Both the position numbers and the translations under genes were made by a program. The notes under the pieces are model-generated. The model had not been told where the DNA came from. It was given only the letters and a program-made list of their open reading frames with translations, and did not search any database. A stretch of DNA of 64,000 nucleotides from Candidatus Thiodiazotropha endoloripes (GTDB lineage: Bacteria > Pseudomonadota > Gammaproteobacteria > Chromatiales > Chromatiaceae): the NCBI RefSeq assembly GCF_001708965.1, contig NZ_LVJW01000003.1, forward strand, positions 372,001 to 436,000, written 5' to 3'. The number at the start of each line of letters is the position of its first letter. Position 1 is the first letter of the stretch. Below, piece by piece: positions 1 through 64,000 of the stretch.

Positions 1-2
1 GC

Positions 3-542
3 ATGCTGGAAGAGACGCTGCAGAATGAGTCGGTATCGGCAACGGCCGAACAGGAGGCCAGACGTATCCATAACGGTCTCGATGAGGCGCATGATGAGTT
101 GCGCGAGTTGATCAACAGTTTCCGTGCGCCGATGGATCAGCGAGGTCTGATACCCGCCTTGGGTAAATTGGTGGAACGTTTCAATCAGGAGACGTCGATC
201 CACGCATTTTTTCAACCAGACTGCCTGAAGACGGATCTGGATACTTCACAGGAGATGCAGGCATTGCGGATTGTCCAGGAATCTTTGGCCAATATCCGTA
301 AGCATGCCAATGCCCATACCGTTCGAGTGCTGTTACGATGTCGAAGTCCAGGACAGTATTTAATCCTGGTTGAGGATGATGGTGTCGGCTTTGAAGGTGC
401 AGCGCCGAAGGGTAATCCGGGCGAGCACATCGGCCTGTCAATCATGGAAGAGCGTGCTCGGCGGGTGGATGGTGAGTTATCGATTGAGAGTGAACCTGGT
501 GAAGGGACCCGGGTTGAACTGGTGATTCGTAGTGCTAAATGA
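3..542 (+). CDS. NarX-type sensor histidine kinase, C-terminal part (truncated by window edge)
   Basis: This is the C-terminal end of a histidine kinase; the reading frame most likely continues upstream of the window, so the first ATG is probably internal. The visible 179 residues hold the second dimerisation helix of a HisKA_3 domain (ARRIHNGLDEAHDELREL) and a complete HATPase_c domain with the N-box LRIVQESLANIRKHANA and the ATP-lid motif EDDGVGFEG near residues 124-132. The phosphorylated histidine lies outside the window. It sits 102 bp ahead of a NarL-family regulator on the same strand, which is the usual pairing of the NarX/NarL (nitrate/nitrite) and related two-component systems. The input signal cannot be read because the sensor part is missing. 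Confidence 0.9.
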   Translation: MLEETLQNESVSATAEQEARRIHNGLDEAHDELRELINSFRAPMDQRGLIPALGKLVERFNQETSIHAFFQPDCLKTDLDTSQEMQALRIVQESLANIRKHANAHTVRVLLRCRSPGQYLILVEDDGVGFEGAAPKGNPGEHIGLSIMEERARRVDGELSIESEPGEGTRVELVIRSAK

Positions 543-644
543 GATGCCTTCTCCTAACAATATGATATTGCCGGGTTTGGTTGGTCTGTCAGCATTCAGG
601 GCAAAGCGCAAACGAGAGATCTACGCGTCCACAGAGGTGACAAA

Positions 645-1289
645 ATGCGGGTACTGGTAATAGATGACCATGCTCTGTTTCGAATTGGTTTACAGGAACT
701 GCTGGAGCGCCGAGGTATTGATGTCATCGCCATAGGCGACTGTCTGAAAGGCATAGAAACGGTGGCCCATGAACGACCGGATGTGGTGTTGTTGGATATG
801 CGGATGCCGGACATGACCGGTACCGAAGTATTGAGCGTGTTGCGCAAACACTATCCACAGATGCCAATCAGTATGCTGACCACCAGCCGTGAGGAGACGG
901 ATGTCATCGAAGCCCTGCAGAATGGTGCGCAAGGCTATCTGCTGAAAGATATGGAGCCTGACGAGTTGATCGATGCCCTGCAGCAGATCACCAAAGGTCA
1001 GACTGTGGTCGCCAATGAGTTGACCGGAATTTTGGCCAAGGCGGTACAGGGGGAGCAGCCCAGCAGCAGTGCGCCTACCTCTTCGCTGGATGATCTGACT
1101 CCCCGGGAGCGGGAGATTCTATGTCACCTGGCGGATGGTCAAAGCAATAAAGTGATTGCAAGAAACCTGGGAATCTCTGACGGTACCGTGAAGCTTCATG
1201 TTAAAGCGATCCTTAGAAAACTTGAGGTCCATTCACGGGTTGAAGCCGCGGTGATTGCCGTAGAACAAAACCTCTGTTCAAGAGGATAG
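645..1289 (+). CDS. NarL/FixJ-family response regulator
   Basis: Cytoplasmic transcription regulator, 214 residues, the normal length for NarL. An N-terminal receiver domain (about 1-120) has the acidic pair IDDH and the phospho-acceptor Asp51 in VVLLDMRMPDMTG. A C-terminal LuxR-type helix-turn-helix (about 149-210) starts with LTPREREILCHLADGQSNK and has the recognition helix around SDGTVKLHVKAILRKL. It directly follows the NarX-type kinase, which is presumably its partner. Resemblance to NarL/NarP is good, but nitrate as signal is an inference; the same family includes regulators answering other inputs. The ATG at 645 is preceded by a GAGGTGACAAA stretch that serves as ribosome binding site. 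Confidence 0.92.
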   Translation: MRVLVIDDHALFRIGLQELLERRGIDVIAIGDCLKGIETVAHERPDVVLLDMRMPDMTGTEVLSVLRKHYPQMPISMLTTSREETDVIEALQNGAQGYLLKDMEPDELIDALQQITKGQTVVANELTGILAKAVQGEQPSSSAPTSSLDDLTPREREILCHLADGQSNKVIARNLGISDGTVKLHVKAILRKLEVHSRVEAAVIAVEQNLCSRG

Positions 1290-1299
1290 GCTTTTTATA

Positions 1300-1770
1300 A
1301 TGAAAAATTTTTTAAACCTGATCAGTGATTGTCTGGGGGATGTACAGGAGATCATGCCCTGGGACTTGGAAGAGCGTTTGGAGGCAAACTCTAAGTTACT
1401 TATTGTGGATGTCAGAGAGCCCTATGAGTATGACGCGATGCATATCGAGAACTCGATTCTTGCACCTCGTGGAATACTCGAGTCGGCCTGTGAGTGGGAC
1501 TATGAAGAGACCATTCCCGAACTGGTCAAGGCACGCCAGCGGGAGGTGGTTGTGGTCTGCCGCTCCGGTTATCGCAGTGTATTGGCCGCCTTCTCCATGA
1601 AGATGCTCGGTTTCGAAAACGTGGTCTCTCTGAAGACCGGCCTGCGGGGTTGGAACGACTTTGAACAACCCCTGGTGAACGCCGAGGGTCAGGCGGTGGA
1701 CATCGATGATGCGGATGACTACTTCACACCCAATCTACGGGAAGATCAGCTCAGTCCCAAACCGGCCTGA
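1300..1770 (+). CDS. Rhodanese-like domain protein
   Basis: A 156-residue single-domain rhodanese (sulfurtransferase family). The active-site loop is CRSGYRS with the persulfide-carrying cysteine at residue 87, preceded by VVVV; the domain entry motif is LLIVDVREPYEY near residues 33-44. About 30 acidic residues extend beyond the domain (DIDDADDYF). It starts 10 bp after the NarL-type gene, so it is probably cotranscribed with the two-component system. Family knowledge: such proteins transfer sulfane sulfur from thiosulfate, persulfides or polysulfides to thiol acceptors. The specific donor and acceptor are unknown; in this sulfur-oxidiser context a role in cytoplasmic sulfur trafficking is likely. 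Confidence 0.85.
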   Translation: MKNFLNLISDCLGDVQEIMPWDLEERLEANSKLLIVDVREPYEYDAMHIENSILAPRGILESACEWDYEETIPELVKARQREVVVVCRSGYRSVLAAFSMKMLGFENVVSLKTGLRGWNDFEQPLVNAEGQAVDIDDADDYFTPNLREDQLSPKPA

Positions 1771-1794
1771 TTTGGTGATTCGCGTCTATTTGGC

Positions 1795-3219
1795 TCAAAA
1801 ATCAACCGGTGAGGTGGCGCCCTGCTCGGAATGGGGTGGCGCCTCGAACCAGGCCAGCTTCTCCTGCAGCTCAACCACATGACCGACGATAATCAGAGTG
1901 GGGGGCTTGGGACGTTCCCGCTCCACGGTCTCCAGGATATTCTCCAGTGTACCGGTAAAGACACGCTGCATATGGGTCGTTCCCTGCTGGATCAGGGCGA
2001 TCGGCATCTCGCCGGCAACCCCATGAGCCTGTAGTTCCCGGCAGATCACCGGCAGGCCAACCAGGCCCATGTAGAAAACCACGGTCTGGTTCGGTTGTGC
2101 CAGCATATCCCAGTTCAGGTTCATGCTGCCGTCTTTCAGATGGCCGGTGACGAAGGTGACCGACTGGGCGTAGTCCCGATGGGTGAGTGGAATTCCGGAG
2201 TAGGTGGCACAACCCGCTGCCGCGGTGATTCCCGGAATCACTTGAAACGGCACCCCTTCAGCGGCCAGGGTATCGATCTCCTCACCACCACGGCCGAAAA
2301 TAAAGGGGTCACCCCCCTTCAGTCGCAATACCCGCTTACCCTGTTTGGCGAGTCTGGCCAGCAGCTTGTTGATCTCTTCCTGGCGCATGGCGTGCTTGTC
2401 GCGCTCCTTGCCCACATAGACATGCTCCGCATCGTGACGGGTCATTTCGAGAATCGGTTTTGCCACCAGTCGGTCGTAGACCACCACGTCCGCCTGCTGC
2501 ATCAGGCGCAGTGCGCGGAAGGTCAGCAGGTCCGGGTCCCCCGGTCCGGCACCGACCAGGTAGACCTCACCCATCTCCTGATCCAGACGGGGATCTGCCA
2601 GAAGTCGCTCCATCAGTTGATCCGCCTCCTCATCGTGGCCGGAAAAGACCCGCTCAGCGACACCCCCCTCCAGCACCCGGTCCCAAAACAGGCGTCGGTC
2701 TTCAGGCTTGCTGAAATGGTCCTTCACCCGCTGGCGAAAACGGTTGCACAGGTCTGCCAGGCGGCCGTAACCGGCGGGAATCAGGGATTCCAGTCTGGAA
2801 CGGATCAGACGCGCCAGTACCGGCGATGCTCCACCGGTTGAGACGGCGGCTACCACCGGCGATCGATCGATGATCGAGGGGACAATGAAGCTGCACAATT
2901 CAGGCTGGTCCACCACATTGACGGGAATACGTTTGGCGTGTGCCAGCTCGGCAATATGCCGATTGATTTCCGCATTGTCGGTGGCGGCAATCACCAGATG
3001 ACGGTCGTTGATATCCTCATCCTGGAAGCCCCTCGCCTGGTGATTGAGGCGTCCCATATCCCGCCAGGTGGTCAGATCATGGGTCAATTCAGGGGAGACC
3101 AGGACCACATCCGCCGCAGATTTGAGCAGTAGTGCAATTTTTCTTTCAGCGACTGCGCCGCCGCCTACCACCAGGCATGATTTGTTTCTGATGTTCAGGA
3201 AAATCGGGAAAAAATCCAT
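1795..3219 (-). CDS. cysG: Siroheme synthase CysG (trifunctional)
   Basis: Makes siroheme from uroporphyrinogen III: SAM-dependent methylation to precorrin-2, NAD-dependent oxidation to sirohydrochlorin, then ferrochelation. The N-terminal Met8p-type domain (about 1-210) has the NAD-binding motif VVGGGAVAERK; the C-terminal SUMT methyltransferase (about 218-460) opens with VYLVGAGPGDPDLLTF and contains LRLKGGDPFIFGRGGEE. Length is about 474 residues, near E. coli CysG. An upstream TTG at 3288 would add 23 unmatched residues; the ATG at 3219 begins the conserved MDFFPIFLNIRNK start. The gene faces the rhodanese at 1300. In sulfur oxidisers siroheme serves the reverse-acting dissimilatory or assimilatory sulfite reductase and nitrite reductase. 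Confidence 0.95.
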   Translation of the reverse strand: MDFFPIFLNIRNKSCLVVGGGAVAERKIALLLKSAADVVLVSPELTHDLTTWRDMGRLNHQARGFQDEDINDRHLVIAATDNAEINRHIAELAHAKRIPVNVVDQPELCSFIVPSIIDRSPVVAAVSTGGASPVLARLIRSRLESLIPAGYGRLADLCNRFRQRVKDHFSKPEDRRLFWDRVLEGGVAERVFSGHDEEADQLMERLLADPRLDQEMGEVYLVGAGPGDPDLLTFRALRLMQQADVVVYDRLVAKPILEMTRHDAEHVYVGKERDKHAMRQEEINKLLARLAKQGKRVLRLKGGDPFIFGRGGEEIDTLAAEGVPFQVIPGITAAAGCATYSGIPLTHRDYAQSVTFVTGHLKDGSMNLNWDMLAQPNQTVVFYMGLVGLPVICRELQAHGVAGEMPIALIQQGTTHMQRVFTGTLENILETVERERPKPPTLIIVGHVVELQEKLAWFEAPPHSEQGATSPVDF

Positions 3220-3394
3220 AAAATACAGCCGGTTATTAAGTGTGTGTTGTTCAAAGTTTTGCCATTGCGAGACTCTAGCATGAGTCAATCACATTAAAAA
3301 AGCCAGGGTTTAGGCGGCTAATCAAACTTGCAATATTTAAACACATTAATATACTAATTGACCCTGTTTTTAGAGATATTGAGGCTGCCCGAAC

Positions 3395-3724
3395 GTGATG
3401 ATAAAGGAAATAGACGCTTCCGATCTTGAGGCCCGCATGGCCAAAGACGGTGATTTTCTGCTACTGGACATCCGCAGTGCCGGTGAACTGGCGCAGGGGG
3501 TGTTACCGGATGCCGAGCATATTCCAATGCATCTGATTCCTGTTCGCATGTCCGAGCTGCCAAAAGACAAGGATCTGATCCTCTATTGCCATAGTGGAGC
3601 GCGTTCCTACCATGCTTGTGCCTATCTGGCGCAGCAGGGATTCGACAATGCGGTCAATCTGCGCGGTGGCATTCTGGGTTGGGCGAGATCGGGCTATCGT
3701 CTGGAGACCAGGCTGGCCAGCTGA
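3395..3724 (+). CDS. Rhodanese-like protein of the rhd-tusA-dsrE2 cluster
   Basis: A 109-residue single-domain rhodanese. Motifs: LLLDIRSAGE near residue 22-31 and the active loop CHSGARS with catalytic Cys65. It is the first gene of the order rhodanese-tusA-dsrE2, an arrangement well known in sulfur-oxidising bacteria, where the rhodanese mobilises sulfane sulfur and loads TusA. Two adjacent in-frame ATG codons (3395, 3398) could start it. The 187-bp gap to tusA means a separate promoter for the downstream pair is possible. Role in persulfide relay is from family knowledge plus context. Confidence 0.87.
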   Translation: MMIKEIDASDLEARMAKDGDFLLLDIRSAGELAQGVLPDAEHIPMHLIPVRMSELPKDKDLILYCHSGARSYHACAYLAQQGFDNAVNLRGGILGWARSGYRLETRLAS

Positions 3725-3911
3725 GGCCAACCGTCCCGGAGCAGGTTGAATAGATTTACAGGCAGGCCTGAATTGGTTACGGGTCTGCGGTTTTGGAGGG
3801 GATTGGAACGGACAGAAGCTTGCGTTTGTAAGTCGCTTGTCATATAAAGGTCCGTCTGATTTTTACCCAAAACGATACACACACACAATTTAAAAAGCTG
3901 GAGGTCATACC

Positions 3912-4142
3912 ATGGCAGATTTTGATCAAGAACTGGACGCAAGCGGACTCAACTGTCCCCTGCCGATTCTGCGTGCGAAAAAAACCCTGAATGGTATGGA
4001 GTCCGGTAAAGTTCTGCACATCATTGCAACTGACCCAGGTTCAGTTAAGGATTTCGAAGCCTTCGCCAATCAGACTGGTAATGAGCTGATGGAATCCAAA
4101 GAAGTTGGCGGTAAGTTTGAATTCCTCATCAAAAAGGCCTGA
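3912..4142 (+). CDS. tusA: TusA-family sulfur carrier protein
   Basis: A 76-residue cytoplasmic sulfur carrier. The hallmark CPLP motif carries the persulfide-forming Cys15 (LDASGLNCPLP), and the C-terminal fold motif TDPGSVKDFEAF is intact. The gene has a good ribosome binding site (CTGGAGG, 3898-3904) before the ATG. It lies between rhodanese and DsrE2 genes, so its job is more likely delivery of sulfane sulfur to the oxidative Dsr or sHdr pathway than tRNA thiolation, although TusA proteins can do both. 50 bp separates it from dsrE2; both end at the terminator near 4.7 kb. Confidence 0.95.
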   Translation: MADFDQELDASGLNCPLPILRAKKTLNGMESGKVLHIIATDPGSVKDFEAFANQTGNELMESKEVGGKFEFLIKKA

Positions 4143-4192
4143 TCAGCGATCAGTTTGCCAATCCCACTAGGGACTTAATTGGAGACGAAGCA

Positions 4193-4675
4193 ATGTCAGA
4201 CGAAAAAAAGTTAGCGATTATTGCGACTAAAGGCTCATTAGACTGGGCCTATCCGCCATTTATCCTGGCCTCAACAGCCGCTGCACTGGGTTACGAAACC
4301 GAGATCTTCTTCACTTTCTACGGTCTGCAGCTCCTGAAAAAGGATCTGAATCTGGAAGTGACCCCGCTGGGCAATCCCGGTATGCCCATGCCGATGGGTA
4401 TGGACAAGTGGTTCCCTGTGGTCGGTCTGGCGCTGCCAGGCATGCAGGGCATGATGACCAGCATGATGAAGAAAAAGATGGCTTCAAAAGGCGTTGCCGA
4501 CCTGGCTGAACTGCGTGAGCTCTGTCAGGAAGCCGAAGTCAAGCTGATCGCCTGTCAAATGACAGTGGATCTGTTCGAGATGAATACCTCTGAATTCATC
4601 GACGGTATCGAATACGCCGGTGCCGCCCGATTCTTCGAATTCGCGGGTACTAGCGATATCTGCCTTTACATTTAA
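4193..4675 (+). CDS. dsrE2: DsrE2-type DsrE/DsrF-like protein
   Basis: A 160-residue DsrE/F-superfamily protein of the DsrE2 type. Visible marks are the N-terminal KKLAIIATKGSLDWAYPPF strand-turn, a methionine- and glycine-rich central hydrophobic segment (about 60-95, GMPMPMGMDKWF...LPGMQGMMTSMM) typical of DsrE2 and suggesting membrane association, and a conserved cysteine at 121 (LIACQMTVDLFEM). Other cysteines are at 111 and 157. It completes the rhodanese-TusA-DsrE2 set used for sulfur transfer in sulfur oxidisers; its exact donor/acceptor step is not established. A strong terminator follows 23 bp downstream. Confidence 0.9.
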   Translation: MSDEKKLAIIATKGSLDWAYPPFILASTAAALGYETEIFFTFYGLQLLKKDLNLEVTPLGNPGMPMPMGMDKWFPVVGLALPGMQGMMTSMMKKKMASKGVADLAELRELCQEAEVKLIACQMTVDLFEMNTSEFIDGIEYAGAARFFEFAGTSDICLYI

Positions 4676-4697
4676 CCCTTAGTAAATGCAGTCACGG

Positions 4698-4727
4698 CGC
4701 CGCCCCACAAGGGCGGCGTTTTTTTTT
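4698..4727 (+). terminator. Rho-independent terminator after dsrE2
   Basis: Perfect 8-bp GC stem CGCCGCCC / GGGCGGCG (4698-4705 and 4711-4718) with a 5-nt loop, followed directly by nine T residues. It ends the rhodanese-tusA-dsrE2 transcript. Confidence 0.93.
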
Positions 4728-4888
4728 GCGATTGTAAAAAGATGGGCTGAATGTGCAGTCAGTCTAGCATTCAATACGCCAATGCCTGCCAATTGCCGCA
4801 AACATCCGCAAAGTGTATCGAGCGGGTAGCAGCTCTGGTCCGTATTGAACGGGGCTATTCAGAGTTGATATGGATTATGTAGATGAAT

Positions 4889-4917
4889 AAAAAAGGGTGC
4901 GGCAGTCAGCCGCACCC
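4889..4917 (-). terminator. Rho-independent terminator of the fadL-type gene
   Basis: Perfect 9-bp stem GGGTGCGGC / GCCGCACCC (4895-4903 and 4909-4917), 5-nt loop; read on the minus strand it is followed by a T-tract (complement of 4889-4894). It lies 42 bp past the stop of the minus-strand outer membrane protein gene. Confidence 0.92.
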
Positions 4918-4958
4918 GAATTTCTACCCATTTGGGTGGATATGGATCTGAGGGTCTT

Positions 4959-6236
4959 CTACATGAAGGTCTTGGTCACGCCGAGGCCGAACAGATGCAC
5001 ACTGGAGTCGTAGGTGCCGTTCACAGCGGTGGTACCGTTCAACTCCTCACCAGCAACGGCGGCTTTGCTGCTGTTGATGGTCCGTTTGTCGAAGTCGACA
5101 TACATATAGGCCACATCGAATGTCCAGCCATCATCGATGGTGTGTCCAACGCCCAGGCTGTAGAGCTGACGATCCGCATCAGGCACCCGCGGACTGAAAT
5201 AGTCATCTTTCTGTGGGGTTTCGTCGTAGGTGTAGCCAATCCTCAACTGAGTCGCCTTGGTGAAGTCATAGGTCACGCCGAGACGGTAGGCGGAGGCATT
5301 GTCGAAGTCGTTGACACTGGTAAAGACGTTGGAGCCGAACTGCTCGTTTTTGACTTCCAGGGTATCGAACTTGTTCCAGCCGGTACGGGTGTAGTCAAAT
5401 TCGATCGCCAGCTTTTCCGTGGCTTCATAGCGTGCCCCAACCTGCAGACGCCAAGGCAGCTCAAGGGTCGCTGTGACCTCGTCTGAGAGGGTCGAGGGCA
5501 GAACGCCGACATCATCATCCAGGGTGCCTTCCGCTTTGATCTTCGAACTGGAGTGGTAGCTCAGGCCGAAACTCCAGCTATCCACCACCAACAGGCCACC
5601 CAGGTTGAAACCGACACCCTGGCCGTCACCTTCCAGATTAAAGCCCGGATAGGTGCCGCCATCGTTGAGAACGCTGTTGAACAGCACTTCCCGCATCCAG
5701 TAGTAGTCGACACCGATTGCCAGAGCGGCCTGATCGTTGAGTTTGTAGGATGCACTGGGGCTGAAGGCGACGATCTCCAGCTTGGTCTGTGTGGGCATGA
5801 ATGAACCCAACGGATATTGATCACTGTAGGTATCCGTCTCCCAGTCGGTCTCCAGACCGAAGGGGGCGTTGACTGAGATACCCAGGGACCACTCCTCGTT
5901 GAGGGTGGCGTGTGCCGATATGGCCGGTACGGCAACCAGTTCGTTGCCTTCACTGTCGACACTTCCTGACCCGGTATCGACACTCAAATCGGGTAGCACC
6001 AGGTTGGTTCCCAAAGAGACGGAACTGCCTTCATGAAAGGACATGGCGGCCGGATTATAGGGGATAGCGCCCAGGACTTCGTGATTTGCGACCAGCGCGT
6101 TGGATGTGGCCGTACCTGCAATGCTCAGCTCCGGTATGGCGAAGCCTGAGGCCTGCGCCCCTGAACTGGCCATCAACAGGGCCGAACTGCAGGCGACCGC
6201 TAGGGTAGTGGTTTGAAATTTATTTTTATGGTGCAT
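4959..6236 (-). CDS. FadL/OmpP1/TodX-family outer membrane transporter
   Basis: A 425-residue outer membrane beta-barrel of the long-chain fatty acid / hydrocarbon transporter family. It has a signal peptide (MHHKNKFQTTTLAVACSSAL then ASSGAQA|SGF cleavage), the family N-terminal hatch region with NPAAMSFHEGSSVSLG, many alternating beta-strand segments, and a C-terminal aromatic-poor strand ending GLGVTKTFM. FadL relatives move hydrophobic molecules across the outer membrane; in sulfur oxidisers paralogues have been discussed for sulfur or hydrophobic compound uptake, but the substrate here cannot be read. The ATG has an upstream GGAGG (minus strand, near 6243). A MITE lies only about 49 bp upstream, in the expected promoter region. 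Confidence 0.92.
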   Translation of the reverse strand: MHHKNKFQTTTLAVACSSALLMASSGAQASGFAIPELSIAGTATSNALVANHEVLGAIPYNPAAMSFHEGSSVSLGTNLVLPDLSVDTGSGSVDSEGNELVAVPAISAHATLNEEWSLGISVNAPFGLETDWETDTYSDQYPLGSFMPTQTKLEIVAFSPSASYKLNDQAALAIGVDYYWMREVLFNSVLNDGGTYPGFNLEGDGQGVGFNLGGLLVVDSWSFGLSYHSSSKIKAEGTLDDDVGVLPSTLSDEVTATLELPWRLQVGARYEATEKLAIEFDYTRTGWNKFDTLEVKNEQFGSNVFTSVNDFDNASAYRLGVTYDFTKATQLRIGYTYDETPQKDDYFSPRVPDADRQLYSLGVGHTIDDGWTFDVAYMYVDFDKRTINSSKAAVAGEELNGTTAVNGTYDSSVHLFGLGVTKTFM

Positions 6237-6284
6237 GCGGATCCTCCACCTTTCTGTTGTTATGTCCAGACGCTCCTTGCTTAA

Positions 6285-6442
6285 GGAACCTCTGAATAAG
6301 TCTGAACCGACATCTTGTCGCCAAAATGCACTGCTTTTGCGTTGCAGATCTTCGCAATGGCGGGCTATTACGTGCGATCTGCGCCTTGAATCGGCACATT
6401 TTGATCGACAATCTGTTCGGTTCAGACTTATTCAGAGGTTCC
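6285..6442. mobile_element. 158-bp MITE with 26-bp terminal inverted repeats and TAA target duplication
   Basis: The ends are GGAACCTCTGAATAAGTCTG... and its exact complement ...CAGACTTATTCAGAGGTTCC; the inverted repeat is perfect for 26 bp and continues imperfectly past the conserved AAAATG. It is flanked on both sides by TAA (6282-6284 and 6443-6445), a 3-bp target duplication of the TNA kind made by some IS5-family transposases. There is no coding capacity; the interior can fold further (CAGATC ... GATCTG). It is therefore a non-autonomous element mobilised in trans. Assignment to IS5 rests on target-site type and is uncertain; the boundaries are clear. Confidence 0.85.
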
Positions 6443-6689
6443 TAAATTTATTCTTAGGTCCTTGTTGGGTCTGGTGCGATTCTAGTCCTGAACAGACCAT
6501 TTATCATCCATCGGTAAGTTCAGTCAAACTGAAGATCAGTTAAATGTTCTAAAAAGGCCCTGGCAGAAATTACCATAACCTGTCTGCGGGTATAAAGGAA
6601 AAGTCTATCAGCGTTCCCTAAAGCTTGCTGTTTGTGGTATAAAAAGAGTTTATCCATACAAAGAACAACTGATTGAGCATCTTAGACAT

Positions 6690-7598
6690 ATGGCGGATCG
6701 TAGATTACAGGTTTTTCATACAGTTGCGCGTCTTTTAAGCTTTACCAAGGCGGCTGAGACCTTGCATATGACCCAGCCGGCAGTAACCTTTCAGGTGCGG
6801 CAACTGGAAGAGTATTTCAATACCCGGTTGTTTGACAGAACCCACAACCGGATCAGCCTGACCGAGGCTGGGGAGCGGGTATTCAGTTACGCCGATCGAA
6901 TATTTGATCTCTACGCGGATATGGAGAACTCTGTCAGGGAGATGACCGGAGAGATCCGTGGAGCACTGACCATTGGCGCCAGTACCACCATTGCAGAGTA
7001 TATGCTGCCCTCGTTACTGGGGGATTTCGGCACACGCTATCCGGAGGTGACGATCCATCTGCGGGTTTCAAACTCCGAAGGGATTGTCTCCATGGTGGAG
7101 AACAACAATATCGATCTGGGGGTCGTAGAGGCACCGGTCGGTAACAAGAACCTGGTGGTTGAGGTCTGCCGTAATGACCAATTGGTGGCCATCGTACCGC
7201 CCAACCATGATCTTGCAAATCAGGAGACAGTGGCGATCGAGAAGTTGCTGGAGTACCCCTTTATCTGCAGGGAAGAGGGTTCGGGCACCCGTGAGGTGAT
7301 CAATGAGTATCTGGATAACAACTGTGCGGACTCGACTCTCAATATCTACATGGAGCTGGGCAGTCCAGAAGCGGTAAAAGGCGCAGTGGAAGCGGGTATG
7401 GGGGTCTCGGTGGTCTCCCGGGCGACCATCCAGAAAGAGTTGAAGCTGGATACCCTGAGGGCGATCAATCTGGCGCCGGCAATGGAGCGTCCATTCTCAT
7501 TCGTCCATCAAAAGCAAAAATTTCGCCTGCGAGCCATGGAAGAGCTGCTCGAATTTGCGCGTGGCTATTGTGAGGATCATGCTGAAGAGCAGTTGTAG
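6690..7598 (+). CDS. LysR-family transcriptional regulator
   Basis: 302 residues, the standard LysR length. The N-terminal winged helix-turn-helix (about 1-60: LLSFTKAAETLHMTQPAVTF) is followed by a linker helix and the periplasmic-binding-protein-like co-inducer domain (about 88-295: GALTIGASTTIAEYMLPSLL). The effector domain resembles the CysL/CbbR branch, with a serine/threonine-rich first loop (GASTTIAEYMLP) suitable for small anion binding. Which genes it controls is unknown; neighbours are a small conserved protein and a permease downstream and the fadL-type gene divergently upstream. LysR regulators often control divergent genes, so fadL is a candidate target. Confidence 0.9.
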   Translation: MADRRLQVFHTVARLLSFTKAAETLHMTQPAVTFQVRQLEEYFNTRLFDRTHNRISLTEAGERVFSYADRIFDLYADMENSVREMTGEIRGALTIGASTTIAEYMLPSLLGDFGTRYPEVTIHLRVSNSEGIVSMVENNNIDLGVVEAPVGNKNLVVEVCRNDQLVAIVPPNHDLANQETVAIEKLLEYPFICREEGSGTREVINEYLDNNCADSTLNIYMELGSPEAVKGAVEAGMGVSVVSRATIQKELKLDTLRAINLAPAMERPFSFVHQKQKFRLRAMEELLEFARGYCEDHAEEQL

Positions 7599-7648
7599 GG
7601 CGCTAGGCCTAACAGGCCCGAACAGTATCTGCAACGAGGTTGCTATCG

Positions 7649-8035
7649 GTGCATATTGTACCCAAACAGCAAAAGCTCGATCCTGAGCAGCAGCGTCTGC
7701 TGGATCTCTTTGAGCGGATTACGCCGAGTGAGCGGGGCTCTCTGCTGGCATTTGCTGAGTTTCTCTCACAACGGAGCTTTCAGGATGCGGTGGCTGTTGA
7801 TCAAAGCTCACCCCTGGAGCCGAAGCAGCTCGAACGGCCTGTGGATGAGTCCGTGGTGAAAGCGATCAAGCGCCTCTCCGAGAGCTACTTTATGCTTGAA
7901 CGGGATCAGTTGCTGGATGAGACCTCGTCTCTGATGACATCCCATATCATGCAGGGCAGGGCCGCTGTGGAAGTGATCGATGAGCTGGAAGCACTGTTTG
8001 AAAAACACTATCAAAACTATCTGAGCAAGTCATAA
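7649..8035 (+). CDS. Conserved hypothetical protein, about 128 residues
   Basis: Not recognised as a named family. The protein is acidic, helical and without membrane spans or signal peptide (for example LDPEQQRLLDLFERITPSER and SVVKAIKRLSESYFMLER), ending in EALFEKHYQNYLSKS. A GTG at 7649 is the likely start because GAGG (7636-7639) lies 9 nt before it; the TTG at 7640 would touch that site. It lies between the LysR gene and the PerM-type permease on the same strand and may be cotranscribed with either. A crosslink to a membrane or regulatory function cannot be made from sequence. Confidence 0.7.
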   Translation: MHIVPKQQKLDPEQQRLLDLFERITPSERGSLLAFAEFLSQRSFQDAVAVDQSSPLEPKQLERPVDESVVKAIKRLSESYFMLERDQLLDETSSLMTSHIMQGRAAVEVIDELEALFEKHYQNYLSKS

Positions 8036-8111
8036 TTAGCCGCAGGCTGAAAGCGATAAAGTGAGTCGTCGGGTTAACTAACATCCGCCTATTTGGTACC
8101 GGGTTATTCAA

Positions 8112-9182
8112 ATGCAGGTCATTACCAACTGGTTCAAGCGCTACTTCTCCGATCCTCAGATCATCTTTCTGACTCTGTTCCTGGTCCTTTTCTTCGGTAT
8201 CGTGATTACCATGGGGGATATGCTCGCACCGGTATTGGCGAGCATCGTGATCGCCTACTTGCTCGAGGGGATCGTGACACAGATGGAGCGTCGCTCCTGG
8301 CCCAGGCTGATCTCTGTGATTCTGGTGTTCATTCTGTTTCTGCTGTTCGTAGCCCTGATCATGCTCGGACTGCTGCCGCTGCTGTCCCGCCAGGTGACGG
8401 ACTTTCTGCAACAGCTGCCGAGTATGATCGCTATGGGGCAGCAGGCTCTGATGCAACTCCCCGAACGCTACCCGGATCTGATACCTCAGGCACAGGTGGA
8501 TGAGTTGATTCAGCAGCTGCGCAATGAGATCGCCTCGTTTGCCCAACAGGCTGTAAGCTGGTCTCTCGCCTCAGTGGTTGGTGTGATCACCCTGGTGGTC
8601 TACCTGATCCTGATGCCCCTGCTGGTGTTCTTCTTTCTTAAGGACAAGCATCTGATCATCGACTGGTTTGTCTCCTATCTTCCCCGCCATCGACGATTCT
8701 CGGTAACAGTCTGGAAGGATGTGGATATACAGATCGCCAACTACGTGCGGGGGAAGTTCTGGGAGATCATCATTATCTGGTCCTGCAGCTTTGTTGCCTT
8801 TTCCATGCTTGGATTGAATTATGCTCTGCTGTTGGCGGTGTTGGTGGGTTTGTCGGTGATTATTCCTTACATCGGTGCTGCTGTGGTGACAATTCCAGTG
8901 CTGTTCATCGCCTGGTTTCAGTGGGGCTGGTCCTCGGACTTCGCCTGGTTGGCCGCGACCTATTTCATTATTCAGGCCCTGGATGGCAATGTGCTGGTGC
9001 CACTGCTCTTTTCAGAAGTGGTCAATCTGCATCCGGTTGCCATTATTGTGGCGATTCTGGTGTTTGGCGGCTTTTGGGGGTTCTGGGGGGTATTTTTTGC
9101 CATTCCACTGGCCACACTGGTGCAAGCGGTGTTGGCGGCCTGGCCCCGGGATGAGTCAGAGGGTGTGGAGGCTGCAAAATAG
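8112..9182 (+). CDS. AI-2E/PerM-family membrane permease
   Basis: A 356-residue polytopic inner membrane protein of the AI-2E transporter (PerM/YhhT/TqsA) superfamily. Paired N-terminal membrane helices (about 15-60) flank MGDMLAPVLASIVIAYLLEG; a third follows (65-90), then a periplasmic or cytosolic helical segment rich in glutamine (FLQQLPSMIAMGQQALMQL), then at least four more helices with the conserved VGLSVIIPYIGAAVVTIP and the C-terminal GGFWGFWGVFFAIPLATLV motif. Members export small molecules or act as sodium/proton antiporters; the substrate is unknown. Confidence 0.88.
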   Translation: MQVITNWFKRYFSDPQIIFLTLFLVLFFGIVITMGDMLAPVLASIVIAYLLEGIVTQMERRSWPRLISVILVFILFLLFVALIMLGLLPLLSRQVTDFLQQLPSMIAMGQQALMQLPERYPDLIPQAQVDELIQQLRNEIASFAQQAVSWSLASVVGVITLVVYLILMPLLVFFFLKDKHLIIDWFVSYLPRHRRFSVTVWKDVDIQIANYVRGKFWEIIIIWSCSFVAFSMLGLNYALLLAVLVGLSVIIPYIGAAVVTIPVLFIAWFQWGWSSDFAWLAATYFIIQALDGNVLVPLLFSEVVNLHPVAIIVAILVFGGFWGFWGVFFAIPLATLVQAVLAAWPRDESEGVEAAK

Positions 9183-9186
9183 CCCC

Positions 9187-9217
9187 GTCCGACTCCCCTG
9201 ATCAGGTGGGGTCGGAC
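9187..9217. terminator. Hairpin after the PerM-type gene
   Basis: GTCCGAC (9187-9193) pairs with GTCGGAC (9211-9217); inside it is the palindrome CCTGATCAGG. It starts 4 bp after the permease stop and lies between two convergent genes, so it could end transcription from either side, but there is no clear T-tract. Confidence 0.45.
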
Positions 9218-9241
9218 AGGTTGTCAGCCACGCTGAGAGGC

Positions 9242-9433
9242 TCAGGCTTTTTTGGTGTTGATACCAAACAGGCTCCACAGCGGGCAGTAGGAGACCAGCC
9301 CGGTGACCAGTGGCACAGCGCCAATGGCGCCAAGCCAGTTGATCGGGTCACTGAGCAGGAAGCCCCATGCAAGAATCGCCAGACCACCCACAATCCTGAG
9401 AATACGTTCAATACTGCCTACATTTTGAGTCAT
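9242..9433 (-). CDS. Small DUF2892 inner-membrane protein
   Basis: 63 residues with the DUF2892 signature: N-terminal NVGSIERILRIVGGLAIL, then two hydrophobic helices separated by a short loop (GFLLSDPINWLGAIGAVPLV) and the conserved CPLWSLFGI ending. This family also occurs as the C-terminal membrane part of the rhodanese YgaP. Ribosome binding site AGGAG lies 8 nt ahead of the ATG. It is downstream of a Crp/Fnr-type regulator on the same strand, with a 206-bp gap that contains a perfect TGTGACT/AGTCACA palindrome. Function is not established; the stand-alone form is common in sulfide- and metal-exposed bacteria. Confidence 0.85.
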   Translation of the reverse strand: MTQNVGSIERILRIVGGLAILAWGFLLSDPINWLGAIGAVPLVTGLVSYCPLWSLFGINTKKA

Positions 9434-9583
9434 GCTATTTCTCCTGAGTAATACATAAACCGCTTTTGTTCAGACCAGGGCTTGATTCGCCACAATGGTT
9501 TGAAATTGACCCTGCGCTTGAGGACTCTCTATTGCATCGGATCAATGCTGGATCAGAGGATAGATCTCTACTACGCAAATGTA

Positions 9584-9598
9584 TGTGACTAAGTCACA
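9584..9598. promoter_or_regulatory. Candidate Crp/Fnr-type operator palindrome
   Basis: TGTGACTAAGTCACA is a perfect 7-bp inverted repeat around one base. The half site TGTGA/TCACA is that of CRP-family regulators, though the spacing of 5 is one shorter than the classical CRP site. It lies 150 bp upstream of the DUF2892 gene and just downstream of a Crp/Fnr-family gene on the same strand, so that regulator is a candidate ligand. Confidence 0.4.
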
Positions 9599-9639
9599 CT
9601 GCAGGTGGTGCTAAGGTGCCGGATGAGTGTTAACAGGCT

Positions 9640-10329
9640 CTAATAGTGGTTTTCACGACTCTTCTCGATCAGACGCTGTTGGTCACAGATATTGATGACA
9701 CCTCTGGCAGTGGAGATCATCTGCTGTTGCTCAAGGTCTTTTAAAATGCGACTGACGACCTCACGGGAAGTTCCGAGGTCAGAGGCGATCATCTGATGGG
9801 TCGATTCGATTCTTGCGCCACTCTGTTTGCCGAGTTGAATCAGGTGTCCTGCCAGACGGCGGTCTACCCGGCGAAAGGCGATCTCTTCCACAATGCCGAT
9901 CACCTCGGTGAGTCTGCTGCTGATCAAATGGAAAAGATAGTTACGCCAGGCTGGGGTTTCGTCCGTCCAGCGAATCACATCTGCGGTACTGATCAGCACT
10001 GCTTCGATCGGTTCTTCCGAGACCGCATAGGCGGGAAAAGGCTCTCCATTCATGATGCAGGAGGCGGTGAGAATGCAGCTCTCGCCGGGGCCGATCCGAT
10101 AGAGGGTGATCTCCCGGCCGTTCTCCCCCAGTTTGTAGACCCGTGCGGTTCCCGAGATCACCAGAGCCAAATGGGAGCATTCAGTGCCCTGGTGACAGAT
10201 CGGTTGGTCGGCTGGCAGGTCGATCTTGCTGGCGCGTCCGAAGAAACTCTGTTTAAAGTCGCTCTCCGCCTGCTGCAGAAACTGAAACTGCTGGGTAATT
10301 TGGGTTATGTTGCGGGTGTCGGTAATCAA
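9640..10329 (-). CDS. Crp/Fnr-family transcription regulator (no N-terminal Fe-S cysteines)
   Basis: 229 residues: cyclic-nucleotide-binding-type beta-roll (about 30-145; LPADQPICHQGTECSHLALV, ITLYRIGPGESC), dimer helix, and C-terminal winged helix with IASDLGTSREVVSRILKDLE as recognition segment. The cysteine cluster that holds the FNR iron-sulfur cluster is absent from the N-terminus, so oxygen sensing by that route is unlikely; it resembles the YeiL/DNR-like or heme/NO-sensing branches. The start codon is TTG at 10329, supported by GAGG 5 nt upstream. The 206-bp region beyond its stop holds a candidate operator and then the DUF2892 gene. Confidence 0.88.
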   Translation of the reverse strand: MITDTRNITQITQQFQFLQQAESDFKQSFFGRASKIDLPADQPICHQGTECSHLALVISGTARVYKLGENGREITLYRIGPGESCILTASCIMNGEPFPAYAVSEEPIEAVLISTADVIRWTDETPAWRNYLFHLISSRLTEVIGIVEEIAFRRVDRRLAGHLIQLGKQSGARIESTHQMIASDLGTSREVVSRILKDLEQQQMISTARGVINICDQQRLIEKSRENHY

Positions 10330-10517
10330 GTCAACCTCAAGCTATTACTGTCACGGGATCGATCGAACAGGGAGATCGTTGCCGATAGTAGTTCGTTGCG
10401 TTGTTCCAATGCAATGTGAATAGTGGATTCAAACTGAAATGCTTGTAAATGAGGCAGTTGTATTCATGATATGCTAATTTACTAGATATTTATGATGTTA
10501 GGCGCCGAATTACTGTC

Positions 10518-13361
10518 ATGTCAGACCCGGACATTGAAGCGATTAAAATAAAGAAAGAGCGAGTACGCCTGTTATATGCCAATGGCGTAACCCTGATTAT
10601 CGCCAATTTTATTGCCGGCACGATCTTCTTTTATCTCAACAAGGTCTGGGAGTTTGAGCAGGGCATGATCTGGGGCGGGCTGTTTGCTCTGCTGCTGATC
10701 GGGCAGAGTGTGCTGACAGTTGCTGCCAGGCATAGTGAACTGGACAGATTACAGTTCTGGCGATATGCTCTGTTGCCCGGCGTTCTGTTGCTCGGTCTGT
10801 TGTGGGCGGCGGCTCTGGTCCATCTGCTCTTCAATCCCGAATCGACAGAGTTTCTGGTGATCGATCTGGTGCTGATCGGTACCGTCTTTCTGCTTACTGC
10901 GCTTTTACTCACCATCGATACTTTCTTCAGTATCATTTTTGTACTGACCGCCTCGATGGTGGTTATGGTTGTTCTGAACGGCGAGCAGGGCAGTGTCAGT
11001 GAGGAGTTCATTGCCGGGTTGATCGCCTATGCATTGGCACTGCTGATACTGGCCGCCTGGATGACGGTCTATCAACAAGGCTATCTGTTGATCGCCGCCA
11101 ACCGGGTATTGTTGCATGAACGGATGGTGGCCTCGGAAACCGAGTTGAGTGAAATGCGCAGCCGGCTGATTCAGGAGAATGATCAGCGCCAGTCAGTGGA
11201 ACAGGAGCTGTTTCTCGCCAAGGAGGCGGCAGAGGGTGCCAATCTGGCCAAGTCAGAGTTTCTCGCCACCATGAGCCATGAGATCCGAACCCCACTGAAT
11301 GGCATTCTGCCGATTCTGGAAATGCTTCTGGAGACCAAGCTGAATGGGGAGCAGAGGCAGTTTGTCGCCACTGCACTGAACTCCTCTCAGCTGCTGCTCA
11401 GCATCATCAATGACATTCTCGACTTCTCCAAGATCGAAGCCGGGAAACTCGATCTGGAGTTTATCGAGCTCAATCTGGAGGGCACCATTGAGCAGGTCAC
11501 CTCGTTGATGAAAAACGCAGCTGACCGGCGCAATCTGAGGTTAAATTACCGAATTGACAGGGATGTGCCAAAAACGGTTCGCGGCGACCCGATCCGATTG
11601 CGCCAGATACTCACCAACCTGGTGAGTAACGCGGTGAAGTTCACTGAACACGGGGAGGTGTCGGTTGAGGTGACCAATCGTCAGACCTCACGTACCGAGG
11701 TGGATCTGATGTTTGCCGTACGGGATACCGGTATCGGCATGACCCAGGAGCAAGTGGAGCGCCTGTTCGAACCCTTTTCCCAGGCCGATGCCTCAACAAC
11801 CCGCAAGCATGGCGGTACCGGCCTGGGTCTGGTGATCTGCAAGCGCCTGACCGAGTTGATGGGGGGGAAGATCGGGGTTAAATCCACGCCGGGAAAAGGC
11901 TCCTATTTCTGGTTCATACTGCCAATGCGCAAATCACTGCAGGAGATGCCATCCGGCAGACGCAATCTTCAGGATATCCGTACCCTGCTACTTGCCGACA
12001 AGACCTCTGCCGAGACCAGGCAGCTACTCTATGCACTGAAGGAAGAGGGGATGCTGGTAGAGCAATCCGAGGATCAGTATGACGCACTCAGCAAGCTCAA
12101 GTCCTCCGCCAACCTGGGTGCAAGTTGGCGCTATGAACTGATGGTGCTCGATGGGGCCCTGTCGAGCGTCAATCTGAGTAAGACCATAGACTCGGCCAGA
12201 GAAGTACCCCACATGCGCGAGGTGGAGATACTTGCCGTGAATCTGCCAGAAGAGGCTCAGCTCAGCTACGAGGCGATGGGCGTTGAGTGCCTGACTCCTC
12301 ATGCCACTCCGAAAGAGATCAAGCAGCGACTGTATCGAATTTTCGACGTTGAGCAGACGCCTGGGGCGGGGACCATGCCGGAAGAGATACCGGTGCCGCG
12401 CATGCCCGACGACCACCTTGCCTGGCAGGATAGTCAGAGTGAACCGTTTTCGGAACCCGGTGCGAAACGGGCAGAGGATATCAAACAGGATCAGCAGCAT
12501 ACCAAACTGGTGGGACGGGTTTTGGTGGTTGAGGACAATCCGGTCAATCAGGCGGTAGTGAAAAAGATGCTTGAGAAGGCGGGATTGTCACCGGTAACCT
12601 CCAATGACGGAGTTGAGGCGATGGATGCACTTCGGGCTGAACAGTTTGATGTGGTGCTGATGGATTGCCAGATGCCGAGGATGGATGGCTACGAGGCGAC
12701 GGAGGCGATTCGGGAACGGGAACAGAACCAGGGATTGATGCGTACACCTGTCATTGCGATGACCGCCAACGCCATGGCCGGGGATCGGGAGCGTTGTCTG
12801 GCGGTAGGTATGGATGACTATCTTTCCAAACCGGTAAAGCCGTCTCAACTGGAGAATATGCTGCGACAATGGCTGCCCATGGAGGAGATGATATCTCCAG
12901 ACGAGGATGCTAGTCTAAAGGAGGATCTAAGTGCGGCTAGTGAAGATGCCGAAGTTGATATATCAAGTGAGGGATTGCTTGACCTTGGTGGAGATACGAG
13001 CATGAAGGCAGGCGGTATGATTGACCGCAGTGTGTTGGAAGAACTCTATGAAATCATGGAGGAGGACTTTGTTTCTGTGCTTGAGAGTTATCTCAAGAGC
13101 GCACCTGGATTGATGCTCGGTATCCGGGATGCGGTCAAGTCCGGGGATATGGAGGGGCTGGTGAAATCGGCCCATCCATTGAAATCGAGCAGCGCCAATG
13201 TAGGGGCCATGGAACTTTCAATTCTGGCCCGTGACCTGGAATTCAAAGGCCGCCAGGGGGATACCAATGGACTGGTGACCAGTTACAATCAAACCGCCGA
13301 GATCTATCGTCGTTCGATCACTGAACTGAAGAGTATCGTTGATCGGGGCAGCATACATTAA
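10518..13361 (+). CDS. BarA-like hybrid sensor histidine kinase (HisKA-HATPase-REC-REC-Hpt)
   Basis: A 947-residue membrane kinase. Six or so membrane helices occupy about 20-195 with no large periplasmic loop, then a short coiled coil (205-240), HisKA with phospho-His254 in [12 protein letters not shown], HATPase_c (N-box [20 protein letters not shown]1 RDTGIGM, G2 [14 protein letters not shown]), a degenerate receiver-like region (about 490-605), a full receiver with Asp716 in [13 protein letters not shown], and an Hpt domain with His886 in [14 protein letters not shown]. This is the phosphorelay layout of BarA/ArcB/GacS-type kinases. No cognate DNA-binding regulator is adjacent. The membrane-embedded sensor part suggests it reads a membrane-linked signal, which is inference. 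Confidence 0.92.
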
Positions 13362-13473
13362 GGCACTAAGCAGCGTTTTTTAAACTCCGTTAAAAAAGTC
13401 TCATCTTGTCCTTCCGGCTGACCCTGTTGCGCCAACCGCTGCCCGCCTCTGACCCCAATCTCACTTGAGCCGA

Positions 13474-14883
13474 TTACAGATTGGCGGAAGCGTAATCCGC
13501 CAGGCGTGATCGTTCACCCCGCTGCAGGGTGATGTGTCCGCTATGGGGCCAGTTCTTGAACCGGTCGACCGCATAGGTAAGACCGGATGTGGTCTCTGTC
13601 AGATAGGGGGTGTCGATCTGTGCCACATTGCCCAGACAGACGATCTTGGTACCCGGGCCGGCGCGGGTGATCAGGGTTTTCATCTGTTTGGGCGTCAGAT
13701 TCTGTGCCTCGTCGAGAATGATGTACTTATTCAGGAATGTTCTGCCGCGCATGAAATTGAGTGAATGGATGCGGATCCGGCTACGCAGCAGATCCTCCGT
13801 GGCGGCACGCCCCCACTCTCCCCCTTCTGTCTGGGTGAGCACTTCCAGGTTGTCCATCAGTGCCCCCATCCAGGGAGTCATTTTTTCCTCTTCCGTACCC
13901 GGTAGAAAACCGATGTCCTCACCGACGGGCACAGTGACCCGGGTCATGATGATCTCCCGATAGAGGTTGAGGTCCAGGGTCTGTACCAATCCCGCTGCCA
14001 GTGTCAGCAGGGTCTTGCCGGTGCCGGCGGTGCCCAGCAGGGAGACAAAATCGAGATCTGGATCAAGCAGTAGATTCAGTGCGTAGTTCTGTTCCTGGTT
14101 ACGCGACGTAATGCCCCAGACGGCATGTTTTGGATTGCTGTAGTCCTCCGCCAGTTCGATGACTGCGCTCTCATTCTGCTTCTCTCTGACGATCGCCTGG
14201 AAACCCTCGTCGCCCTTCAGGTAGAGGCACTGGCTGGGATACCAGGACTGGGTGTCCGGTCCGCTGACCCGGTAGAAGGTTCGTCCCTCCTCCTGCCAGG
14301 ATTCCAGCTCCTTGGTGTGCTGTTCCCAGAAATCAGCAGCAACCTCATCGAGCCCGCTGTAGAGCAGATTGACATCTTCCAATACCTGGTCGTTGCTGTA
14401 ATCCTCGGCCCGTATCCCCAGTACGGTCGCTTTGATGCGCAGGTTGATATCCTTGGAGACCAGTACGATCCGCTTCTCCGGATAGTCGGACTGCAGGCTC
14501 AAGGCGGTGGCCAGGATGTTGTTGTCCGGGGTGTTACCCGGCAGGCTCAAGGGTAGATCCTGGGATACCGGTTTGGTCTGAAACATCAGATGACCCGTGA
14601 CTGAATCGGTCGAACCATTGAATTGCAGGGTATTCAGCGGGATGCCCTGACTGATCGTCTCTTTTGAGACATGGCCCATCAGTTCATCGAGAAATCGGCT
14701 GGTCTGACGCACATTGCGCGCTACCTCGGACATGCCTTTCTTGCCTTTGTCCAGCTCCTCAAGCACCACCATCGGCAGATAGATATCGTGCTCCTTGAAT
14801 CGGAACAGGGCGGTTGGGTCGTGCATCAAGACATTGGTGTCCAGGACGAACAGACGGGGTTTCTTAGCTTGGTTTTCTGACAT
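13474..14883 (-). CDS. PIN domain-PhoH ATPase (YlaK/PhoH2-type) protein
   Basis: About 469 residues: N-terminal PIN nuclease-fold domain (about 10-140; LFVLDTNVLMHDP, VVLEELDKGKKG, with acidic active-site residues) fused to a C-terminal PhoH P-loop ATPase (about 245-450; Walker A LLGTAGTGKTLLTLA, Walker B KYIILDEAQNLTP). PhoH2-type proteins are reported as RNA helicase/ribonucleases, and PIN-PhoH fusions occur as housekeeping proteins in many Gammaproteobacteria. The ATG at 14883 gives the conserved MSENQAKKPRLFVLDTN start; another in-frame ATG lies 12 bp upstream. It precedes, on the same strand, nothing obvious; bcp lies just upstream. Confidence 0.9.
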   Translation of the reverse strand: MSENQAKKPRLFVLDTNVLMHDPTALFRFKEHDIYLPMVVLEELDKGKKGMSEVARNVRQTSRFLDELMGHVSKETISQGIPLNTLQFNGSTDSVTGHLMFQTKPVSQDLPLSLPGNTPDNNILATALSLQSDYPEKRIVLVSKDINLRIKATVLGIRAEDYSNDQVLEDVNLLYSGLDEVAADFWEQHTKELESWQEEGRTFYRVSGPDTQSWYPSQCLYLKGDEGFQAIVREKQNESAVIELAEDYSNPKHAVWGITSRNQEQNYALNLLLDPDLDFVSLLGTAGTGKTLLTLAAGLVQTLDLNLYREIIMTRVTVPVGEDIGFLPGTEEEKMTPWMGALMDNLEVLTQTEGGEWGRAATEDLLRSRIRIHSLNFMRGRTFLNKYIILDEAQNLTPKQMKTLITRAGPGTKIVCLGNVAQIDTPYLTETTSGLTYAVDRFKNWPHSGHITLQRGERSRLADYASANL

Positions 14884-14956
14884 GCTGGGTCTCATCTACA
14901 GGCAAGCGAATAACGGCCATGGCTGTCGTGCCATGGCGATTGAAATTTTATCTGGT

Positions 14957-15442
14957 TCAGGAGAGTTTTCCGGATCGCATGGCCTTAAGCGTTTCCAGGA
15001 CCTCTTCAGCGTGGCCTTTGACTTTCACTTTGCGCCACTCATGGCGTAGTTTTCCATCTTCGTCGATCAGGAATGTACTGCGTTCGATGCCGCGTACTTT
15101 TTTGCCGTACATCGATTTCATCTTGATGACATCGAAGCTGTTGCACAGGGTCTCTTCCTTGTCCGAGAGCAGATCGAAAGGGAAGCCCTGTTTGGATTTG
15201 AAGTTCTCCTGGGCCTTTACCCCGTCACGGGAGACGCCAAGAATGACCGCTGACTGACGGCGGAACTTAGCGATTGCGGCGGTAAAGTCCAGACCCTCCT
15301 GGGTACAGCCGGGTGTGCTGGCCTTGGGGTAGAAATAGAGCACAATGGGTTTGCCGCGAAAATCGCTGAATTTTATCTCTTTATCACCCGTAGCCGGCAG
15401 TGGGATGTCGGGCACGGTTTTACCAATGGCGATCGAGCTCAT
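14957..15442 (-). CDS. bcp: Bcp/PrxQ-type thioredoxin-dependent peroxiredoxin
   Basis: 161 residues; reduces hydrogen and organic peroxides in the cytoplasm. The peroxidatic cysteine is C46 in YPKASTPGCTQEG, and the catalytic arginine is in VIRG-type context further on (FRRQSAVILGVS). The resolving cysteine five residues later found in E. coli Bcp (C-X4-C) is missing (Leu51); a different cysteine at 100 (ETLCNSF) might resolve, or it may act as a 1-Cys enzyme. It lies upstream of the PIN-PhoH gene and downstream of the gcvR-like gene, all on the minus strand. Confidence 0.9.
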   Translation of the reverse strand: MSSIAIGKTVPDIPLPATGDKEIKFSDFRGKPIVLYFYPKASTPGCTQEGLDFTAAIAKFRRQSAVILGVSRDGVKAQENFKSKQGFPFDLLSDKEETLCNSFDVIKMKSMYGKKVRGIERSTFLIDEDGKLRHEWRKVKVKGHAEEVLETLKAMRSGKLS

Positions 15443-15498
15443 GTGTGGGGACTCCTCCTTAGGACCTCAGATATCACGTATTAGTATGAGACAGTACA

Positions 15499-16038
15499 CT
15501 AGCCTTTTATGGGTTCGATGACGGCGTCCAGGTTGAGGGCATCACAGTAATCCATGAACTCCTCTCTGAGTACGGCGATCTGTCTGTCCGAGGGTATGCC
15601 CACGCTCAGATGTACCGAAAACATCGGCGTGCCGGTGTGGGCGGCTGAATAGCTGCTGGTGGTCATATCTTCGATATTGATCTGGCGCTCGGAAAAAAAT
15701 TCCGCCAGCTTGTTGACGATACCCGGATGGTCCATGGAGACCACCTCCACCAGATAGGGCAGCTGGTTGCTCGATTGAACCCGGCCTTCGGTACGTTTGC
15801 AGATGATGGTCAGACCAAGATCCTGCTGCAGCTCCGGTACGGCGGATTCCAGCTTGGCCAGGGTGTTCCATGGGCCCTCGATCAACAGCAGTATGGCAAA
15901 CTCACCGCCGAGAACGGTCATCCTGCTGTCTGTTATGTTACAACCCTCATCGAGGATTTTTTTGGAAAGATTTTTGACGATGCCAGGCTGATCTTTGCCA
16001 AGTGCGGAGATAACCAAAAAGTTTTTCGGTGTGGTCAT
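15499..16038 (-). CDS. gcvR: Glycine cleavage system regulator GcvR-like, two ACT domains
   Basis: 179 residues with two ACT domains: LVISALGKDQPGIVKNLSKK (about 6-80) and VEVVSMDHPGIVNKLAEFF (about 95-170). In E. coli GcvR binds GcvA and represses the glycine cleavage operon when glycine is low. The gene has the gcvR-bcp order seen in many Gammaproteobacteria and lies divergent from dapA, again as in E. coli. A longer frame to 16122 exists, but the ATG at 16038 (MTTPKNFLVIS) has an AGAG site upstream and matches family length. Confidence 0.9.
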   Translation of the reverse strand: MTTPKNFLVISALGKDQPGIVKNLSKKILDEGCNITDSRMTVLGGEFAILLLIEGPWNTLAKLESAVPELQQDLGLTIICKRTEGRVQSSNQLPYLVEVVSMDHPGIVNKLAEFFSERQINIEDMTTSSYSAAHTGTPMFSVHLSVGIPSDRQIAVLREEFMDYCDALNLDAVIEPIKG

Positions 16039-16311
16039 TGATATCTCTAAACCCCAGTTATTGTTCACGGTTGTGTCGAGTGTAACACCAGGAATGAGCC
16101 GCAAGCGATATTTCATGAGCATCTCATGGTTTAATTCCGAATCAGTGGGTTAAACAGGCTCTCAGAGTTTTGTTTCCACCGGGAAAACGGAACCTTACGC
16201 TCTACACGCCTTCGTAGCTCATCGCTTCGGCTTAAAAATATACACTACTTGTCAGAGTCACGAGCCACAGGCTAACATTGCGGATTGATATAAAGTTAGG
16301 GGTGTGGACTG

Positions 16312-17187
16312 ATGTTTCACGGCAGTATGGTAGCAATGATCACTCCGATGAGTGAAGAAGGCGTCCTGGATGACAACGCCTTGCGGGGCTTGGTGGATTT
16401 TCACGTCGAGCAGGGCAGTGACGCCATTGTCGCCGTTGGTACCACCGGTGAATCGGCTACTCTGGACGAAGAGGAGCATTGTGCGGTGATTCGTCGGGTG
16501 GTTGAGTATGTGGCTGGGCGGATTCCGGTGATTGCCGGTACCGGCGCCAATTCAACCCGGGAGGCGATTGATCTGACCCGTTGCGCCAAGCAGGCGGGCG
16601 CCGATGCCTGCCTGTTGGTTACCCCTTATTACAACAAACCCACCCAGGAAGGGTTATACCAGCACTACAAGGCGGTGGCAGAGGCGGTGGAGATACCGCA
16701 GATCCTCTACAATGTGCCTGGCCGTACAGCCTGTGACATGCTGCCTGAGACTGTCGGTCGACTCTCATCCGTGGCCAATATCATCGGTGTCAAAGAGGCG
16801 ACAGGTGATCTGGATCGGCTGCATCAGATCCGGGATCTGTGTGGTTCCGAGTTTGAGCTCTATAGCGGTGATGACGCCACCGGTTGCGAATTTCTGTTGC
16901 AAGGTGGACACGGGGTCATCTCTGTGACGGCGAATGTCGCGCCGAAATTGATGCATGAGATGGTGGCGGCGGCTCTGGCTGGAAACCGGGCTGAGGCCGA
17001 ATCTCTCGATCAGCAGCTGGCTGGCCTGCACAGCGCGTTGTTTGTGGAATCGAGCCCGATACCCGTCAAGTGGGCGATGTCCGAACTTGGATTGGCGGAC
17101 AAAGGTATCAGGCTGCCGTTGACCTGGATGACTGCCTCCTCCGAGCCTCAGGTTCGTGAGGCGATGCGTCAGGCCGGGGTTTTGTGA
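16312..17187 (+). CDS. dapA: 4-hydroxy-tetrahydrodipicolinate synthase DapA
   Basis: 291 residues, class I aldolase fold, first committed step of lysine/diaminopimelate synthesis: condenses pyruvate with aspartate semialdehyde. Schiff-base Lys161 in GVKEATGD, Tyr133 and Arg138 in LYNVPGRT, and the Thr44-Thr45 pair in AVGTTGESATL are all in place at standard positions. It begins an operon-like row with bamC and an MBL hydrolase; the divergent neighbour is gcvR. The dapA-bamC linkage is conserved in Gammaproteobacteria. Confidence 0.97.
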   Translation: MFHGSMVAMITPMSEEGVLDDNALRGLVDFHVEQGSDAIVAVGTTGESATLDEEEHCAVIRRVVEYVAGRIPVIAGTGANSTREAIDLTRCAKQAGADACLLVTPYYNKPTQEGLYQHYKAVAEAVEIPQILYNVPGRTACDMLPETVGRLSSVANIIGVKEATGDLDRLHQIRDLCGSEFELYSGDDATGCEFLLQGGHGVISVTANVAPKLMHEMVAAALAGNRAEAESLDQQLAGLHSALFVESSPIPVKWAMSELGLADKGIRLPLTWMTASSEPQVREAMRQAGVL

Positions 17188-17305
17188 TCGCAGCCGATGT
17201 GGCTTGTAGGCGCCACAAAATCTCCGTCTCAGGCAAGGCTTGGTAAACTAGATGTTCAAATCCTTGTCATAGGCAACAGAGTACAATCTGATAAAACTTC
17301 ATAAT

Positions 17306-18448
17306 ATGCGTTTAAACCCAACTTCTCTGTCTCTTATCCTGTTGTTTCTGTTTATCTCCGGCTGTGGTTCCGATGGGGGGTATTTCTCCGATTCTGAACG
17401 TGAATACCGCAGCCAGAAAGAGACTGTGGACGATCTGGAGATCCCGCCGGATCTTTCAAGCAATGCGATTCAGGATGCGATGACCATTCCTGGCGCGGGC
17501 AGTGCATCCTACGAGGATTACGCCAACCAGAGGGAAAAACGCAGCTTCGGCACCATCGTGGCCGAAGAGGTGCTGCCGTCATTTGAAGACATCCAGGTTG
17601 AGCGGGATGGTGACAAACGCTGGCTGGTGATAGCGGCAACACCCACAAAGGTATGGCCAAAAGTGATCGAGTTCTGGCGTAAAAACGGCTTGCTGCTGGT
17701 GGAACAGAATCCGGCAGTGGGCGTGATGAGGACCGACTGGCTGGAGAGTCGGGCTGATATCAAACAGGGATACATCACTGAATTCTTCCGTCAGGCGCTG
17801 GATAGTGTCTATACCTCAGGGACGAGAGACCAGTTTCGTGTGCGTCTTGACCACGGTCTGGAGCCGGGCACCACGGAGCTCTATCTGACCCATCGTGGCA
17901 TGGAGGAGAAACTGAAAGAGGATATCAGTGGTGATGCTGATACCACATACTGGGCTCCCAGGCCGAACGATCCGGATATCGAGGCCTCGATGCTGCGCAG
18001 TCTGATGGTCCATCTGGGCGTCGCCAACGAAAAAGCGCAACAGGCCATTTCCGCGCCGGATGCCAGACAGGATCGGGCCCGCCTGGTAGAGGGTGGCGAT
18101 CAGCCAGAGTTATGGATTGATGAGGCCTTTGCACGGGCCTGGCGTTTGACAGGCGTTGCACTGGATCGGGTAGGCTTTGCCGTGGAAGACCGGGACCGCT
18201 CCAGTGGTACCTATTTCGTTCGCTACAGCAACTTGTTCAATGAAGAGAAGGAAGAGAAGGGCTTCTTCTCCATGTTGGCTTTCTGGGATGACGAAGAGAG
18301 CAAGATCGATACCGAGGTTCAATACCAGGTGAAACTGCTTGCGGAAGGGGAGACTACCCGTGTGGTGGTGAGAAACGAACAGGGTGAAGCAGCCGATCAG
18401 GTGGCTGTTGAAACCATTTTAGGCCTGATTCACGAACAGATACGCTGA
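17306..18448 (+). CDS. bamC: Outer membrane assembly lipoprotein BamC
   Basis: 380 residues. Lipoprotein signal with lipobox FISGC, acylated Cys20, followed by the unstructured N-terminal region with the conserved LEIPPDLSS motif (about 48-56) that in E. coli BamC contacts BamD. Two helix-grip domains follow (about 100-215 and 250-375; VIEFWRKNGLLLVEQNPAVG and RAWRLTGVALDRVGFAVED). It is part of the BAM machine that inserts beta-barrel proteins. The position right after dapA is the conserved arrangement and supports the call. Confidence 0.95.
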   Translation: MRLNPTSLSLILLFLFISGCGSDGGYFSDSEREYRSQKETVDDLEIPPDLSSNAIQDAMTIPGAGSASYEDYANQREKRSFGTIVAEEVLPSFEDIQVERDGDKRWLVIAATPTKVWPKVIEFWRKNGLLLVEQNPAVGVMRTDWLESRADIKQGYITEFFRQALDSVYTSGTRDQFRVRLDHGLEPGTTELYLTHRGMEEKLKEDISGDADTTYWAPRPNDPDIEASMLRSLMVHLGVANEKAQQAISAPDARQDRARLVEGGDQPELWIDEAFARAWRLTGVALDRVGFAVEDRDRSSGTYFVRYSNLFNEEKEEKGFFSMLAFWDDEESKIDTEVQYQVKLLAEGETTRVVVRNEQGEAADQVAVETILGLIHEQIR

Positions 18449-18453
18449 ACCCT

Positions 18454-19221
18454 ATGCCATTGCGATTCGCTTACCTTGGCAGTGGCAGCCGTGGTAATGC
18501 ACTACTTATTGAATCAGCCAATGCAAGAATACTTCTCGATTGCGGTTTTGCGGCTCGGGAGATTGAGCATCGGTTGAAACAACTGGATGTGGATCCGGCC
18601 AGCCTGACCGGGATCCTGATTACCCATGAACATGCGGACCATATTCGAGGTGTGGGGGCGATGGCGCGGCGCTACGCGCTGCCGGTATGGATGACTCCGG
18701 GCACCTATCACAGCGCCAGCTACGGAGAGCTGCCTCGACTCGATTTGATCGACTGCCACACCGGCCCCTGGATGATCGAGGATATTGCCATCCATCCCTA
18801 CCCGGTGCCCCATGATTCAAGAGAACCCTGTCAGTTTGTCCTGACGACCGGCAAACATAGCCTCGGGGTACTCACCGATGTGGGCCATATTACCCCCCAT
18901 ATCATTGAACGGCTGCAAGGGTGCGACAGTCTGGTGCTGGAGTTCAATCATGACCTTCAGATGCTGGCGGAAGGCCCCTATCCACCGTCGTTACAGGCCA
19001 GGGTAGGCGGCAGTCATGGCCATTTGAGCAATCAGCAGGCACTGCAGTTGCTGAAGCGGGTGCCGGTGGAGCGTTACAGCCATCTGGTGGCCTCCCATAT
19101 CAGCGAGAAGAACAACGACCCTGAGCTGGTCAAATCGATGGTCTCCCTTCATCTGCCCGAGTTGGAAGCCCGGTTCAGTCTGGCTGAGCAGCATTGTGTC
19201 AGTGACTGGTTAAGCGTCTAG
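18454..19221 (+). CDS. MBL-fold metallo-hydrolase (YycJ/WalJ-like)
   Basis: 255 residues. The metallo-beta-lactamase fold is shown by LGSGSRGNALLIES at the start and the metal motif THEHADH (His58, His60, Asp62, His63), plus further metal ligands in PVPHDS and LTDVGH and the C-terminal SHGHLSN. Members related to Bacillus YycJ/WalJ are cytoplasmic and have been connected to DNA repair (5' exonuclease activity). It starts 5 bp after bamC and is presumably in that operon; in many relatives purC or the same hydrolase follows bamC. Confidence 0.88.
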   Translation: MPLRFAYLGSGSRGNALLIESANARILLDCGFAAREIEHRLKQLDVDPASLTGILITHEHADHIRGVGAMARRYALPVWMTPGTYHSASYGELPRLDLIDCHTGPWMIEDIAIHPYPVPHDSREPCQFVLTTGKHSLGVLTDVGHITPHIIERLQGCDSLVLEFNHDLQMLAEGPYPPSLQARVGGSHGHLSNQQALQLLKRVPVERYSHLVASHISEKNNDPELVKSMVSLHLPELEARFSLAEQHCVSDWLSV

Positions 19222-19355
19222 CGAGCCTGTGTGCGGTAACTTCCCCGGGTTGACTGGATTTGTCTGTTCAGGTCCATGGCCAGCCCGCATCAGATGAGAC
19301 TATCCACATAGATTAGAGCATATTGAATTACTTCATTAGCTTTGAATTTCAGTAG

Positions 19356-20726
<1,371 letters not shown>

Positions 20727-20804
20727 CATTTCGCCAATTGATCCAGCGGCAATGAGCGCCGTTGGTTTGCAGTTAACAGGTCTTACAGGTCTACAGGCCC
20801 AACC

Positions 20805-22016
20805 ATGGCAATCAAAAGACATCAAACCCGAAGTGTAGAGGTAGGTGGTGTGGTGATCGGCAGCAGCGCCCCGGTGGTGGTGCAGTCGATGACCAACACG
20901 GACACGGCGGATGTGGAATCCACCAGTGAGCAAGTGGCGGCGCTGGCCCGTGCCGGTTCAGAGCTGGTCAGGATCACTGTCAACAATGAGGTGGCGGCAA
21001 AGGCGGTATCCCGAATCCGCGAGCGGCTGGATCAGCAGGGGCTGGATGTGCCGCTGGTGGGGGATTTTCACTTCAATGGGCATCGTCTGCTCAGCGACCA
21101 TCCCGATTGCGCCCAGGCCTTGGCCAAATATCGAATCAATCCGGGTAACGTAGGCAGTGGAGAGAAGCGTGATTCCCAGTATGCACGCATGATTGAGCTC
21201 GCCTGTGAGTATCAGAAGCCGGTTAGAATCGGCGTCAACTGGGGCAGCCTGGATAAGGGGCTGGTAGCCCGCATGATGGATCAGAACGCCCATGCGGAGA
21301 ATCCGCTGGATGCGGATCAGATGACCCGGGAGATCATGGTTACCTCGGCCCTGGAGAGTGCCCAGCGGGCGATCGAACTGGGACTCTCTGCGTCACAGAT
21401 TGTGCTCTCCTGCAAAATGAGCGGGGTTCAGGATCTGATCGCGGTCTATCGGGAACTGGCCAACCGTTGTGACTATGCGCTGCATCTCGGACTGACCGAG
21501 GCGGGCATGGGCTCTAAGGGTATCGTCGCCTCCAGTGCCGCCCTGGCGGTACTGCTGCAGGAGGGGATCGGTGACACCATTCGCATCTCTCTGACGCCGG
21601 AGCCCGGTGGGGCCAGGACCCAGGAAGTGATCGTCGCACAGGAGTTGCTGCAATCGATGGGTATTCGCGCCTTCACCCCGATGGTGGTTGCCTGTCCCGG
21701 CTGCGGTCGAACCACCAGTACCTTTTTTCAGCAGTTGGCACAACAGGTCCAGGCCCACCTGCGTGAACGGATGCCGGGCTGGCAGGAGAGACATCCGGGG
21801 GTCGCTGAGATGTCGGTCGCGGTGATGGGATGTGTTGTCAACGGACCGGGGGAGAGCAAGCAGGCCAATATCGGCATCAGTCTGCCGGGCACCGGGGAGT
21901 CACCCTCCGCACCGGTGTATGTGGATGGAGAAAAAACGGTCACCCTGAAAGGGGAACAGATCGCCGAACAGTTCATCCAACTGGTGGATGAATATGTAGA
22001 GAATCATTATCGTTAA
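20805..22016 (+). CDS. ispG: 4-hydroxy-3-methylbut-2-en-1-yl diphosphate synthase IspG
   Basis: 403 residues; [4Fe-4S] enzyme of the MEP isoprenoid pathway that converts MEcPP to HMBPP using flavodoxin/ferredoxin electrons. N-terminal TIM barrel ([25 protein letters not shown]) and C-terminal iron-sulfur domain with ligands Cys297 and Cys300 in CPGCGRT, Cys343 and Glu350 in [10 protein letters not shown]. The spacing between the two ligand pairs is some eleven residues longer than in E. coli, because of an extra loop ([13 protein letters not shown]). It stands alone rather than next to hisS and bamB as in E. coli. Confidence 0.96.
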
Positions 22017-22130
22017 CGGGCATTGCCAATGCGAGGTGCGTAAGCCCGTACGACGCTATAATCGTCAATTAGTATGAAGCACCACACAAGAGTTGGAATG
22101 AGAATAAAACCACCCATTGAGGAGGAGATG

Positions 22131-22631
22131 ATGAAGAGATCCCTGACAACCCTGGCGCTGCTGACCAGCCTATGCGTAATCCCCGGCGTGCAGGCCGAAG
22201 ATGAAGTTGCGCCAACGGTGACCCTGAAGCGTCTTTCCATGGAGACTGCCAATCAGATCGCCTTGAGCACCATCGAGGCCTGTAGAAAACAGGGTATCCA
22301 GATCGGAGTCACTGTGGTCGATCGGGACGGTACTGTGCAGGTCACCATGCGCGATACCATCGCGGCGCAAATCACCGTGCCGATCAGTCGTCAGAAAGCC
22401 TTTACAGCCGTCAATTTCAATGCCGCCACCTCGGCTTTGAAGAGCCGGGCAGACACGCCGATCGGGCGTCTGGACGGGCTGGTGATGTCCGCCGGAGGGT
22501 TGCCGATTCAGGCTGGTGGCCAACTGCTCGGAGGAGTCGGGGTGAGTGGTGCCCCATCCGGTGAGACCGACGAGGCTTGCGCTCAGGCAGGAATCGATCA
22601 GGTGATCGATGACCTGGAGATGGAGATGTAA
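22131..22631 (+). CDS. Exported GlcG/HbpS-like (DUF336) protein
   Basis: 166 residues. A signal peptide (MKRSLTTLALLTSLCVIPGVQA, cleavage after VQA) leads to a GlcG/HbpS domain (about 30-160: ANQIALSTIEACRKQGIQIG, VTVVDRDGTVQVTMRD, KAFTAVNFNAATSALK, GGLPIQAGGQLLGGVGVSG). The family includes heme- and cob(I)alamin-interacting and unknown proteins; this copy would act in the periplasm. GAGGAGGAG right before paired ATGs at 22128 and 22131 fixes the start. It ends 24 bp from the converging NifX-like gene, with an inverted repeat between. Confidence 0.85.
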   Translation: MKRSLTTLALLTSLCVIPGVQAEDEVAPTVTLKRLSMETANQIALSTIEACRKQGIQIGVTVVDRDGTVQVTMRDTIAAQITVPISRQKAFTAVNFNAATSALKSRADTPIGRLDGLVMSAGGLPIQAGGQLLGGVGVSGAPSGETDEACAQAGIDQVIDDLEMEM

Positions 22632-22655
22632 AACGTCGTTAGGGCCTAATAGACC

Positions 22656-23036
22656 CTAACCAAATTTCGGCATGATCGGAGCACTCTTCTGGTGGTGGGC
22701 ATCGGCTTCCACCGCCGGTAGAGGCTCGCCCTCCAGAAAGGCGTCGGCGGCACGATAGGGATCTGTCTCGCTGGTACAGATTACCTCCACCCGCTCCTGT
22801 TGCAGACGTCTGATAAATCCCTGTCCCGCGCTGGCAGTCAACAGGACATCGGAGTCAAAAAGCGGGTGTTGCAAGCCCTTGAATTCATGCATGGACATCT
22901 CTTTCGGCAGGTCCAGCCTGTCGAGTTCAACCAGTTCTCCCTGTTCGTTTCTGCCCAGTATCAGAAAACGGCGGCACTTTCCCGCATGGGGTGTGATGGT
23001 AAGGAAGTTCTGACTGGTTACGGCAATTTTCATCAT
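22656..23036 (-). CDS. NifX/NifB-C-type (dinitrogenase Fe-Mo cofactor family) protein
   Basis: 126 residues with the NifX-like fold pattern: N-terminal KIAVTSQNFLTITPHAGKC, then RRFLILGRNEQGEL, and the characteristic LLTASAGQGFIRRLQQERVE. The family includes NifX, NafY and the C-terminal domain of NifB, which hold iron-molybdenum cofactor precursors, but stand-alone members occur in organisms without nitrogenase. No other nif gene is in the window. It precedes no obvious operon partner except a conserved hypothetical 30 bp upstream on the same strand and a Crp/Fnr gene further up, which suggests a common transcript. Confidence 0.82.
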   Translation of the reverse strand: MMKIAVTSQNFLTITPHAGKCRRFLILGRNEQGELVELDRLDLPKEMSMHEFKGLQHPLFDSDVLLTASAGQGFIRRLQQERVEVICTSETDPYRAADAFLEGEPLPAVEADAHHQKSAPIMPKFG

Positions 23037-23066
23037 CTTTATCGGGTTGGTTTTCAGTTGCGCAAT

Positions 23067-23501
23067 CTATTCCGCTGAGGCGCTCTTGAAGTGGGGGGTG
23101 GTGGAATCATTGTCAATCAGCAGCGATTTGGCCCACTTCTCCATCAGGGCATTGGCTACCGGCATAGGTGCCTCAAGAAATGAGACGATGATCTGATCAT
23201 TCATCTGACAGATGCCGATCGAACGGGGTCTGCAGGCAAGTTGCTCCGGAGTCTGCAGGGTGAAGCCGAAACAGAACACCAGATTGTAGGCCGCCACGAT
23301 ACCCTCTGCCAGCTGCCCTTCCGGGAGCTCTGATGTGTGCTTCCTGTGATCGAAGGTAGCAATGAACTCAGCGGCCTGATGGGCCGAAATTTCTGATTCA
23401 AAGTAGTCGACAATCTCTTCAATTGTATCAAATCGACACTCATCAGGATCGATCTGGAGGGAAAATACCGGAACCTCGATTTCCTTGACGACCTGGTGCA
23501 A
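23067..23501 (-). CDS. Conserved hypothetical protein (144 residues) next to NifX-like gene
   Basis: Not assigned with confidence. The protein is soluble and acidic with the recognisable stretches DYFESEISAHQAAEFIATF, LAEGIVAAYNLVFCFGF and RPRSIGICQMNDQIIVSFL. Similar sequences, as I recall, occur in sulfur-oxidising proteobacteria, without a known role. The TTG at 23501 is the likely start, with GGAG 7 nt upstream. It lies between a NifX-like gene and a Crp/Fnr regulator, all on the minus strand, suggesting redox-regulated expression. Confidence 0.7.
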   Translation of the reverse strand: MHQVVKEIEVPVFSLQIDPDECRFDTIEEIVDYFESEISAHQAAEFIATFDHRKHTSELPEGQLAEGIVAAYNLVFCFGFTLQTPEQLACRPRSIGICQMNDQIIVSFLEAPMPVANALMEKWAKSLLIDNDSTTPHFKSASAE

Positions 23502-23594
23502 GTGGCATCTCCATGAACCATCGGGATTTGATGGCAGAACAGTTTATTGTCCTGGAAATGTACTGACAGGACCGGTCTAAAGCATTGAAAATGA

Positions 23595-24302
23595 TCAATC
23601 CTCAGCGATTCGATGGAGATTTGGGGTATCCAGCAGGAATTGATTCGGTGCCGTTTCGATCAGCAGGCTCTGACGCTTGAATTCCGCAATGGTGCGACTG
23701 GCCGTCTCGGTGGTGATTCCCAGCATGGCTCCCATGTCCTCTCTGGCGAACAGACTGCACTGGCTCTCATGGGTGTCTTTCACCAGCCTCAACAGGAGTC
23801 GTGCGACCCGCTGTTTCGCCGATCCGGTGGAGAGCTCGGTCAGCCAGGCATCCGCCTCCTTGAGTGCCCGTTGCCAACGGTTGAGCAGCTCCAAGTGGAG
23901 TGCCGGGTTTTCTTTACTGAGGTTGTCCACCACCCGTACCGGCAGGGCGCAGACTTCAGTCTCCTGCAGGACAACCGCATCGTGTTGATAGGGTTCACCC
24001 AGGATGCACTCCAGGCCGGTAATATCGGTGCTGCGGATCAGGCGGACGATCCGTTGACTGCCGTCCGGCAGGTACTGAACAAGCTTGAGTATGCCGGTGC
24101 GAACGGTATACATGCGATCGCCTTTGTCGCCGGAATGATAGAGTGTGGATCCAACCGGAAGGGTATATTGATCAATCGGGTCGTGCAGTTTTTCGAAATC
24201 CTCCTCTTTGAGGTCGGCAAACAGAACCGACTCACGCAGAGAGCATTTCAGGCAATCCGCAACCCCATCCCTGGCTTCCTTGAAGGAAACGATCTTAACC
24301 AT
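23595..24302 (-). CDS. Crp/Fnr-family regulator with cysteines for an Fe-S cluster
   Basis: 235 residues. The N-terminal DCLKCSLRES carries Cys17 and Cys20, and further cysteines lie at 99 (GLECILGE) and 118 (EVCALP). The layout resembles FNR, in which four cysteines bind an oxygen-labile [4Fe-4S] cluster, although the third N-terminal cysteine is missing here. Beta-roll sensor region (about 45-130) is followed by a winged helix with LGITTETASRTIAEFKRQS, which fits the E--SR FNR-type DNA contact pattern. Downstream on the same strand are the hypothetical and NifX-like genes. Whether it senses oxygen is inference. Confidence 0.88.
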   Translation of the reverse strand: MVKIVSFKEARDGVADCLKCSLRESVLFADLKEEDFEKLHDPIDQYTLPVGSTLYHSGDKGDRMYTVRTGILKLVQYLPDGSQRIVRLIRSTDITGLECILGEPYQHDAVVLQETEVCALPVRVVDNLSKENPALHLELLNRWQRALKEADAWLTELSTGSAKQRVARLLLRLVKDTHESQCSLFAREDMGAMLGITTETASRTIAEFKRQSLLIETAPNQFLLDTPNLHRIAED

Positions 24303-24733
24303 AATTTCTTTACCACATAAAATTAACGGCCATTAGGCAACTGTAAATATGATCAACTCTATGCGTATCATAATACGTAGTTGTCAGCTATCAGGTACCC
24401 ATTATTCGCCAGATGCTACCAGTAGGACTGGTAACCAGTTTATTGTCAGTACCTAATACAGTCTTCAAGCATAAGGTTTTAGTTCCCCCGGCTGGTCAAG
24501 CTTGCAAGCTATGAGCCATTCCGAATTGGGAATTTAATTCCCGGCCCTGTAAACTTGTTTATTTTAGAGCAACATAAAACACAGCTACACAGTCAACCAT
24601 ACCAGAACCGGCTTTCAATGGCAGTGAATTTTTATCTGACTGTGGAACCGGTTTGGGCTGAGGTGTATGGTTAAAGCTGTATAGCTGCAATTTTCCATAG
24701 CAAAAGCCGGAGTGAATTCAGGGATAAAAAAAC
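24303..24733. other. Long intergenic region, no gene seen
   Basis: About 430 bases between the divergent Crp/Fnr regulator and the orphan response regulator. It holds several AT-rich stretches suitable for promoters in both directions and an imperfect palindrome near 24359-24381 (CTATGCGTAT...AATACGTAG). No reading frame with convincing start and length is seen. Confidence 0.5.
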
Positions 24734-24853
24734 ATGCGCTTAACTGGGAAAGTGAGTTTGAAGCATTGCATCCACAGGGTGGTTCAGGCATCCGTACTGG
24801 CCGTCACGGAATCCACTGTTGTTTTGGATGACCCATGGAGGCTGTGGTCATGA
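24734..24853 (+). CDS. Tentative 39-residue small ORF upstream of the response regulator
   Basis: An ATG at 24734 with AGGGA about 9 nt upstream opens a 39-codon frame (MRLTGKVSLKHC...) whose TGA overlaps the ATG of the response regulator at 24850 in the form ATGA. Such overlaps allow translational coupling. The peptide has no known similarity and is too short to judge; the downstream gene also has its own good ribosome binding site, so this may be chance. Confidence 0.2.
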   Translation: MRLTGKVSLKHCIHRVVQASVLAVTESTVVLDDPWRLWS

Positions 24854-25845
24854 GTCATCAACAACAGGTTACTGCGACGCAACATATTCTGGTCGTGGAT
24901 GATCAGCAGTCCAATCTGGACAGTCTGCAACTGATCTTAAAGTTCAATTATCAGGTCTCTCTGGCCTCCACGGGTCAGGCCTGTCTGGATCAGCTGGCGG
25001 TTGCAACACCGGACCTTATTCTGCTGGATGTGGATATGCCGATGATGGATGGTCTGACCGTCTGCCGCATCATCAAAGCCAATCCTGCCACATCGGATAT
25101 CCCAGTGATATTCGTCTCTGCCCTATCAAGGTTGAGTGAACGATTAGCCGGCTATCGGGCCGGTGCGGATGACTATGTCGCCAAACCCTACGATGCGGAA
25201 GAGTTAATACTCAAGATCAGGATTGCGTTGAACAATCGACACGATCTGGAAAATGCGAAACAACGTTCTGTTTTGGTTCGGGAAGAGATGGAGGAGTCTC
25301 TGGCGCTTTCCACTGAATTGGCAGAGATAGCCGAGTTTATCGGCCGCACACTGGAGTGTGATGATATACGTTCACTGGGCGAACAGATGCTGGTGACACT
25401 GGAACGTTTTGGTTTGCGGGTGATCGTACGGATGATTCCCAGTGGCCACTATTTTTCCCATGCAGGCGAGGTCGGAGTGCTGGATCAGGAGATGATGGAG
25501 AGTATGTATGAGAAGGGGCGGATCATCGATTTCGGTCATCGTACCCTGATCAATACGGAATCTGTCTCCCTGCTGGTGCGTAATATGCCCATCCATGATG
25601 AAGACCGCTATCATCGCTGGAAAGAGAATATCAATCTGATGGTTGAAGTGGTCAACCAGCGTATCTCCGATGTTCAAAGATTGTTAGATAAACAGGGAGA
25701 GCGTGAACGCCTGCAGCCTTTGATCATCGGCCTTCATCAACTGATTGAAACAGTCCAGGAGAGTGGCTATGAAGTGGTGAAGGAGGAGGCGGCTGTCACG
25801 GTCAGTCGCCTGCTGATGGCCTGGGAATCGAAACAGGCGATTTAA
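24850..25845 (+). CDS. Response regulator with unclassified C-terminal domain
   Basis: 331 residues. Receiver domain (1-125) has the acidic pair VVDDQ, phospho-acceptor Asp60 in LILLDVDMPMMDG, and the conserved KPYDAEEL lysine. About 200 residues follow without DNA-binding, GGDEF or phosphatase motifs; they begin as a coiled coil (EEMEESLALSTELAEIAEFI) and end in helices. Such REC-only or REC-plus-unknown proteins act by protein contact. The ATG at 24850 is preferred because GGAGG lies 8 nt before it; the upstream ATG at 24835 would overlap that site. No histidine kinase is adjacent. Confidence 0.85.
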   Translation: MSHQQQVTATQHILVVDDQQSNLDSLQLILKFNYQVSLASTGQACLDQLAVATPDLILLDVDMPMMDGLTVCRIIKANPATSDIPVIFVSALSRLSERLAGYRAGADDYVAKPYDAEELILKIRIALNNRHDLENAKQRSVLVREEMEESLALSTELAEIAEFIGRTLECDDIRSLGEQMLVTLERFGLRVIVRMIPSGHYFSHAGEVGVLDQEMMESMYEKGRIIDFGHRTLINTESVSLLVRNMPIHDEDRYHRWKENINLMVEVVNQRISDVQRLLDKQGERERLQPLIIGLHQLIETVQESGYEVVKEEAAVTVSRLLMAWESKQAI

Positions 25846-25872
25846 CGGCACTGAGGAGTAGTCCTTATTAAC

Positions 25873-25927
25873 CGCCAATCACCGCAAACAGAAGCCGTTT
25901 TGCTTAAGCACTTTGCGGTGATTGGCG
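25873..25927. repeat. Perfect 16-bp inverted repeat between converging genes
   Basis: CGCCAATCACCGCAAA (25873-25888) is the exact reverse complement of 25912-25927, with a 23-nt spacer. It can form a strong hairpin in either transcript and lies between the converging response regulator and trpB2-type genes. It lacks a T-tract, so a bidirectional attenuating hairpin or a dispersed repeat are both possible. Confidence 0.75.
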
Positions 25928-25985
25928 ATTGCTCTCATAGACCAGCTCGATTTGGACTCAAAACTGTCATTTTGGCTGATAGCTC

Positions 25986-27335
25986 TTATCCGACTTTCGG
26001 CAGGTTGGCGAGGGACTCCTGGATCGCCTCATCCGGATAGTCATAATCCTCCAGCTCACCTTTGAAATATCGATCATATGAGCTCATGTCGAAGTGGCCA
26101 TGACCGGAGAGATTGAACAACAGGGTTTTCGGTTCCCCGGTCTCAGCGCAGCGCTTGGCTTCCCGAATCGTCGCCGCCACCCCGTGACAAGATTCGGGTG
26201 CCGGAATAATGCCCTGGGTTTTGGCAAACAACACACCCGCTTCGAAAGTCTCCAGCTGGGGAATCGCCACCGCACTCAACAGGCCCTCATTGTAGAGCTG
26301 GCTGACCAGTGCCGATTCGCCATGGTATCGCAAGCCTCCGGCGTGGATACCCGGTGGCATGAAGTCGTGACCAAGGGTGTACATCTTGGTTAAAGGGGTG
26401 AGGCCTTCGGTATCACCGAAATCATAGGCATAGATACCCTTTGTCAGCGTCGGGCAGGAGGTTGGTTCCACCGCAACCAGCTCCACCTCTTTGCCGCTCG
26501 CCTTATCGGCAAAAAACGGAAATGCCACACCGGCGAAGTTGGAGCCACCACCACAGGGGGCAAAGATCATGTCAGGGTATTCACCGATCATTTCGAACTG
26601 CTTTTTCGCCTCTTCACCAATGATAGTCTGATGCAGGATGACATGATTGAGTACGGATCCCAGTGCATAGTTGGTATCGGAACGGCCTGCCGCCTCTTCA
26701 ACCGCTTCTGAGATGGCTATCCCCAGGGAGCCGTCAGAGTCCGGGTGCTTTTCCAGAATATGCCTTCCCGACTGGGTCATATCGGTCGGGCTGGGGAAGA
26801 CCTCGGCGCCCCAGGTCTGCATCATGGAGCGACGATAGGGTTTTTGATCGTAGCTGACCTTCACCATATAGACCCTGACATCGAGGCCGAACATCTGCCC
26901 CGCCAGAGCAATCGAACAGCCCCACTGTCCGGCACCGGTTTCGGTGGTCAGACGTTTGATGCCCTGTTGTTTGTTGTAATAGGCTTGAGCGACCGCAGTG
27001 TTCGGTTTGTGCGAGCCGGCTGGGCTGACCGCTTCGTTTTTGAAATAGATCTTCGCCGGAGTGTTCAGCGCCTGTTCCAATCGTTCGGCACGATAGAGCG
27101 GTGATGGCCGCCAAAGCGTGAGTACTTCCCGTACCTCTTCCGGTATTGGTATCCAGCGCTGTGCACTGACTTCCTGTTCGATGATGGCCTCGGGAAATAT
27201 TGCGCTCAGTGCATCCGGCGTCACCGGATTTCCATCAGGAGCAAGGATTGCTGCCGGCGGATTGGGCATGTCGGCCACAACGTTATACCAATGGGTCGGC
27301 ATTTCTGCTTCTTTAAGCAGAATCTTGGTTTTCAT
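25986..27335 (-). CDS. trpB2: TrpB2-type tryptophan synthase beta-like protein
   Basis: 449 residues, PLP fold type II. The PLP-binding lysine is Lys110 in AGSHKPNTA, the glycine-rich phosphate loop is FAPCGGGSNFAG, and the catalytic glutamate-like region is TTETGAGQWGC. The long N-terminal extension (about 70 residues) is typical of TrpB2, which in Archaea and some bacteria converts indole plus serine (or O-phosphoserine-like substrates) to tryptophan independently of TrpA. No other trp gene is nearby, so an indole-salvage role is likely but unproven. Start at 27335 has GAGAGA upstream. Confidence 0.9.
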   Translation of the reverse strand: MKTKILLKEAEMPTHWYNVVADMPNPPAAILAPDGNPVTPDALSAIFPEAIIEQEVSAQRWIPIPEEVREVLTLWRPSPLYRAERLEQALNTPAKIYFKNEAVSPAGSHKPNTAVAQAYYNKQQGIKRLTTETGAGQWGCSIALAGQMFGLDVRVYMVKVSYDQKPYRRSMMQTWGAEVFPSPTDMTQSGRHILEKHPDSDGSLGIAISEAVEEAAGRSDTNYALGSVLNHVILHQTIIGEEAKKQFEMIGEYPDMIFAPCGGGSNFAGVAFPFFADKASGKEVELVAVEPTSCPTLTKGIYAYDFGDTEGLTPLTKMYTLGHDFMPPGIHAGGLRYHGESALVSQLYNEGLLSAVAIPQLETFEAGVLFAKTQGIIPAPESCHGVAATIREAKRCAETGEPKTLLFNLSGHGHFDMSSYDRYFKGELEDYDYPDEAIQESLANLPKVG

Positions 27336-27596
27336 GGTGTTCTCTCTCCAGATGAATGGCCAACCGGGTAGCCGTCTTAGATAATCTATGCTGACAGATG
27401 AGTCGGCCGCGTCTCAGCAGCATTGCTGCAGCAGATAAATGGCGTGCCAATTCATCAATCAATCGCTAAGCTAAAGCACTTACCTGCTTTCACTTAGGCT
27501 TTCTGTCACCTTTGAGCATGCTTGATGCACAGAGCGTGACCTATTATGGTGCAGAGCAAAACTCGGCTCAATTACTTTTCTTGATATAGATCATTC

Positions 27597-27616
27597 GGGC
27601 CTGTTAACAGGCCCTA
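27597..27616. repeat. 18-bp perfect palindrome upstream of the uup-type gene
   Basis: GGGCCTGTTAACAGGCCC (27597-27614) followed by TAG. It is the cleanest copy of a motif that recurs, in degenerate form, at many gene junctions in this window; here it lies 24 bp before the ABC-F start codon. Confidence 0.6.
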
Positions 27617-27637
27617 GCATTCACAATAGGATATTCG

Positions 27638-29536
27638 ATGCCTTTAATTACCCTGCGCAATCTCCATCTGAGCTTTGGTGACGCTCCTTTGCTGGATGGT
27701 ATCGAGCTGAGCATCGAGAAGGGTGAGCGCATTGCGTTGCTGGGGCGAAACGGTATGGGCAAATCGACCCTGATGAAAGTGATCATGGGTACCCAACTGG
27801 CAGATGATGGGGAACGGGTGGTCAGTAATGGGGTCAGTGTCGCACGACTGATCCAGGAGGTGCCGCAGGATATCGAAGGCACGGTCTATGATCTGGTGGC
27901 GGACGGTATTGGTGATCTGGCGGAAAAGTTGAAGACCTATCATCGTATCAGTCATCGTCTGGGGGAGGGTGATCAGTCGCTGCTCGACAGCCTGGCAAAA
28001 GCCCAGCACGATCTTGAAGCGAGCGGCGGTTGGCAACTTGAACAGCGGGTCGAAACCACGATCTCCCGTACCGGCCTGGATGCGGATGCACAGTTCGGTG
28101 AACTCTCGGGTGGCATGAAACGGCGGGTTCTGTTGGCCCAGGCGCTGGTGGCCGAGCCCGATCTGCTGTTACTTGACGAACCGACCAACCATCTCGATAT
28201 CGAGGCCATCAGCTGGATGGAAAACCTGCTGCTGGGATTCTCCGGTGCGGTGTTGTTCGTTACCCATGACCGGGCCTTTCTGCGTCGCCTGGCGAGCCGG
28301 ATCCTGGAGCTCGACCGGGGTGAATTGACGGACTGGCCCGGCGACTACGATAACTTTCTGCGTCGTAAGGAGGAGATGCTGAATGCCGAGGCGCTGGCCA
28401 ATGCCCGTTTCGATAAAAAGCTGGCCCAGGAGGAGATCTGGATACGCCAGGGCATCAAGGCAAGGCGCACCCGCAATGAGGGACGAGTCAGACAGCTCAA
28501 ATCGATGCGGGATCAGCGAAGTAAACGTCGCAGCAGCATGGGGCAGGTGAAGATGCAGCTGCAGAGCGCTGAAAGATCGGGGAAACTGGTGGTTGAAGTC
28601 GATGATGTCAGCTACTCCTGGGAAGAAAAGCCGATCATCCGTGGTCTCTCTACCACCATCATGCGCGGTGACCGGGTCGGCATTATCGGTCCTAACGGAT
28701 CGGGTAAGACGACACTACTGAATCTGTTGCTTGGCCAGCTGCAACCGGCACAGGGGCAGGTGAAACTCGGCACACAGATTCAGGTTGCCTATTTCGATCA
28801 GCTACGCAGTCAGCTAAACGAATCCCTGTCGGTTCAGGAGAATGTGGGTGGCGGCAGCGATAAAGTGGAGATCGAGGGCAAAAGCAAGCATATCATCTCC
28901 TATCTACAGGATTTTCTGTTCACCCCTGAACGTGCAAGAGCACCGGTGGATGCCCTCTCCGGTGGAGAACGAAATCGCCTGCTGCTGGCCAAACTGTTCA
29001 CCAAGCCGGCCAATGTTCTGGTGCTTGATGAACCAACCAACGATCTGGATATCGAAACCTTGGAGCTGCTTGAAGAGCTGTTGGTGAGTTATCAGGGTAC
29101 GCTGCTGCTGGTCAGCCATGACCGGGAATTTCTCGACCACTCTGTGACCAGCTGTCTGATTTTCGAAGGGGATGGCAGAGTTACCGAGTCTGTTGGCGGT
29201 TACAGTGATTGGGAGCAAAAACAGAAGCAGACTAAAATCAGTAGAGACAATGCCGCTCAGGAAAAGATCAAGTCTCAACGGCAGAAGCCGAAAAACAGAA
29301 CAGCAAAGTTGAGTTATAAAGATCAGCGTGAACTGGATCAATTGCCGCAACAGATTGAACAGCTGGAGCAATCTCTCAGCGGCTTGCAGGAGCAGCTCAG
29401 TGATCCTGATCTCTATCAGACTGGCAAAGGGGAGCAGGTGGTTGAACTGCAGCAGCAGATGACAGAGGTGGAACATGACCTGGAGCAGGCTTATGCGCGT
29501 TGGGAAGAACTCGAAACATTCAAAGAAGGTGGATGA
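27638..29536 (+). CDS. uup: ABC-F family ATPase, Uup type
   Basis: 632 residues, a soluble tandem ABC protein without membrane domain. First ATPase: Walker A GRNGMGKST, signature LSGGMKRRVLLAQALV, Walker B LLLDEPTNHLD. Second: Walker A GPNGSGKTT, signature LSGGERNRLLLAKLF, Walker B LVLDEPTNDLD. The linker between them (about 235-310) is the ribosome-contacting arm, and a C-terminal coiled coil (about 555-630: LPQQIEQLEQSLSGLQEQL) identifies the Uup branch. Uup acts on the ribosome or on branched DNA intermediates and affects transposon excision precision. Start ATG is at 27638. Confidence 0.93.
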   Translation: MPLITLRNLHLSFGDAPLLDGIELSIEKGERIALLGRNGMGKSTLMKVIMGTQLADDGERVVSNGVSVARLIQEVPQDIEGTVYDLVADGIGDLAEKLKTYHRISHRLGEGDQSLLDSLAKAQHDLEASGGWQLEQRVETTISRTGLDADAQFGELSGGMKRRVLLAQALVAEPDLLLLDEPTNHLDIEAISWMENLLLGFSGAVLFVTHDRAFLRRLASRILELDRGELTDWPGDYDNFLRRKEEMLNAEALANARFDKKLAQEEIWIRQGIKARRTRNEGRVRQLKSMRDQRSKRRSSMGQVKMQLQSAERSGKLVVEVDDVSYSWEEKPIIRGLSTTIMRGDRVGIIGPNGSGKTTLLNLLLGQLQPAQGQVKLGTQIQVAYFDQLRSQLNESLSVQENVGGGSDKVEIEGKSKHIISYLQDFLFTPERARAPVDALSGGERNRLLLAKLFTKPANVLVLDEPTNDLDIETLELLEELLVSYQGTLLLVSHDREFLDHSVTSCLIFEGDGRVTESVGGYSDWEQKQKQTKISRDNAAQEKIKSQRQKPKNRTAKLSYKDQRELDQLPQQIEQLEQSLSGLQEQLSDPDLYQTGKGEQVVELQQQMTEVEHDLEQAYARWEELETFKEGG

Positions 29537-29582
29537 ACATCGCCGATTTTTCTCGTCCGCTGTGGTCTTCAGGTCAATTCTG

Positions 29583-29987
29583 ATGCTGTTGTTGTGGTCG
29601 ATGCTGACGTCTGTCTGGGCAGGTGGCAGCTGTGTGGTTGCCAAACGCCAAGGGGACTCCCTTGCGATTGAGTGGCAGGCATCGTTTTCCGACAGCGCCT
29701 TGTCGGCCATGGAGAAGGCAAAAAAACGGCTGCTCGATCAGGGGTATCGAAAAAAAGGTCAGGATGTACACGCTCAAGCCGGTAGTGATCTCCCCCATGC
29801 CTATCTGGTTATCGTCAAAACGGGTTACACCACTCTGAGAGGCCAACCCAGAACCAGCTACGGTTGTGGCTTCAGCCCTGTCTCCGCAGGAGAAGCTGAA
29901 CGGGCGGCGCTCTACGATCTGCGCAACTACTCCTGGGGCTGGAAGCCGGAGTTTGGTTATGAAGTGGTAGAGCGATTCCGCTATTGA
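29583..29987 (+). CDS. Secreted hypothetical protein
   Basis: 134 residues from the ATG at 29583 (MLLLWSMLTSVWAGG), which gives a signal peptide cleaved after VWA; a GTG 21 bp upstream would also be possible. The mature protein contains two cysteines (GSCVVAK, SYGCGF), a QASFSDSALSAMEKAKKRLL helix and the ending SWGWKPEFGYEVVERFRY. No family is recognised; pattern is that of periplasmic DUF-type proteins. It is 46 bp downstream of uup and on the same strand. Confidence 0.6.
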   Translation: MLLLWSMLTSVWAGGSCVVAKRQGDSLAIEWQASFSDSALSAMEKAKKRLLDQGYRKKGQDVHAQAGSDLPHAYLVIVKTGYTTLRGQPRTSYGCGFSPVSAGEAERAALYDLRNYSWGWKPEFGYEVVERFRY

Positions 29988-30278
29988 GCGGCCCCAACCG
30001 CGTCGGAAATGGAATAGACAGAGAGGATTTGCATGAACTGTAAGTGACTTATTTAACAGAAATTTTTTAAGTTACAATCAGTTTGCTGTTGGCTTGAAGC
30101 CGCTGTATAGTGCCGGATTAATAAAGGGTTGGGTAGTGATTCGCTGTCAGCATGTTGTTCGGTTGTCGGTTCAGATTCAGGCTGCTCCGGGAGCTGATGT
30201 CTAACAAGCCGAAGGGCTAGGCTGCCCACCTGCTCGAATGGATTTCCACCTGAATCGGCCAATAAAAGAACCTACAAA

Positions 30279-31271
30279 ATGTCAACGAACCAAAGCAACG
30301 AACTGCAACAACGCTTGATGCGACCGCTGCTTTGGTCGATTCTTGCCGCCATAGCCATCTATGGGGTTTCCGTGGTTGCCAGCGATTTTCAGGCGGTAAC
30401 CGAATCGCTCGGCAAACTCAGCCTGATGGATTGGTCGATTGTTTTGGGTCTTTCCCTGGTCAACTACTCTCTGAGGTTCATTCGCTGGGAAATCTATCTG
30501 AATCGTCTGCAAAGCCGGATTCCAGTGCTGCGCAGTTTTGCCTACTACCTTGGTGGATTCGCCTTCACCACAACCCCGGGTAAGGCGGGCGAGGCAGTTC
30601 GCTCTCTCTATCTGAAACGTCATGGCGTTTCCTATACTGCCAGTCTGGCGGCATTTTTCACAGAGCGCTTTACTGACCTTGTCGCCATGGTCCTGCTGGC
30701 GCTGGTGGCAGCCATCACTTTCCCTGAGTATCAATGGCTGGTGATTGTCATAACGGTTTTCATTCTTGCCATGCTACCGTTTATCCATGTCAGGTCATTT
30801 CATGCACTGATCAGTCGCTATCTGCATAAATTGAACTCCGAGCGGCTGCGCAGCTTCGGGTTGAAAGTTCTCGATCTGCTGGTTTCCGCATCCACACTGC
30901 TGCGCTCAGGACCGCTCTATGCGGGGCTCGGTCTGGGACTTGTGGCCTGGGCTGCCGAGGGAGTTGCTTTCTATGTGATTCTGCAGTCCCTTGAAATTGA
31001 GACCTCGATCGAAATGGCGGTAGGTATCTACTCTGTCAGTGTGCTTGCCGGCGCCATCTCCTTCATACCGGGGGGATTGGGAGGTACTGAAGCGGTGATG
31101 GTGCTGTTACTGACACTCATCGGTGCAGATACCTCGGCTGCGATCGCCGCCACCCTGATCTGCCGACTGGCCACACTTTGGTTTGCTGTGCTGATTGGCG
31201 GTATTATCATCGGCTCATTGGAGTTGATCGATAAAGACAAAAACTTTCAGGCACCTGATGTGCAAAATTAG
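30279..31271 (+). CDS. UPF0104/LPG-synthase-TM-like membrane protein (flippase-like)
   Basis: 330 residues, seven to eight membrane helices, of the lysylphosphatidylglycerol synthase transmembrane-region (AglD/UPF0104) superfamily. Motif YYLGGFAFTTTPGKAGEAVR near residues 88-107 and the C-terminal FIPGGLGGTEAVMVLLLTL are characteristic. Members are associated with transport or flipping of lipid-linked sugars or with lipid modification. It leads the row of HAD-UbiA, DprE1-like and DprE2-like genes on the same strand, so a part in moving a polyprenyl-phosphate sugar is a reasonable inference. Confidence 0.85.
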   Translation: MSTNQSNELQQRLMRPLLWSILAAIAIYGVSVVASDFQAVTESLGKLSLMDWSIVLGLSLVNYSLRFIRWEIYLNRLQSRIPVLRSFAYYLGGFAFTTTPGKAGEAVRSLYLKRHGVSYTASLAAFFTERFTDLVAMVLLALVAAITFPEYQWLVIVITVFILAMLPFIHVRSFHALISRYLHKLNSERLRSFGLKVLDLLVSASTLLRSGPLYAGLGLGLVAWAAEGVAFYVILQSLEIETSIEMAVGIYSVSVLAGAISFIPGGLGGTEAVMVLLLTLIGADTSAAIAATLICRLATLWFAVLIGGIIIGSLELIDKDKNFQAPDVQN

Positions 31272-31292
31272 AGACGCTGGGATTGGCCTAGT

Positions 31293-32723
31293 ATGAGTGA
31301 TTCAATGACTAAACCACTTGTCGTAGATCTGGATGGAACGCTGATTCAGACTGATCTTCTTGCCGAATCAGCGTTCGCCCTGATAAAGCAGAACTTTCTG
31401 TTTCTTTTCATGTTTCCGATTTGGCTTATGAAAGGCAAGGCGGTACTGAAAGAGGAGATTGCTTCCAGAGTCGATATTGATGTCACAATTCTGCCTTATC
31501 AGCAGGAGTTTCTTGAATTTCTCAAGGGTGAACATGGGAATGGCCGACGACTGGTGCTCGCCACGGCCTCGAATCGGAGATATGCCGATGCAATCGCCTC
31601 CCATCTGGGGATTTTTCAGGATGTTCTGTCGAGCAATGCCGAGGTCAATCTGTCGGGTGATCGTAAGCTGCAACATCTGACCGAACTGTTCGGCAACAGC
31701 GGTTTCGCCTATGCGGGCAACGGCATGGTCGATATGAAGGTGTGGGCCGGAGCCGAGTCAGCGATTCTGGTGAATCCTGAACGGGGTGTGAAAGATCAGG
31801 CGTCGAGTCGGCATAAGGTCGATGGGATCTTTGAAAGCAATAGTGACAACCGACTGAAAAACTACATCAAAGCGCTTCGTCTGCATCAGTGGCTAAAGAA
31901 TTTTCTGATATTTGTCCCCTTGTTGATGGCGCACAAATTCGGTGACATTAGCCTGCTCAAACAGGCGGTTTTGGGATTTTTCGCCTTTGGTTTTTGTGCC
32001 TCCAGCGTCTATCTGCTGAATGACCTGCTCGATCTTGCGGATGACAGGAAGCACCCAACCAAGCGAAACCGGCCGTTTGCAGCAGGCACGGTCTCACTCA
32101 TTCATGGCATTCTGCTGATTCCCGTACTGCTGATCACTGCCTTCTCAATTGCGCTTTTTCTGCCGCTGGAGTTTTTGATCGTGCTTGGATTATATTATCT
32201 GATCACCGTCGCCTATTCCTTTTATCTGAAACGCTTTGCACCGATCGATGTGTTGACGCTGGCGAGCCTCTATACCACCCGTATCATCGCTGGTGCGGCA
32301 GCGGTATCGGTAATGCCGTCATTCTGGTTACTGGCATTTTCCATGTTTCTGTTTCTCAGTCTTGCTCTGGTAAAACGCTTTACTGAACTGCTGACCATGC
32401 AGCACCAGGCGGAAACCAAAACCCTTGGTCGTGGTTACATGACCACGGATCTTGAGACGCTCTCCCATTTCGGCAGTGCCAGTGCTTATCTGGCGGTACT
32501 CGTATTGGCCTTGTATATAAACAGTGAACACGTAACTGGGCTTTACACCCATCCGGAAGTGATCTGGCTGCTCTGCCCGCTACTGCTCTATCTGGTTACC
32601 CGGATCTGGTTGTTGGCTCGTCGTGGGAAAGTGGATGAGGATCCCGTTGTGTTTGTCATCCGGGACAGGCACAGCCAATGGGTAGTCGGTATTGGTGCAA
32701 TTTTACTCTGGCTGGCGATCTAA
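31293..32723 (+). CDS. HAD phosphatase-UbiA prenyltransferase fusion
   Basis: 476 residues. The N-terminal HAD domain (about 8-190) has the nucleophile/acid pair Asp12 and Asp14 in VVDLDGTLIQTD and LATASNRRYAD as motif II. The C-terminal UbiA domain (about 195-476) has the metal/diphosphate motif VYLLNDLLDLADDRKHPTKR with about eight membrane helices. The UbiA branch resembles Rv3806c, which links phosphoribosyl diphosphate to decaprenyl phosphate; the HAD domain could then remove the 5-phosphate, doing the job of the separate phosphatase in mycobacteria. It is 21 bp downstream of the flippase-like gene. Confidence 0.88.
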   Translation: MSDSMTKPLVVDLDGTLIQTDLLAESAFALIKQNFLFLFMFPIWLMKGKAVLKEEIASRVDIDVTILPYQQEFLEFLKGEHGNGRRLVLATASNRRYADAIASHLGIFQDVLSSNAEVNLSGDRKLQHLTELFGNSGFAYAGNGMVDMKVWAGAESAILVNPERGVKDQASSRHKVDGIFESNSDNRLKNYIKALRLHQWLKNFLIFVPLLMAHKFGDISLLKQAVLGFFAFGFCASSVYLLNDLLDLADDRKHPTKRNRPFAAGTVSLIHGILLIPVLLITAFSIALFLPLEFLIVLGLYYLITVAYSFYLKRFAPIDVLTLASLYTTRIIAGAAAVSVMPSFWLLAFSMFLFLSLALVKRFTELLTMQHQAETKTLGRGYMTTDLETLSHFGSASAYLAVLVLALYINSEHVTGLYTHPEVIWLLCPLLLYLVTRIWLLARRGKVDEDPVVFVIRDRHSQWVVGIGAILLWLAI

Positions 32724-32734
32724 CAGGTCCTAAT

Positions 32735-34057
32735 ATGACAAACAGAAGTTATCAATCCTGGGCAGGTTATCCTGTCGTCAATCATGAAGCCCGAAAGATG
32801 AATTGGCAGACCGATTCACTACCGCTGGAAGGGAGCGACGGCAAGAGCTTTTTACCTTACGGTAACGGTAGGAGTTACGGTGACGTTTGCCTGAATGACG
32901 GCGGCATTGTGATCGATTGTCGTGGCTTGAATCACTTTATCGAATTCGATGCAGAACATGGTGTACTGCGTTGCGAAGCGGGAGTCACCCTTCAGGAGAT
33001 CCTCCACTTTACGGTGCCAAAAGGATGGTTTTTATCGGTAACCCCCGGCACCCAGTTTGTCACGGTGGGTGGCGCAATCGCTAATGATGTACACGGTAAG
33101 AATCATCATAAGGCCGGTACCTTCGGTCAGCATGTCAACCGCTTCGAGTTACTGCGATCAGATGGTTCCAGGCGTATCTGTTCTGCTGATGAAAACACCG
33201 AGTGGTATCAGGCGACCATTGGTGGATTGGGTTTGACCGGTGTCATAACCTGGGCTGAGATCCGGCTGCGACCGGTTAAAAGTGCGTTGATCGATCAGGA
33301 GGTGATTCGCTACTCGAATCTTGCAGAGTTCTTCGAGATCGCAAAAGCATCCGACCAGGATTATGAACATACCGTCGCCTGGATAGACTGCCTGGCACAA
33401 GGGGATCAACTGGGTCGGGGTCTGTTTATCCGGGGTAACTACTCTGACACTGTGCAGAACAGTAGTATCAGGCAACCGAAGTTCAATCTCACCGTACCTG
33501 TTGAGCCGCCATTCACACTGATCAACTCAATGACCTTGAAAATGTTCAATACGGTCTATTACAACAAGCAGAGAAAGGTGCAGACCAAAGGCCAGGTTCA
33601 CTACAAACCCTTTTTCTATCCGCTGGATGCAATCTATCAATGGAACAGAATCTATGGATCGAAAGGTTTTTTTCAATACCAGTGCGCCTTGCCGGTTGAA
33701 CATATGGAGGATGCCATGCGTGAGATCCTGGAGAGAATCAGTAGCACCGGCCTCGGTTCGTTTCTTACCGTATTGAAACTGTTTGGCGACAAGCCATCCC
33801 CGGGTTTACTCTCATTTCCCATACCCGGCGCAACCCTGGCACTCGATTTTCCGAACTATGGACAGAAGACACTGGATCTGCTGAATCAGCTTGATGAAGT
33901 GACCCGTTCAGTTGGTGGTCGGGTCAACCCATCCAAGGATGCGCGCATGTCGAGTGCGGATTTTCAGCTTCATTTTACCAACTGGCGGAAGATGGAGGAT
34001 TATATCGATCCCCGGATTTCATCGAGTTTTTGGCGAAGGGTAACGGCAGAATCATGA
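32735..34057 (+). CDS. DprE1-like FAD-linked oxidoreductase
   Basis: 440 residues of the vanillyl-alcohol oxidase/DprE1 family. FAD-binding domain has PYGNGRSYGDVCLNDGG (about 47-63) and VTPGTQFVTVGGAIANDVHG; the substrate domain ends with RVNPSKDARMSSADF. In mycobacteria DprE1 oxidises the 2'-hydroxyl of decaprenylphosphoryl ribose. The ATG at 32735 follows the upstream stop codon by 11 bp; a longer frame exists. The downstream SDR starts by a 4-bp ATGA overlap, so the two are translated together as expected for the two half-reactions of an epimerisation. Confidence 0.88.
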   Translation: MTNRSYQSWAGYPVVNHEARKMNWQTDSLPLEGSDGKSFLPYGNGRSYGDVCLNDGGIVIDCRGLNHFIEFDAEHGVLRCEAGVTLQEILHFTVPKGWFLSVTPGTQFVTVGGAIANDVHGKNHHKAGTFGQHVNRFELLRSDGSRRICSADENTEWYQATIGGLGLTGVITWAEIRLRPVKSALIDQEVIRYSNLAEFFEIAKASDQDYEHTVAWIDCLAQGDQLGRGLFIRGNYSDTVQNSSIRQPKFNLTVPVEPPFTLINSMTLKMFNTVYYNKQRKVQTKGQVHYKPFFYPLDAIYQWNRIYGSKGFFQYQCALPVEHMEDAMREILERISSTGLGSFLTVLKLFGDKPSPGLLSFPIPGATLALDFPNYGQKTLDLLNQLDEVTRSVGGRVNPSKDARMSSADFQLHFTNWRKMEDYIDPRISSSFWRRVTAES

Positions 34058-34791
34058 GAAAAACATTGATCATTGGAGCGACCTCCGCGATCGCTCAGGA
34101 CCTGGCAAAGTTGTTTGCTGAAGCGGGTGATGCGATCTGTCTTGTCGCACGCAGTGAGAACAAGCTGAAGATTCTGGCTGATGACTTACAGCTCAGGGGA
34201 GCCTCGTCGGTCGCCATGCAAAGCATGGATGTGCTTGAGTATGAGCGACATCAGTCGGTCCTCGACACGGCTGTGGAGGCACTGGATGGGCTGGACCTTG
34301 TGGTGATTGCCCATGGCACACTCCCGGATCAAGCAGCCTGTCAGCGCTCCCCCGGTCTGACGAAACAAGAGTTCGAGGTCAATGCCCTGACGACAATCTC
34401 ACTGTTGACTAACCTGGCAAACTACTTTGAAGAGAAGCAGCGTGGATCCATCGTGGTGATCTCTTCGGTTGCCGGGGATCGCGGGCGACAAAGCAACTAT
34501 GTGTATGGTGCTGCTAAGGGTGCGGTGACAATTTTTCTACAGGGATTACGTAACAGGCTCTCTAAATCGGGGGTCAATGTTGTGACAGTCAAACCTGGCT
34601 TTGTGGATACGCCGATGACGGCGGACTTTCCCAAAGGAGCGCTATGGGCGTCATCGGAAAGGGTTGCGCAGGATATCAATAAGGCGATCGATGGTCAGAA
34701 GAGTGTTGCCTATGTACCCTGGTTCTGGCGCTATATCATGCTGATCATTAAATCCATACCGGAAATGGTGTTCAAGAAATTATCGCTTTAA
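34054..34791 (+). CDS. DprE2-like short-chain dehydrogenase
   Basis: 245 residues, Rossmann-fold SDR: N-terminal IIGATSAIAQDLAKLF (NAD(P)-binding), VIAHG motif, catalytic YVYGAAKGAV (Tyr-X3-Lys equivalents) and C-terminal VKPGFVDTPM. In mycobacteria DprE2 reduces the 2-keto intermediate made by DprE1 to decaprenylphosphoryl arabinose. The start overlaps the preceding stop as ATGA. Together with the upstream UbiA and oxidase genes this points to a polyprenyl-phosphate pentose pathway. Substrate identity is not proven by sequence. Confidence 0.88.
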   Translation: MRKTLIIGATSAIAQDLAKLFAEAGDAICLVARSENKLKILADDLQLRGASSVAMQSMDVLEYERHQSVLDTAVEALDGLDLVVIAHGTLPDQAACQRSPGLTKQEFEVNALTTISLLTNLANYFEEKQRGSIVVISSVAGDRGRQSNYVYGAAKGAVTIFLQGLRNRLSKSGVNVVTVKPGFVDTPMTADFPKGALWASSERVAQDINKAIDGQKSVAYVPWFWRYIMLIIKSIPEMVFKKLSL

Positions 34792-34881
34792 CAGACCCTG
34801 GAGTCTCTTGTCTCCATGATGTCGATTCTGAATCACTCAGGGGGTCCAGCTGTGGCTGCTGATTCTGATCGTCTTGGCTTT

Positions 34882-36342
34882 TTATAGCGGCAGGTGGTGA
34901 AGCCAGATCTCATCCATACCGGTATGTGGTATATGCCAGGAAAGGGCATACAGAATCAGCAGGGATATGATGCCTAAATAGAGTATCAGACTGCTGATAT
35001 TGCCTTTTGATATCACACCATCAATATAACCACCGGCTCTCGCAATAAGACCTCTGGGATTCTCATCAGTGGCTGGATTGATCAACAGTAAGACCAGTAG
35101 GGACACCAGGTGAATGTGGAGGAATCGACCCCAGTCGATGGCAACGATGAACAGCGGGATGGTGCCTAGAATACTGCTCATGATGAACAGGGAAGCGAGC
35201 CAGTTGTGCTTGATAAACTGGAATCTGTTGAAGATCGGAACAAAGGCCAGTAAAGCGAGTAGTAGACAGGTCCCATACTTATAAAAATATCCCTGGTTTT
35301 GTATGCCGTCACGTACTGCGTTCAGACCATACTCCGTTGAGCGTGCCAGCGCGGATATGGCGCCTTCGGTCTTGCAATGATGTACGGCGTGTGGATTGAG
35401 TGAGTCGCAAATGATCTCGACATGCTGGTTGTTGCCAGCGTGGGTAATGGCGGCATAGAAAGCCGCAATCGAGATCACCAGCAAAACCCCAATCAGCAGA
35501 TCGGGTTTTAGCGATCGATCCGTCTTGGCAATATAGACCGACAGAAAGTAGGGCAGGAAAACGGCCAGCATCTCATGACTCAGTATCAAAACCGGATAGA
35601 CAAGCATGATCAGAACGGTGGTGCTTCTGATGGCGCTTTGACTGACCGTTATCGATATCCAGGTAAAGAGTGGGAACAGTGCCAGGTAGAGTATCTCTTT
35701 CCTGAATCCCCCTTGCAGATCGTGCAGATGAAAGGCAAAGATAAATGGTGAGACGATGAGCAGTATAAAAGGCAACAGGCTCTCTTGTCTTCGCAGCAAC
35801 AGCCCCAGAAACAGGAAAAAGGAGAAGTAACAGACGATTTGTGTCAGCAGTACATAGATAGCCGGCTCCGTTGCTGTGGTTTTCCAGAGCCATAGATAGG
35901 CTTCGCCAAGCAGACCCCTTCTTACAAATCCTGCCTGATAATTGATCAGCCAGTCGCCAATCCGCCAGTTGTTGTTGTCGATATATCCCTGCATGCCCAG
36001 ATAGAAAGTGATCAGGCAGAGTAGAGAGATATAGATAAAAAGGTAGAGATCGGTTAAACGGAAGGGCTTGATCCGGTTTTCCACCTTGAATATCCAGTTC
36101 AGAATCGGTGATCCCAGTGTCAACAGAATCGCCAGGGTCAACGCCAACCTGATGAACGTATCGTAAAGTGCGTAATACTCCTCGAATGTGATGTGTGACT
36201 GTCCTTGGATCAGCCGATTGAAAACAAACGCGTTACCGTCATAGATCGCTTTTATTATTTCATGACCAAACAGCCACGCCAGGATCAGGCCGGACCACAT
36301 GACCAGCAGCAACAAATAGTGATTTCTACTCAAATTAAACAT
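34882..36342 (-). CDS. Polytopic membrane protein of unknown function
   Basis: 486 residues with about eleven hydrophobic segments (LLLVMWSGLILAWLFGH, FILLIVSPFIFAFHL, VLLVISIAAFYAAI, LIINPATDENP context). A cysteine-containing loop (EIICDSLNPHAVHHCKTEG) lies about two thirds along. No family could be named; it is the size and layout of a GT-C-type glycosyltransferase or polymerase, but the diagnostic acidic motif of that fold is not clear (an HDLQGGFRKEI loop is the best candidate). It converges with the DprE-like genes. A role as user of the lipid-linked pentose is only inference. The ATG at 36342 is preferred to a TTG 3 bp earlier. Confidence 0.75.
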   Translation of the reverse strand: MFNLSRNHYLLLLVMWSGLILAWLFGHEIIKAIYDGNAFVFNRLIQGQSHITFEEYYALYDTFIRLALTLAILLTLGSPILNWIFKVENRIKPFRLTDLYLFIYISLLCLITFYLGMQGYIDNNNWRIGDWLINYQAGFVRRGLLGEAYLWLWKTTATEPAIYVLLTQIVCYFSFFLFLGLLLRRQESLLPFILLIVSPFIFAFHLHDLQGGFRKEILYLALFPLFTWISITVSQSAIRSTTVLIMLVYPVLILSHEMLAVFLPYFLSVYIAKTDRSLKPDLLIGVLLVISIAAFYAAITHAGNNQHVEIICDSLNPHAVHHCKTEGAISALARSTEYGLNAVRDGIQNQGYFYKYGTCLLLALLAFVPIFNRFQFIKHNWLASLFIMSSILGTIPLFIVAIDWGRFLHIHLVSLLVLLLINPATDENPRGLIARAGGYIDGVISKGNISSLILYLGIISLLILYALSWHIPHTGMDEIWLHHLPL

Positions 36343-37022
36343 CAAACTGCTCTACCCCAAACACTAGGCCCTGACAGATCCTGTTGTGATGTTACATATA
36401 AACCGACTTCCGGTTATTAATCCACTGTTACCTGTATTCAATCTATTCGCTCAAAAAAACGTCTTACGTGAATCGCTGAAAAATCGGCCATCTGTACAAA
36501 TACCGGGGTCCATGCGGTGATAATCCAGAGACCCGATATCTACCGGGATGATAGAAAGTTCTGAATCAGAGGTCTCTGAAGTGAATATCGTTAGATGGCA
36601 TTGGCTTAATGTCTGATAACGATCCGGATTGTACTCTGTTAGCCGGTAAACAGAGAACTGATTCAGTAATTTCTTCTGAAATCTGTGTTGATGGCCTCTA
36701 TTATGCCTCAAGTCATTTTCTGCAAATTGTACTGTTGATCTGTGACTATTCTCAGCGGACTCTCTGTGACCATGAAACCTGAGTCAATGGTCCGCTATTC
36801 GTCGGTGGACATTATATGCATCGACGGGTGACTCAGATGTTAAAAATTCACACTAAAAAGTCGTAGTGATTTCGCCCGATTGGCTCTCTGTAACCACGCC
36901 CCCCATTAAATGAAATAGGGCCTCCCCAAAGGATTGTGATGAATATCGTCTGGCATGCTAAATAATAAAAAGCTAATATAAGAAAATACTTACTTTTTCT
37001 ACCTTGAGCAGGCCATTCCACC
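36343..37022. other. Long intergenic region before soeA, no gene seen
   Basis: 680 bases, AT-rich towards the soeA side (36840-37010), with sequences fit to act as promoter. It holds a copy of the junction motif at 36364-36377. A minus-strand frame of 86 codons at 36451-36711 has no supporting features and is not called. Confidence 0.5.
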
Positions 37023-39932
37023 ATGCAGGACCCTACAAAACAGTCAGACAGCGAACTTGGCCGTGTCGAAATCAAAGAGACGACCTGTTACATGTGCGCT
37101 TGCCGTTGCGGCATACGGGTTACCCTGCGTGATGGGGAAGTGCGGCATATCGAGGGGAATCCTAATCACCCTTTGAATAAGGGGGCAATTTGCGCCAAGG
37201 GCTCCTCCGGCATCATGAAGCAGTACTCCCCGGCCAGACTGACCAAACCTCTGCTGCGAAAACCGGGTTCCGAGCGTGGCGATTCCGATTTTGAGGAGAT
37301 CTCCTGGGAAAAGGCATTCGATCTGGTTGAAGAGCGCCTGGGAAGGATACGTGCAGAAGATCCCAAGCGGTTTGCCCTGTTCACCGGACGTGATCAGATG
37401 CAAGCTTTGACCGGCCTGTTCGCAAAACAGTTCGGTACCCCAAACTATGCGGCTCATGGTGGCTTTTGCTCAGTAAATATGGCGGCTGGCTTGATCTATA
37501 CCATCGGCGGCTCCTTCTGGGAGTTTGGTGGACCGGATCTGGAGCGCTCAAAGCTGTTCATCATGATCGGAACGGCGGAGGATCACCACTCCAATCCGAT
37601 GAAGATCGCCCTGGCGGACTTCAAACGACGTGGTGGTCGGTTCATCTCCATCAATCCGATCCGTACCGGCTATTCAGCGATTGCTGATGAATGGGTGCCG
37701 ATCAAGCCGGGTACCGATGGTGCCCTGCTGTTGGCCATCATCCGTGAATTGATACAGCAGGGGCTCTACGATCGGGAGTTTTTGATTAAATACACCAACT
37801 CGGCCGAGTTGGTGGTGGATGATCCCGAGCTGGACGACCATGGCCTGTTTCGCCGCTTCGAAACCCATGTGGAAGAGGGCTGCTTCGATCCGGAGAACAA
37901 ACTCTGGTGGGATCGGGAACTGGATCGGGAGATATCAACCCATACACCTGGCACCGACCCTCGTCTGCTCGGCAGCTTCAAACTGGAGGATGGCACAAAG
38001 GTAAAGCCGGCTTTTCAGTTGCTGAAAGAGCGTGTCGAGGAGTACACCGTCGAATGGGCGGAAGATATTACCGGGATTCCGGCGGAGACCATCAAACGGC
38101 TGGCCCATGAGATGGGGGTGGTTGCCCGGGATCAGAAGATCGAGCTTCCGATTCAGTGGACCGACAGCTGGGGCAATGATCATGAGAGTGTGACTGGTAA
38201 TCCCGTTTCGTTTCATGCGATGCGTGGACTGGCGGCACACTCCAATGGTTTTCAGGCGATTCGCTCCCTGGGTATTCTGATGACGATTCTGGGGACAGTC
38301 GACCGGCCGGGTGGTTTTCGTCATAAAGCGCCTTTTCCAAGGCCCATACCCCCATGTCCCAAGCCCCCCAATTCGCCAGAGGGGGTGAAGCCTAATACCC
38401 CACTGGACGGTATGCCCCTGGGCTGGCCTTCGAAACCGGATGACCTGTTCGTCGATGAGCAGGGAGAGGCAGTACGCATCGACAAGGCATTCTCCTGGGA
38501 GTACCCCCTGTCGGTACATGGACTGATGCACAATGTGATCACCAACGCCTGGCGGGGTGACCCCTATCCCATCGATACCTTGCTGCTGTTCATGGCGAAT
38601 ATGGCCTGGAACTCCTCCATGAACACGGAAAATGTCCGGGATATGCTGAAGGATAAGGATGAGAATGGAGAGTATAAGATCCCGTTCATCATCGTTGCCG
38701 ACGCGTTTCAGTCGGAGACTGTGGCCTTCGCCGATCTGGTGCTGCCTGACACCACCTATCTGGAGCGTCATGATGCGATGTCGATGCTCGACCGGCCGAT
38801 ATCAGAATTCGACGGGCCGGTGGACTCGGTACGTATCCCGGTGGTGCGTCCAAAAGGAGAGTGTAAGCCTTTTCAGGAGGTGTTGATCGAGCTGGGCAGC
38901 CGACTCGGTCTGCCGGCGTTCGTCAAACAGGATGGCAGCCGCAAGTTTCGGGACTACCCAGACTTTATCACCAACTATGAGAGTTCCCCCGGATCCGGGA
39001 TCGGTTTTCTCGCCGGCTGGCGGGGCAAGGGTGGTGAGAAGTTTCTCAAAGGCGAGCCCAATCCCCGCCAGTGGGAGATGTACCAGAAGAATGGTTGCGT
39101 CTACCATCATGAACTGCCGAAATCCTACCAGTACATGCGTAACTGGAATCAGGGCTATCTGGAGTGGGCCAGGGCACATGGCATGACCCGCTATGTGGAG
39201 CCGATCACCCTGCATCTCTATTCCGAAGTGCTGCAGCGATTCCGTCTTGCGGCGCAGGGCAAGTCGTCAGGTAAGCAACCACCGGAGCGGTTACGCAAAA
39301 GGATCATCAGCCATTTCGATCCTCTGCCTTTCTATACCGCGCCACTGGAACATAAACTGATCGACTCGAGACAGTATCAGATCAGTGCGTTAACTCAGCG
39401 CCCAATGGCCATGTACCACTCCTGGGATTCGCAAAACGCCTGGTTGCGCCAGATTCACACCCATAACTACCTGTTCGTCAATCCCAAGCTGGCGGAGGCC
39501 AACGGTTTTGGTGATGGAGATTGGATCTGGATCGAATCACCCACCAATAAAGTGCGCTGTATGGCGCGTCTCTCGGAAGCGGTGGAGCCCACCACGGTGT
39601 GGACCTGGAATGCCATCGGCAAGGCGGCCGGTGCCTGGGGCTTGAGCGCCAACGCGAATGAGTCGCAAAAGGGTTTTCTGCTCAACCATCTGATCTCCGA
39701 GGAACTGCCGCCCTGTGAAGCCGGGGAGACTATGTCGAACTCCGACCCGGTCACCGGCCAGGCCGCCTGGTTCGATGTGCGAGTGAAGGTCTACCCGGCT
39801 GGCGAGGATGAGCCTAAGGTCACTTCGCCACAATTCAAAGCGCAGAATAAAGTGCCGGGCCAGGATCCTCAGCGGGGCAAATGGCAGGCCTACTTCGCCG
39901 GTATGTTTCGGCGCAAGCACAAACTTAACTGA
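37023..39932 (+). CDS. soeA: Sulfite dehydrogenase molybdopterin subunit SoeA-like
   Basis: 969 residues of the molybdopterin oxidoreductase (DMSO reductase) family. The N-terminal [4Fe-4S] cysteine motif is C22-x2-C25-x3-C29-x27-C57, without a twin-arginine signal, so the enzyme is cytoplasmic. Further family motifs include FSC-like EDHHSNPMKIALADFKRRGG and the molybdopterin-binding C-terminal domain (about 780-930). Subunit composition with a four-cluster ferredoxin and a DmsC-like anchor next to it matches SoeABC, which oxidises sulfite to sulfate in the cytoplasm and passes electrons to quinone. Polysulfide or thiosulfate reductase (PsrABC-type) is the closest alternative, but those are usually exported. 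Confidence 0.88.
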   Translation: MQDPTKQSDSELGRVEIKETTCYMCACRCGIRVTLRDGEVRHIEGNPNHPLNKGAICAKGSSGIMKQYSPARLTKPLLRKPGSERGDSDFEEISWEKAFDLVEERLGRIRAEDPKRFALFTGRDQMQALTGLFAKQFGTPNYAAHGGFCSVNMAAGLIYTIGGSFWEFGGPDLERSKLFIMIGTAEDHHSNPMKIALADFKRRGGRFISINPIRTGYSAIADEWVPIKPGTDGALLLAIIRELIQQGLYDREFLIKYTNSAELVVDDPELDDHGLFRRFETHVEEGCFDPENKLWWDRELDREISTHTPGTDPRLLGSFKLEDGTKVKPAFQLLKERVEEYTVEWAEDITGIPAETIKRLAHEMGVVARDQKIELPIQWTDSWGNDHESVTGNPVSFHAMRGLAAHSNGFQAIRSLGILMTILGTVDRPGGFRHKAPFPRPIPPCPKPPNSPEGVKPNTPLDGMPLGWPSKPDDLFVDEQGEAVRIDKAFSWEYPLSVHGLMHNVITNAWRGDPYPIDTLLLFMANMAWNSSMNTENVRDMLKDKDENGEYKIPFIIVADAFQSETVAFADLVLPDTTYLERHDAMSMLDRPISEFDGPVDSVRIPVVRPKGECKPFQEVLIELGSRLGLPAFVKQDGSRKFRDYPDFITNYESSPGSGIGFLAGWRGKGGEKFLKGEPNPRQWEMYQKNGCVYHHELPKSYQYMRNWNQGYLEWARAHGMTRYVEPITLHLYSEVLQRFRLAAQGKSSGKQPPERLRKRIISHFDPLPFYTAPLEHKLIDSRQYQISALTQRPMAMYHSWDSQNAWLRQIHTHNYLFVNPKLAEANGFGDGDWIWIESPTNKVRCMARLSEAVEPTTVWTWNAIGKAAGAWGLSANANESQKGFLLNHLISEELPPCEAGETMSNSDPVTGQAAWFDVRVKVYPAGEDEPKVTSPQFKAQNKVPGQDPQRGKWQAYFAGMFRRKHKLN

Positions 39933-39954
39933 ATGATTTAAAAATGGTTTTAAT

Positions 39955-40680
39955 ATGACACAACTTGCACTTGTCATCGATCTAAACGTCTGTGTCGGCT
40001 GTCACGCCTGTGTGACCAGTTGCAAAGAGTGGAACACCTCCGGTTGGGCCGGTCCGCTGACCGACCTGCGCCCTTATGGGGAGGATCCTACCGGTACCTT
40101 CTTCAATCGGGTGCAGACCTATGAGGCCGGTGTCTTTCCACATACCGAGACCTACCACTTTCCCAAGTCCTGTCTGCATTGTGAGGATCCGCCCTGCGTA
40201 CCGGTCTGTCCTACCGGCGCTTCCTATAAACGTGAAGATAATGGCGTGGTACTGGTCGATTATGACAAGTGTATCGGTTGCAAGTACTGCTCCTGGGCCT
40301 GCCCCTACGGCGCACGGGAGATCGATGAAAAGCAGCGGGTGATGAAAAAGTGCACTTTGTGTATCGATCGTATTACCGATATGAGTCTGCCCGAGTCGGA
40401 GCGCAAGCCGGCCTGTGTACTGGCCTGTCCGACAAGTGCACGGCTGTTCGGTGATGTGCACGATTCGGATTCTGAAGTCTCCGTTGCGATTCGTGAACAG
40501 GGTGGCTATGCCTTGCAGCCCGAGTGGGGGACCAAACCGGCCAACCACTATCTGCCACGTCGCAAGACCCGTATTCAGATCCACGAAGATGAGCTGGTTC
40601 GGGCTGACAACCCATTGAAGAAAGAGCTGTTGCCCAGTCTGCCAGAGGGTGGTGAGACTCTGGACGATGTGGCCTGGTGA
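39955..40680 (+). CDS. soeB: Sulfite dehydrogenase iron-sulfur subunit SoeB-like
   Basis: 241 residues; a DmsB-type ferredoxin subunit with four [4Fe-4S] cluster motifs: CVGCHACVTSCKEWN, CLHCEDPPCVPVCP, CIGCKYCSWACPYGAR, and CTLCIDRI...ACVLACPTSAR. No signal peptide. It transfers electrons from the molybdopterin subunit to the membrane anchor. It follows soeA by 23 bp and precedes soeC, so one transcript is likely. Confidence 0.92.
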   Translation: MTQLALVIDLNVCVGCHACVTSCKEWNTSGWAGPLTDLRPYGEDPTGTFFNRVQTYEAGVFPHTETYHFPKSCLHCEDPPCVPVCPTGASYKREDNGVVLVDYDKCIGCKYCSWACPYGAREIDEKQRVMKKCTLCIDRITDMSLPESERKPACVLACPTSARLFGDVHDSDSEVSVAIREQGGYALQPEWGTKPANHYLPRRKTRIQIHEDELVRADNPLKKELLPSLPEGGETLDDVAW

Positions 40681-40806
40681 TCCGCATCAGCGGGCGATCG
40701 GATTATGTTGCTGAAGCGACCTAGGACAAACGTCGACGACCGCAGTGCCGTGCTGTCGTCTTGTGTCGAGTGGCTTCAGACTATTTAAGTTTTTGGAGAA
40801 TTTATC

Positions 40807-41784
40807 ATGCATCCAGCCTTTTCAGTCATATTTCTGACCACGCTGATTGGTGTTGGGCAGGGGCTGTTCCTGGCCCTGTTTACCGGTCAGCTTTATGCTC
40901 TGGCCAAACTGTTGCCGGCGCAGACCGATGCGTTTTACGCCCAAGGCAGTTTGATTGCGTTGCTGTTACTGATCGCTGGGCTGGTGGCGTCGGTGTTTCA
41001 TTTGGGGCGTCCGGAACGGGCCTGGCGTGCCGCCACCCAGTGGCGTACCTCCTGGTTGTCACGTGAGGTGATCGCCCTGCCGGCGGCGATGTTGTTTACC
41101 GCCCTTTACGGTCTGTTCCACTATTTTGGGTGGACACAGCCTCTGTTTGTGATCTCCCAGGCTCTGCCGGTGGATGCCACATTGATCGTTGGGGCATTGG
41201 GGACCGTGGCCACCTTTCTGCTGTTTCTCTGTACGGCGATGATCTATGCCAGCCTGCGTTTCATCAAAGCCTGGCACTCACCACTGACTGTGGCCAATTT
41301 TCTGTTTCTCGGTATCGCTTCAGGTTTCATGCTGGCGGCTGCTCTGTCGGCCTATCTCTCATCCAGTCTGGTGGTTTTCTATGGCACCTGGGCGGTTGTG
41401 GCGACCCTCCTGGGAGCCATCAGCCGTGGTGCCTCTCTCTATCGCAACAGCGATTTTCGCTGCAAGATCAGCATGCAGTCAGCGATTGGTGTGCACCATG
41501 CCAAGTTGCATCAAAAGGCTCAAGGTTTCATGGGTGGGGCCTTCAACACCAGGGAGTTCTTTCACGGCAAAAGCGATGCGCTGCTACAGATGCTGCGCTA
41601 CGGTTTTCTGCTGATGGTATTCATCTTGCCGGTACTGCTGATACTGCTTGCCTATCTGCTTGAATCCTCAAGATTGCCGATCGCGGCATTTCTGATTCAA
41701 TATGCCGGCTTGGTGATCGAGCGCTACTACTTTTTTACTGAGGCCAAACATCCGCAAAACCTCTACTACCAGAGTATGGCGTAG
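40807..41784 (+). CDS. soeC: Sulfite dehydrogenase membrane anchor SoeC-like (DmsC family)
   Basis: 325 residues, about eight membrane helices, of the DmsC family. It begins HPAFSVIFLTTLIGVGQGLF, has the VFHLGRPERAWRAATQWRTS loop typical of this anchor, and binds quinone at the membrane for the soluble subunits. The 127-bp gap after soeB is wide enough for an internal promoter, but the order A-B-C is that of the soe operon in purple sulfur bacteria. Terminal hydrophobic segment ends RYYFFTEAKHPQNLYYQ. Confidence 0.9.
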   Translation: MHPAFSVIFLTTLIGVGQGLFLALFTGQLYALAKLLPAQTDAFYAQGSLIALLLLIAGLVASVFHLGRPERAWRAATQWRTSWLSREVIALPAAMLFTALYGLFHYFGWTQPLFVISQALPVDATLIVGALGTVATFLLFLCTAMIYASLRFIKAWHSPLTVANFLFLGIASGFMLAAALSAYLSSSLVVFYGTWAVVATLLGAISRGASLYRNSDFRCKISMQSAIGVHHAKLHQKAQGFMGGAFNTREFFHGKSDALLQMLRYGFLLMVFILPVLLILLAYLLESSRLPIAAFLIQYAGLVIERYYFFTEAKHPQNLYYQSMA

Positions 41785-41852
41785 CACATTCTAGGGCCTG
41801 ATGCAGGGGCCCTGTTAGTCAGTTTCCGGGTAAATAAACGGAGGGTTAGATC

Positions 41853-42644
41853 ATGAAATGGTTTGCTGCTTTAGTGTTGAGTCTGACGGCGTTGTCGGCA
41901 AAGGCCGATGTGGCGGTGCTGGTGCATGGTTATCTCGGCAGTGCCGCTTCCTGGGAGCGCAGTGGCGTCACCAATCTGCTGCACCAGGGTGGCTGGCAGG
42001 CGGCCGGTGTCCTGACGCCTCGAGGTTTGCTGCCTCTGCCGGGTGCCGAGGCGGAGAATAAGTTCTATACCGTGGAACTGCCTTCGATTGCGCCCATTGC
42101 AAGCCAATCAAGGATCCTCAACGGCATGCTCAATGCGGTTGCCCAAAAGCACCCCGATGAGTCGCTGGTTTTGGTCGGTCACTCGGCCGGTGGCGTGGTT
42201 GCGCGTATGACCCTGGTGATGGGAGAGATTCCGGCCAAGGCGCTGGTCACCATCGCCTCACCCCATTTGGGTACTGGACGTGCCGTGCAGGCGTTGGATG
42301 AGACGGATGATGTTTTTCCGATCAGTATGGTGAAATCATTCTTTGTCGGAGACATCTACGATGTGGTGAGAGACTCTTGGGGGGTACTGCTCGACCTGAC
42401 CCCTGAGCATCCCGGCACTCTGCTGTTTTGGCTTAACCGTCAACCACACCCGGAGATCGACTATGTGTCAGTGATCCGGCCTGGACCTGTGGGTATGGGG
42501 GATGAAGTTGTTCCGGCCTATAGCCAGGATATGAACAATGTCCCGGTACTGAAAGGGCGGGTGAAGAGCCGGCACACAACCCTCAGTCATTCACTCCATC
42601 CGGTTGATGGTGAGGTGTTGGCCGATATTTTGTCATCACTTTGA
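41853..42644 (+). CDS. Exported alpha/beta-hydrolase (lipase/esterase-like)
   Basis: 263 residues. Signal peptide MKWFAALVLSLTALSAKA|DV, then an alpha/beta-hydrolase with oxyanion-loop VLVHGYLGSAASW and the nucleophile elbow GHSAGG with Ser111. A PGIL-like domain resembles bacterial lipases/PGAP1-type esterases. Probable acid and base lie in ...VVPAYSQDM and SRHTTLSHSLHPVDG. It acts in the periplasm or outside; substrate unknown. It starts 68 bp after soeC, with the junction motif hairpin (41793-41813) in between. Confidence 0.82.
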   Translation: MKWFAALVLSLTALSAKADVAVLVHGYLGSAASWERSGVTNLLHQGGWQAAGVLTPRGLLPLPGAEAENKFYTVELPSIAPIASQSRILNGMLNAVAQKHPDESLVLVGHSAGGVVARMTLVMGEIPAKALVTIASPHLGTGRAVQALDETDDVFPISMVKSFFVGDIYDVVRDSWGVLLDLTPEHPGTLLFWLNRQPHPEIDYVSVIRPGPVGMGDEVVPAYSQDMNNVPVLKGRVKSRHTTLSHSLHPVDGEVLADILSSL

Positions 42645-42838
42645 GTAGCGATCTGCCCGGCGGCAATCTGTGTACTGTTTGGTCGCCGGGTGATGAAATC
42701 GTGGCCGTAAATCATCAGATGTATTTGATCTTCGGCTTGGGAGTGGCTTCTCTAATACCTGGTGAGGTTAAAATTAAGCGTCCTTTTGCGCTCCTTCGCA
42801 GCAGATTGAGCTGAGCCTGATCGTATCCATTCCGTTTT

Positions 42839-43237
42839 TCAGTCGATTGCCATGACTCTGGTGATCAGATTATCGCGGCGTCTGTCCGATTTTCGCCGCT
42901 CACCAGACTGAGCCACTTCGTTCTGCATGTTTCGCCTGTCGCGATTGGCAAATCTTCTTTGGTAGCGGTGAGGTCTCAGATAGAGGCCGTTGACGGTGCG
43001 GCCATCCAGGTTTTCTATAATGGTCTCGGTTGCCGACGTTGGATTTACCTGGACGATGGCATGATATTCAACACTGTCCTTCTGTAGATCCCGGATACGG
43101 ATGATTTTTGTACGTTTGATACGTGGTTTATTGAAGATGGATAGCGGTGACCAATTGTTGCGGGCGCCCTTCAGGGTGACGCTCTGGATCTCTTTCAGGG
43201 TTACATTCTTAGGAAGATGTTTATAAAAAATCCACAT
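42839..43237 (-). CDS. Small RNA-recognition-motif protein
   Basis: 132 residues. The N-terminal half has an RRM-like pattern: MWIFYKHLPKNVTLKEIQSV (beta1-alpha1), KIIRIRDLQKDSVEYHAIVQV and NLDGRTVNGLYLRPHRYQRR (beta4). The tail is very rich in Arg and Lys (RRFANRDRRNMQNE, GERRKSDRRRDNL), fitting nucleic acid binding. Small RRM proteins are found in many proteobacteria, with unknown targets. The ATG at 43237 is fixed by TTGGAGGC just upstream, 5 nt away; a longer reading frame would add 4 residues. Confidence 0.75.
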   Translation of the reverse strand: MWIFYKHLPKNVTLKEIQSVTLKGARNNWSPLSIFNKPRIKRTKIIRIRDLQKDSVEYHAIVQVNPTSATETIIENLDGRTVNGLYLRPHRYQRRFANRDRRNMQNEVAQSGERRKSDRRRDNLITRVMAID

Positions 43238-43752
43238 GGTTGCCTCCAAAAATTATCGCTGATCCACAAGTTTCTTCCGGTGAACAGTGTTCCAAAATCC
43301 TTGGAGGGGTGGTATCACAAAAATGTGTCAGTGCAATGAACAAACGCTGTATTATGGTTTGTCATCATGGATCTGAATGTGAATTGCCTCTCCTATGCCG
43401 ATCATTCCTCAACCTATCCATAATTATAGAGACAGACAGCTGGTCAGAATAGAGTCGAATACACACTGGCATCGACCGATGCACAGGTGACTGAAAACCG
43501 ACCTACGATAGGTTTGTATGCAGTGTCAAGAGGCTTTGAACTCTGTATCGATCCTAGATGTATACCATTACACAGCACATCCATCCCTTTGTTCCCAATC
43601 GGTCTTCCCATGGATGTCTCAGATGCTGCGCAAATTGACTGAGTTGAATAGTCACAGTTTATGCAAACAGCTGGTCTGGATGTGTAAACTATTGTAACCA
43701 GCCAGATGGTGCTTGTACTCGGCTAAAACCACTGAAACAATAAGGAATAAGA
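43238..43752. other. Long intergenic region, no gene seen
   Basis: Between the minus-strand RRM gene and the efflux operon. Several short palindromes and AT-rich stretches suggest promoters and operators, for example around 43690-43740. No conserved coding sequence is visible except the short frame at its right end. Confidence 0.45.
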
Positions 43753-43827
43753 ATGGATTCATCAGCAGCTTTATGTTTTTTTTGGATTGACTACCCTTTA
43801 AGGTTAAAGAGAACCGTGTCGTCATGA
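43753..43827 (+). CDS. Tentative 24-residue leader peptide before the RND adaptor
   Basis: An ATG at 43753 with AAGGA 6 nt before it starts a frame coding MDSSAALCFFWIDYPLRLKR and four more residues. Its TGA overlaps the ATG of the adaptor gene (43824) as ATGA, and the adaptor itself has only a weak ribosome binding site. The layout fits a translationally coupled leader, which could regulate the pump, but the ORF is too short for proof. Confidence 0.3.
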   Translation: MDSSAALCFFWIDYPLRLKRTVSS

Positions 43828-44822
43828 GATTGCTGTCTATCCTTATATGTCTTCTGGGTCTGCTATCGGTTTCCAGCCCGGTAGTGGCGAATGCTCTGGT
43901 CGAAGCCCGGGTTGCCGTACAAAACGAAATCCAATCCGGTTTTACCCGTGCTCATTCAAGAGTGACACTTTCCGCGGAAGAGTCCGGTCGGGTGGAGAGC
44001 GTCAATGGCGATGTGGGGGACAGGGTGGATGCAGATAGCCCATTTGCCTGTCTTGATGATACCTATCTGAAGCTTGAGCTGAGAACCAATCAGGCTGAAC
44101 AGCAGGCGCTCCAGGTGGATATGGCCTACTACCGCAAGGAGGTGGTCAGATACAGCAAACTGGTGAAAAAAAACAGCTCTTCCGAAAGCCAGCTCGATAG
44201 CGCACAGCGAAACCTGGACAAGACCCGAAATCAACTCAAATCGTTGTCGATTGCAGAGAAGATTCTGCAGGAACGAGAACAGAGGCTCTGTGTTACCGCG
44301 CCCGAGGGATGGCAGATTGTCAAACGTTATGTTGAACCTGGACAATGGGTGAATGGGGGAGAGCCGGTGGTTGAGGTCGGTGACTACAGCCGCCTGGTTG
44401 TACCGTTTGCACTCAGTGTCACCGAGTTCCGTGCACTGCAGGAACAGCAGCAGCAAGGACTGTCAGTGAGTTTGCCGGATCATCAGCTGGTTCTCCCGGC
44501 TCAATTGATACGCCTCTCTCCCGCCTTTGATGAACGCTCACGCAAGATCTATTTTGAACTGCAATTGAATGAGGGTCTGCCGGCTCACCGGGGAGGAATG
44601 CGGGTGGAGCTGAGTTTGAATATCCCAACCCGCTCCGGTGCCGTAGTGGTGCCTAAACAGGCGCTACAACAGCGCTATGAACAGTATTGGATGCGGCGTC
44701 CCGACGGCAGCGAAATTTCTGTGGTCTATCTCGGGCGGGTGAATGGCACCGACGGGGATTGGGTAAGGGTGACTTCGCCGCAGATCAAGCCGGGGGATCA
44801 GTTTCAAATGATCTCTGAGTAA
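43824..44822 (+). CDS. RND efflux periplasmic adaptor (MFP)
   Basis: 332 residues. Signal peptide MRLLSILICLLGLLSVSSPV ending in VVANA, then biotin-lipoyl-like halves (VTLSAEESGRVESVNGDVGD and VTAPEGWQIVKRYVEPGQWV) separated by an alpha-helical hairpin of about 70 residues (LRTNQAEQQALQVDMAYYRK, LDKTRNQLKSLSIAEKIL), and a beta-barrel domain. It joins the inner membrane RND pump to an outer membrane channel. The RND gene starts 8 bp downstream. No TolC-like gene is in the window. Confidence 0.9.
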   Translation: MRLLSILICLLGLLSVSSPVVANALVEARVAVQNEIQSGFTRAHSRVTLSAEESGRVESVNGDVGDRVDADSPFACLDDTYLKLELRTNQAEQQALQVDMAYYRKEVVRYSKLVKKNSSSESQLDSAQRNLDKTRNQLKSLSIAEKILQEREQRLCVTAPEGWQIVKRYVEPGQWVNGGEPVVEVGDYSRLVVPFALSVTEFRALQEQQQQGLSVSLPDHQLVLPAQLIRLSPAFDERSRKIYFELQLNEGLPAHRGGMRVELSLNIPTRSGAVVVPKQALQQRYEQYWMRRPDGSEISVVYLGRVNGTDGDWVRVTSPQIKPGDQFQMISE

Positions 44823-44830
44823 ACCAAACC

Positions 44831-47800
44831 ATGCGTGATCTTGTCGCTTTCTCACTCAAACAGCGGGTTTTCTACAACCTGATGTTTGTGGTGTTGATCG
44901 TGGTGGGGTTTATCACTCTCTTCGCACTGCCTGCTGAGCGCTACCCCAATTTCGGTTTTGGTGAAGTGATCATCTCCACAGTCTACCCAGGGGCCTCTCC
45001 GGTAGAGGTGGAGAGCCTGGTAACCCGTAAGATCGAAGATGCGCTGGAGCAAGTCGATGATGTGGAGTGGATCAACTCCACCTCGTTCAGCGGTCGCTCG
45101 AATATCCGTGTCAAATTCATCGACGACTCCGATTATGACGCGCTCTTCAACGAAGTTCGGTTTGAAGTCCTGAATGTAATCAGTGAGTTGCCGCAAGGCG
45201 TCGATCCTCCGCAACTGCTGAATGCAAAAGTTCAGGACTGGTTACCGGTGATTGCGGTCAACCTGCTCGGTGATCATAACAATCGGGCGCTGGCTTTGAT
45301 GGGGGAGGAGATCAAGACCCGAATCCTCAAAGTCCCGGAAGTGCAGCAGGTGGAGTTTTCCGGTAAACAGACCCAGGAGTTTCACATCTATCTGGATGCG
45401 CAGAAACTGCGCGAACTCGGTGTCAGTTTCGATCAGGTGGCACAGGCATTGATTGGCGCCAATCACACCATCCCGGCCGGCAAGTATACCAACGACAGTG
45501 GTGAGTTCCTGGTCAAGATGGATGAACGCTTCAACAATCTGGAACAGGTCCAGTCCACCGTGGTGCGGCGGGATGCGGATGGCAGTCTGGTCAAGGTATC
45601 CGATCTGGCCAGCCGTATCGGCATGGACTACCGGGATCCGATTGTCATCGCCTCGGTAAACGGCAAACCCTCATTGGGATTGAAGATCATCAAGTCCGAA
45701 AAGGGTAATGCCATGAAGATCCGCGATCAGGTGGTCGCGGTCGTTGAGGAGTTCCGTCCAACCCTGAAAGCGCAAGGGGTGGAGCTGGTTCTGACCCAGG
45801 ATTCGACCGTCTATATCAAGGATGGATTGAGTACCCTGGGGATGAACATGCTGGTGGGTATCAGTCTGGTGTCACTGATCATCTGGTACTTTATGGGGGT
45901 TCGGAATGCCGGGTTGGTCACCATCGGCATCCCCTTCGCTTTCATGATCACCATGCTCATCATGTATCTCACCGGTAACAGTTTGAATGAGATTACCCTG
46001 TTCTCGTTTGTGCTGGTGACCGGTATCGTGGTGGATGATGCGATTGTGGTGACTGAGAACATCTACCGCCATGTGCAGGAGGGTAATCCCCTGCGGGATG
46101 CGATCATCAATGGTACGTCAGAGGTGGCATTGCCGGTCATCTCCGCCACCATGACCACGGTGGCCGCATTCCTGCCGATGCTGATCATGACCGGTTCAAC
46201 CGGACAGTTTTTCGCCTTGGTGCCGAAAGCGGTCACTTTTGCTATCGTCGCTTCACTGATCGAGTGTCTGCTGATCCTGCCGATTCACTATCTCGACTTC
46301 GGTCCGCGCAGTCAGAATGCGGTCAAGTTATTGGAGCGGGACAACGCCATGATGCGGGTCGCCCGTCGCTTTACCGACTGGCTGCTCAATCTGACCATGC
46401 ACAACCGGCTGCTGTCAGTGTTCATTGTCTCAGTACTGTTTGTGGTTTCGGTGGCGATCATCGGTCTATCCGCCAGTGGCAAGGTACCGCTGATACGGAT
46501 TCAGTTTTTCCCCGATGACTACAAAATCTACTATGTGGATGTGGTCGGTCCGAGCAATGTCTCCCTGGATGAGATCGATAGCCGGGTAAAACAGATCGCT
46601 CAGACCGTGATGGAGGATGGCCCGGGGATGGCCAGTGCCGCATCCGGGCTGGCCGGTATGTACTTCAACGAGGATTACGAACCGATCTACGGCAACAATC
46701 ACGGTTCGGTGATTGTCACCATGCCGAGCGCCAAGCAGCAGACCTTCGATGATCCTCTGGCCCATCTGCAAAGGATGCGGGACAAGCTTAAACCGATCTA
46801 TGAAAAGGATGGTTATCATCTGCATGTGCACCCGCAGAATGATGGACCTCCCAGCGGCAAGGATATCAACGTGCGGGTGGTCGGTGCGAATGTCGAGGCG
46901 GTATCGGCGCTGTCCGCTGAGTTGCTGAAATTCATGCAGGCTTCTGAAGAGATCGGACCAAACCTGCTCGACCTGAAGGATGACAGAGGCGTACCCAAGC
47001 GGGTATTTCGTCTACAGGTGGATCAACAATTGGTGGCTGAGTATGGTCTCGACAACAGCCAGGTCGCGCAACTGGCAGCGAGTGTCCTGGATGGTCGATA
47101 TCTCGGCAAATATCGGCACATCGATGAAGAGGTGGATATCAAACTGCGAATCGATCCCGGTGCCTTGAGAGAGCCGGAAAATGCCCTCTATATACCGGTG
47201 ATCGAGGATGCCGGGCGGCCGGTCTACTTAAGCGATCTGGTAGAGGTCAAAGCCTATAATGAGAGTGGTGAGATCAAGCGCTACCAGGGGCAGAGAGCGA
47301 TCAGTCTGAAGGCCGATATCCGTGAGGGTGCGCCCACTTCAACCCCGGCGGTTGTGGAGGCGGTGAGACGCTACTATGAGACGATTCGCGAGGACTATCC
47401 CGGTGCTACGGTAACCTTTGGCGGTGAACATGAGGATACCCAGCGCTCCTTCCAATCGCTTGCCTATGCATTCATCATCGCCGTACTGGTGATGTATGTG
47501 ATTCTGGCGACCCAGTTTCAGTCCTACCTGCAACCACTGATCATACTCTCTGCGGTGGTCTTTGCCTTGATCGGCGTGGTGTTCGGCAAGCTGATCACCC
47601 AGTCCCTGTTTACCGTCAACAGTTTTATTGCGGTAATCGGTGTGGCGGGTGTGGTGGTCAACGATGCGCTGGTGCTGATCGACTTTATCAACAAAAGATA
47701 TCGCAGTGGTATGACACGACGCGAGGCGATCACCGAAGGGGTTCATATTCGCCTGCGACCGATTCTGCTTACTACCCTGACCACCACTCTTGGACTGCTG

Positions 47801-47992
47801 CCAATGGCAGTGGGCTTTCCCAGCTACTCACTGGTCTGGGGCACCATGGCATCGACCTTCGTTACCGGGCTCGCCGCCGCCACGGCTTTGACCCTGTTTA
47901 TCATTCCGGTGCTGTGGGATCTGCTAATGGGGCTGCAGCAGAGAATTGCGAGACGCAGAGCGAACAGGGATCTCTCTTCAGAAAGTTATTAA
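44831..47992 (+). CDS. RND-family efflux permease
   Basis: 1053 residues, the usual RND length. Twelve membrane helices in two sets of TM1 and TM2-6; the first starts LVAFSLKQRVFYNLMFVVLI. The proton-relay segment of TM4 is VTGIVVDDAIVVTENIYRH, with the paired Asp residues, and the porter motif GPSNVSLDEI and the C-terminal VGVAGVVVNDALVLIDFINK are in place. It resembles AcrB/MexB-like but closer to the multidrug/metal-neutral MdtB-like group, so the substrate (drugs, lipids, other hydrophobic compounds) is unknown. It works with the upstream adaptor. Confidence 0.92.
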   Translation: MRDLVAFSLKQRVFYNLMFVVLIVVGFITLFALPAERYPNFGFGEVIISTVYPGASPVEVESLVTRKIEDALEQVDDVEWINSTSFSGRSNIRVKFIDDSDYDALFNEVRFEVLNVISELPQGVDPPQLLNAKVQDWLPVIAVNLLGDHNNRALALMGEEIKTRILKVPEVQQVEFSGKQTQEFHIYLDAQKLRELGVSFDQVAQALIGANHTIPAGKYTNDSGEFLVKMDERFNNLEQVQSTVVRRDADGSLVKVSDLASRIGMDYRDPIVIASVNGKPSLGLKIIKSEKGNAMKIRDQVVAVVEEFRPTLKAQGVELVLTQDSTVYIKDGLSTLGMNMLVGISLVSLIIWYFMGVRNAGLVTIGIPFAFMITMLIMYLTGNSLNEITLFSFVLVTGIVVDDAIVVTENIYRHVQEGNPLRDAIINGTSEVALPVISATMTTVAAFLPMLIMTGSTGQFFALVPKAVTFAIVASLIECLLILPIHYLDFGPRSQNAVKLLERDNAMMRVARRFTDWLLNLTMHNRLLSVFIVSVLFVVSVAIIGLSASGKVPLIRIQFFPDDYKIYYVDVVGPSNVSLDEIDSRVKQIAQTVMEDGPGMASAASGLAGMYFNEDYEPIYGNNHGSVIVTMPSAKQQTFDDPLAHLQRMRDKLKPIYEKDGYHLHVHPQNDGPPSGKDINVRVVGANVEAVSALSAELLKFMQASEEIGPNLLDLKDDRGVPKRVFRLQVDQQLVAEYGLDNSQVAQLAASVLDGRYLGKYRHIDEEVDIKLRIDPGALREPENALYIPVIEDAGRPVYLSDLVEVKAYNESGEIKRYQGQRAISLKADIREGAPTSTPAVVEAVRRYYETIREDYPGATVTFGGEHEDTQRSFQSLAYAFIIAVLVMYVILATQFQSYLQPLIILSAVVFALIGVVFGKLITQSLFTVNSFIAVIGVAGVVVNDALVLIDFINKRYRSGMTRREAITEGVHIRLRPILLTTLTTTLGLLPMAVGFPSYSLVWGTMASTFVTGLAAATALTLFIIPVLWDLLMGLQQRIARRRANRDLSSESY

Positions 47993-48071
47993 TCTCCTGG
48001 GTTGGCCTGTTAAGCGTGAGCCAATTGGATTATTGTAAGCAGCTCACTGCAATTTCAGCTTTTCCTGCTTT

Positions 48072-48752
48072 ATGAAACTACTTGCCATAGAAACCGCAAC
48101 AGAGGCCTGTTCTGCCGCTCTGCTTATCGATGATCAGATCGAGCTTCGTTATGAGATCAAACCGAGAGGCCACAGTGAGCTGATCCTCAGCATGATGGAT
48201 GGGTTGCTGGGCGAGGCTGGCTTGTCCGCCAATCAGCTCGATGCGATGGCGTTCGGACGGGGACCAGGCTCATTCACCGGTGTGCGGATTGCTACCGGGG
48301 TGATCCAGGGGGCGGCTTTCGCAGCCGACCTGCCGGTGGTTCCGGTCTCCACCCTGGCAGCGCTGGCCCAGCGGGCCTATCGGGAAAAGGGCGAACCGAA
48401 CCTGCTGACAGCCTTTGATGCCAGAATGGGGGAGCTCTACTGGGCTGGTTATCGGGTCGACAGTAACGATATTGTACGGCTGGTTCTGGATGAGCAGGTG
48501 GCCAATGCGCAACAGGTTCATCTGCCTCTGGACGAGGAGTGGTATGGGGTGGGTTCAGGCTGGAGTGTCTATGCTCCCCAACTGGGTGAGCGGCTTGGAG
48601 AGTCACTGCTCGGTTACAAAGCGGACCTCTACTGCAGTGCCCGGGATGTGGCTACCCTGGCGGCAGTTGATTTCGAGTCTGGTCTGGCGGTGCCAGCGGA
48701 AAGGGCGCTGCCCGTCTATCTGCGCAATGATGTGGCGCATAAGAAGCGTTAA
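48072..48752 (+). CDS. tsaB: tRNA threonylcarbamoyladenosine biosynthesis protein TsaB
   Basis: 226 residues of the Gcp/YeaZ fold. The start is KLLAIETATEACSAALLIDD; GRGPGSFTGVRIATGVIQGA is the family motif. TsaB forms a complex with TsaD and TsaE, scaffolding synthesis of N6-threonylcarbamoyladenosine at position 37 of ANN-decoding tRNAs. The junction motif GGCCTGTTAA lies upstream at 48004-48013. Confidence 0.95.
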   Translation: MKLLAIETATEACSAALLIDDQIELRYEIKPRGHSELILSMMDGLLGEAGLSANQLDAMAFGRGPGSFTGVRIATGVIQGAAFAADLPVVPVSTLAALAQRAYREKGEPNLLTAFDARMGELYWAGYRVDSNDIVRLVLDEQVANAQQVHLPLDEEWYGVGSGWSVYAPQLGERLGESLLGYKADLYCSARDVATLAAVDFESGLAVPAERALPVYLRNDVAHKKR

Positions 48753-48835
48753 GTCAGCTATTGGCGTCCATTTGCGGCTTGAAAAACCCGTCATCCAAGA
48801 CAAATATCTAACAACCATTCGCGGGCTGACATCGC

Positions 48836-49375
48836 TTACAGACCAAATCCGATACCAATACTGCCGTAGCTGCTGCCGCCACTGCTGGCGCCGAAGCCGA
48901 AACGGATGCGGGGTTTGCTCCGGGACTCCCGTTGCTTCGGCCAGAGGGCGAGCTGCTCACAAAGCATCACCGGGAACTCATACTCTGCTTCACCGACCAG
49001 ATCTTTACGAATCGTTGATATCCGGCCTGTGGCGGTAACCATTCGTCCTGAAGCGTAGTCAGCGGCTTCCAGATAGCCTGGTTGACTGGCAATAAAGCGT
49101 CCGATGGAGGCCGATTCCCTCATCGGTCGCCCCTCTTCATCCAGTGGATAGGCGAGGATCTCCACTTCGCTCGACTGAGCAAGATTGGTTATGCCAATCA
49201 CCACGCCACCCCATTGCATGGGCTGATTTGGAAGTGTTGAAGCTGTAGCTGTCTGCTTTGGGGAGAGGCTGCGGTCTGCTGGAGTAATCACCGGATTGCT
49301 GCTGCAGCCGAAGAGGTTGAGCAGCAGGCTGATCAAGCCGACGAGCAGGAAGTTCTCTCTCATGGATTCAAGCAT
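48836..49375 (-). CDS. Slp-family outer membrane lipoprotein (copy 1)
   Basis: 179 residues. Lipobox LFGC|SSNP; then the Slp domain with QWGGVVIGITNLAQSSEVEI (about 50-70), EVLAYPLDEEGRPMRE and RFIASQPGYLEAADYASGR, and a glycine/serine-rich tail (GASSGGSSYGSIGIG). Slp proteins are carbon-starvation or stationary-phase-induced outer membrane lipoproteins in E. coli with unclear role. It is 8 bp downstream of a second Slp gene and clearly a paralogue. Start at 49375 or an ATG 12 bp further in. Confidence 0.88.
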   Translation of the reverse strand: MLESMRENFLLVGLISLLLNLFGCSSNPVITPADRSLSPKQTATASTLPNQPMQWGGVVIGITNLAQSSEVEILAYPLDEEGRPMRESASIGRFIASQPGYLEAADYASGRMVTATGRISTIRKDLVGEAEYEFPVMLCEQLALWPKQRESRSKPRIRFGFGASSGGSSYGSIGIGFGL

Positions 49376-49383
49376 GATTCAGG

Positions 49384-49923
49384 CTACCAATAGATTGGGT
49401 GTCTTCGCCAATATGGGTAGTAAAAGGGATCGTAGAAAGGATCGTAGTAGTATCGGTGTTGATAGGCCGGGTCGATCTGTTTGGGCCACAGATGGTAGCT
49501 CCGCACCTTTACCTGGGGGTAGCTGTAGGGGTATTCACCGACGGGTTTCTCGACGACCTCTTGAAGTCGTCCCTCCACTGTGATCAGGCGCTCTTTGGGA
49601 AAATCCTCAGGCTCCAGAAAGCCTTCTATGCGGGCGATGAAACGTCCCCGGCTCTTTTTGCTGTCGAGCGGTTTACCAGACTTGCTCAAGCGGTGGGACA
49701 GAATCTCGATATGGGTCTCATCCGCCAGATTTTCCACCGAGATGATCTCACCTCCCCAGCGTACGCGGCTGCCGATGAATGGCTCTGCGTCCTGCTGCAC
49801 CTCATCAACACGGATGTCGCCGTCAACAGGGGTGCGAATGGCAAGTGGGATCTTTGATGCGCAACTGCTTATGATCAGGCTGCTGACAACAATGAGAAGG
49901 ATATGTCTGCTTTGTCTGTTCAT
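49384..49923 (-). CDS. Slp-family outer membrane lipoprotein (copy 2)
   Basis: 179 residues from the ATG at 49923, giving the lipobox LIISSC|ASK. The domain matches copy 1: RVRWGGEIISVENLADETHI, EILSHRLSKSGKPLDSK, RGRFIARIEGFLEPEDFP. The tail is rich in Tyr (QHRYYYDPFYDPFYYPYW), unlike copy 1. It precedes copy 1 in the same direction, pointing to a tandem duplication and one transcript. A longer frame to 49953 lacks a better start. Confidence 0.87.
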   Translation of the reverse strand: MNRQSRHILLIVVSSLIISSCASKIPLAIRTPVDGDIRVDEVQQDAEPFIGSRVRWGGEIISVENLADETHIEILSHRLSKSGKPLDSKKSRGRFIARIEGFLEPEDFPKERLITVEGRLQEVVEKPVGEYPYSYPQVKVRSYHLWPKQIDPAYQHRYYYDPFYDPFYYPYWRRHPIYW

Positions 49924-50014
49924 GTTTCCCGAGACTTCCGCTGCAATTCCCAACTGTTGGACTGTCAGGTCTTCGGTAAATTCCCTGAAACCGGCTTAAC
50001 CCACGCCGGTGAGG

Positions 50015-51016
50015 TTACTCCACGATGCGCTCTTTTTTCGCCTCTTCCTGATAATAGTAGTCATATTTCCGATGCATATGGTTGGTGAAGCTCCAGGCTT
50101 CGTTGTAGGAGAGACCACTGTTTTTGGGGATGATGACCTTCACATAGAGGTTATTGTGCTGTTTTTTCAGGACGGCGAGATTCTGTTCCAGCTTACTGCG
50201 TGAAATGGACTTGAAACGGCTGTCCTGCGGTCCCTTATACTCGATTCGGGTCTGCTTGCCCTTTTTGGTGTAGCGCACTTCAACCAGGGTTTTACCCTTC
50301 GCGGTGCGCGCCGGACGCAGCAGTTTGTTGTACTGGATCTTAAGATCGGAATAGTCCTCTTTCAGGTCGCTCAGCTGTTCGTCCCGCTCCTGATTGAGGG
50401 CCAGGACTTTCAGCAGCTCTTCGTCCTTGCTCGACAGGGTGATGCGCAACTGCTCCAGATCCTGCAGGGTTTCGGTCTGACGAATGTTAGCCTGGTCCAG
50501 ATCGGTGGTTAGGGTCTGGATATTCTGATTCGCTTCGCTGATCTGATTGCGCAGTCTTTCACCCTCCTGGCTAAGTCGGGTGATCTGGGTGTTGAGCAGG
50601 GTACGTTCGCTGGTGAGGGTGTTGACCCGGCTGTTGAGCTCATCCCGCTCCCGATTCAGCTGGCTGATCTGGAATCGCTGACTTGAGATCGCCGCCTCCT
50701 GCTCTTCGGATCGTTCCTGTAGTTGCATCATCTGCATGCGCAACATGGTCAGTTCATGCTCCCGTGCGATCAGCCGTTCCTCCAGGGTCTCATTCTCTTC
50801 ACCCGTACTTCTGACCAGTTCCATCGCCTGCTGCTCCGCCTCCATGGTGGCGCGGAGTTGGGAGAGCAACTCCATATTACGCAGTAACAGAATCACCATC
50901 GCAAGCATGAAGATCATCACGATCACGGTCATGATGTCGGTGAACGAGGGCCAGAAGCTGTCATCCCCCTGGGTGCCCTGGCTGTTGAGCCGTAGATCGA
51001 TGAAACTATCGTCCAT
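50015..51016 (-). CDS. MotB/TolR-like single-span protein with long coiled coil
   Basis: About 333 residues (start at 51016, or the ATG at 51025 that overlaps the upstream stop). One N-terminal membrane helix follows WPSFTDIMTVIVMIFMLAM; the Asp (30 in the longer form) is at the place of the proton-carrying aspartate of MotB, TolR and ExbD. A continuous coiled coil runs from about 50 to 240, and about 90 residues of basic and aromatic sequence close it (LYVKVIIPKNSGLSYNEAWS, HRKYDYYYQEE). A peptidoglycan-binding OmpA domain is absent. It is the partner of the next gene in an ExbB/MotA-type complex. It resembles ZorB-like proteins; effector genes of Zorya are not seen nearby. Confidence 0.8.
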   Translation of the reverse strand: MDDSFIDLRLNSQGTQGDDSFWPSFTDIMTVIVMIFMLAMVILLLRNMELLSQLRATMEAEQQAMELVRSTGEENETLEERLIAREHELTMLRMQMMQLQERSEEQEAAISSQRFQISQLNRERDELNSRVNTLTSERTLLNTQITRLSQEGERLRNQISEANQNIQTLTTDLDQANIRQTETLQDLEQLRITLSSKDEELLKVLALNQERDEQLSDLKEDYSDLKIQYNKLLRPARTAKGKTLVEVRYTKKGKQTRIEYKGPQDSRFKSISRSKLEQNLAVLKKQHNNLYVKVIIPKNSGLSYNEAWSFTNHMHRKYDYYYQEEAKKERIVE

Positions 51017-51021
51017 ACGAA

Positions 51022-52032
51022 TCAATCATCCTCGTGCAGGCGGAAGCCTAGCTTCAGAACATGTTTGATCTCTGACAGATCATTGTGCAGCGCTTCGTTT
51101 TTCTCCTCCACGTTTTCCAGGGAGTCGAGCAGACGTTTCTCGATATTCTCGAACGCCTCCTGGGAGTTGCTCATCTGACTCACCAGCTTCTGCAGTGAGC
51201 GGACCAGGCCGGTGAACTCATACAGGGCGCTGTCGGTCTGAACTTGAAATCTGGGGATCAGCTCGTTCACCGTGACCTGTTCAATGCCACTGATCAGATT
51301 GGTCTGTACATCACTCAGCTTGAGGTGGAAATAGCCGAAAAATATGAAGCATACAATTGCGGTAATGGTGGTCGAGAGGGCGGTGGACATACCATGCACC
51401 ACCATCCCCATGCCGCCTACGTTGATCGAGGTTTCGAGCAGGTCCGAGGCGCCGATCAAAGCAATCGAGAGAGAGACGATGGTGCCGAAAACGCCGGTCA
51501 GGATGAGGATGTTGTTGATGAATTTTGGCAGACTGTTACGGGTGCTTTCACTGGCTACCAAGGTCGAGGCGAGGGAGCCGTGATTGATCGGGCAGTTCGC
51601 TTTGTGCAATCCCTGCATGGTACGGAAACGGTTGGCGATGATGGCTCTTTTGTGAATCCGTTTCAGTGGATCGCTCTCGCCCTCACGCAGATTGCGCAAA
51701 AACAGCAGCAGCGCATTCTCTTCCGAGGCATAGTGGAGAAAGATCGTGATCATGCGCAGGATGCCGATGGTGAACAGGCCGACAATGGTGCCATTGATGA
51801 TCAGACCTGTACTGGTGAGCTGGTCGCGGAAATAGACATCATTGATGAACTCGAATTTCCAAACCATCAGTGCCGCGATCACTGCGAACAGTAGAATCAT
51901 CCTGATCAGGATGTTACGGCTGAAGTTTCGGCGTAGCTGTATGCTTCCCAAAGCGATACTCCCGGCGTGATACTGAATAGATCCTACAGTGTAACTCAGT
52001 AGCCGTGTTTCATGGAATAAATCCTGATACAT
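51022..52032 (-). CDS. MotA/TolQ/ExbB-like proton-channel protein
   Basis: 336 residues. Membrane segments near 41-59, 77-98, 171-195 and 217-236; the last two form the channel part, with GVFGTIVSLSIALIGASDLL (about 180-199) and ALSTTITAIVCFIFFGYF (about 218-235), the pattern of MotA/TolQ/ExbB TM3 and TM4. C-terminal coiled coil (ENIEKRLLDSLENVEEKNEAL) continues to residue 336. It precedes the MotB-like gene with overlapping start and stop. A TTG at 51951, with GGGAG 7 nt upstream, would give a shorter N-terminus and is also plausible. No tol, exb or flagellar gene is adjacent. Confidence 0.82.
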   Translation of the reverse strand: MYQDLFHETRLLSYTVGSIQYHAGSIALGSIQLRRNFSRNILIRMILLFAVIAALMVWKFEFINDVYFRDQLTSTGLIINGTIVGLFTIGILRMITIFLHYASEENALLLFLRNLREGESDPLKRIHKRAIIANRFRTMQGLHKANCPINHGSLASTLVASESTRNSLPKFINNILILTGVFGTIVSLSIALIGASDLLETSINVGGMGMVVHGMSTALSTTITAIVCFIFFGYFHLKLSDVQTNLISGIEQVTVNELIPRFQVQTDSALYEFTGLVRSLQKLVSQMSNSQEAFENIEKRLLDSLENVEEKNEALHNDLSEIKHVLKLGFRLHEDD

Positions 52033-52105
52033 TGCTATGCAAATTTATGAAATTGCAGTCAGGAACAGTGGTAATGCCTGGTCCGTTTGAAACAGGGTAG
52101 CTTGA

Positions 52106-53362
52106 ATGTTGCAACACACAACGCCAACGGAAGCCCGAGAGGCACTGTTGAGAATCTATCAGAAGGGATTGAGCCGGGTGGAAGGACGGGGGGCCGTTGC
52201 CGACTGGCTGCAGCAGTATCCACTCACAACACCGGTGAGAATGGTTGCCATCGGTAAGGCTGCCCAGTCGATGGCGATGGGAGCCCGGGAACAGTTGGGC
52301 GATGCCATTCAGCAGGGATTGGTGGTCTCGAAATATGGTCACATCGATCATCGCTATTGCCGGCAACAGGGCTGGCGCACACTGGAATCGGCCCATCCGG
52401 TACCGGACGCAGCCAGTTTTGAAGCCGGGGATGCCTTGCTGGAGTTGCTCAATGAGCCTACATCAACCCCGCTGCTGGTATTGATCTCTGGAGGCGCATC
52501 CAGTCTGGTCGAGGTACCGATCGAGGGGGTGGATCTGGCGTTTCTGGTAAGGACCAATGAGTGGCTGCTGGGTAGTGGTCTGGATATCGTCTCCATGAAC
52601 TGGGTACGCAAGGGCCTCTCCCGAATCAAAGGGGGTGGGCTGTTGAACTGGCTGCATGGCAGGAAGACCACCCTGTTGGCGATCTCAGATGTGCCCGGTG
52701 ATATCCCCGCTGCGATCGGTTCCGGTCTGCTCACCCCGGAACCCCAACTTCAACAACGACTTGAGACGCTGACGTTGCCACACTGGCTGAGTGAAAAGCT
52801 GATGGCCGGGGCTCAACAGCGGGTTGTCAGGGTTCCCCAGGATGAGGTTCCACCGCTGCAGATCGTGGCCAATCTCGATGCGGCCAAATCTGCTGCGGCC
52901 GAGGAGGCTGAAGCCATGGGTTTTGCCGTCAGTCTGCGTGCTGAGTTTCTTGATGGGGAGGCGGAAGATACCGGGCGTAAATTGGCAGATCAGGTGATCA
53001 AAGGCCCTCCGGGCATTACCATCTGGGGTGGCGAGACCCGGGTCAATCTGCCTTCGCAACCGGGAAGAGGTGGCCGTAACCAGCATCTGGCACTGGCCGC
53101 TGCGGAAGTGTTGGCAGGGGTGGATGGTTGTCTGCTGCTCTCGGCCGGTACAGATGGTACCGACGGACCAACAGATGATGCGGGTGCACTGGTGGATGGC
53201 GCTACCCTGAAGCGGGTCGATGGTTTGGGGTTCAATGCCGGACAATCCCTCACCGCGGCGGATGCGGGTACACTGCTGGAGGCGAGTGGCGACCTGATCA
53301 CTACCGGTCCCACCGGCACCAATGTGATGGATCTGGTGGTTGGTTTGAAATATGAACTCTGA
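52106..53362 (+). CDS. Glycerate 2-kinase, MOFRL family
   Basis: 418 residues of the glycerate kinase type II (GckA/TtuD, DUF4147 plus MOFRL) family. N-terminal ATP/substrate domain has MVAIGKAAQSMAMGARE and ESAHPVPDAASFEAGDALLE; the MOFRL C-terminal domain has GTDGTDGPTDDAGALVDGAT and the catalytic lysine around SNDPG-like turn. It phosphorylates glycerate to 2-phosphoglycerate, feeding glycolysis/gluconeogenesis, for example from the photorespiratory or tartronate routes. It overlaps the next gene by 11 bp. Confidence 0.88.
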   Translation: MLQHTTPTEAREALLRIYQKGLSRVEGRGAVADWLQQYPLTTPVRMVAIGKAAQSMAMGAREQLGDAIQQGLVVSKYGHIDHRYCRQQGWRTLESAHPVPDAASFEAGDALLELLNEPTSTPLLVLISGGASSLVEVPIEGVDLAFLVRTNEWLLGSGLDIVSMNWVRKGLSRIKGGGLLNWLHGRKTTLLAISDVPGDIPAAIGSGLLTPEPQLQQRLETLTLPHWLSEKLMAGAQQRVVRVPQDEVPPLQIVANLDAAKSAAAEEAEAMGFAVSLRAEFLDGEAEDTGRKLADQVIKGPPGITIWGGETRVNLPSQPGRGGRNQHLALAAAEVLAGVDGCLLLSAGTDGTDGPTDDAGALVDGATLKRVDGLGFNAGQSLTAADAGTLLEASGDLITTGPTGTNVMDLVVGLKYEL

Positions 53363-54167
53363 GAAATCCCTCTATCAGGCTGCCAGAGCCTGTCTGCTGT
53401 GTGATGCGGTGGATGAGAAAATGGCGATGAGCGGAGCGATCGCTGAAGCCTGGTCCAGGGGTGAACTCACTCTCACGGGTTGGTCCGATGCGGCGAAGAT
53501 TACTCGGGCAGGGCATCCACAACGGCCGGTTCTGGTACATCCGAGTAAATTGCCCCGGCGCCGGATGGGCAGTGAAGCGGGGCGTCTGGCGTTGATTCAT
53601 GCAATTGCCCACATCGAATTCAATGCGGTCAATCTGGCCTGGGATGCGGTGCAGCGGTTTGACGGTATGCCCGCTGATTTTTACACGGACTGGATCCAGG
53701 TGGCGGTGGAGGAGGTTGAACATTTCCAGCTGCTACAAGCACGCTTGAGCGCGGCCGGGGTGGCCTATGGGGATTATCCGGCACACAACGGTCTATGGGA
53801 GATGGCACAACGAACAGCCCATGATCCACTGGTGCGTATGGCATTGGTGCCGCGCATGCTGGAAGCCCGAGGGCTTGATGTGACACCGGGTATCATGGAG
53901 CGTTTCCGGGAGATCGACGATCATGAGACGGTGGCTGCACTGGAAGTGATCCTGCGTGAGGAGGTGGGGCATGTACAGTTTGGCAGTCGCTGGTTCAACT
54001 ATCTCTGCGAACAGCGTGGTTTGTCACCCGAAGAGACCTATTTCGATCTGTTGGAGAGTTTTCTCAACGGTGAGATCCGTTGTCCCCTGCATCATCAGGC
54101 TCGGCGTGAGGCGGGATTCAGTCAGTCCGAGCTGGAACGTCTGGAGGCACTATGCAAAAGGGTATGA
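53352..54167 (+). CDS. DUF455 ferritin-like protein
   Basis: 271 residues. A helical ferritin-like domain is shown by acidic/histidine residues in IHAIAHIEFNAVNLAWDAV, AVEEVEHFQLLQARL and ILREEVGHVQFGS, which look like two ExxH-type metal motifs for a dinuclear iron site. The family (DUF455) is related to MiaE-type tRNA hydroxylases, but biochemical role is unsettled. It overlaps the glycerate kinase gene by 11 bp and the following gene by a few bases, so translation is coupled. Confidence 0.85.
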   Translation: MNSEKSLYQAARACLLCDAVDEKMAMSGAIAEAWSRGELTLTGWSDAAKITRAGHPQRPVLVHPSKLPRRRMGSEAGRLALIHAIAHIEFNAVNLAWDAVQRFDGMPADFYTDWIQVAVEEVEHFQLLQARLSAAGVAYGDYPAHNGLWEMAQRTAHDPLVRMALVPRMLEARGLDVTPGIMERFREIDDHETVAALEVILREEVGHVQFGSRWFNYLCEQRGLSPEETYFDLLESFLNGEIRCPLHHQARREAGFSQSELERLEALCKRV

Positions 54168-54856
54168 GAATGCCGCTATTAATTCTGGCCTGTCTGCTGC
54201 AAAGCAGTACGCTGCTGGCGCAGAGCCTGCAGGTCCAACGGCTGCAGTATGAGGTCTCGGAAGCGGGTCAGGCTCCCTATCTCAGCCGCATGCTGGTGAC
54301 AAAGCAAATGGTGCGTATTGACCAGGGGAGTGACAGCGCCGATTTCATCCTGTTCGATCGCGCTCAACAGGTGATCTACAGTGTCGATAGTGAAGAGCGT
54401 ACTGTTCTGGTGATCAAGCCCAAACCGGTCGACCAATCCGATACCCGGTTGCCCGAAATCAAGGTCCTGGCAAAGGATGCGGGTGAGGCGCCGTTGGTCG
54501 CGGGTCGTAAAGCGCAACACTGGGCGCTACTGGTCAATGGCCAGCCTTGTCAGGAGGCGATGGTGTTACCGGAGATGATGGCGATGAGTGTGGCAGCTCA
54601 GGGTGAATATCTGGGGTTGCTGGCCGAACAGCATAAAATCAGCCTTTCTGGGGTACCCATGGCCTATCGGGATGTCTGCGCCGATGCAATTCAGGTCTAT
54701 GCCCCGGATGCACTCCTGGGGAAAGGATTGCCGTTACGCTTGTGGGATATCAATGGAAATCAGCAGGCTCTGACCGACTATAGCGAATCGGAAACGGTTG
54801 ATGCGGATCTGTTTACCCTGCCGGAGGCGTTTACTCGGAGGCCCATGCCTCAATGA
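54152..54856 (+). CDS. Exported hypothetical protein with signal peptide
   Basis: 234 residues. Signal peptide around MPLLILACLLQSSTLLAQS; the mature protein is hydrophilic with YEVSEAGQAPYLSRMLVTKQ and VDQSDTRLPEIKVLAKDAGE and no membrane helices. Two cysteines (GQPCQEAM, YRDVCADA) could form a disulfide. It is probably periplasmic. Start at 54152 has GGAGG 4 nt upstream; ATGs at 54164 and 54170 also precede the signal. No family recognised. Confidence 0.68.
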   Translation: MQKGMRMPLLILACLLQSSTLLAQSLQVQRLQYEVSEAGQAPYLSRMLVTKQMVRIDQGSDSADFILFDRAQQVIYSVDSEERTVLVIKPKPVDQSDTRLPEIKVLAKDAGEAPLVAGRKAQHWALLVNGQPCQEAMVLPEMMAMSVAAQGEYLGLLAEQHKISLSGVPMAYRDVCADAIQVYAPDALLGKGLPLRLWDINGNQQALTDYSESETVDADLFTLPEAFTRRPMPQ

Positions 54857-54867
54857 GTGGAATGCGG

Positions 54868-55629
54868 TTAATCAACTCCTTCTGTGGAGATTAATAGATC
54901 TCGGAGAGTGATGGTTTCGCGAGTGACACCATCCTCTGTCGCGCACAGGATCTCGGCATGATCTCCATGCCATTCACCCAGTACATGACGGGTGACTGTG
55001 TGATTGTCGAGGGTGAAATGATGGTCAGCCGGTCTGTGGGTATGGCCATGAATCAGCCTTTGCGCCTGATGCTGTTGCAGGGTGTACTCAACGGCTTGCT
55101 GATTTACATCCATGATATCGTCGGATTTTTGAGCATTCGCCTCGCCGCTTTTTGCCCGGTACTCCTGGGCAACGGCAATACGCTGATCGAGGGTCAGTGA
55201 GAGAAAATGGCTGGCGAAATCGGCCGAGCGGATCTGTTTGCGAAATGCCTGATACTCACGGTCATCGGTACATAACAGATCACCATGCATCAGCAGTGTG
55301 GGTGTACCATACAGATCGATCAAACAGGGGTCGGTGATCAGTTGCGCGCCGCTGGCTTTGCAGAAATCCTGTCCAATCAGAAAATCCCGATTGCCGTGCA
55401 TTACCTTCAGCTCAGTGCCGCTCTCATTGAGCTGTCGCAGTGCCTGCCTGACCTCCACGGCAATCGATTGCTTGTCATCATCACCCAGCCAGGCATCGAA
55501 CAGATCACCAAGAATATAGAGTGTGTGGGCTGTGGTTGCCCGGAATCTCAGAAAGTTCAGAAACAGCTGCAACCTGTCTGCCCCTTCGGCAGACAGGTGC
55601 AGGTCCGAAATAAAAAGCTGTTGGGTCAC
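54868..55629 (-). CDS. lpxH: UDP-2,3-diacylglucosamine diphosphatase LpxH
   Basis: 253 residues of the calcineurin-like phosphoesterase superfamily. Metal ligands: [28 protein letters not shown], and [11 protein letters not shown]. It hydrolyses UDP-2,3-diacylglucosamine to lipid X in lipid A biosynthesis. The start is GTG, overlapping the TGA of the ppiB-type gene (GTGA), so the pair is coupled; ppiB-lpxH is a common gammaproteobacterial order. Confidence 0.94.
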
Positions 55630-56114
55630 TCGGTGACTTCAGCCTTCTCGATGACGATGTCATCCACCGGTACATCCTGATGTCCGGACTGGGTGGTTGT
55701 ATCCACCCCTTTGATCTGATTGATCAGATCCATACCGGCTATAACTTTACCGAATACACAATATCCCCAGCCATCCTGTCCCGGATAGTCGAGAAACTTG
55801 TTGTTTGCCACGTTGATAAAGAACTGCGCGGTAGCCGAATGAGGTTCCATGGTTCTGGCCATGGCAATGGTACCCACTTCATTCGACAGGCCGTTTTTAG
55901 CCTCGTTCTCAATTGGATCTCTGGTATCCTTCTGGATCATGCCCGGCAGAAAGCCGCCACCCTGAATCATGAAGTTATCGATTACCCGATGAAAGATGGT
56001 GCCGTCGAAGAAGCCATCCTCTACATATTGTTTGAAGTTCTCACAGGTTTTCGGGGCTTTCTCCTCATCGAGCTCGATCTGGATGGGGCCTAGATTGGTT
56101 GTCATTGTAATCAT
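55626..56114 (-). CDS. ppiB: Cytoplasmic cyclophilin-type peptidyl-prolyl isomerase PpiB
   Basis: 162 residues, cyclophilin fold, no signal peptide. Motifs: [16 protein letters not shown] and the [12 protein letters not shown] catalytic/ligand segment, and W in [10 protein letters not shown]. It speeds proline isomerisation during folding. It is coupled to lpxH downstream and has a second, exported cyclophilin gene upstream. Confidence 0.93.
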
Positions 56115-56178
56115 CAGTTTTCCTATCAGTTTTATTGTTAAGGCGTGTTCTCAGGCTCTGGATCAGAGGCACATCGAT

Positions 56179-56748
56179 CTATTCGACAATGCTGACCTTG
56201 TCGATGGTGATTGTGCTGCGGGGTACATCACGCATACCGTTGCTGACCCCGGTAGGCTGTTCTGCAATGGCGTTAACCACATCCATACCCTGGGTGACCT
56301 CACCGAACACCGCATACCCCCAACCGTCACGACTGGGATAGTCCAGGAAGCTGTTGTCCTTATGGTTGATGAAAAACTGGGCGGTGGCAGAGTGGGGCGC
56401 CGATGTACGAGCCATGGCAATCGTGCCTTTTTTGTTTTTGAGCCCGTTTTTTGCCTCGTTTTCAACCGGTTCGCGGGTCGCTTTTTTGTTCATGTCGGCT
56501 GTAAAACCACCTCCCTGAATCATGAAGTCCTTGATGACGCGATGATAAATGGTCCCGTCATAGAAGCCATCCCGCACATATTGCAGAAAGTTCTCCACCG
56601 TTTTGGGTGCTTTCTCCTGGTCGAGCGAGAGTGTGATGTCGCCCACCGAGGTCTTCATCAGCACTTTCACCGGTTCGGCCAGAAGGTCTGCTGAGAACGC
56701 GAAAAGCAGGCTAAAAGAGAGTAACAGGGATTTATGGATTTTTTTCAT
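56179..56748 (-). CDS. ppiA: Periplasmic cyclophilin-type peptidyl-prolyl isomerase
   Basis: 189 residues. A signal peptide (MKKIHKSLLLSFSLLFAFSA) leads to a cyclophilin domain with [15 protein letters not shown] and [13 protein letters not shown] motifs, nearly identical layout to the neighbouring PpiB. It would act in the periplasm like PpiA (RotA). It is a tandem paralogue of the downstream cyclophilin; the two differ mainly in the signal peptide. Confidence 0.92.
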   Translation of the reverse strand: MKKIHKSLLLSFSLLFAFSADLLAEPVKVLMKTSVGDITLSLDQEKAPKTVENFLQYVRDGFYDGTIYHRVIKDFMIQGGGFTADMNKKATREPVENEAKNGLKNKKGTIAMARTSAPHSATAQFFINHKDNSFLDYPSRDGWGYAVFGEVTQGMDVVNAIAEQPTGVSNGMRDVPRSTITIDKVSIVE

Positions 56749-57055
56749 ATCATCCTCGTGGCATAGGTTCAGATTTCGACAGTCGTCTCAGGCTGGACTG
56801 TTCGTCAGCTTCCGTTTGATTGATCAGGGAGCATGATAGCGGTTAAAAACCATCATCTCAAAGTGGTCGGCGGGGGATTATAGGCCGCTTGGTAAATTCG
56901 ACATCCACAGCGAAATGCCCAGTCCAATGCCTCGGGCCGGCCTGATTCGAGTCAATAGTTTCTAACTTATTGACAACAATAAAAAATCCGTAATCCATGA
57001 GTGACCATGGAGTACGGATTTCTCGGCTTGTCTGTTTCAGTATCTGATTGCTAAC
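56749..57055. other. Intergenic region with one hairpin
   Basis: About 307 bases between two minus-strand genes; apart from the terminator at 56977-57020 nothing was seen. Confidence 0.5.
56977..57020 (-). terminator. Terminator after the lipoprotein cytochrome gene
   Basis: AATCCGTAATCCATG (56985-56999) pairs with CATGGAGTACGGATT (57006-57020) with one mismatch and a 6-nt loop. On the minus strand it is followed by a T-tract (complement of AATAAAAAA). It lies about 35 bp past the stop of the cytochrome gene. Confidence 0.85.
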
Positions 57056-57436
57056 TCAGTTGTTTTTCGCACCCTGGGTGATCCAGTGTTCGATTTTAGT
57101 GATTTCGGCCTCAGACAGGGCCTCTTTGCCGTGTGGCATGCGGATGGATGGATCCACTTTGCCAGCCACCAAGCGATAGAAAGAGCTCGACAAAGGATCT
57201 CCGGCAACCACCACAGGACCGAATTTTGTGCCTTTCATGACTGCATCGTAGTCCTGAGTGATGAAGCCACTGGCTTCAGCGCCTGTGCCACCAGCCAAAT
57301 GGCACTCTGTGCAGTATTTGTCGATGATCGGTTTGATTTCAGATTTATAACTGACCGGTGCCGGCCCGGCACTACAACCCGCCAGTAATGCGGTTGAAAG
57401 GGTTGTTAATAAAATCAGTGTGTTAGGCCTGAACAT
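57056..57436 (-). CDS. Lipoprotein cytochrome c-type protein
   Basis: 126 residues. Lipobox LLAGC|SAGP gives an outer- or periplasmic-membrane anchored protein; one heme c site CTECH near residue 42-46 in IDKYCTECHLAGGTG, and a Met ligand candidate in SIRMPHGK. It resembles planctomycete-type cytochrome C domains found in proteins linked to metal and anoxic respiration. Ribosome binding site is good (GGAG). A second small cytochrome follows on the same strand upstream in the window (57603-57920). Confidence 0.87.
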   Translation of the reverse strand: MFRPNTLILLTTLSTALLAGCSAGPAPVSYKSEIKPIIDKYCTECHLAGGTGAEASGFITQDYDAVMKGTKFGPVVVAGDPLSSSFYRLVAGKVDPSIRMPHGKEALSEAEITKIEHWITQGAKNN

Positions 57437-57602
57437 AGAGTGCTCCTGAATAATTATGCTTATTTATTGTCTGGGCGAAGTGCTGCACACTCCGCCTGAC
57501 TATTTCAATTTAGCCAACCATAGCATTAGGTTATGTTGCCCTGATCCAATGGGCAAACCTGTCTCCAGGGAAAATGATATCCAATCGAACTACCCCTCCT
57601 TC

Positions 57603-57920
57603 CTATTTTAATGTCATGATCCACTCGATAACACCTTTAATATTCTCTTCGCTTGCTGGGCTGGGTGGCATCATGGCACCACCCCAAACCAATGGTTCAC
57701 CCGGCTTGCTACCCGATTTTACCTTACTGGTCAGGCGATCGACTTCGGCTGCATCGCCGGCATATTTGGCTGCAATGTCCTTGAATGCCGGGCCAACCAG
57801 TTTGACATCGGTTTTATGGCAGCCAAGACATCCAGACTGCATGGCCAAGGCTTCATTGGCCTGAGCGGATGGTGCTGATATTAAGGCGGCTAGCATGAGA
57901 GCGGAAGCGAATTTTCCCAT
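57603..57920 (-). CDS. Periplasmic class I cytochrome c
   Basis: 105 residues. Signal peptide MGKFASALMLAALISAPSAQA, then a small cytochrome c with CLGCH at residues 31-35 (GCLGCHKTD) and an axial Met in GAMMPPSP. It matches cytochrome c551/c552-type electron carriers, serving terminal oxidases or other periplasmic redox enzymes. It neighbours another heme protein gene downstream and a heme-c chemoreceptor on the other side. Confidence 0.9.
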   Translation of the reverse strand: MGKFASALMLAALISAPSAQANEALAMQSGCLGCHKTDVKLVGPAFKDIAAKYAGDAAEVDRLTSKVKSGSKPGEPLVWGGAMMPPSPASEENIKGVIEWIMTLK

Positions 57921-58250
57921 TGGATAACTCCGAATCTATTAAATAGTCAGGCTGATTCCTTCTGGAATATGCCCAAGAGGCTGGCCAACACCTTGGTCAA
58001 CCAGAACTCCTGTCTTGTTAAGTACAATCTATTTGTCGGGAGAAATTAGAGATTCTTTAGCCTTTCTCGTGCTTTATGAGGTCAATAATTGGCAACTGGA
58101 TTGGTCTGTTCTTATTTATAACTGGGCATCTTTCAGTTGCCATCTGAATGGCTTAAATATAAATATCACCGATAAATATTCAAGAGATGCAGCTGATTGC
58201 CGAAATAGTCAATAGCTGTATCAATCATTCCAAGAATACCGAGTTGAGCG
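57921..58250. other. Intergenic region between divergent heme genes
   Basis: About 330 bases between the minus-strand cytochrome and the plus-strand chemoreceptor. It must hold both promoters; no other feature was recognised. Confidence 0.5.
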
Positions 58251-59858
58251 ATGGGTAAATATATCTCTGTCCAATGGAAGATTGTCGCGCCGATGGCGCT
58301 GATTTTCATCCTTATCATGTCAGTCGTAACAATTTATTCAGCACAGCAGCAAAAGGACAGGCTCTTAAGGTTATCGGAACACCAGATATTTGATGTGCTG
58401 CATGGATATCTCGATAGCATGAACGCCATGATGTTCACAGGAACCATGGGTAATCGGGAGATGCTTCGGGAAAAGATATCAAAGCGGGATGGCGTATTAG
58501 AAGTACGCATGCTGCGTGCGGAGGCAATCAATAAGACCTTCGGTGCCGGCTTTGATCATGAAAAACCGATGGATGATCTCGATCGTCGGGCATTGGCCGG
58601 TGAACAGATCATCGAGGTCAAAGAGGTCAAGGGTGAGCGGATTCTGACCATCATTGAACCTTTCCCCGCAGTTGCCGACCGCAATGGCACCAACTGTCTG
58701 ACCTGTCATCAGGTCCCTGAAGGTACTGTGTTGGGCGCCGGACGGCTGACCTTCTCCATGGGTTCAAGGGACAGAGCGATCGATCATGAGCTGTTGATCA
58801 GTGCCGGAATCAACTTTCTGGTGCTTTTGGCAGGGCTGTTTGTGATCGCCATGATCGTCAGAAAGGTAGTGATCAAGCCGCTGTACGGCCTGAAGAAGAC
58901 AATGGATCAGGTCGGGGCAAATTCCGATCTGCGCCCAAGAGTGCCGGCGGGTGCCAACGATGAGTTCCGCGAGGTTGGTCAGGCGGTAAACAGTATGCTG
59001 GATCAGTTTCAGCCTACAATCAATGACCTGGCTAACACAATGGATGGCCTGGCAAGCTCCGCCGAGCGTCTTGCTCAGGTAACCAAGGTAACCCGGGACG
59101 GCGTGGATGAGCAGGAGAAGGAGACCGGCCAGTTGACGGTGGCGATTGGTGAATTGACGGTGGCAGCAGAACGCGTGGCGGAAAACGCCGCTGGTGCGGA
59201 ACAGGCCGCAGTCGAGGCAAAGACCAATGCCAATGCCGGCGGTGAAGTGGTCAGTCAGGTCTCCAATTCGATCGTCAGTCTGGCGAAACGGATTGATGAT
59301 GCCTCCGATGTGGTCAAGCGTCTGGCTGAAGGAACCCAGAATATCGGTCAAGTCTCAGAATCGATCACCGCGATTGCGGAGCAGACCAATCTGCTGGCCC
59401 TGAATGCAGCGATTGAAGCCGCTCGGGCCGGTGAACAGGGACGCGGTTTCGCGGTCGTTGCTGACGAGGTACGGAATCTTGCTCAGCGGACCCAGGAAGC
59501 GACTCATGAGATCCAGGAAATTATTGAACAATTGATCTCTTCCTCAGAGCAGGCAGTGAAGGTCATGGGCACCAGTAAGCAGGAGGCTGATCAGAGTGTT
59601 GCTGACTCGAGTCGTGCCGGTGAAGCGCTGCAACAGATCTCTGGTGCGGTGGAGATGATCAGTGAGATGAACGCTCAGATCTCGACTGCGGCTCAGGAGC
59701 AGACCAGCGTGGCCAGTGAGATCAACAAGAACATCATTGCGATCAACGAGGTCTCCCATCAGACAGCGGAAGGAACCTGCAGGACCCTCAAAGAGAGTGA
59801 GGAAGTGGCGCAGATCTCCCAGAAACTGGACAAGATGGTCAATCAGTTCAAAGTCTGA
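58251..59858 (+). CDS. Methyl-accepting chemotaxis protein with a periplasmic heme-c motif
   Basis: 535 residues. TM1 (about 11-31), periplasmic domain (32-183), TM2 (184-204), HAMP (about 205-255) and a signalling domain whose tip has [19 protein letters not shown]. The periplasmic domain contains NCLTCHQVP: Cys149, Cys152 and His153 form a CXXCH heme c attachment site. Chemoreceptors with a c-type heme in the sensor part are known from Geobacter and relatives and respond to redox or gas. This copy would be exported and matured by the cytochrome c system. The signalling domain carries no C-terminal CheR-binding pentapeptide. Divergent neighbour is a cytochrome c gene. Confidence 0.88.
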
Positions 59859-59925
59859 ACACCACATTTCACCCGGCTGTACCACTTGAATCCGGGCGAA
59901 TCAGGAAAGATTGGTGGCTAAGCAG

Positions 59926-59960
59926 CCCGGCCGTACACCTTCGTGGCGGTCGGGTTTCTG
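59926..59960 (+). terminator. Terminator after the chemoreceptor gene
   Basis: Stem CCCGGCC...GGTCGGG (59926-59932 with 59948-59954, one G-U pair) with additional CAC/GTG pairing inside, followed by TTTCTGATTTCT. It lies 67 bp after the stop of the chemoreceptor gene. Confidence 0.5.
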
Positions 59961-60107
59961 ATTTCTGAGCTGGGATTATCAGACCCGAGTTGCCAGAATA
60001 ATTAAAAAACAGGGTTTCAGAACCGTCGTCCAATCAATTGGCTATGAAGCCAACCACCTTTTGGTTAAGATGCCCAGGTTTAATCTCAGTAGGATAGGCT
60101 TGGAGCA

Positions 60108-61493
60108 ATGCTGACAATCTATAACGACCTCACCAACCGGAAAGAGACCTTTCAGCCGCTGCAGGCGGGAAAAGTCAGCATGTACGTCTGTGGCATGACA
60201 GTATACGACCTCTGTCATCTGGGGCATGCCCGTGTGATGGTGGTGTTCGATGTGGTCTACCGTTATCTGCAGGCCAATGGCTATGACGTCAGTTATATCC
60301 GCAATATCACCGATGTGGATGACAAGATCATCAACCGGGCCAATGAAAGAGGCATCCCCTTTACCGAGCTGACCGAAGAGTTCATTCAGGCGATGCACCA
60401 GGATGCGGATGCGTTAGGGGTATTGAGACCCACCGATGAACCTAAGGCAACCCAACATATGGATCAGATCCTGGCGATGATCAGCCGGCTGATCGAAAAG
60501 GGGCATGCCTACGCAGCGGACAATGGGGATGTTTACTACGATGTACGCAGCTTTCCCAGCTACGGAAAGCTCTCCGGAAAATCGATCGAGGATCTGCAGG
60601 CCGGGGCCCGGGTGGAACCCGGGGACGCCAAGCGGGATCCGCTGGATTTCGCCCTCTGGAAATCGGCTAAGCCCGAGGAACCCGCCTGGGATTCCCCCTG
60701 GGGCAGAGGGCGACCCGGCTGGCATATCGAATGTTCCGCCATGTCCACCAATGCCCTGGGCAACAGCTTCGATATCCATGGGGGGGGTGCGGATCTGACC
60801 TTTCCCCATCATGAGAATGAGATTGCCCAGTCCGAAGGGGCAACCGGGCATCCCTTCGTCAAATACTGGATGCACAACGGTTTCGTACGCATCAATGACG
60901 AAAAGATGTCGAAATCCCTGGGTAACTTCTTTACCGTCAGAGAGATTCTTGATCGCTACCAGGCGGAAGAGGTGCGCTATTTCATACTCACCAGCCACTA
61001 CCGGTCACCGCTCAACTACGATACCGAGCACCTGGACAATGCTCGCGGGGCGCTGACCCGTTTCTATACGGCATTGAGAGGCCTGCCTGAGGGACAGTCT
61101 GCAGACGGGGAAAGTTATAAAACCCGCTTCCATGAGGCCATGGACGATGATTTCAACACCCCGGAAGCACTGGCCGTACTGTTCGATCTGGTGCGGGAGA
61201 TCAATCGCATTAAGGAGACGAATGTTGAGGAGGCGGCCTCTCTTGGTACGCTGCTCAGAGAGTTGGGCGGCATGCTGGGTCTGTTACAAAGCGATCCGGA
61301 GAGCTATCTGAAGGGTGGGGCATCCACTGATGACGGTCTTTCCGACGATAAGATCGATGCCATGATCCAGGCCCGTATCGATGCCAGAGCTGCCAAGGAG
61401 TGGGGGGAAGCGGATCGGATTCGGGACGAGTTGCAGGATGCTGGGATAATCCTCGAGGATGGAGCTGAAGGGACAACCTGGCGCCGGGGGTGA
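60108..61493 (+). CDS. cysS: Cysteine-tRNA ligase CysS
   Basis: 461 residues, class I aminoacyl-tRNA synthetase. Zinc-binding motif [16 protein letters not shown] includes the HIGH-type sequence HLGH; the KMSKS loop is [15 protein letters not shown]. The DALR and C-terminal tRNA-binding regions (about 320-461: [19 protein letters not shown]) are complete. It charges tRNA-Cys. Confidence 0.97.
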
Positions 61494-61503
61494 GGATAGT
61501 TGG

Positions 61504-61525
61504 TGCGGCAAGCCGCAGGCTTTTT
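61504..61525 (+). terminator. Weak terminator after cysS
   Basis: TGCGG (61504-61508) pairs with CCGCA (61513-61517), loop CAAG, then GGC and five T residues. It is 10 bp past the cysS stop. Confidence 0.4.
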
Positions 61526-61560
61526 AAGAATTGTAGCCCGCAAATGAACGCATATAGTGG

Positions 61561-61582
61561 GTAGGGTGGGGCCATGCCCCAC
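61561..61582 (+). repeat. REP-like palindrome, copy 1
   Basis: GTAGGGTGGGGCCATGCCCC ends AC; the core GTGGGGC-CAT-GCCCCAC is a perfect 7-bp inverted repeat. It lies between cysS and the broken RayT gene, in plus orientation, and pairs with the inverted copy at 62183-62205. Confidence 0.75.
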
Positions 61583-61629
61583 TAAAAAAACCACTCAAAA
61601 TTAATCAAACTCAGCCAAGGAACGGCAAC

Positions 61630-62180
61630 ATGTCAAACTATCGTAGAGCCTCTCTTTCAGGCGGCACCTACTTCTTCACAGTTGTTACCTACAATCGTAA
61701 ACCACTTTTTAATAGTGAACTGGCGCGGCGTGTACTTCATCGAGCGATCTTAGATGTTCGTGAGAGAAACTATTTCAGAATTGAAGCACTTTGTCTGTTG
61801 CCAGACCACCTCCCTACAATTTGGAGGCTACCTGAAAATGATAGTGCGTATCACCGACGCTGGAATCATATAAAAGGAATCTTCACAAAACAGTTCAGAG
61901 GTTTTTCACTGTATGATGAAAATACCTCAGGCTCCCTTTTAAAAAGGGGAAAGGACTATTTGGCAAAGACGCTACTGGGAGCATCTGATCTGGGATGAGC
62001 ATGATTACAGCAATCATGTGGATTATATCCACTACAATCCTGTCAAACATGGGTTGGTTGAGCAAGTGGTTGATTGGCCCTGGTCGAGCTTCCACAAATT
62101 TGTCAGAGCTGGAATCTATCCTGCGGATTGGAGTGGTTCATCTCCTGCAAAAACCAATCTTGTTACAGGGGGAGAGTAAT
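61630..62180 (+). pseudogene. REP-associated tyrosine transposase (RayT), frameshifted and HUH-mutated
   Basis: The first frame gives SNYRRASLSGGTYFFTVVTY and continues to about residue 106 (RWNHIKGIFTKQFRGF), the RayT/Y1-transposase N-terminal half. After the run TTTTAAAAAGGGGAAAGG (61938-61955) the protein continues in the +1 frame: TIWQRRYWEHLIWDEHDYSN, HVDYIHYNPVKHG (with the catalytic Tyr region), then WPWSSFHKFVRAG to a stop at 62180. The HUH metal motif of these enzymes, expected as H-x-H after PD, reads PDHLPTIW, so its second histidine is proline. Frameshift and lost metal ligand together say the gene is dead, unless the frameshift were programmed, which the mutated motif makes unlikely. 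Confidence 0.88.
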
Positions 62181-62182
62181 CG

Positions 62183-62205
62183 GTGGGGCATGGCCCCACC
62201 CTACG
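62183..62205 (-). repeat. REP-like palindrome, copy 2 (inverted)
   Basis: GGTGGGGCATGGCCCCACCC followed by TAC is the reverse complement of copy 1 including its GTAGGG arm. It lies 2 bp after the RayT stop, so the transposase is bracketed by opposed copies, as in BIME-type arrangements that RayT proteins process. Confidence 0.75.
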
Positions 62206-62230
62206 GTGACTTCACGGCTCAAATGTGCTG

Positions 62231-62253
62231 GTAGGTTGGGGCCATGCCCCACC
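62231..62253 (+). repeat. REP-like palindrome, copy 3
   Basis: GTAGGTTGGGGCCATGCCCC followed by ACC, same orientation as copy 1 with one change. It lies between RayT and folD and makes, with copy 2, a head-to-head pair. Confidence 0.75.
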
Positions 62254-62276
62254 ATAGGTTCAGATAGCCACTCCGA

Positions 62277-63134
62277 CTATACAGAGCTGTGCAGTTCGGT
62301 GGCCTGCAGGGTATTCTCGAGCAACGTGGCAATGGTCATCGGGCCGACACCGCCAGGTACCGGGGTGATCCATGAGGCGCGCTCCTTGGCGGCTTCGAAG
62401 GCCACATCACCGACCAGTTTACCCTCATCGGTTCGATTGATGCCCACGTCGATCACAATCGCCCCCTCTTTTACCCAATCACCGGGTACGAACTCCGGGC
62501 GACCCACCGCAGCCACCAGAATATCCGCATTGCGCGCTTTCTCAGCCAGATCCTTGGTGCGGCTGTGACAGACTGTGATGGTGCAGCGCGCGGCCAACAG
62601 TTCGAGTGCCATCGGACGCCCGACGATATTCGACTGACCGATGATGACCGCATCGAGTCCTTCCAGTTTCTGGCCGGTGTGCTCCAGCATGGTCATGATG
62701 CCACGCGGGGTGCAGGGGCGCAGGATCGGCATCCGCAGGGTTAGGCGCCCAACATTATAGGGGTGGAAGCCATCCACATCCTTGGTCGGCAGGATGCGTT
62801 CGATGACCGACTCCTCGTCGATCTGCTGCGGCAGCGGAAGCTGCACCAGAATGCCGTCGATGGTTTCGTCCTGATTAAGACGGTCAATCACTTCCAATAG
62901 ATCGTCCTGGGACGTATCTCCTGGTAAATCAAAGGATTGGGAATGAAATCCGACCTCTTCGCAGGATTTTCGCTTATTCCGTACATAGACTTGCGAAGCC
63001 GGATTCTCACCCACCAGCACCACGGCCAGGCCGGGGCGACGCTGACCGGCAGCGACACGGCGCTCAACGCCAGCCTTGATTTTTGCCCTTAATTCAGCAG
63101 CAATCGCCTTGCCATCCAAAATCTCTGCACTCAT
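62277..63134 (-). CDS. folD: Bifunctional FolD (methylene-THF dehydrogenase/cyclohydrolase)
   Basis: 285 residues. Interconverts 5,10-methylene- and 10-formyl-tetrahydrofolate in one-carbon metabolism. Motifs: [17 protein letters not shown] with the catalytic lysine, [22 protein letters not shown] and the Rossmann [16 protein letters not shown] plus [19 protein letters not shown] at the end. Right after its stop lie REP-like repeats and the RayT remnant; upstream is a tRNA cluster. Confidence 0.96.
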
Positions 63135-63328
63135 GGAAATTCCATCGGTCTAAAAAAGAGCAGCATGATACCGAAAGCTGGACAAACTGTCAGCGCATCA
63201 TGGCAAACAGATGAGATGCAAAACGGTGAAATGCAGCCCGTTTGGCATTGACCTGTGCGGTTAACGACAGTATGATTCCCTCCCTTCGCCTTTCCTGGTT
63301 GAACAAATAGTCACCTGAGGCGATATAT

Positions 63329-63405
63329 CGGGGTATAGCGCAGTCTGGTAGCGCGCCTGCTTTGGGAGCAGGATGTCGGGAGTTCGAATCTCTCTACCCC
63401 GACCA
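63329..63405 (+). tRNA. tRNA-Pro (anticodon TGG)
   Basis: 77-nt cloverleaf. Acceptor CGGGGTA (63329-63335) pairs with TACCCCG (63395-63401), anticodon stem CTGC / GCAG with loop TTTGGGA giving anticodon TGG, T-loop TTCGAATC, and encoded CCA at 63403-63405. Confidence 0.97.
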
Positions 63406-63413
63406 ATTTTTCT

Positions 63414-63715
63414 GCGCCCGTAGCTCATCTGGATAGAGCATCGGCCTTTAAGTGCGCACATCAATGTGCCAAATAGGAGCCTTTATGGGGAAAAAAGAAC
63501 CCATAAAGTGGATCGCACTGTATCGGGGAAACCTTAACAGGTAGTGCTGATGGCAATCCCGAGGAAACCCGATAGGGGATCCGTAGAGACTATACGTGCG
63601 ACGCCTGAGACGGTGAAGAGATAGTCCAGACCACAAACCCCGATTGGGGGCGTCGAAAGGCGTAGTTGGTAAGCTAAGCCGAGGGTAGCAGGTTCGAATC
63701 CTGCCGGGCGTGCCA
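63414..63715 (+). tRNA. tRNA-Arg (anticodon TCT) interrupted by a group I intron
   Basis: The exons are 63414-63448 and 63674-63715. Joined, they give a 77-nt tRNA: acceptor GCGCCCG with CGGGCGT (G-U at the first pair), anticodon stem TCGGC / GCCGA and loop CTTCTAA, so the anticodon is TCT. T-arm GCAGGTTCGAATCCTGC and 3' CCA are encoded. The joined sequence closely resembles E. coli argU-type tRNA-Arg(UCU). The insertion lies after U34, the first anticodon base, so the tRNA cannot function unless the intron is spliced out. Confidence 0.95.
63449..63673 (+). ncRNA. Group I self-splicing intron (IC3-like), 225 nt
   Basis: Core elements are visible: P1 pairs the exon end GGCCTT with internal guide GGAGCC (63476-63481) and a U-G at the splice site; P2 CTTTATGGG / CCCATAAAG (63481-63508); P3 TCGCAC (63513-63518) with GTGCGA (63596-63601); P4 TCGGG (63523-63527) with CCCGA (63558-63562); P7 GACTAT (63588-63593) with ATAGTC (63621-63626), in the consensus GTAGAGACTATACG and GAAGAGATAGTCCAG; P9 CCCCGATTGGGG. 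The last intron base is G (63673), as required for omega-G. No homing endonuclease is encoded. The R/S segments resemble the Azoarcus tRNA-Ile intron closely. Confidence 0.93.
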
Positions 63716-63761
63716 AGTCTGCAGGAGTGGCTGACACGATGCAGCCAGGCAAACAGTTAAT

Positions 63762-63838
63762 GGTGGACGTAGCTCAGTTGGTAGAGCTCCGGATTGTGAT
63801 TCCGGCGGTCGTGGGTTCGAGACCCATCGTCCACCCCA
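63762..63838 (+). tRNA. tRNA-His (anticodon GTG)
   Basis: Acceptor GTGGACG (63763-63769) pairs with CGTCCAC (63828-63834); the G at 63762 is the extra G(-1) typical of tRNA-His and faces C73 (63835). Anticodon loop TTGTGAT gives GTG; T-arm GTGGGTTCGAGACCCAT; encoded CCA at 63836-63838. Confidence 0.97.
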
Positions 63839-63847
63839 TTCATTTTT

Positions 63848-63885
63848 CCTCTAACTATTTAATAATAAAAACAACAAGTTAGAGG
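63848..63885. terminator. Hairpin after the tRNA cluster
   Basis: CCTCTAACT (63848-63856) pairs with AGTTAGAGG (63877-63885) around a 20-nt AT-rich loop. It starts 10 bp after tRNA-His and probably ends the tRNA transcript, but has no clean T-tract. Confidence 0.5.
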
Positions 63886-63890
63886 GATTC

Positions 63891-63934
63891 TGTGCTACCG
63901 ACAAAGACCCCAGGTAGTACATTCCGGTAGCACA
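63891..63934. repeat. 10-bp inverted repeat downstream of tRNA-His
   Basis: TGTGCTACCG (63891-63900) is inverted at 63925-63934 (CGGTAGCACA). The octamer GTAGTACA occurs inside it and again at 63938-63945. The function is unknown; a recombination or arm site of an element integrated next to the tRNA is one possibility. Confidence 0.5.
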
Positions 63935-64000
63935 AAAAGTAGTACAGTTCTCGCTGGCCGCTGCCGTGCCCCTTCAGATGCCTTAAGGAAACCGAGAGAG

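Follow-up and report, generated by a model that had tools for sequence, protein, structure and literature searches.

Introduction

The small tRNA introns of Azoarcus tRNA-Ile(CAU) and Agrobacterium tRNA-Arg(CCU) are group I introns of subgroup IC3, which is marked by the absence of P5abc, a compact structure and a tRNA host. Passages in the literature also place group I introns in the tRNA-Ile2 of Acidovorax and Burkholderia (PMC8450103) and describe I-Ssp6803I as the PD-(D/E)XK nuclease of the cyanobacterial tRNA-fMet intron (PMC1995217). In Beggiatoaceae, putative group I introns in tRNA-Arg-TCT are mentioned in a passage of PMC4853749 for BOGUAY (credited there to MacGregor 2013a) and for Thiomargarita Bud S10. 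With respect to phages, a passage of a 2014 review states that all group I introns then known were located in protein genes despite the many phage tRNAs (PMC3984707).

Here, a 64,000-nt stretch of the Candidatus Thiodiazotropha endoloripes genome (the window) was analyzed, in which a 225-nt group I intron (63449-63673) splits the tRNA-Arg(UCU) gene at 63414-63715 after U34 (Table 1). The same tRNA is interrupted by the putative group I introns of the Beggiatoaceae (PMC4853749). The window intron is of a familiar kind, namely the small group I introns of bacterial tRNAs, and has a divergent core. Its site is little described but widespread, and the family to which it belongs is large and apparently little-noticed: no report of the U34 site in tRNA-Arg(UCU), of its nuclease, or of phage tRNA-Arg introns was recognized in the open-licence literature, and earlier reports are possible. 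Taken as a whole, the locus is very probably best explained by group I splicing that yields tRNA-Arg(UCU), with the intron being the nuclease-less form of a homing element.

The Interrupted tRNA-Arg(UCU) Gene

When joined, the exons form a 77-nt molecule that ARAGORN identifies as tRNA-Arg(tct). On the unspliced gene, with introns allowed, the same program reports a tRNA-Arg over nt 1-302 that is interrupted from nt 36 by a 225-nt intron, giving the same boundaries, while no tRNA is called at the window locus without the intron option. A default tRNA search thus skips the interrupted gene, and some tRNA-Arg(UCU) genes listed as missing may be bookkeeping errors. Since the anticodon loop (C32 U33 U34 and C35 U36 A37 A38) reads CUU/CUAA, the cut falls after U34, within the anticodon. 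A U closes the 5′ exon and a G, at 63673, closes the intron. The initial annotation, which had read the exons as a full tRNA-Arg(UCU) once 225 nt are removed, the insertion after U34 as splitting the anticodon, and the intron as ending in G, was correct on all of these points. Between cysS and folD, the window also holds a 122-aa frame (61630-61998) that has no Pfam match and by eye resembles a truncated REP-associated transposase.

Table 1. Features of the tRNA-Arg(UCU) locus and its predicted intron structure (window coordinates).
Feature	Position	Strand	Remarks
tRNA-Pro(UGG), upstream neighbor	63329..63405	+	
5′ exon, tRNA-Arg(UCU)	63414..63448	+	35 nt, ends C32 U33 U34; sequence, ARAGORN
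Group I intron, 225 nt	63449..63673	+	Rfam, written structure, ARAGORN
Guide UAGGAG	63474..63479	+	GAG faces C32U33U34 (P1, U.G at splice site); UAG faces C35U36A37 (P10)
P2 hairpin	63481..63508	+	63481-63489 with 63500-63508; 8/9 pairs with double changes
P3 5′ strand	63513..63518	+	Pairs with 63596-63601
P4 and P5	63523..63562	+	P4, 63523-63527 with 63558-63562; P5 between
P6 with short L6 (about 63570-63576)	63563..63582	+	L6 is the endonuclease gene site in relatives
P7, P3 3′ strand, P8	63588..63626	+	P7, 63588-63592 with 63622-63626; P3, 63596-63601; P8, 63602-63605 with 63612-63615
P9.0	63630..63670	+	63630-63633 with 63667-63670; encloses two hairpins, the second (63651-63662) closed by GAAA
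Terminal intron guanosine (omega-G)	63673..63673	+	Sequence
3′ exon, tRNA-Arg(UCU)	63674..63715	+	42 nt, C35 to encoded CCA; sequence, ARAGORN
tRNA-His(GUG), downstream neighbor	63763..63838	+	

Folded Structure of the Intron

The intron was compared with the Rfam group I model RF00028 by cmscan, a check proposed in the initial annotation. The match is significant (E 3.8e-8), but its 37.2 bits fall below the gathering score of 50, which is a curation threshold and not a defining trait of group I introns; an RF00028 search with stricter filters did not recover the window genome. In folding of the gene (about 303 nt), none of 100 shuffles equaled the native sequence (z -4.1). A P1-P10 structure of 55 pairs was written from the window sequence and then counted on 30 homologues. 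Across these rows, 98.4% of 1650 cells are paired, and in 23 of the 55 pairs both partners have changed. On each of five measures, the observed value exceeds that of all 500 shuffles, and pairing falls to 31-39% when the partners are slid out of register. The pattern that gathered most of the homologues partly fixes P7 3′, P9.0 and the 3′ end, and support for the structure therefore comes from the double changes in P2, P3, P4, P5 and P8 and in the P9 hairpins. The P4-P6 and P3-P8 domains are present with the P7 pseudoknot, and double changes occur in P3, P4, P5 and P8. P7 is invariant among the 30 rows, and a single double change was noted by eye among the U36 relatives described below. The initial annotation, which had traced P1, P2, P3, P4, P7 and P9, was right that pairings from P1 to P9 can be followed and that the intron belongs to group I.

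The suggested IC3 type stands in part. The intron is without P5abc, compact and hosted by a tRNA, with a short P5 and a GAAA loop on the last hairpin; on the other hand, its score lies below the Rfam cut-off and its core forms a clade apart from the standard-core tRNA introns (100/100; 99.9/100 with viral introns added). Of the Azoarcus and Agrobacterium type, 22 Ile and four Arg(CCU) relatives were solved. Like the window intron, these lie in the anticodon loop and carry a triplet guide directly before P2. They sit after U36, however (two further Ile introns sit after U33), whereas the window intron sits after U34, and their J3/4 differs from that of the window by eye. The 22 tRNA-Ile(CAU) introns solved all lie after U36, the position that the initial annotation gave for Azoarcus as different from that of the window intron, and all 22 score above the Rfam cut-off whereas the window intron scores below it.

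Going by its structure, the intron should self-splice. The alternative that a host protein is needed, with the group I intron not self-splicing alone, is distinctly unlikely. It draws on the divergent core, on a P1 of three pairs and on the existence of protein-assisted group I introns, which a passage of PMC3984707 describes. It is countered by the compactness of the intron and by its GAAA-capped last hairpin, whose loop is invariant in 30/30 rows. Such a loop is an element of protein-free tRNA introns.

Guide Sequence and Proposed Splicing Pathway

The GAG of the guide directly precedes P2. The U34.G splice-site pair is present in 30/30 rows, and the P10 pairs are present in 30 (first), 25 (second) and 18 (third) rows, for 81.1% of cells paired overall. 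P1 consists of three invariant pairs in the U34 set, so covariation there is no test of P1. The relationship between guide and exon was followed across sites: 194 introns in nine groups and at eight sites were examined, P2 was found in 192, and 176 of these carry, at the P2 edge, the triplet expected from the exon end. Other exon triplets match in a mean of 35.8, and some of these matches are overlap, as GGAG also contains GGA. The guide had been read in the initial annotation as matching GGCCTT, and a P1 near that reading and near the MFE (GGCC plus UU with AGGAGCC) was considered. This was rejected because the triplet directly before P2 tracks the exon end from site to site; UAGGAG takes its place.

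In the proposed pathway, the gene would be transcribed as an interrupted pre-tRNA, and the intron would fold into a group I ribozyme. A guanosine bound in P7 would cut after U34, which faces a guide G. With P1 keeping it beside P10, the released end of U34 would then attack after the terminal G, joining U34 to C35. The product would be tRNA-Arg(UCU), apparently the sole reader of AGA in the cell.

Distribution Among Bacteria

An intron at the same place is found in 19/21 same-genus genomes, with lengths of 225 to 298 nt and 99% identity for one of them (G016). The other two (G008 and G012) give two spliced-tRNA matches each, with 83% for one each among the matches listed, and may lack the locus in their assemblies. 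In eight fetched relatives, chosen for a full-length match to the spliced tRNA, tRNA-Arg(UCU) is uninterrupted and adjoins tRNA-Pro in all eight, with tRNA-His also adjoining in seven. The comparison with related genomes proposed earlier thus gave an intron carried by most congeners and lacking in these chosen relatives. The chance that the interruption arose through an error of sequencing or assembly is negligible: no supporting point was found, and the idea is contradicted by independent assemblies that hold the same insertion, from the congeners as well as from records of several phyla.

Genome contigs were scanned with a pattern for the 3′ half of the intron, yielding 113 stretches, 106 of which rebuild a tRNA-Arg(UCU) with an intron after U34 (in two of these the 3′ exon runs off the contig). 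Seven were left out because they have no 5′ exon: L127, without the 5′ half, and six at stretch or contig edges (L039, L047, L079, L089, L107, L112). By record title, with bins taken as titled, the hosts are mainly Gammaproteobacteria; the others include a set of Bacillota, three Desulfobulbia (L054, L095, L126) and two Alphaproteobacteria (L061, L106). L112, titled as a Halobacteria archaeon, holds the 3′ half of an intron with a nuclease and is perhaps mis-binned. The 130 rebuilt introns (112 distinct) are 202-343 or 621-694 nt long, with ten of the 130 loci at 383-506. UCU, which the initial annotation had called an uncommon host, is therefore a common one at this same site. Its further proposal of a horizontally acquired or retargeted intron is supported as regards horizontal spread across phyla and phages but not for the window copy, for which a recent event does not fit, because the intron is in nearly all congeners.

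Decoding of AGA

At least 43 tRNA matches were found in the genome (12-contig assembly; 150 of 179 candidates scored). Besides the interrupted gene, the Arg tRNAs typed by ARAGORN are ACG, CCG and CCU only. A second tRNA-Arg(UCU), named in the initial annotation as what would make this copy a pseudogene, was found neither among the typed genome tRNAs nor by a search with the spliced tRNA. The best own-genome match of the latter is 83% among the matches listed, which points to the absence of an intact near-identical copy. AGA codons are used in window genes, including seven in cysS, and by wobble rules their decoding apparently depends on the interrupted tRNA, which would make its splicing essential. 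The interrupted tRNA-Arg(UCU) is probably not a pseudogene. That the locus is a degenerate, non-splicing remnant, with AGA read by another tRNA, is highly improbable; while the sub-threshold RF00028 score and an L6 that keeps no nuclease gene could be taken in this sense, such a remnant is hard to reconcile with the lack of a second copy in the searches above, exons identical in G016, G007 and G010, an intron core conserved across phyla, and AGA codons in use.

The L6 Endonuclease and Its Proposed Loss

Among introns longer than 600 nt, 32 of 37 distinct sequences have an open L6 frame of at least 130 aa with an HHTK motif. The L6 protein of one of these (L024) matches Pfam PDDEXK_5 (PF11645; E 3.8e-39) and, weakly, PDB 2OST (E 0.004), which we take to be I-Ssp6803I. 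The likeness to that enzyme thus consists of a nuclease within a tRNA intron and this weak match, while the tRNA host is another and the window copy has no nuclease. Among the 72 shorter introns whose L6 spans at least 12 nt, a remnant of the nuclease is recognizable in 22, six of them titled Ca. Thiodiazotropha. In the window intron, L6 is only a few nt long, with neither frame nor remnant. A PF11645 search of the window genome gave no match, and its positive control gave no signal either.

Very probably, the window intron is a reduced copy, lacking the endonuclease, of a mobile element that targets the anticodon loop of tRNA-Arg(UCU) genes by homing and whose full copies carry the PD-(D/E)XK nuclease in L6. 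After insertion the nuclease would no longer be required and would decay, while the ribozyme would be retained because the tRNA is needed. The stages of such a cycle stand side by side as a natural experiment, with the nuclease free in phages, fused in the intron, decaying and gone.

Sister Introns and Phylogeny

Introns of the same clade sit after U36 of tRNA-Arg(UCU) in G147 and its relatives, which make up nine of the 143 genomes, each belonging to family f33. Family f33 may be Beggiatoaceae, and its sister introns differ from the window intron, which lies after U34, in position and in guide. Their guide GGA matches U34C35U36 in 9/9 by eye and 8/9 by script. A natural experiment is thereby offered in which guides act two nucleotides apart in one anticodon loop (GAG after U34, GGA after U36).

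Trees were built on reduced sets of 116, 97 and 60 rows, and the all-class tree is weakly resolved inside clades. The clade of U34 and U36 introns is supported at 100/100. The U36 introns are nested among the U34 introns in the tree, but a main U34 group without them is also acceptable (AU 0.438), and derivation of the U36 from the U34 introns was for this reason not retained. A group of all U34 introns that includes Desulfobulbia and excludes U36 is rejected (AU 0.034). The Desulfobulbia introns were considered as a second, independent colonization; this was set aside as unsupported, since a single origin of all tRNA-Arg(UCU) introns is acceptable (AU 0.631).

The 14 solved tRNA-Leu(UAA) introns resemble the window intron in their position after U34 and their exon end CUU, and 12 of them have the GAG guide by script, but they are in a different tRNA and a different core clade. 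An alternative origin is that the U34 introns jumped into tRNA-Arg(UCU) from tRNA-Leu(UAA), given that both have a CUU exon end and a GAG guide, and not from another Arg intron. A grouping of the Leu introns with the main clade is acceptable (AU 0.268), but the main clade stands apart from them at 100/100 and the single group of all tRNA-Arg(UCU) introns is acceptable as well, and a jump from Leu is considered somewhat unlikely.

Hosts were assigned with a script, as calling by ARAGORN only was too permissive. Of 67 RF00028 matches, 64 were run through the script, with 44 giving a tRNA and 20 none; L028 was solved from another locus. Further hosts were seen in the course of this work. In Gammaproteobacteria, tRNA-Thr(UGU) has group I introns after U36 with the guide GCA (L147, L148, L151, L155), and L159 has an intron in tRNA-Lys(CUU) with the guide GAG; the script also allowed another reading for four of these Thr and Lys introns. 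To our knowledge, neither tRNA is listed as a group I intron host. Genome G147 has three split tRNAs (L029, L172, L216): Arg(UCU) after U36, Leu(UAA) after U34 and Ile2(CAU) after U33. Plasmid searches found no nuclease; six records matched other tRNA introns, each only over a 3′ portion, and two of these records were solved. One of the two is a Leu(UAA) split after U34 on a Bradyrhizobium plasmid typed as conjugative (L265, 461-664), and the other is a Thr(UGU) split after U36 on a Tritonibacter replicon (L266, 412-663).

Phage Introns and Free Nucleases

The phage link was found through junction patterns and a cyanophage nuclease; a first viral core pattern and a viral scan with the bacterial nuclease each gave no viral match. 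The closest phage relatives of the nuclease are in Synechococcus phage Sf-FR1 (57.8%) and Acinetobacter phage Herod (40.4%), where they are free genes just 3′ of an uninterrupted tRNA-Arg(UCU). Used as the query of a viral scan, the Sf-FR1 protein recovered 17 loci with 11 distinct nuclease stretches, and in all 17 an intact tRNA-Arg(UCU) lies 56-67 nt upstream of the free nuclease, with the loop CTTCTAA in 16 and CTTCTAC in one. As these loci are close relatives of the query, the pattern is partly due to common descent; Herod and L277 (39%) are more independent cases. Five of 15 more distant phage records (33% or less) were viewed: one nuclease is near tRNA-Met(CAT), one near tRNA-Ser, one in a tRNA array and one upstream of tRNA-Ala, while one record is without an annotated tRNA. 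Several phage matches adjoin capsid, helicase or terminase genes and not tRNAs. A clade supported at 96/97 unites the bacterial intron nucleases with the free nucleases of cyanophages and excludes Herod, L277 and a Kuttervirus protein; support for the bacterial intron nucleases as a monophyletic group is weak (68.4/75).

Introns themselves are also present in viral records. Two junction patterns gave 50 viral stretches, 49 of which are tRNA-Arg(UCU) split after U34 by script. L294, which the script did not solve, was left out, as was L300, which looks chromosomal and whose 633-nt intron resembles that of Pullulanibacillus (L093) by eye. The remaining 48 viral contigs hold 26 distinct introns at the U34 site. 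An HNH-type frame lies 44-54 nt downstream of the split tRNA in 29 of the 48 (three of these being 35-residue matches), and a PD-(D/E)XK frame lies downstream in one, L277. To check viral origin, ten proteins from eight of the 48 contigs were compared with PHROGs, and eight of the ten matched, including a terminase on the 6.4-kb stretch of L318; the proteins from L275 and L287 had no match. In the huge-phage genome LR756508, tRNA-Lys(UUU) and, one tRNA-Glu further on, tRNA-Arg(UCU) are both split after U34. The two ribozyme types are separated at 99.9/100 in the 60-row tree, and each of them includes viral introns. These phage tRNA introns run against the statement in the cited passage of the 2014 review (PMC3984707).

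A joint reading of these observations is that the anticodon loop of tRNA-Arg(UCU) serves as a shared homing site, with introns and tRNA-specific endonucleases passing between phages and bacteria and the window intron being an end-stage relic. We regard the chances of this reading as evenly balanced. If it is true, two ribozyme lineages share the U34 position in phages and bacteria; phages keep a free nuclease 3′ of the tRNA, of the PD-(D/E)XK type beside an intact tRNA and of the HNH type beside an intron-bearing one; and bacteria hold the fused form of intron and nuclease. The surprising part would be a single tRNA anticodon loop as a homing site in both bacteria and phages.

Other structured elements were observed in phage records. 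The record of Microcoleus phage My-WqHQDG annotates a tRNA-Arg of 286 nt, which by script is an Arg(CCU) split after U36. In phage genomes of 735 kb (L345, 679-883) and 595 kb (L346, 659-1358), tRNA-Leu(UAA) is split after U34, with an insert of 700 nt in the latter. In huge phage LR756508, a HEARO RNA is located near the pair of split tRNAs (L262, 3757-3981), and a GOLLD RNA lies beside the tRNA array of phage Herod (L264, 62-430).
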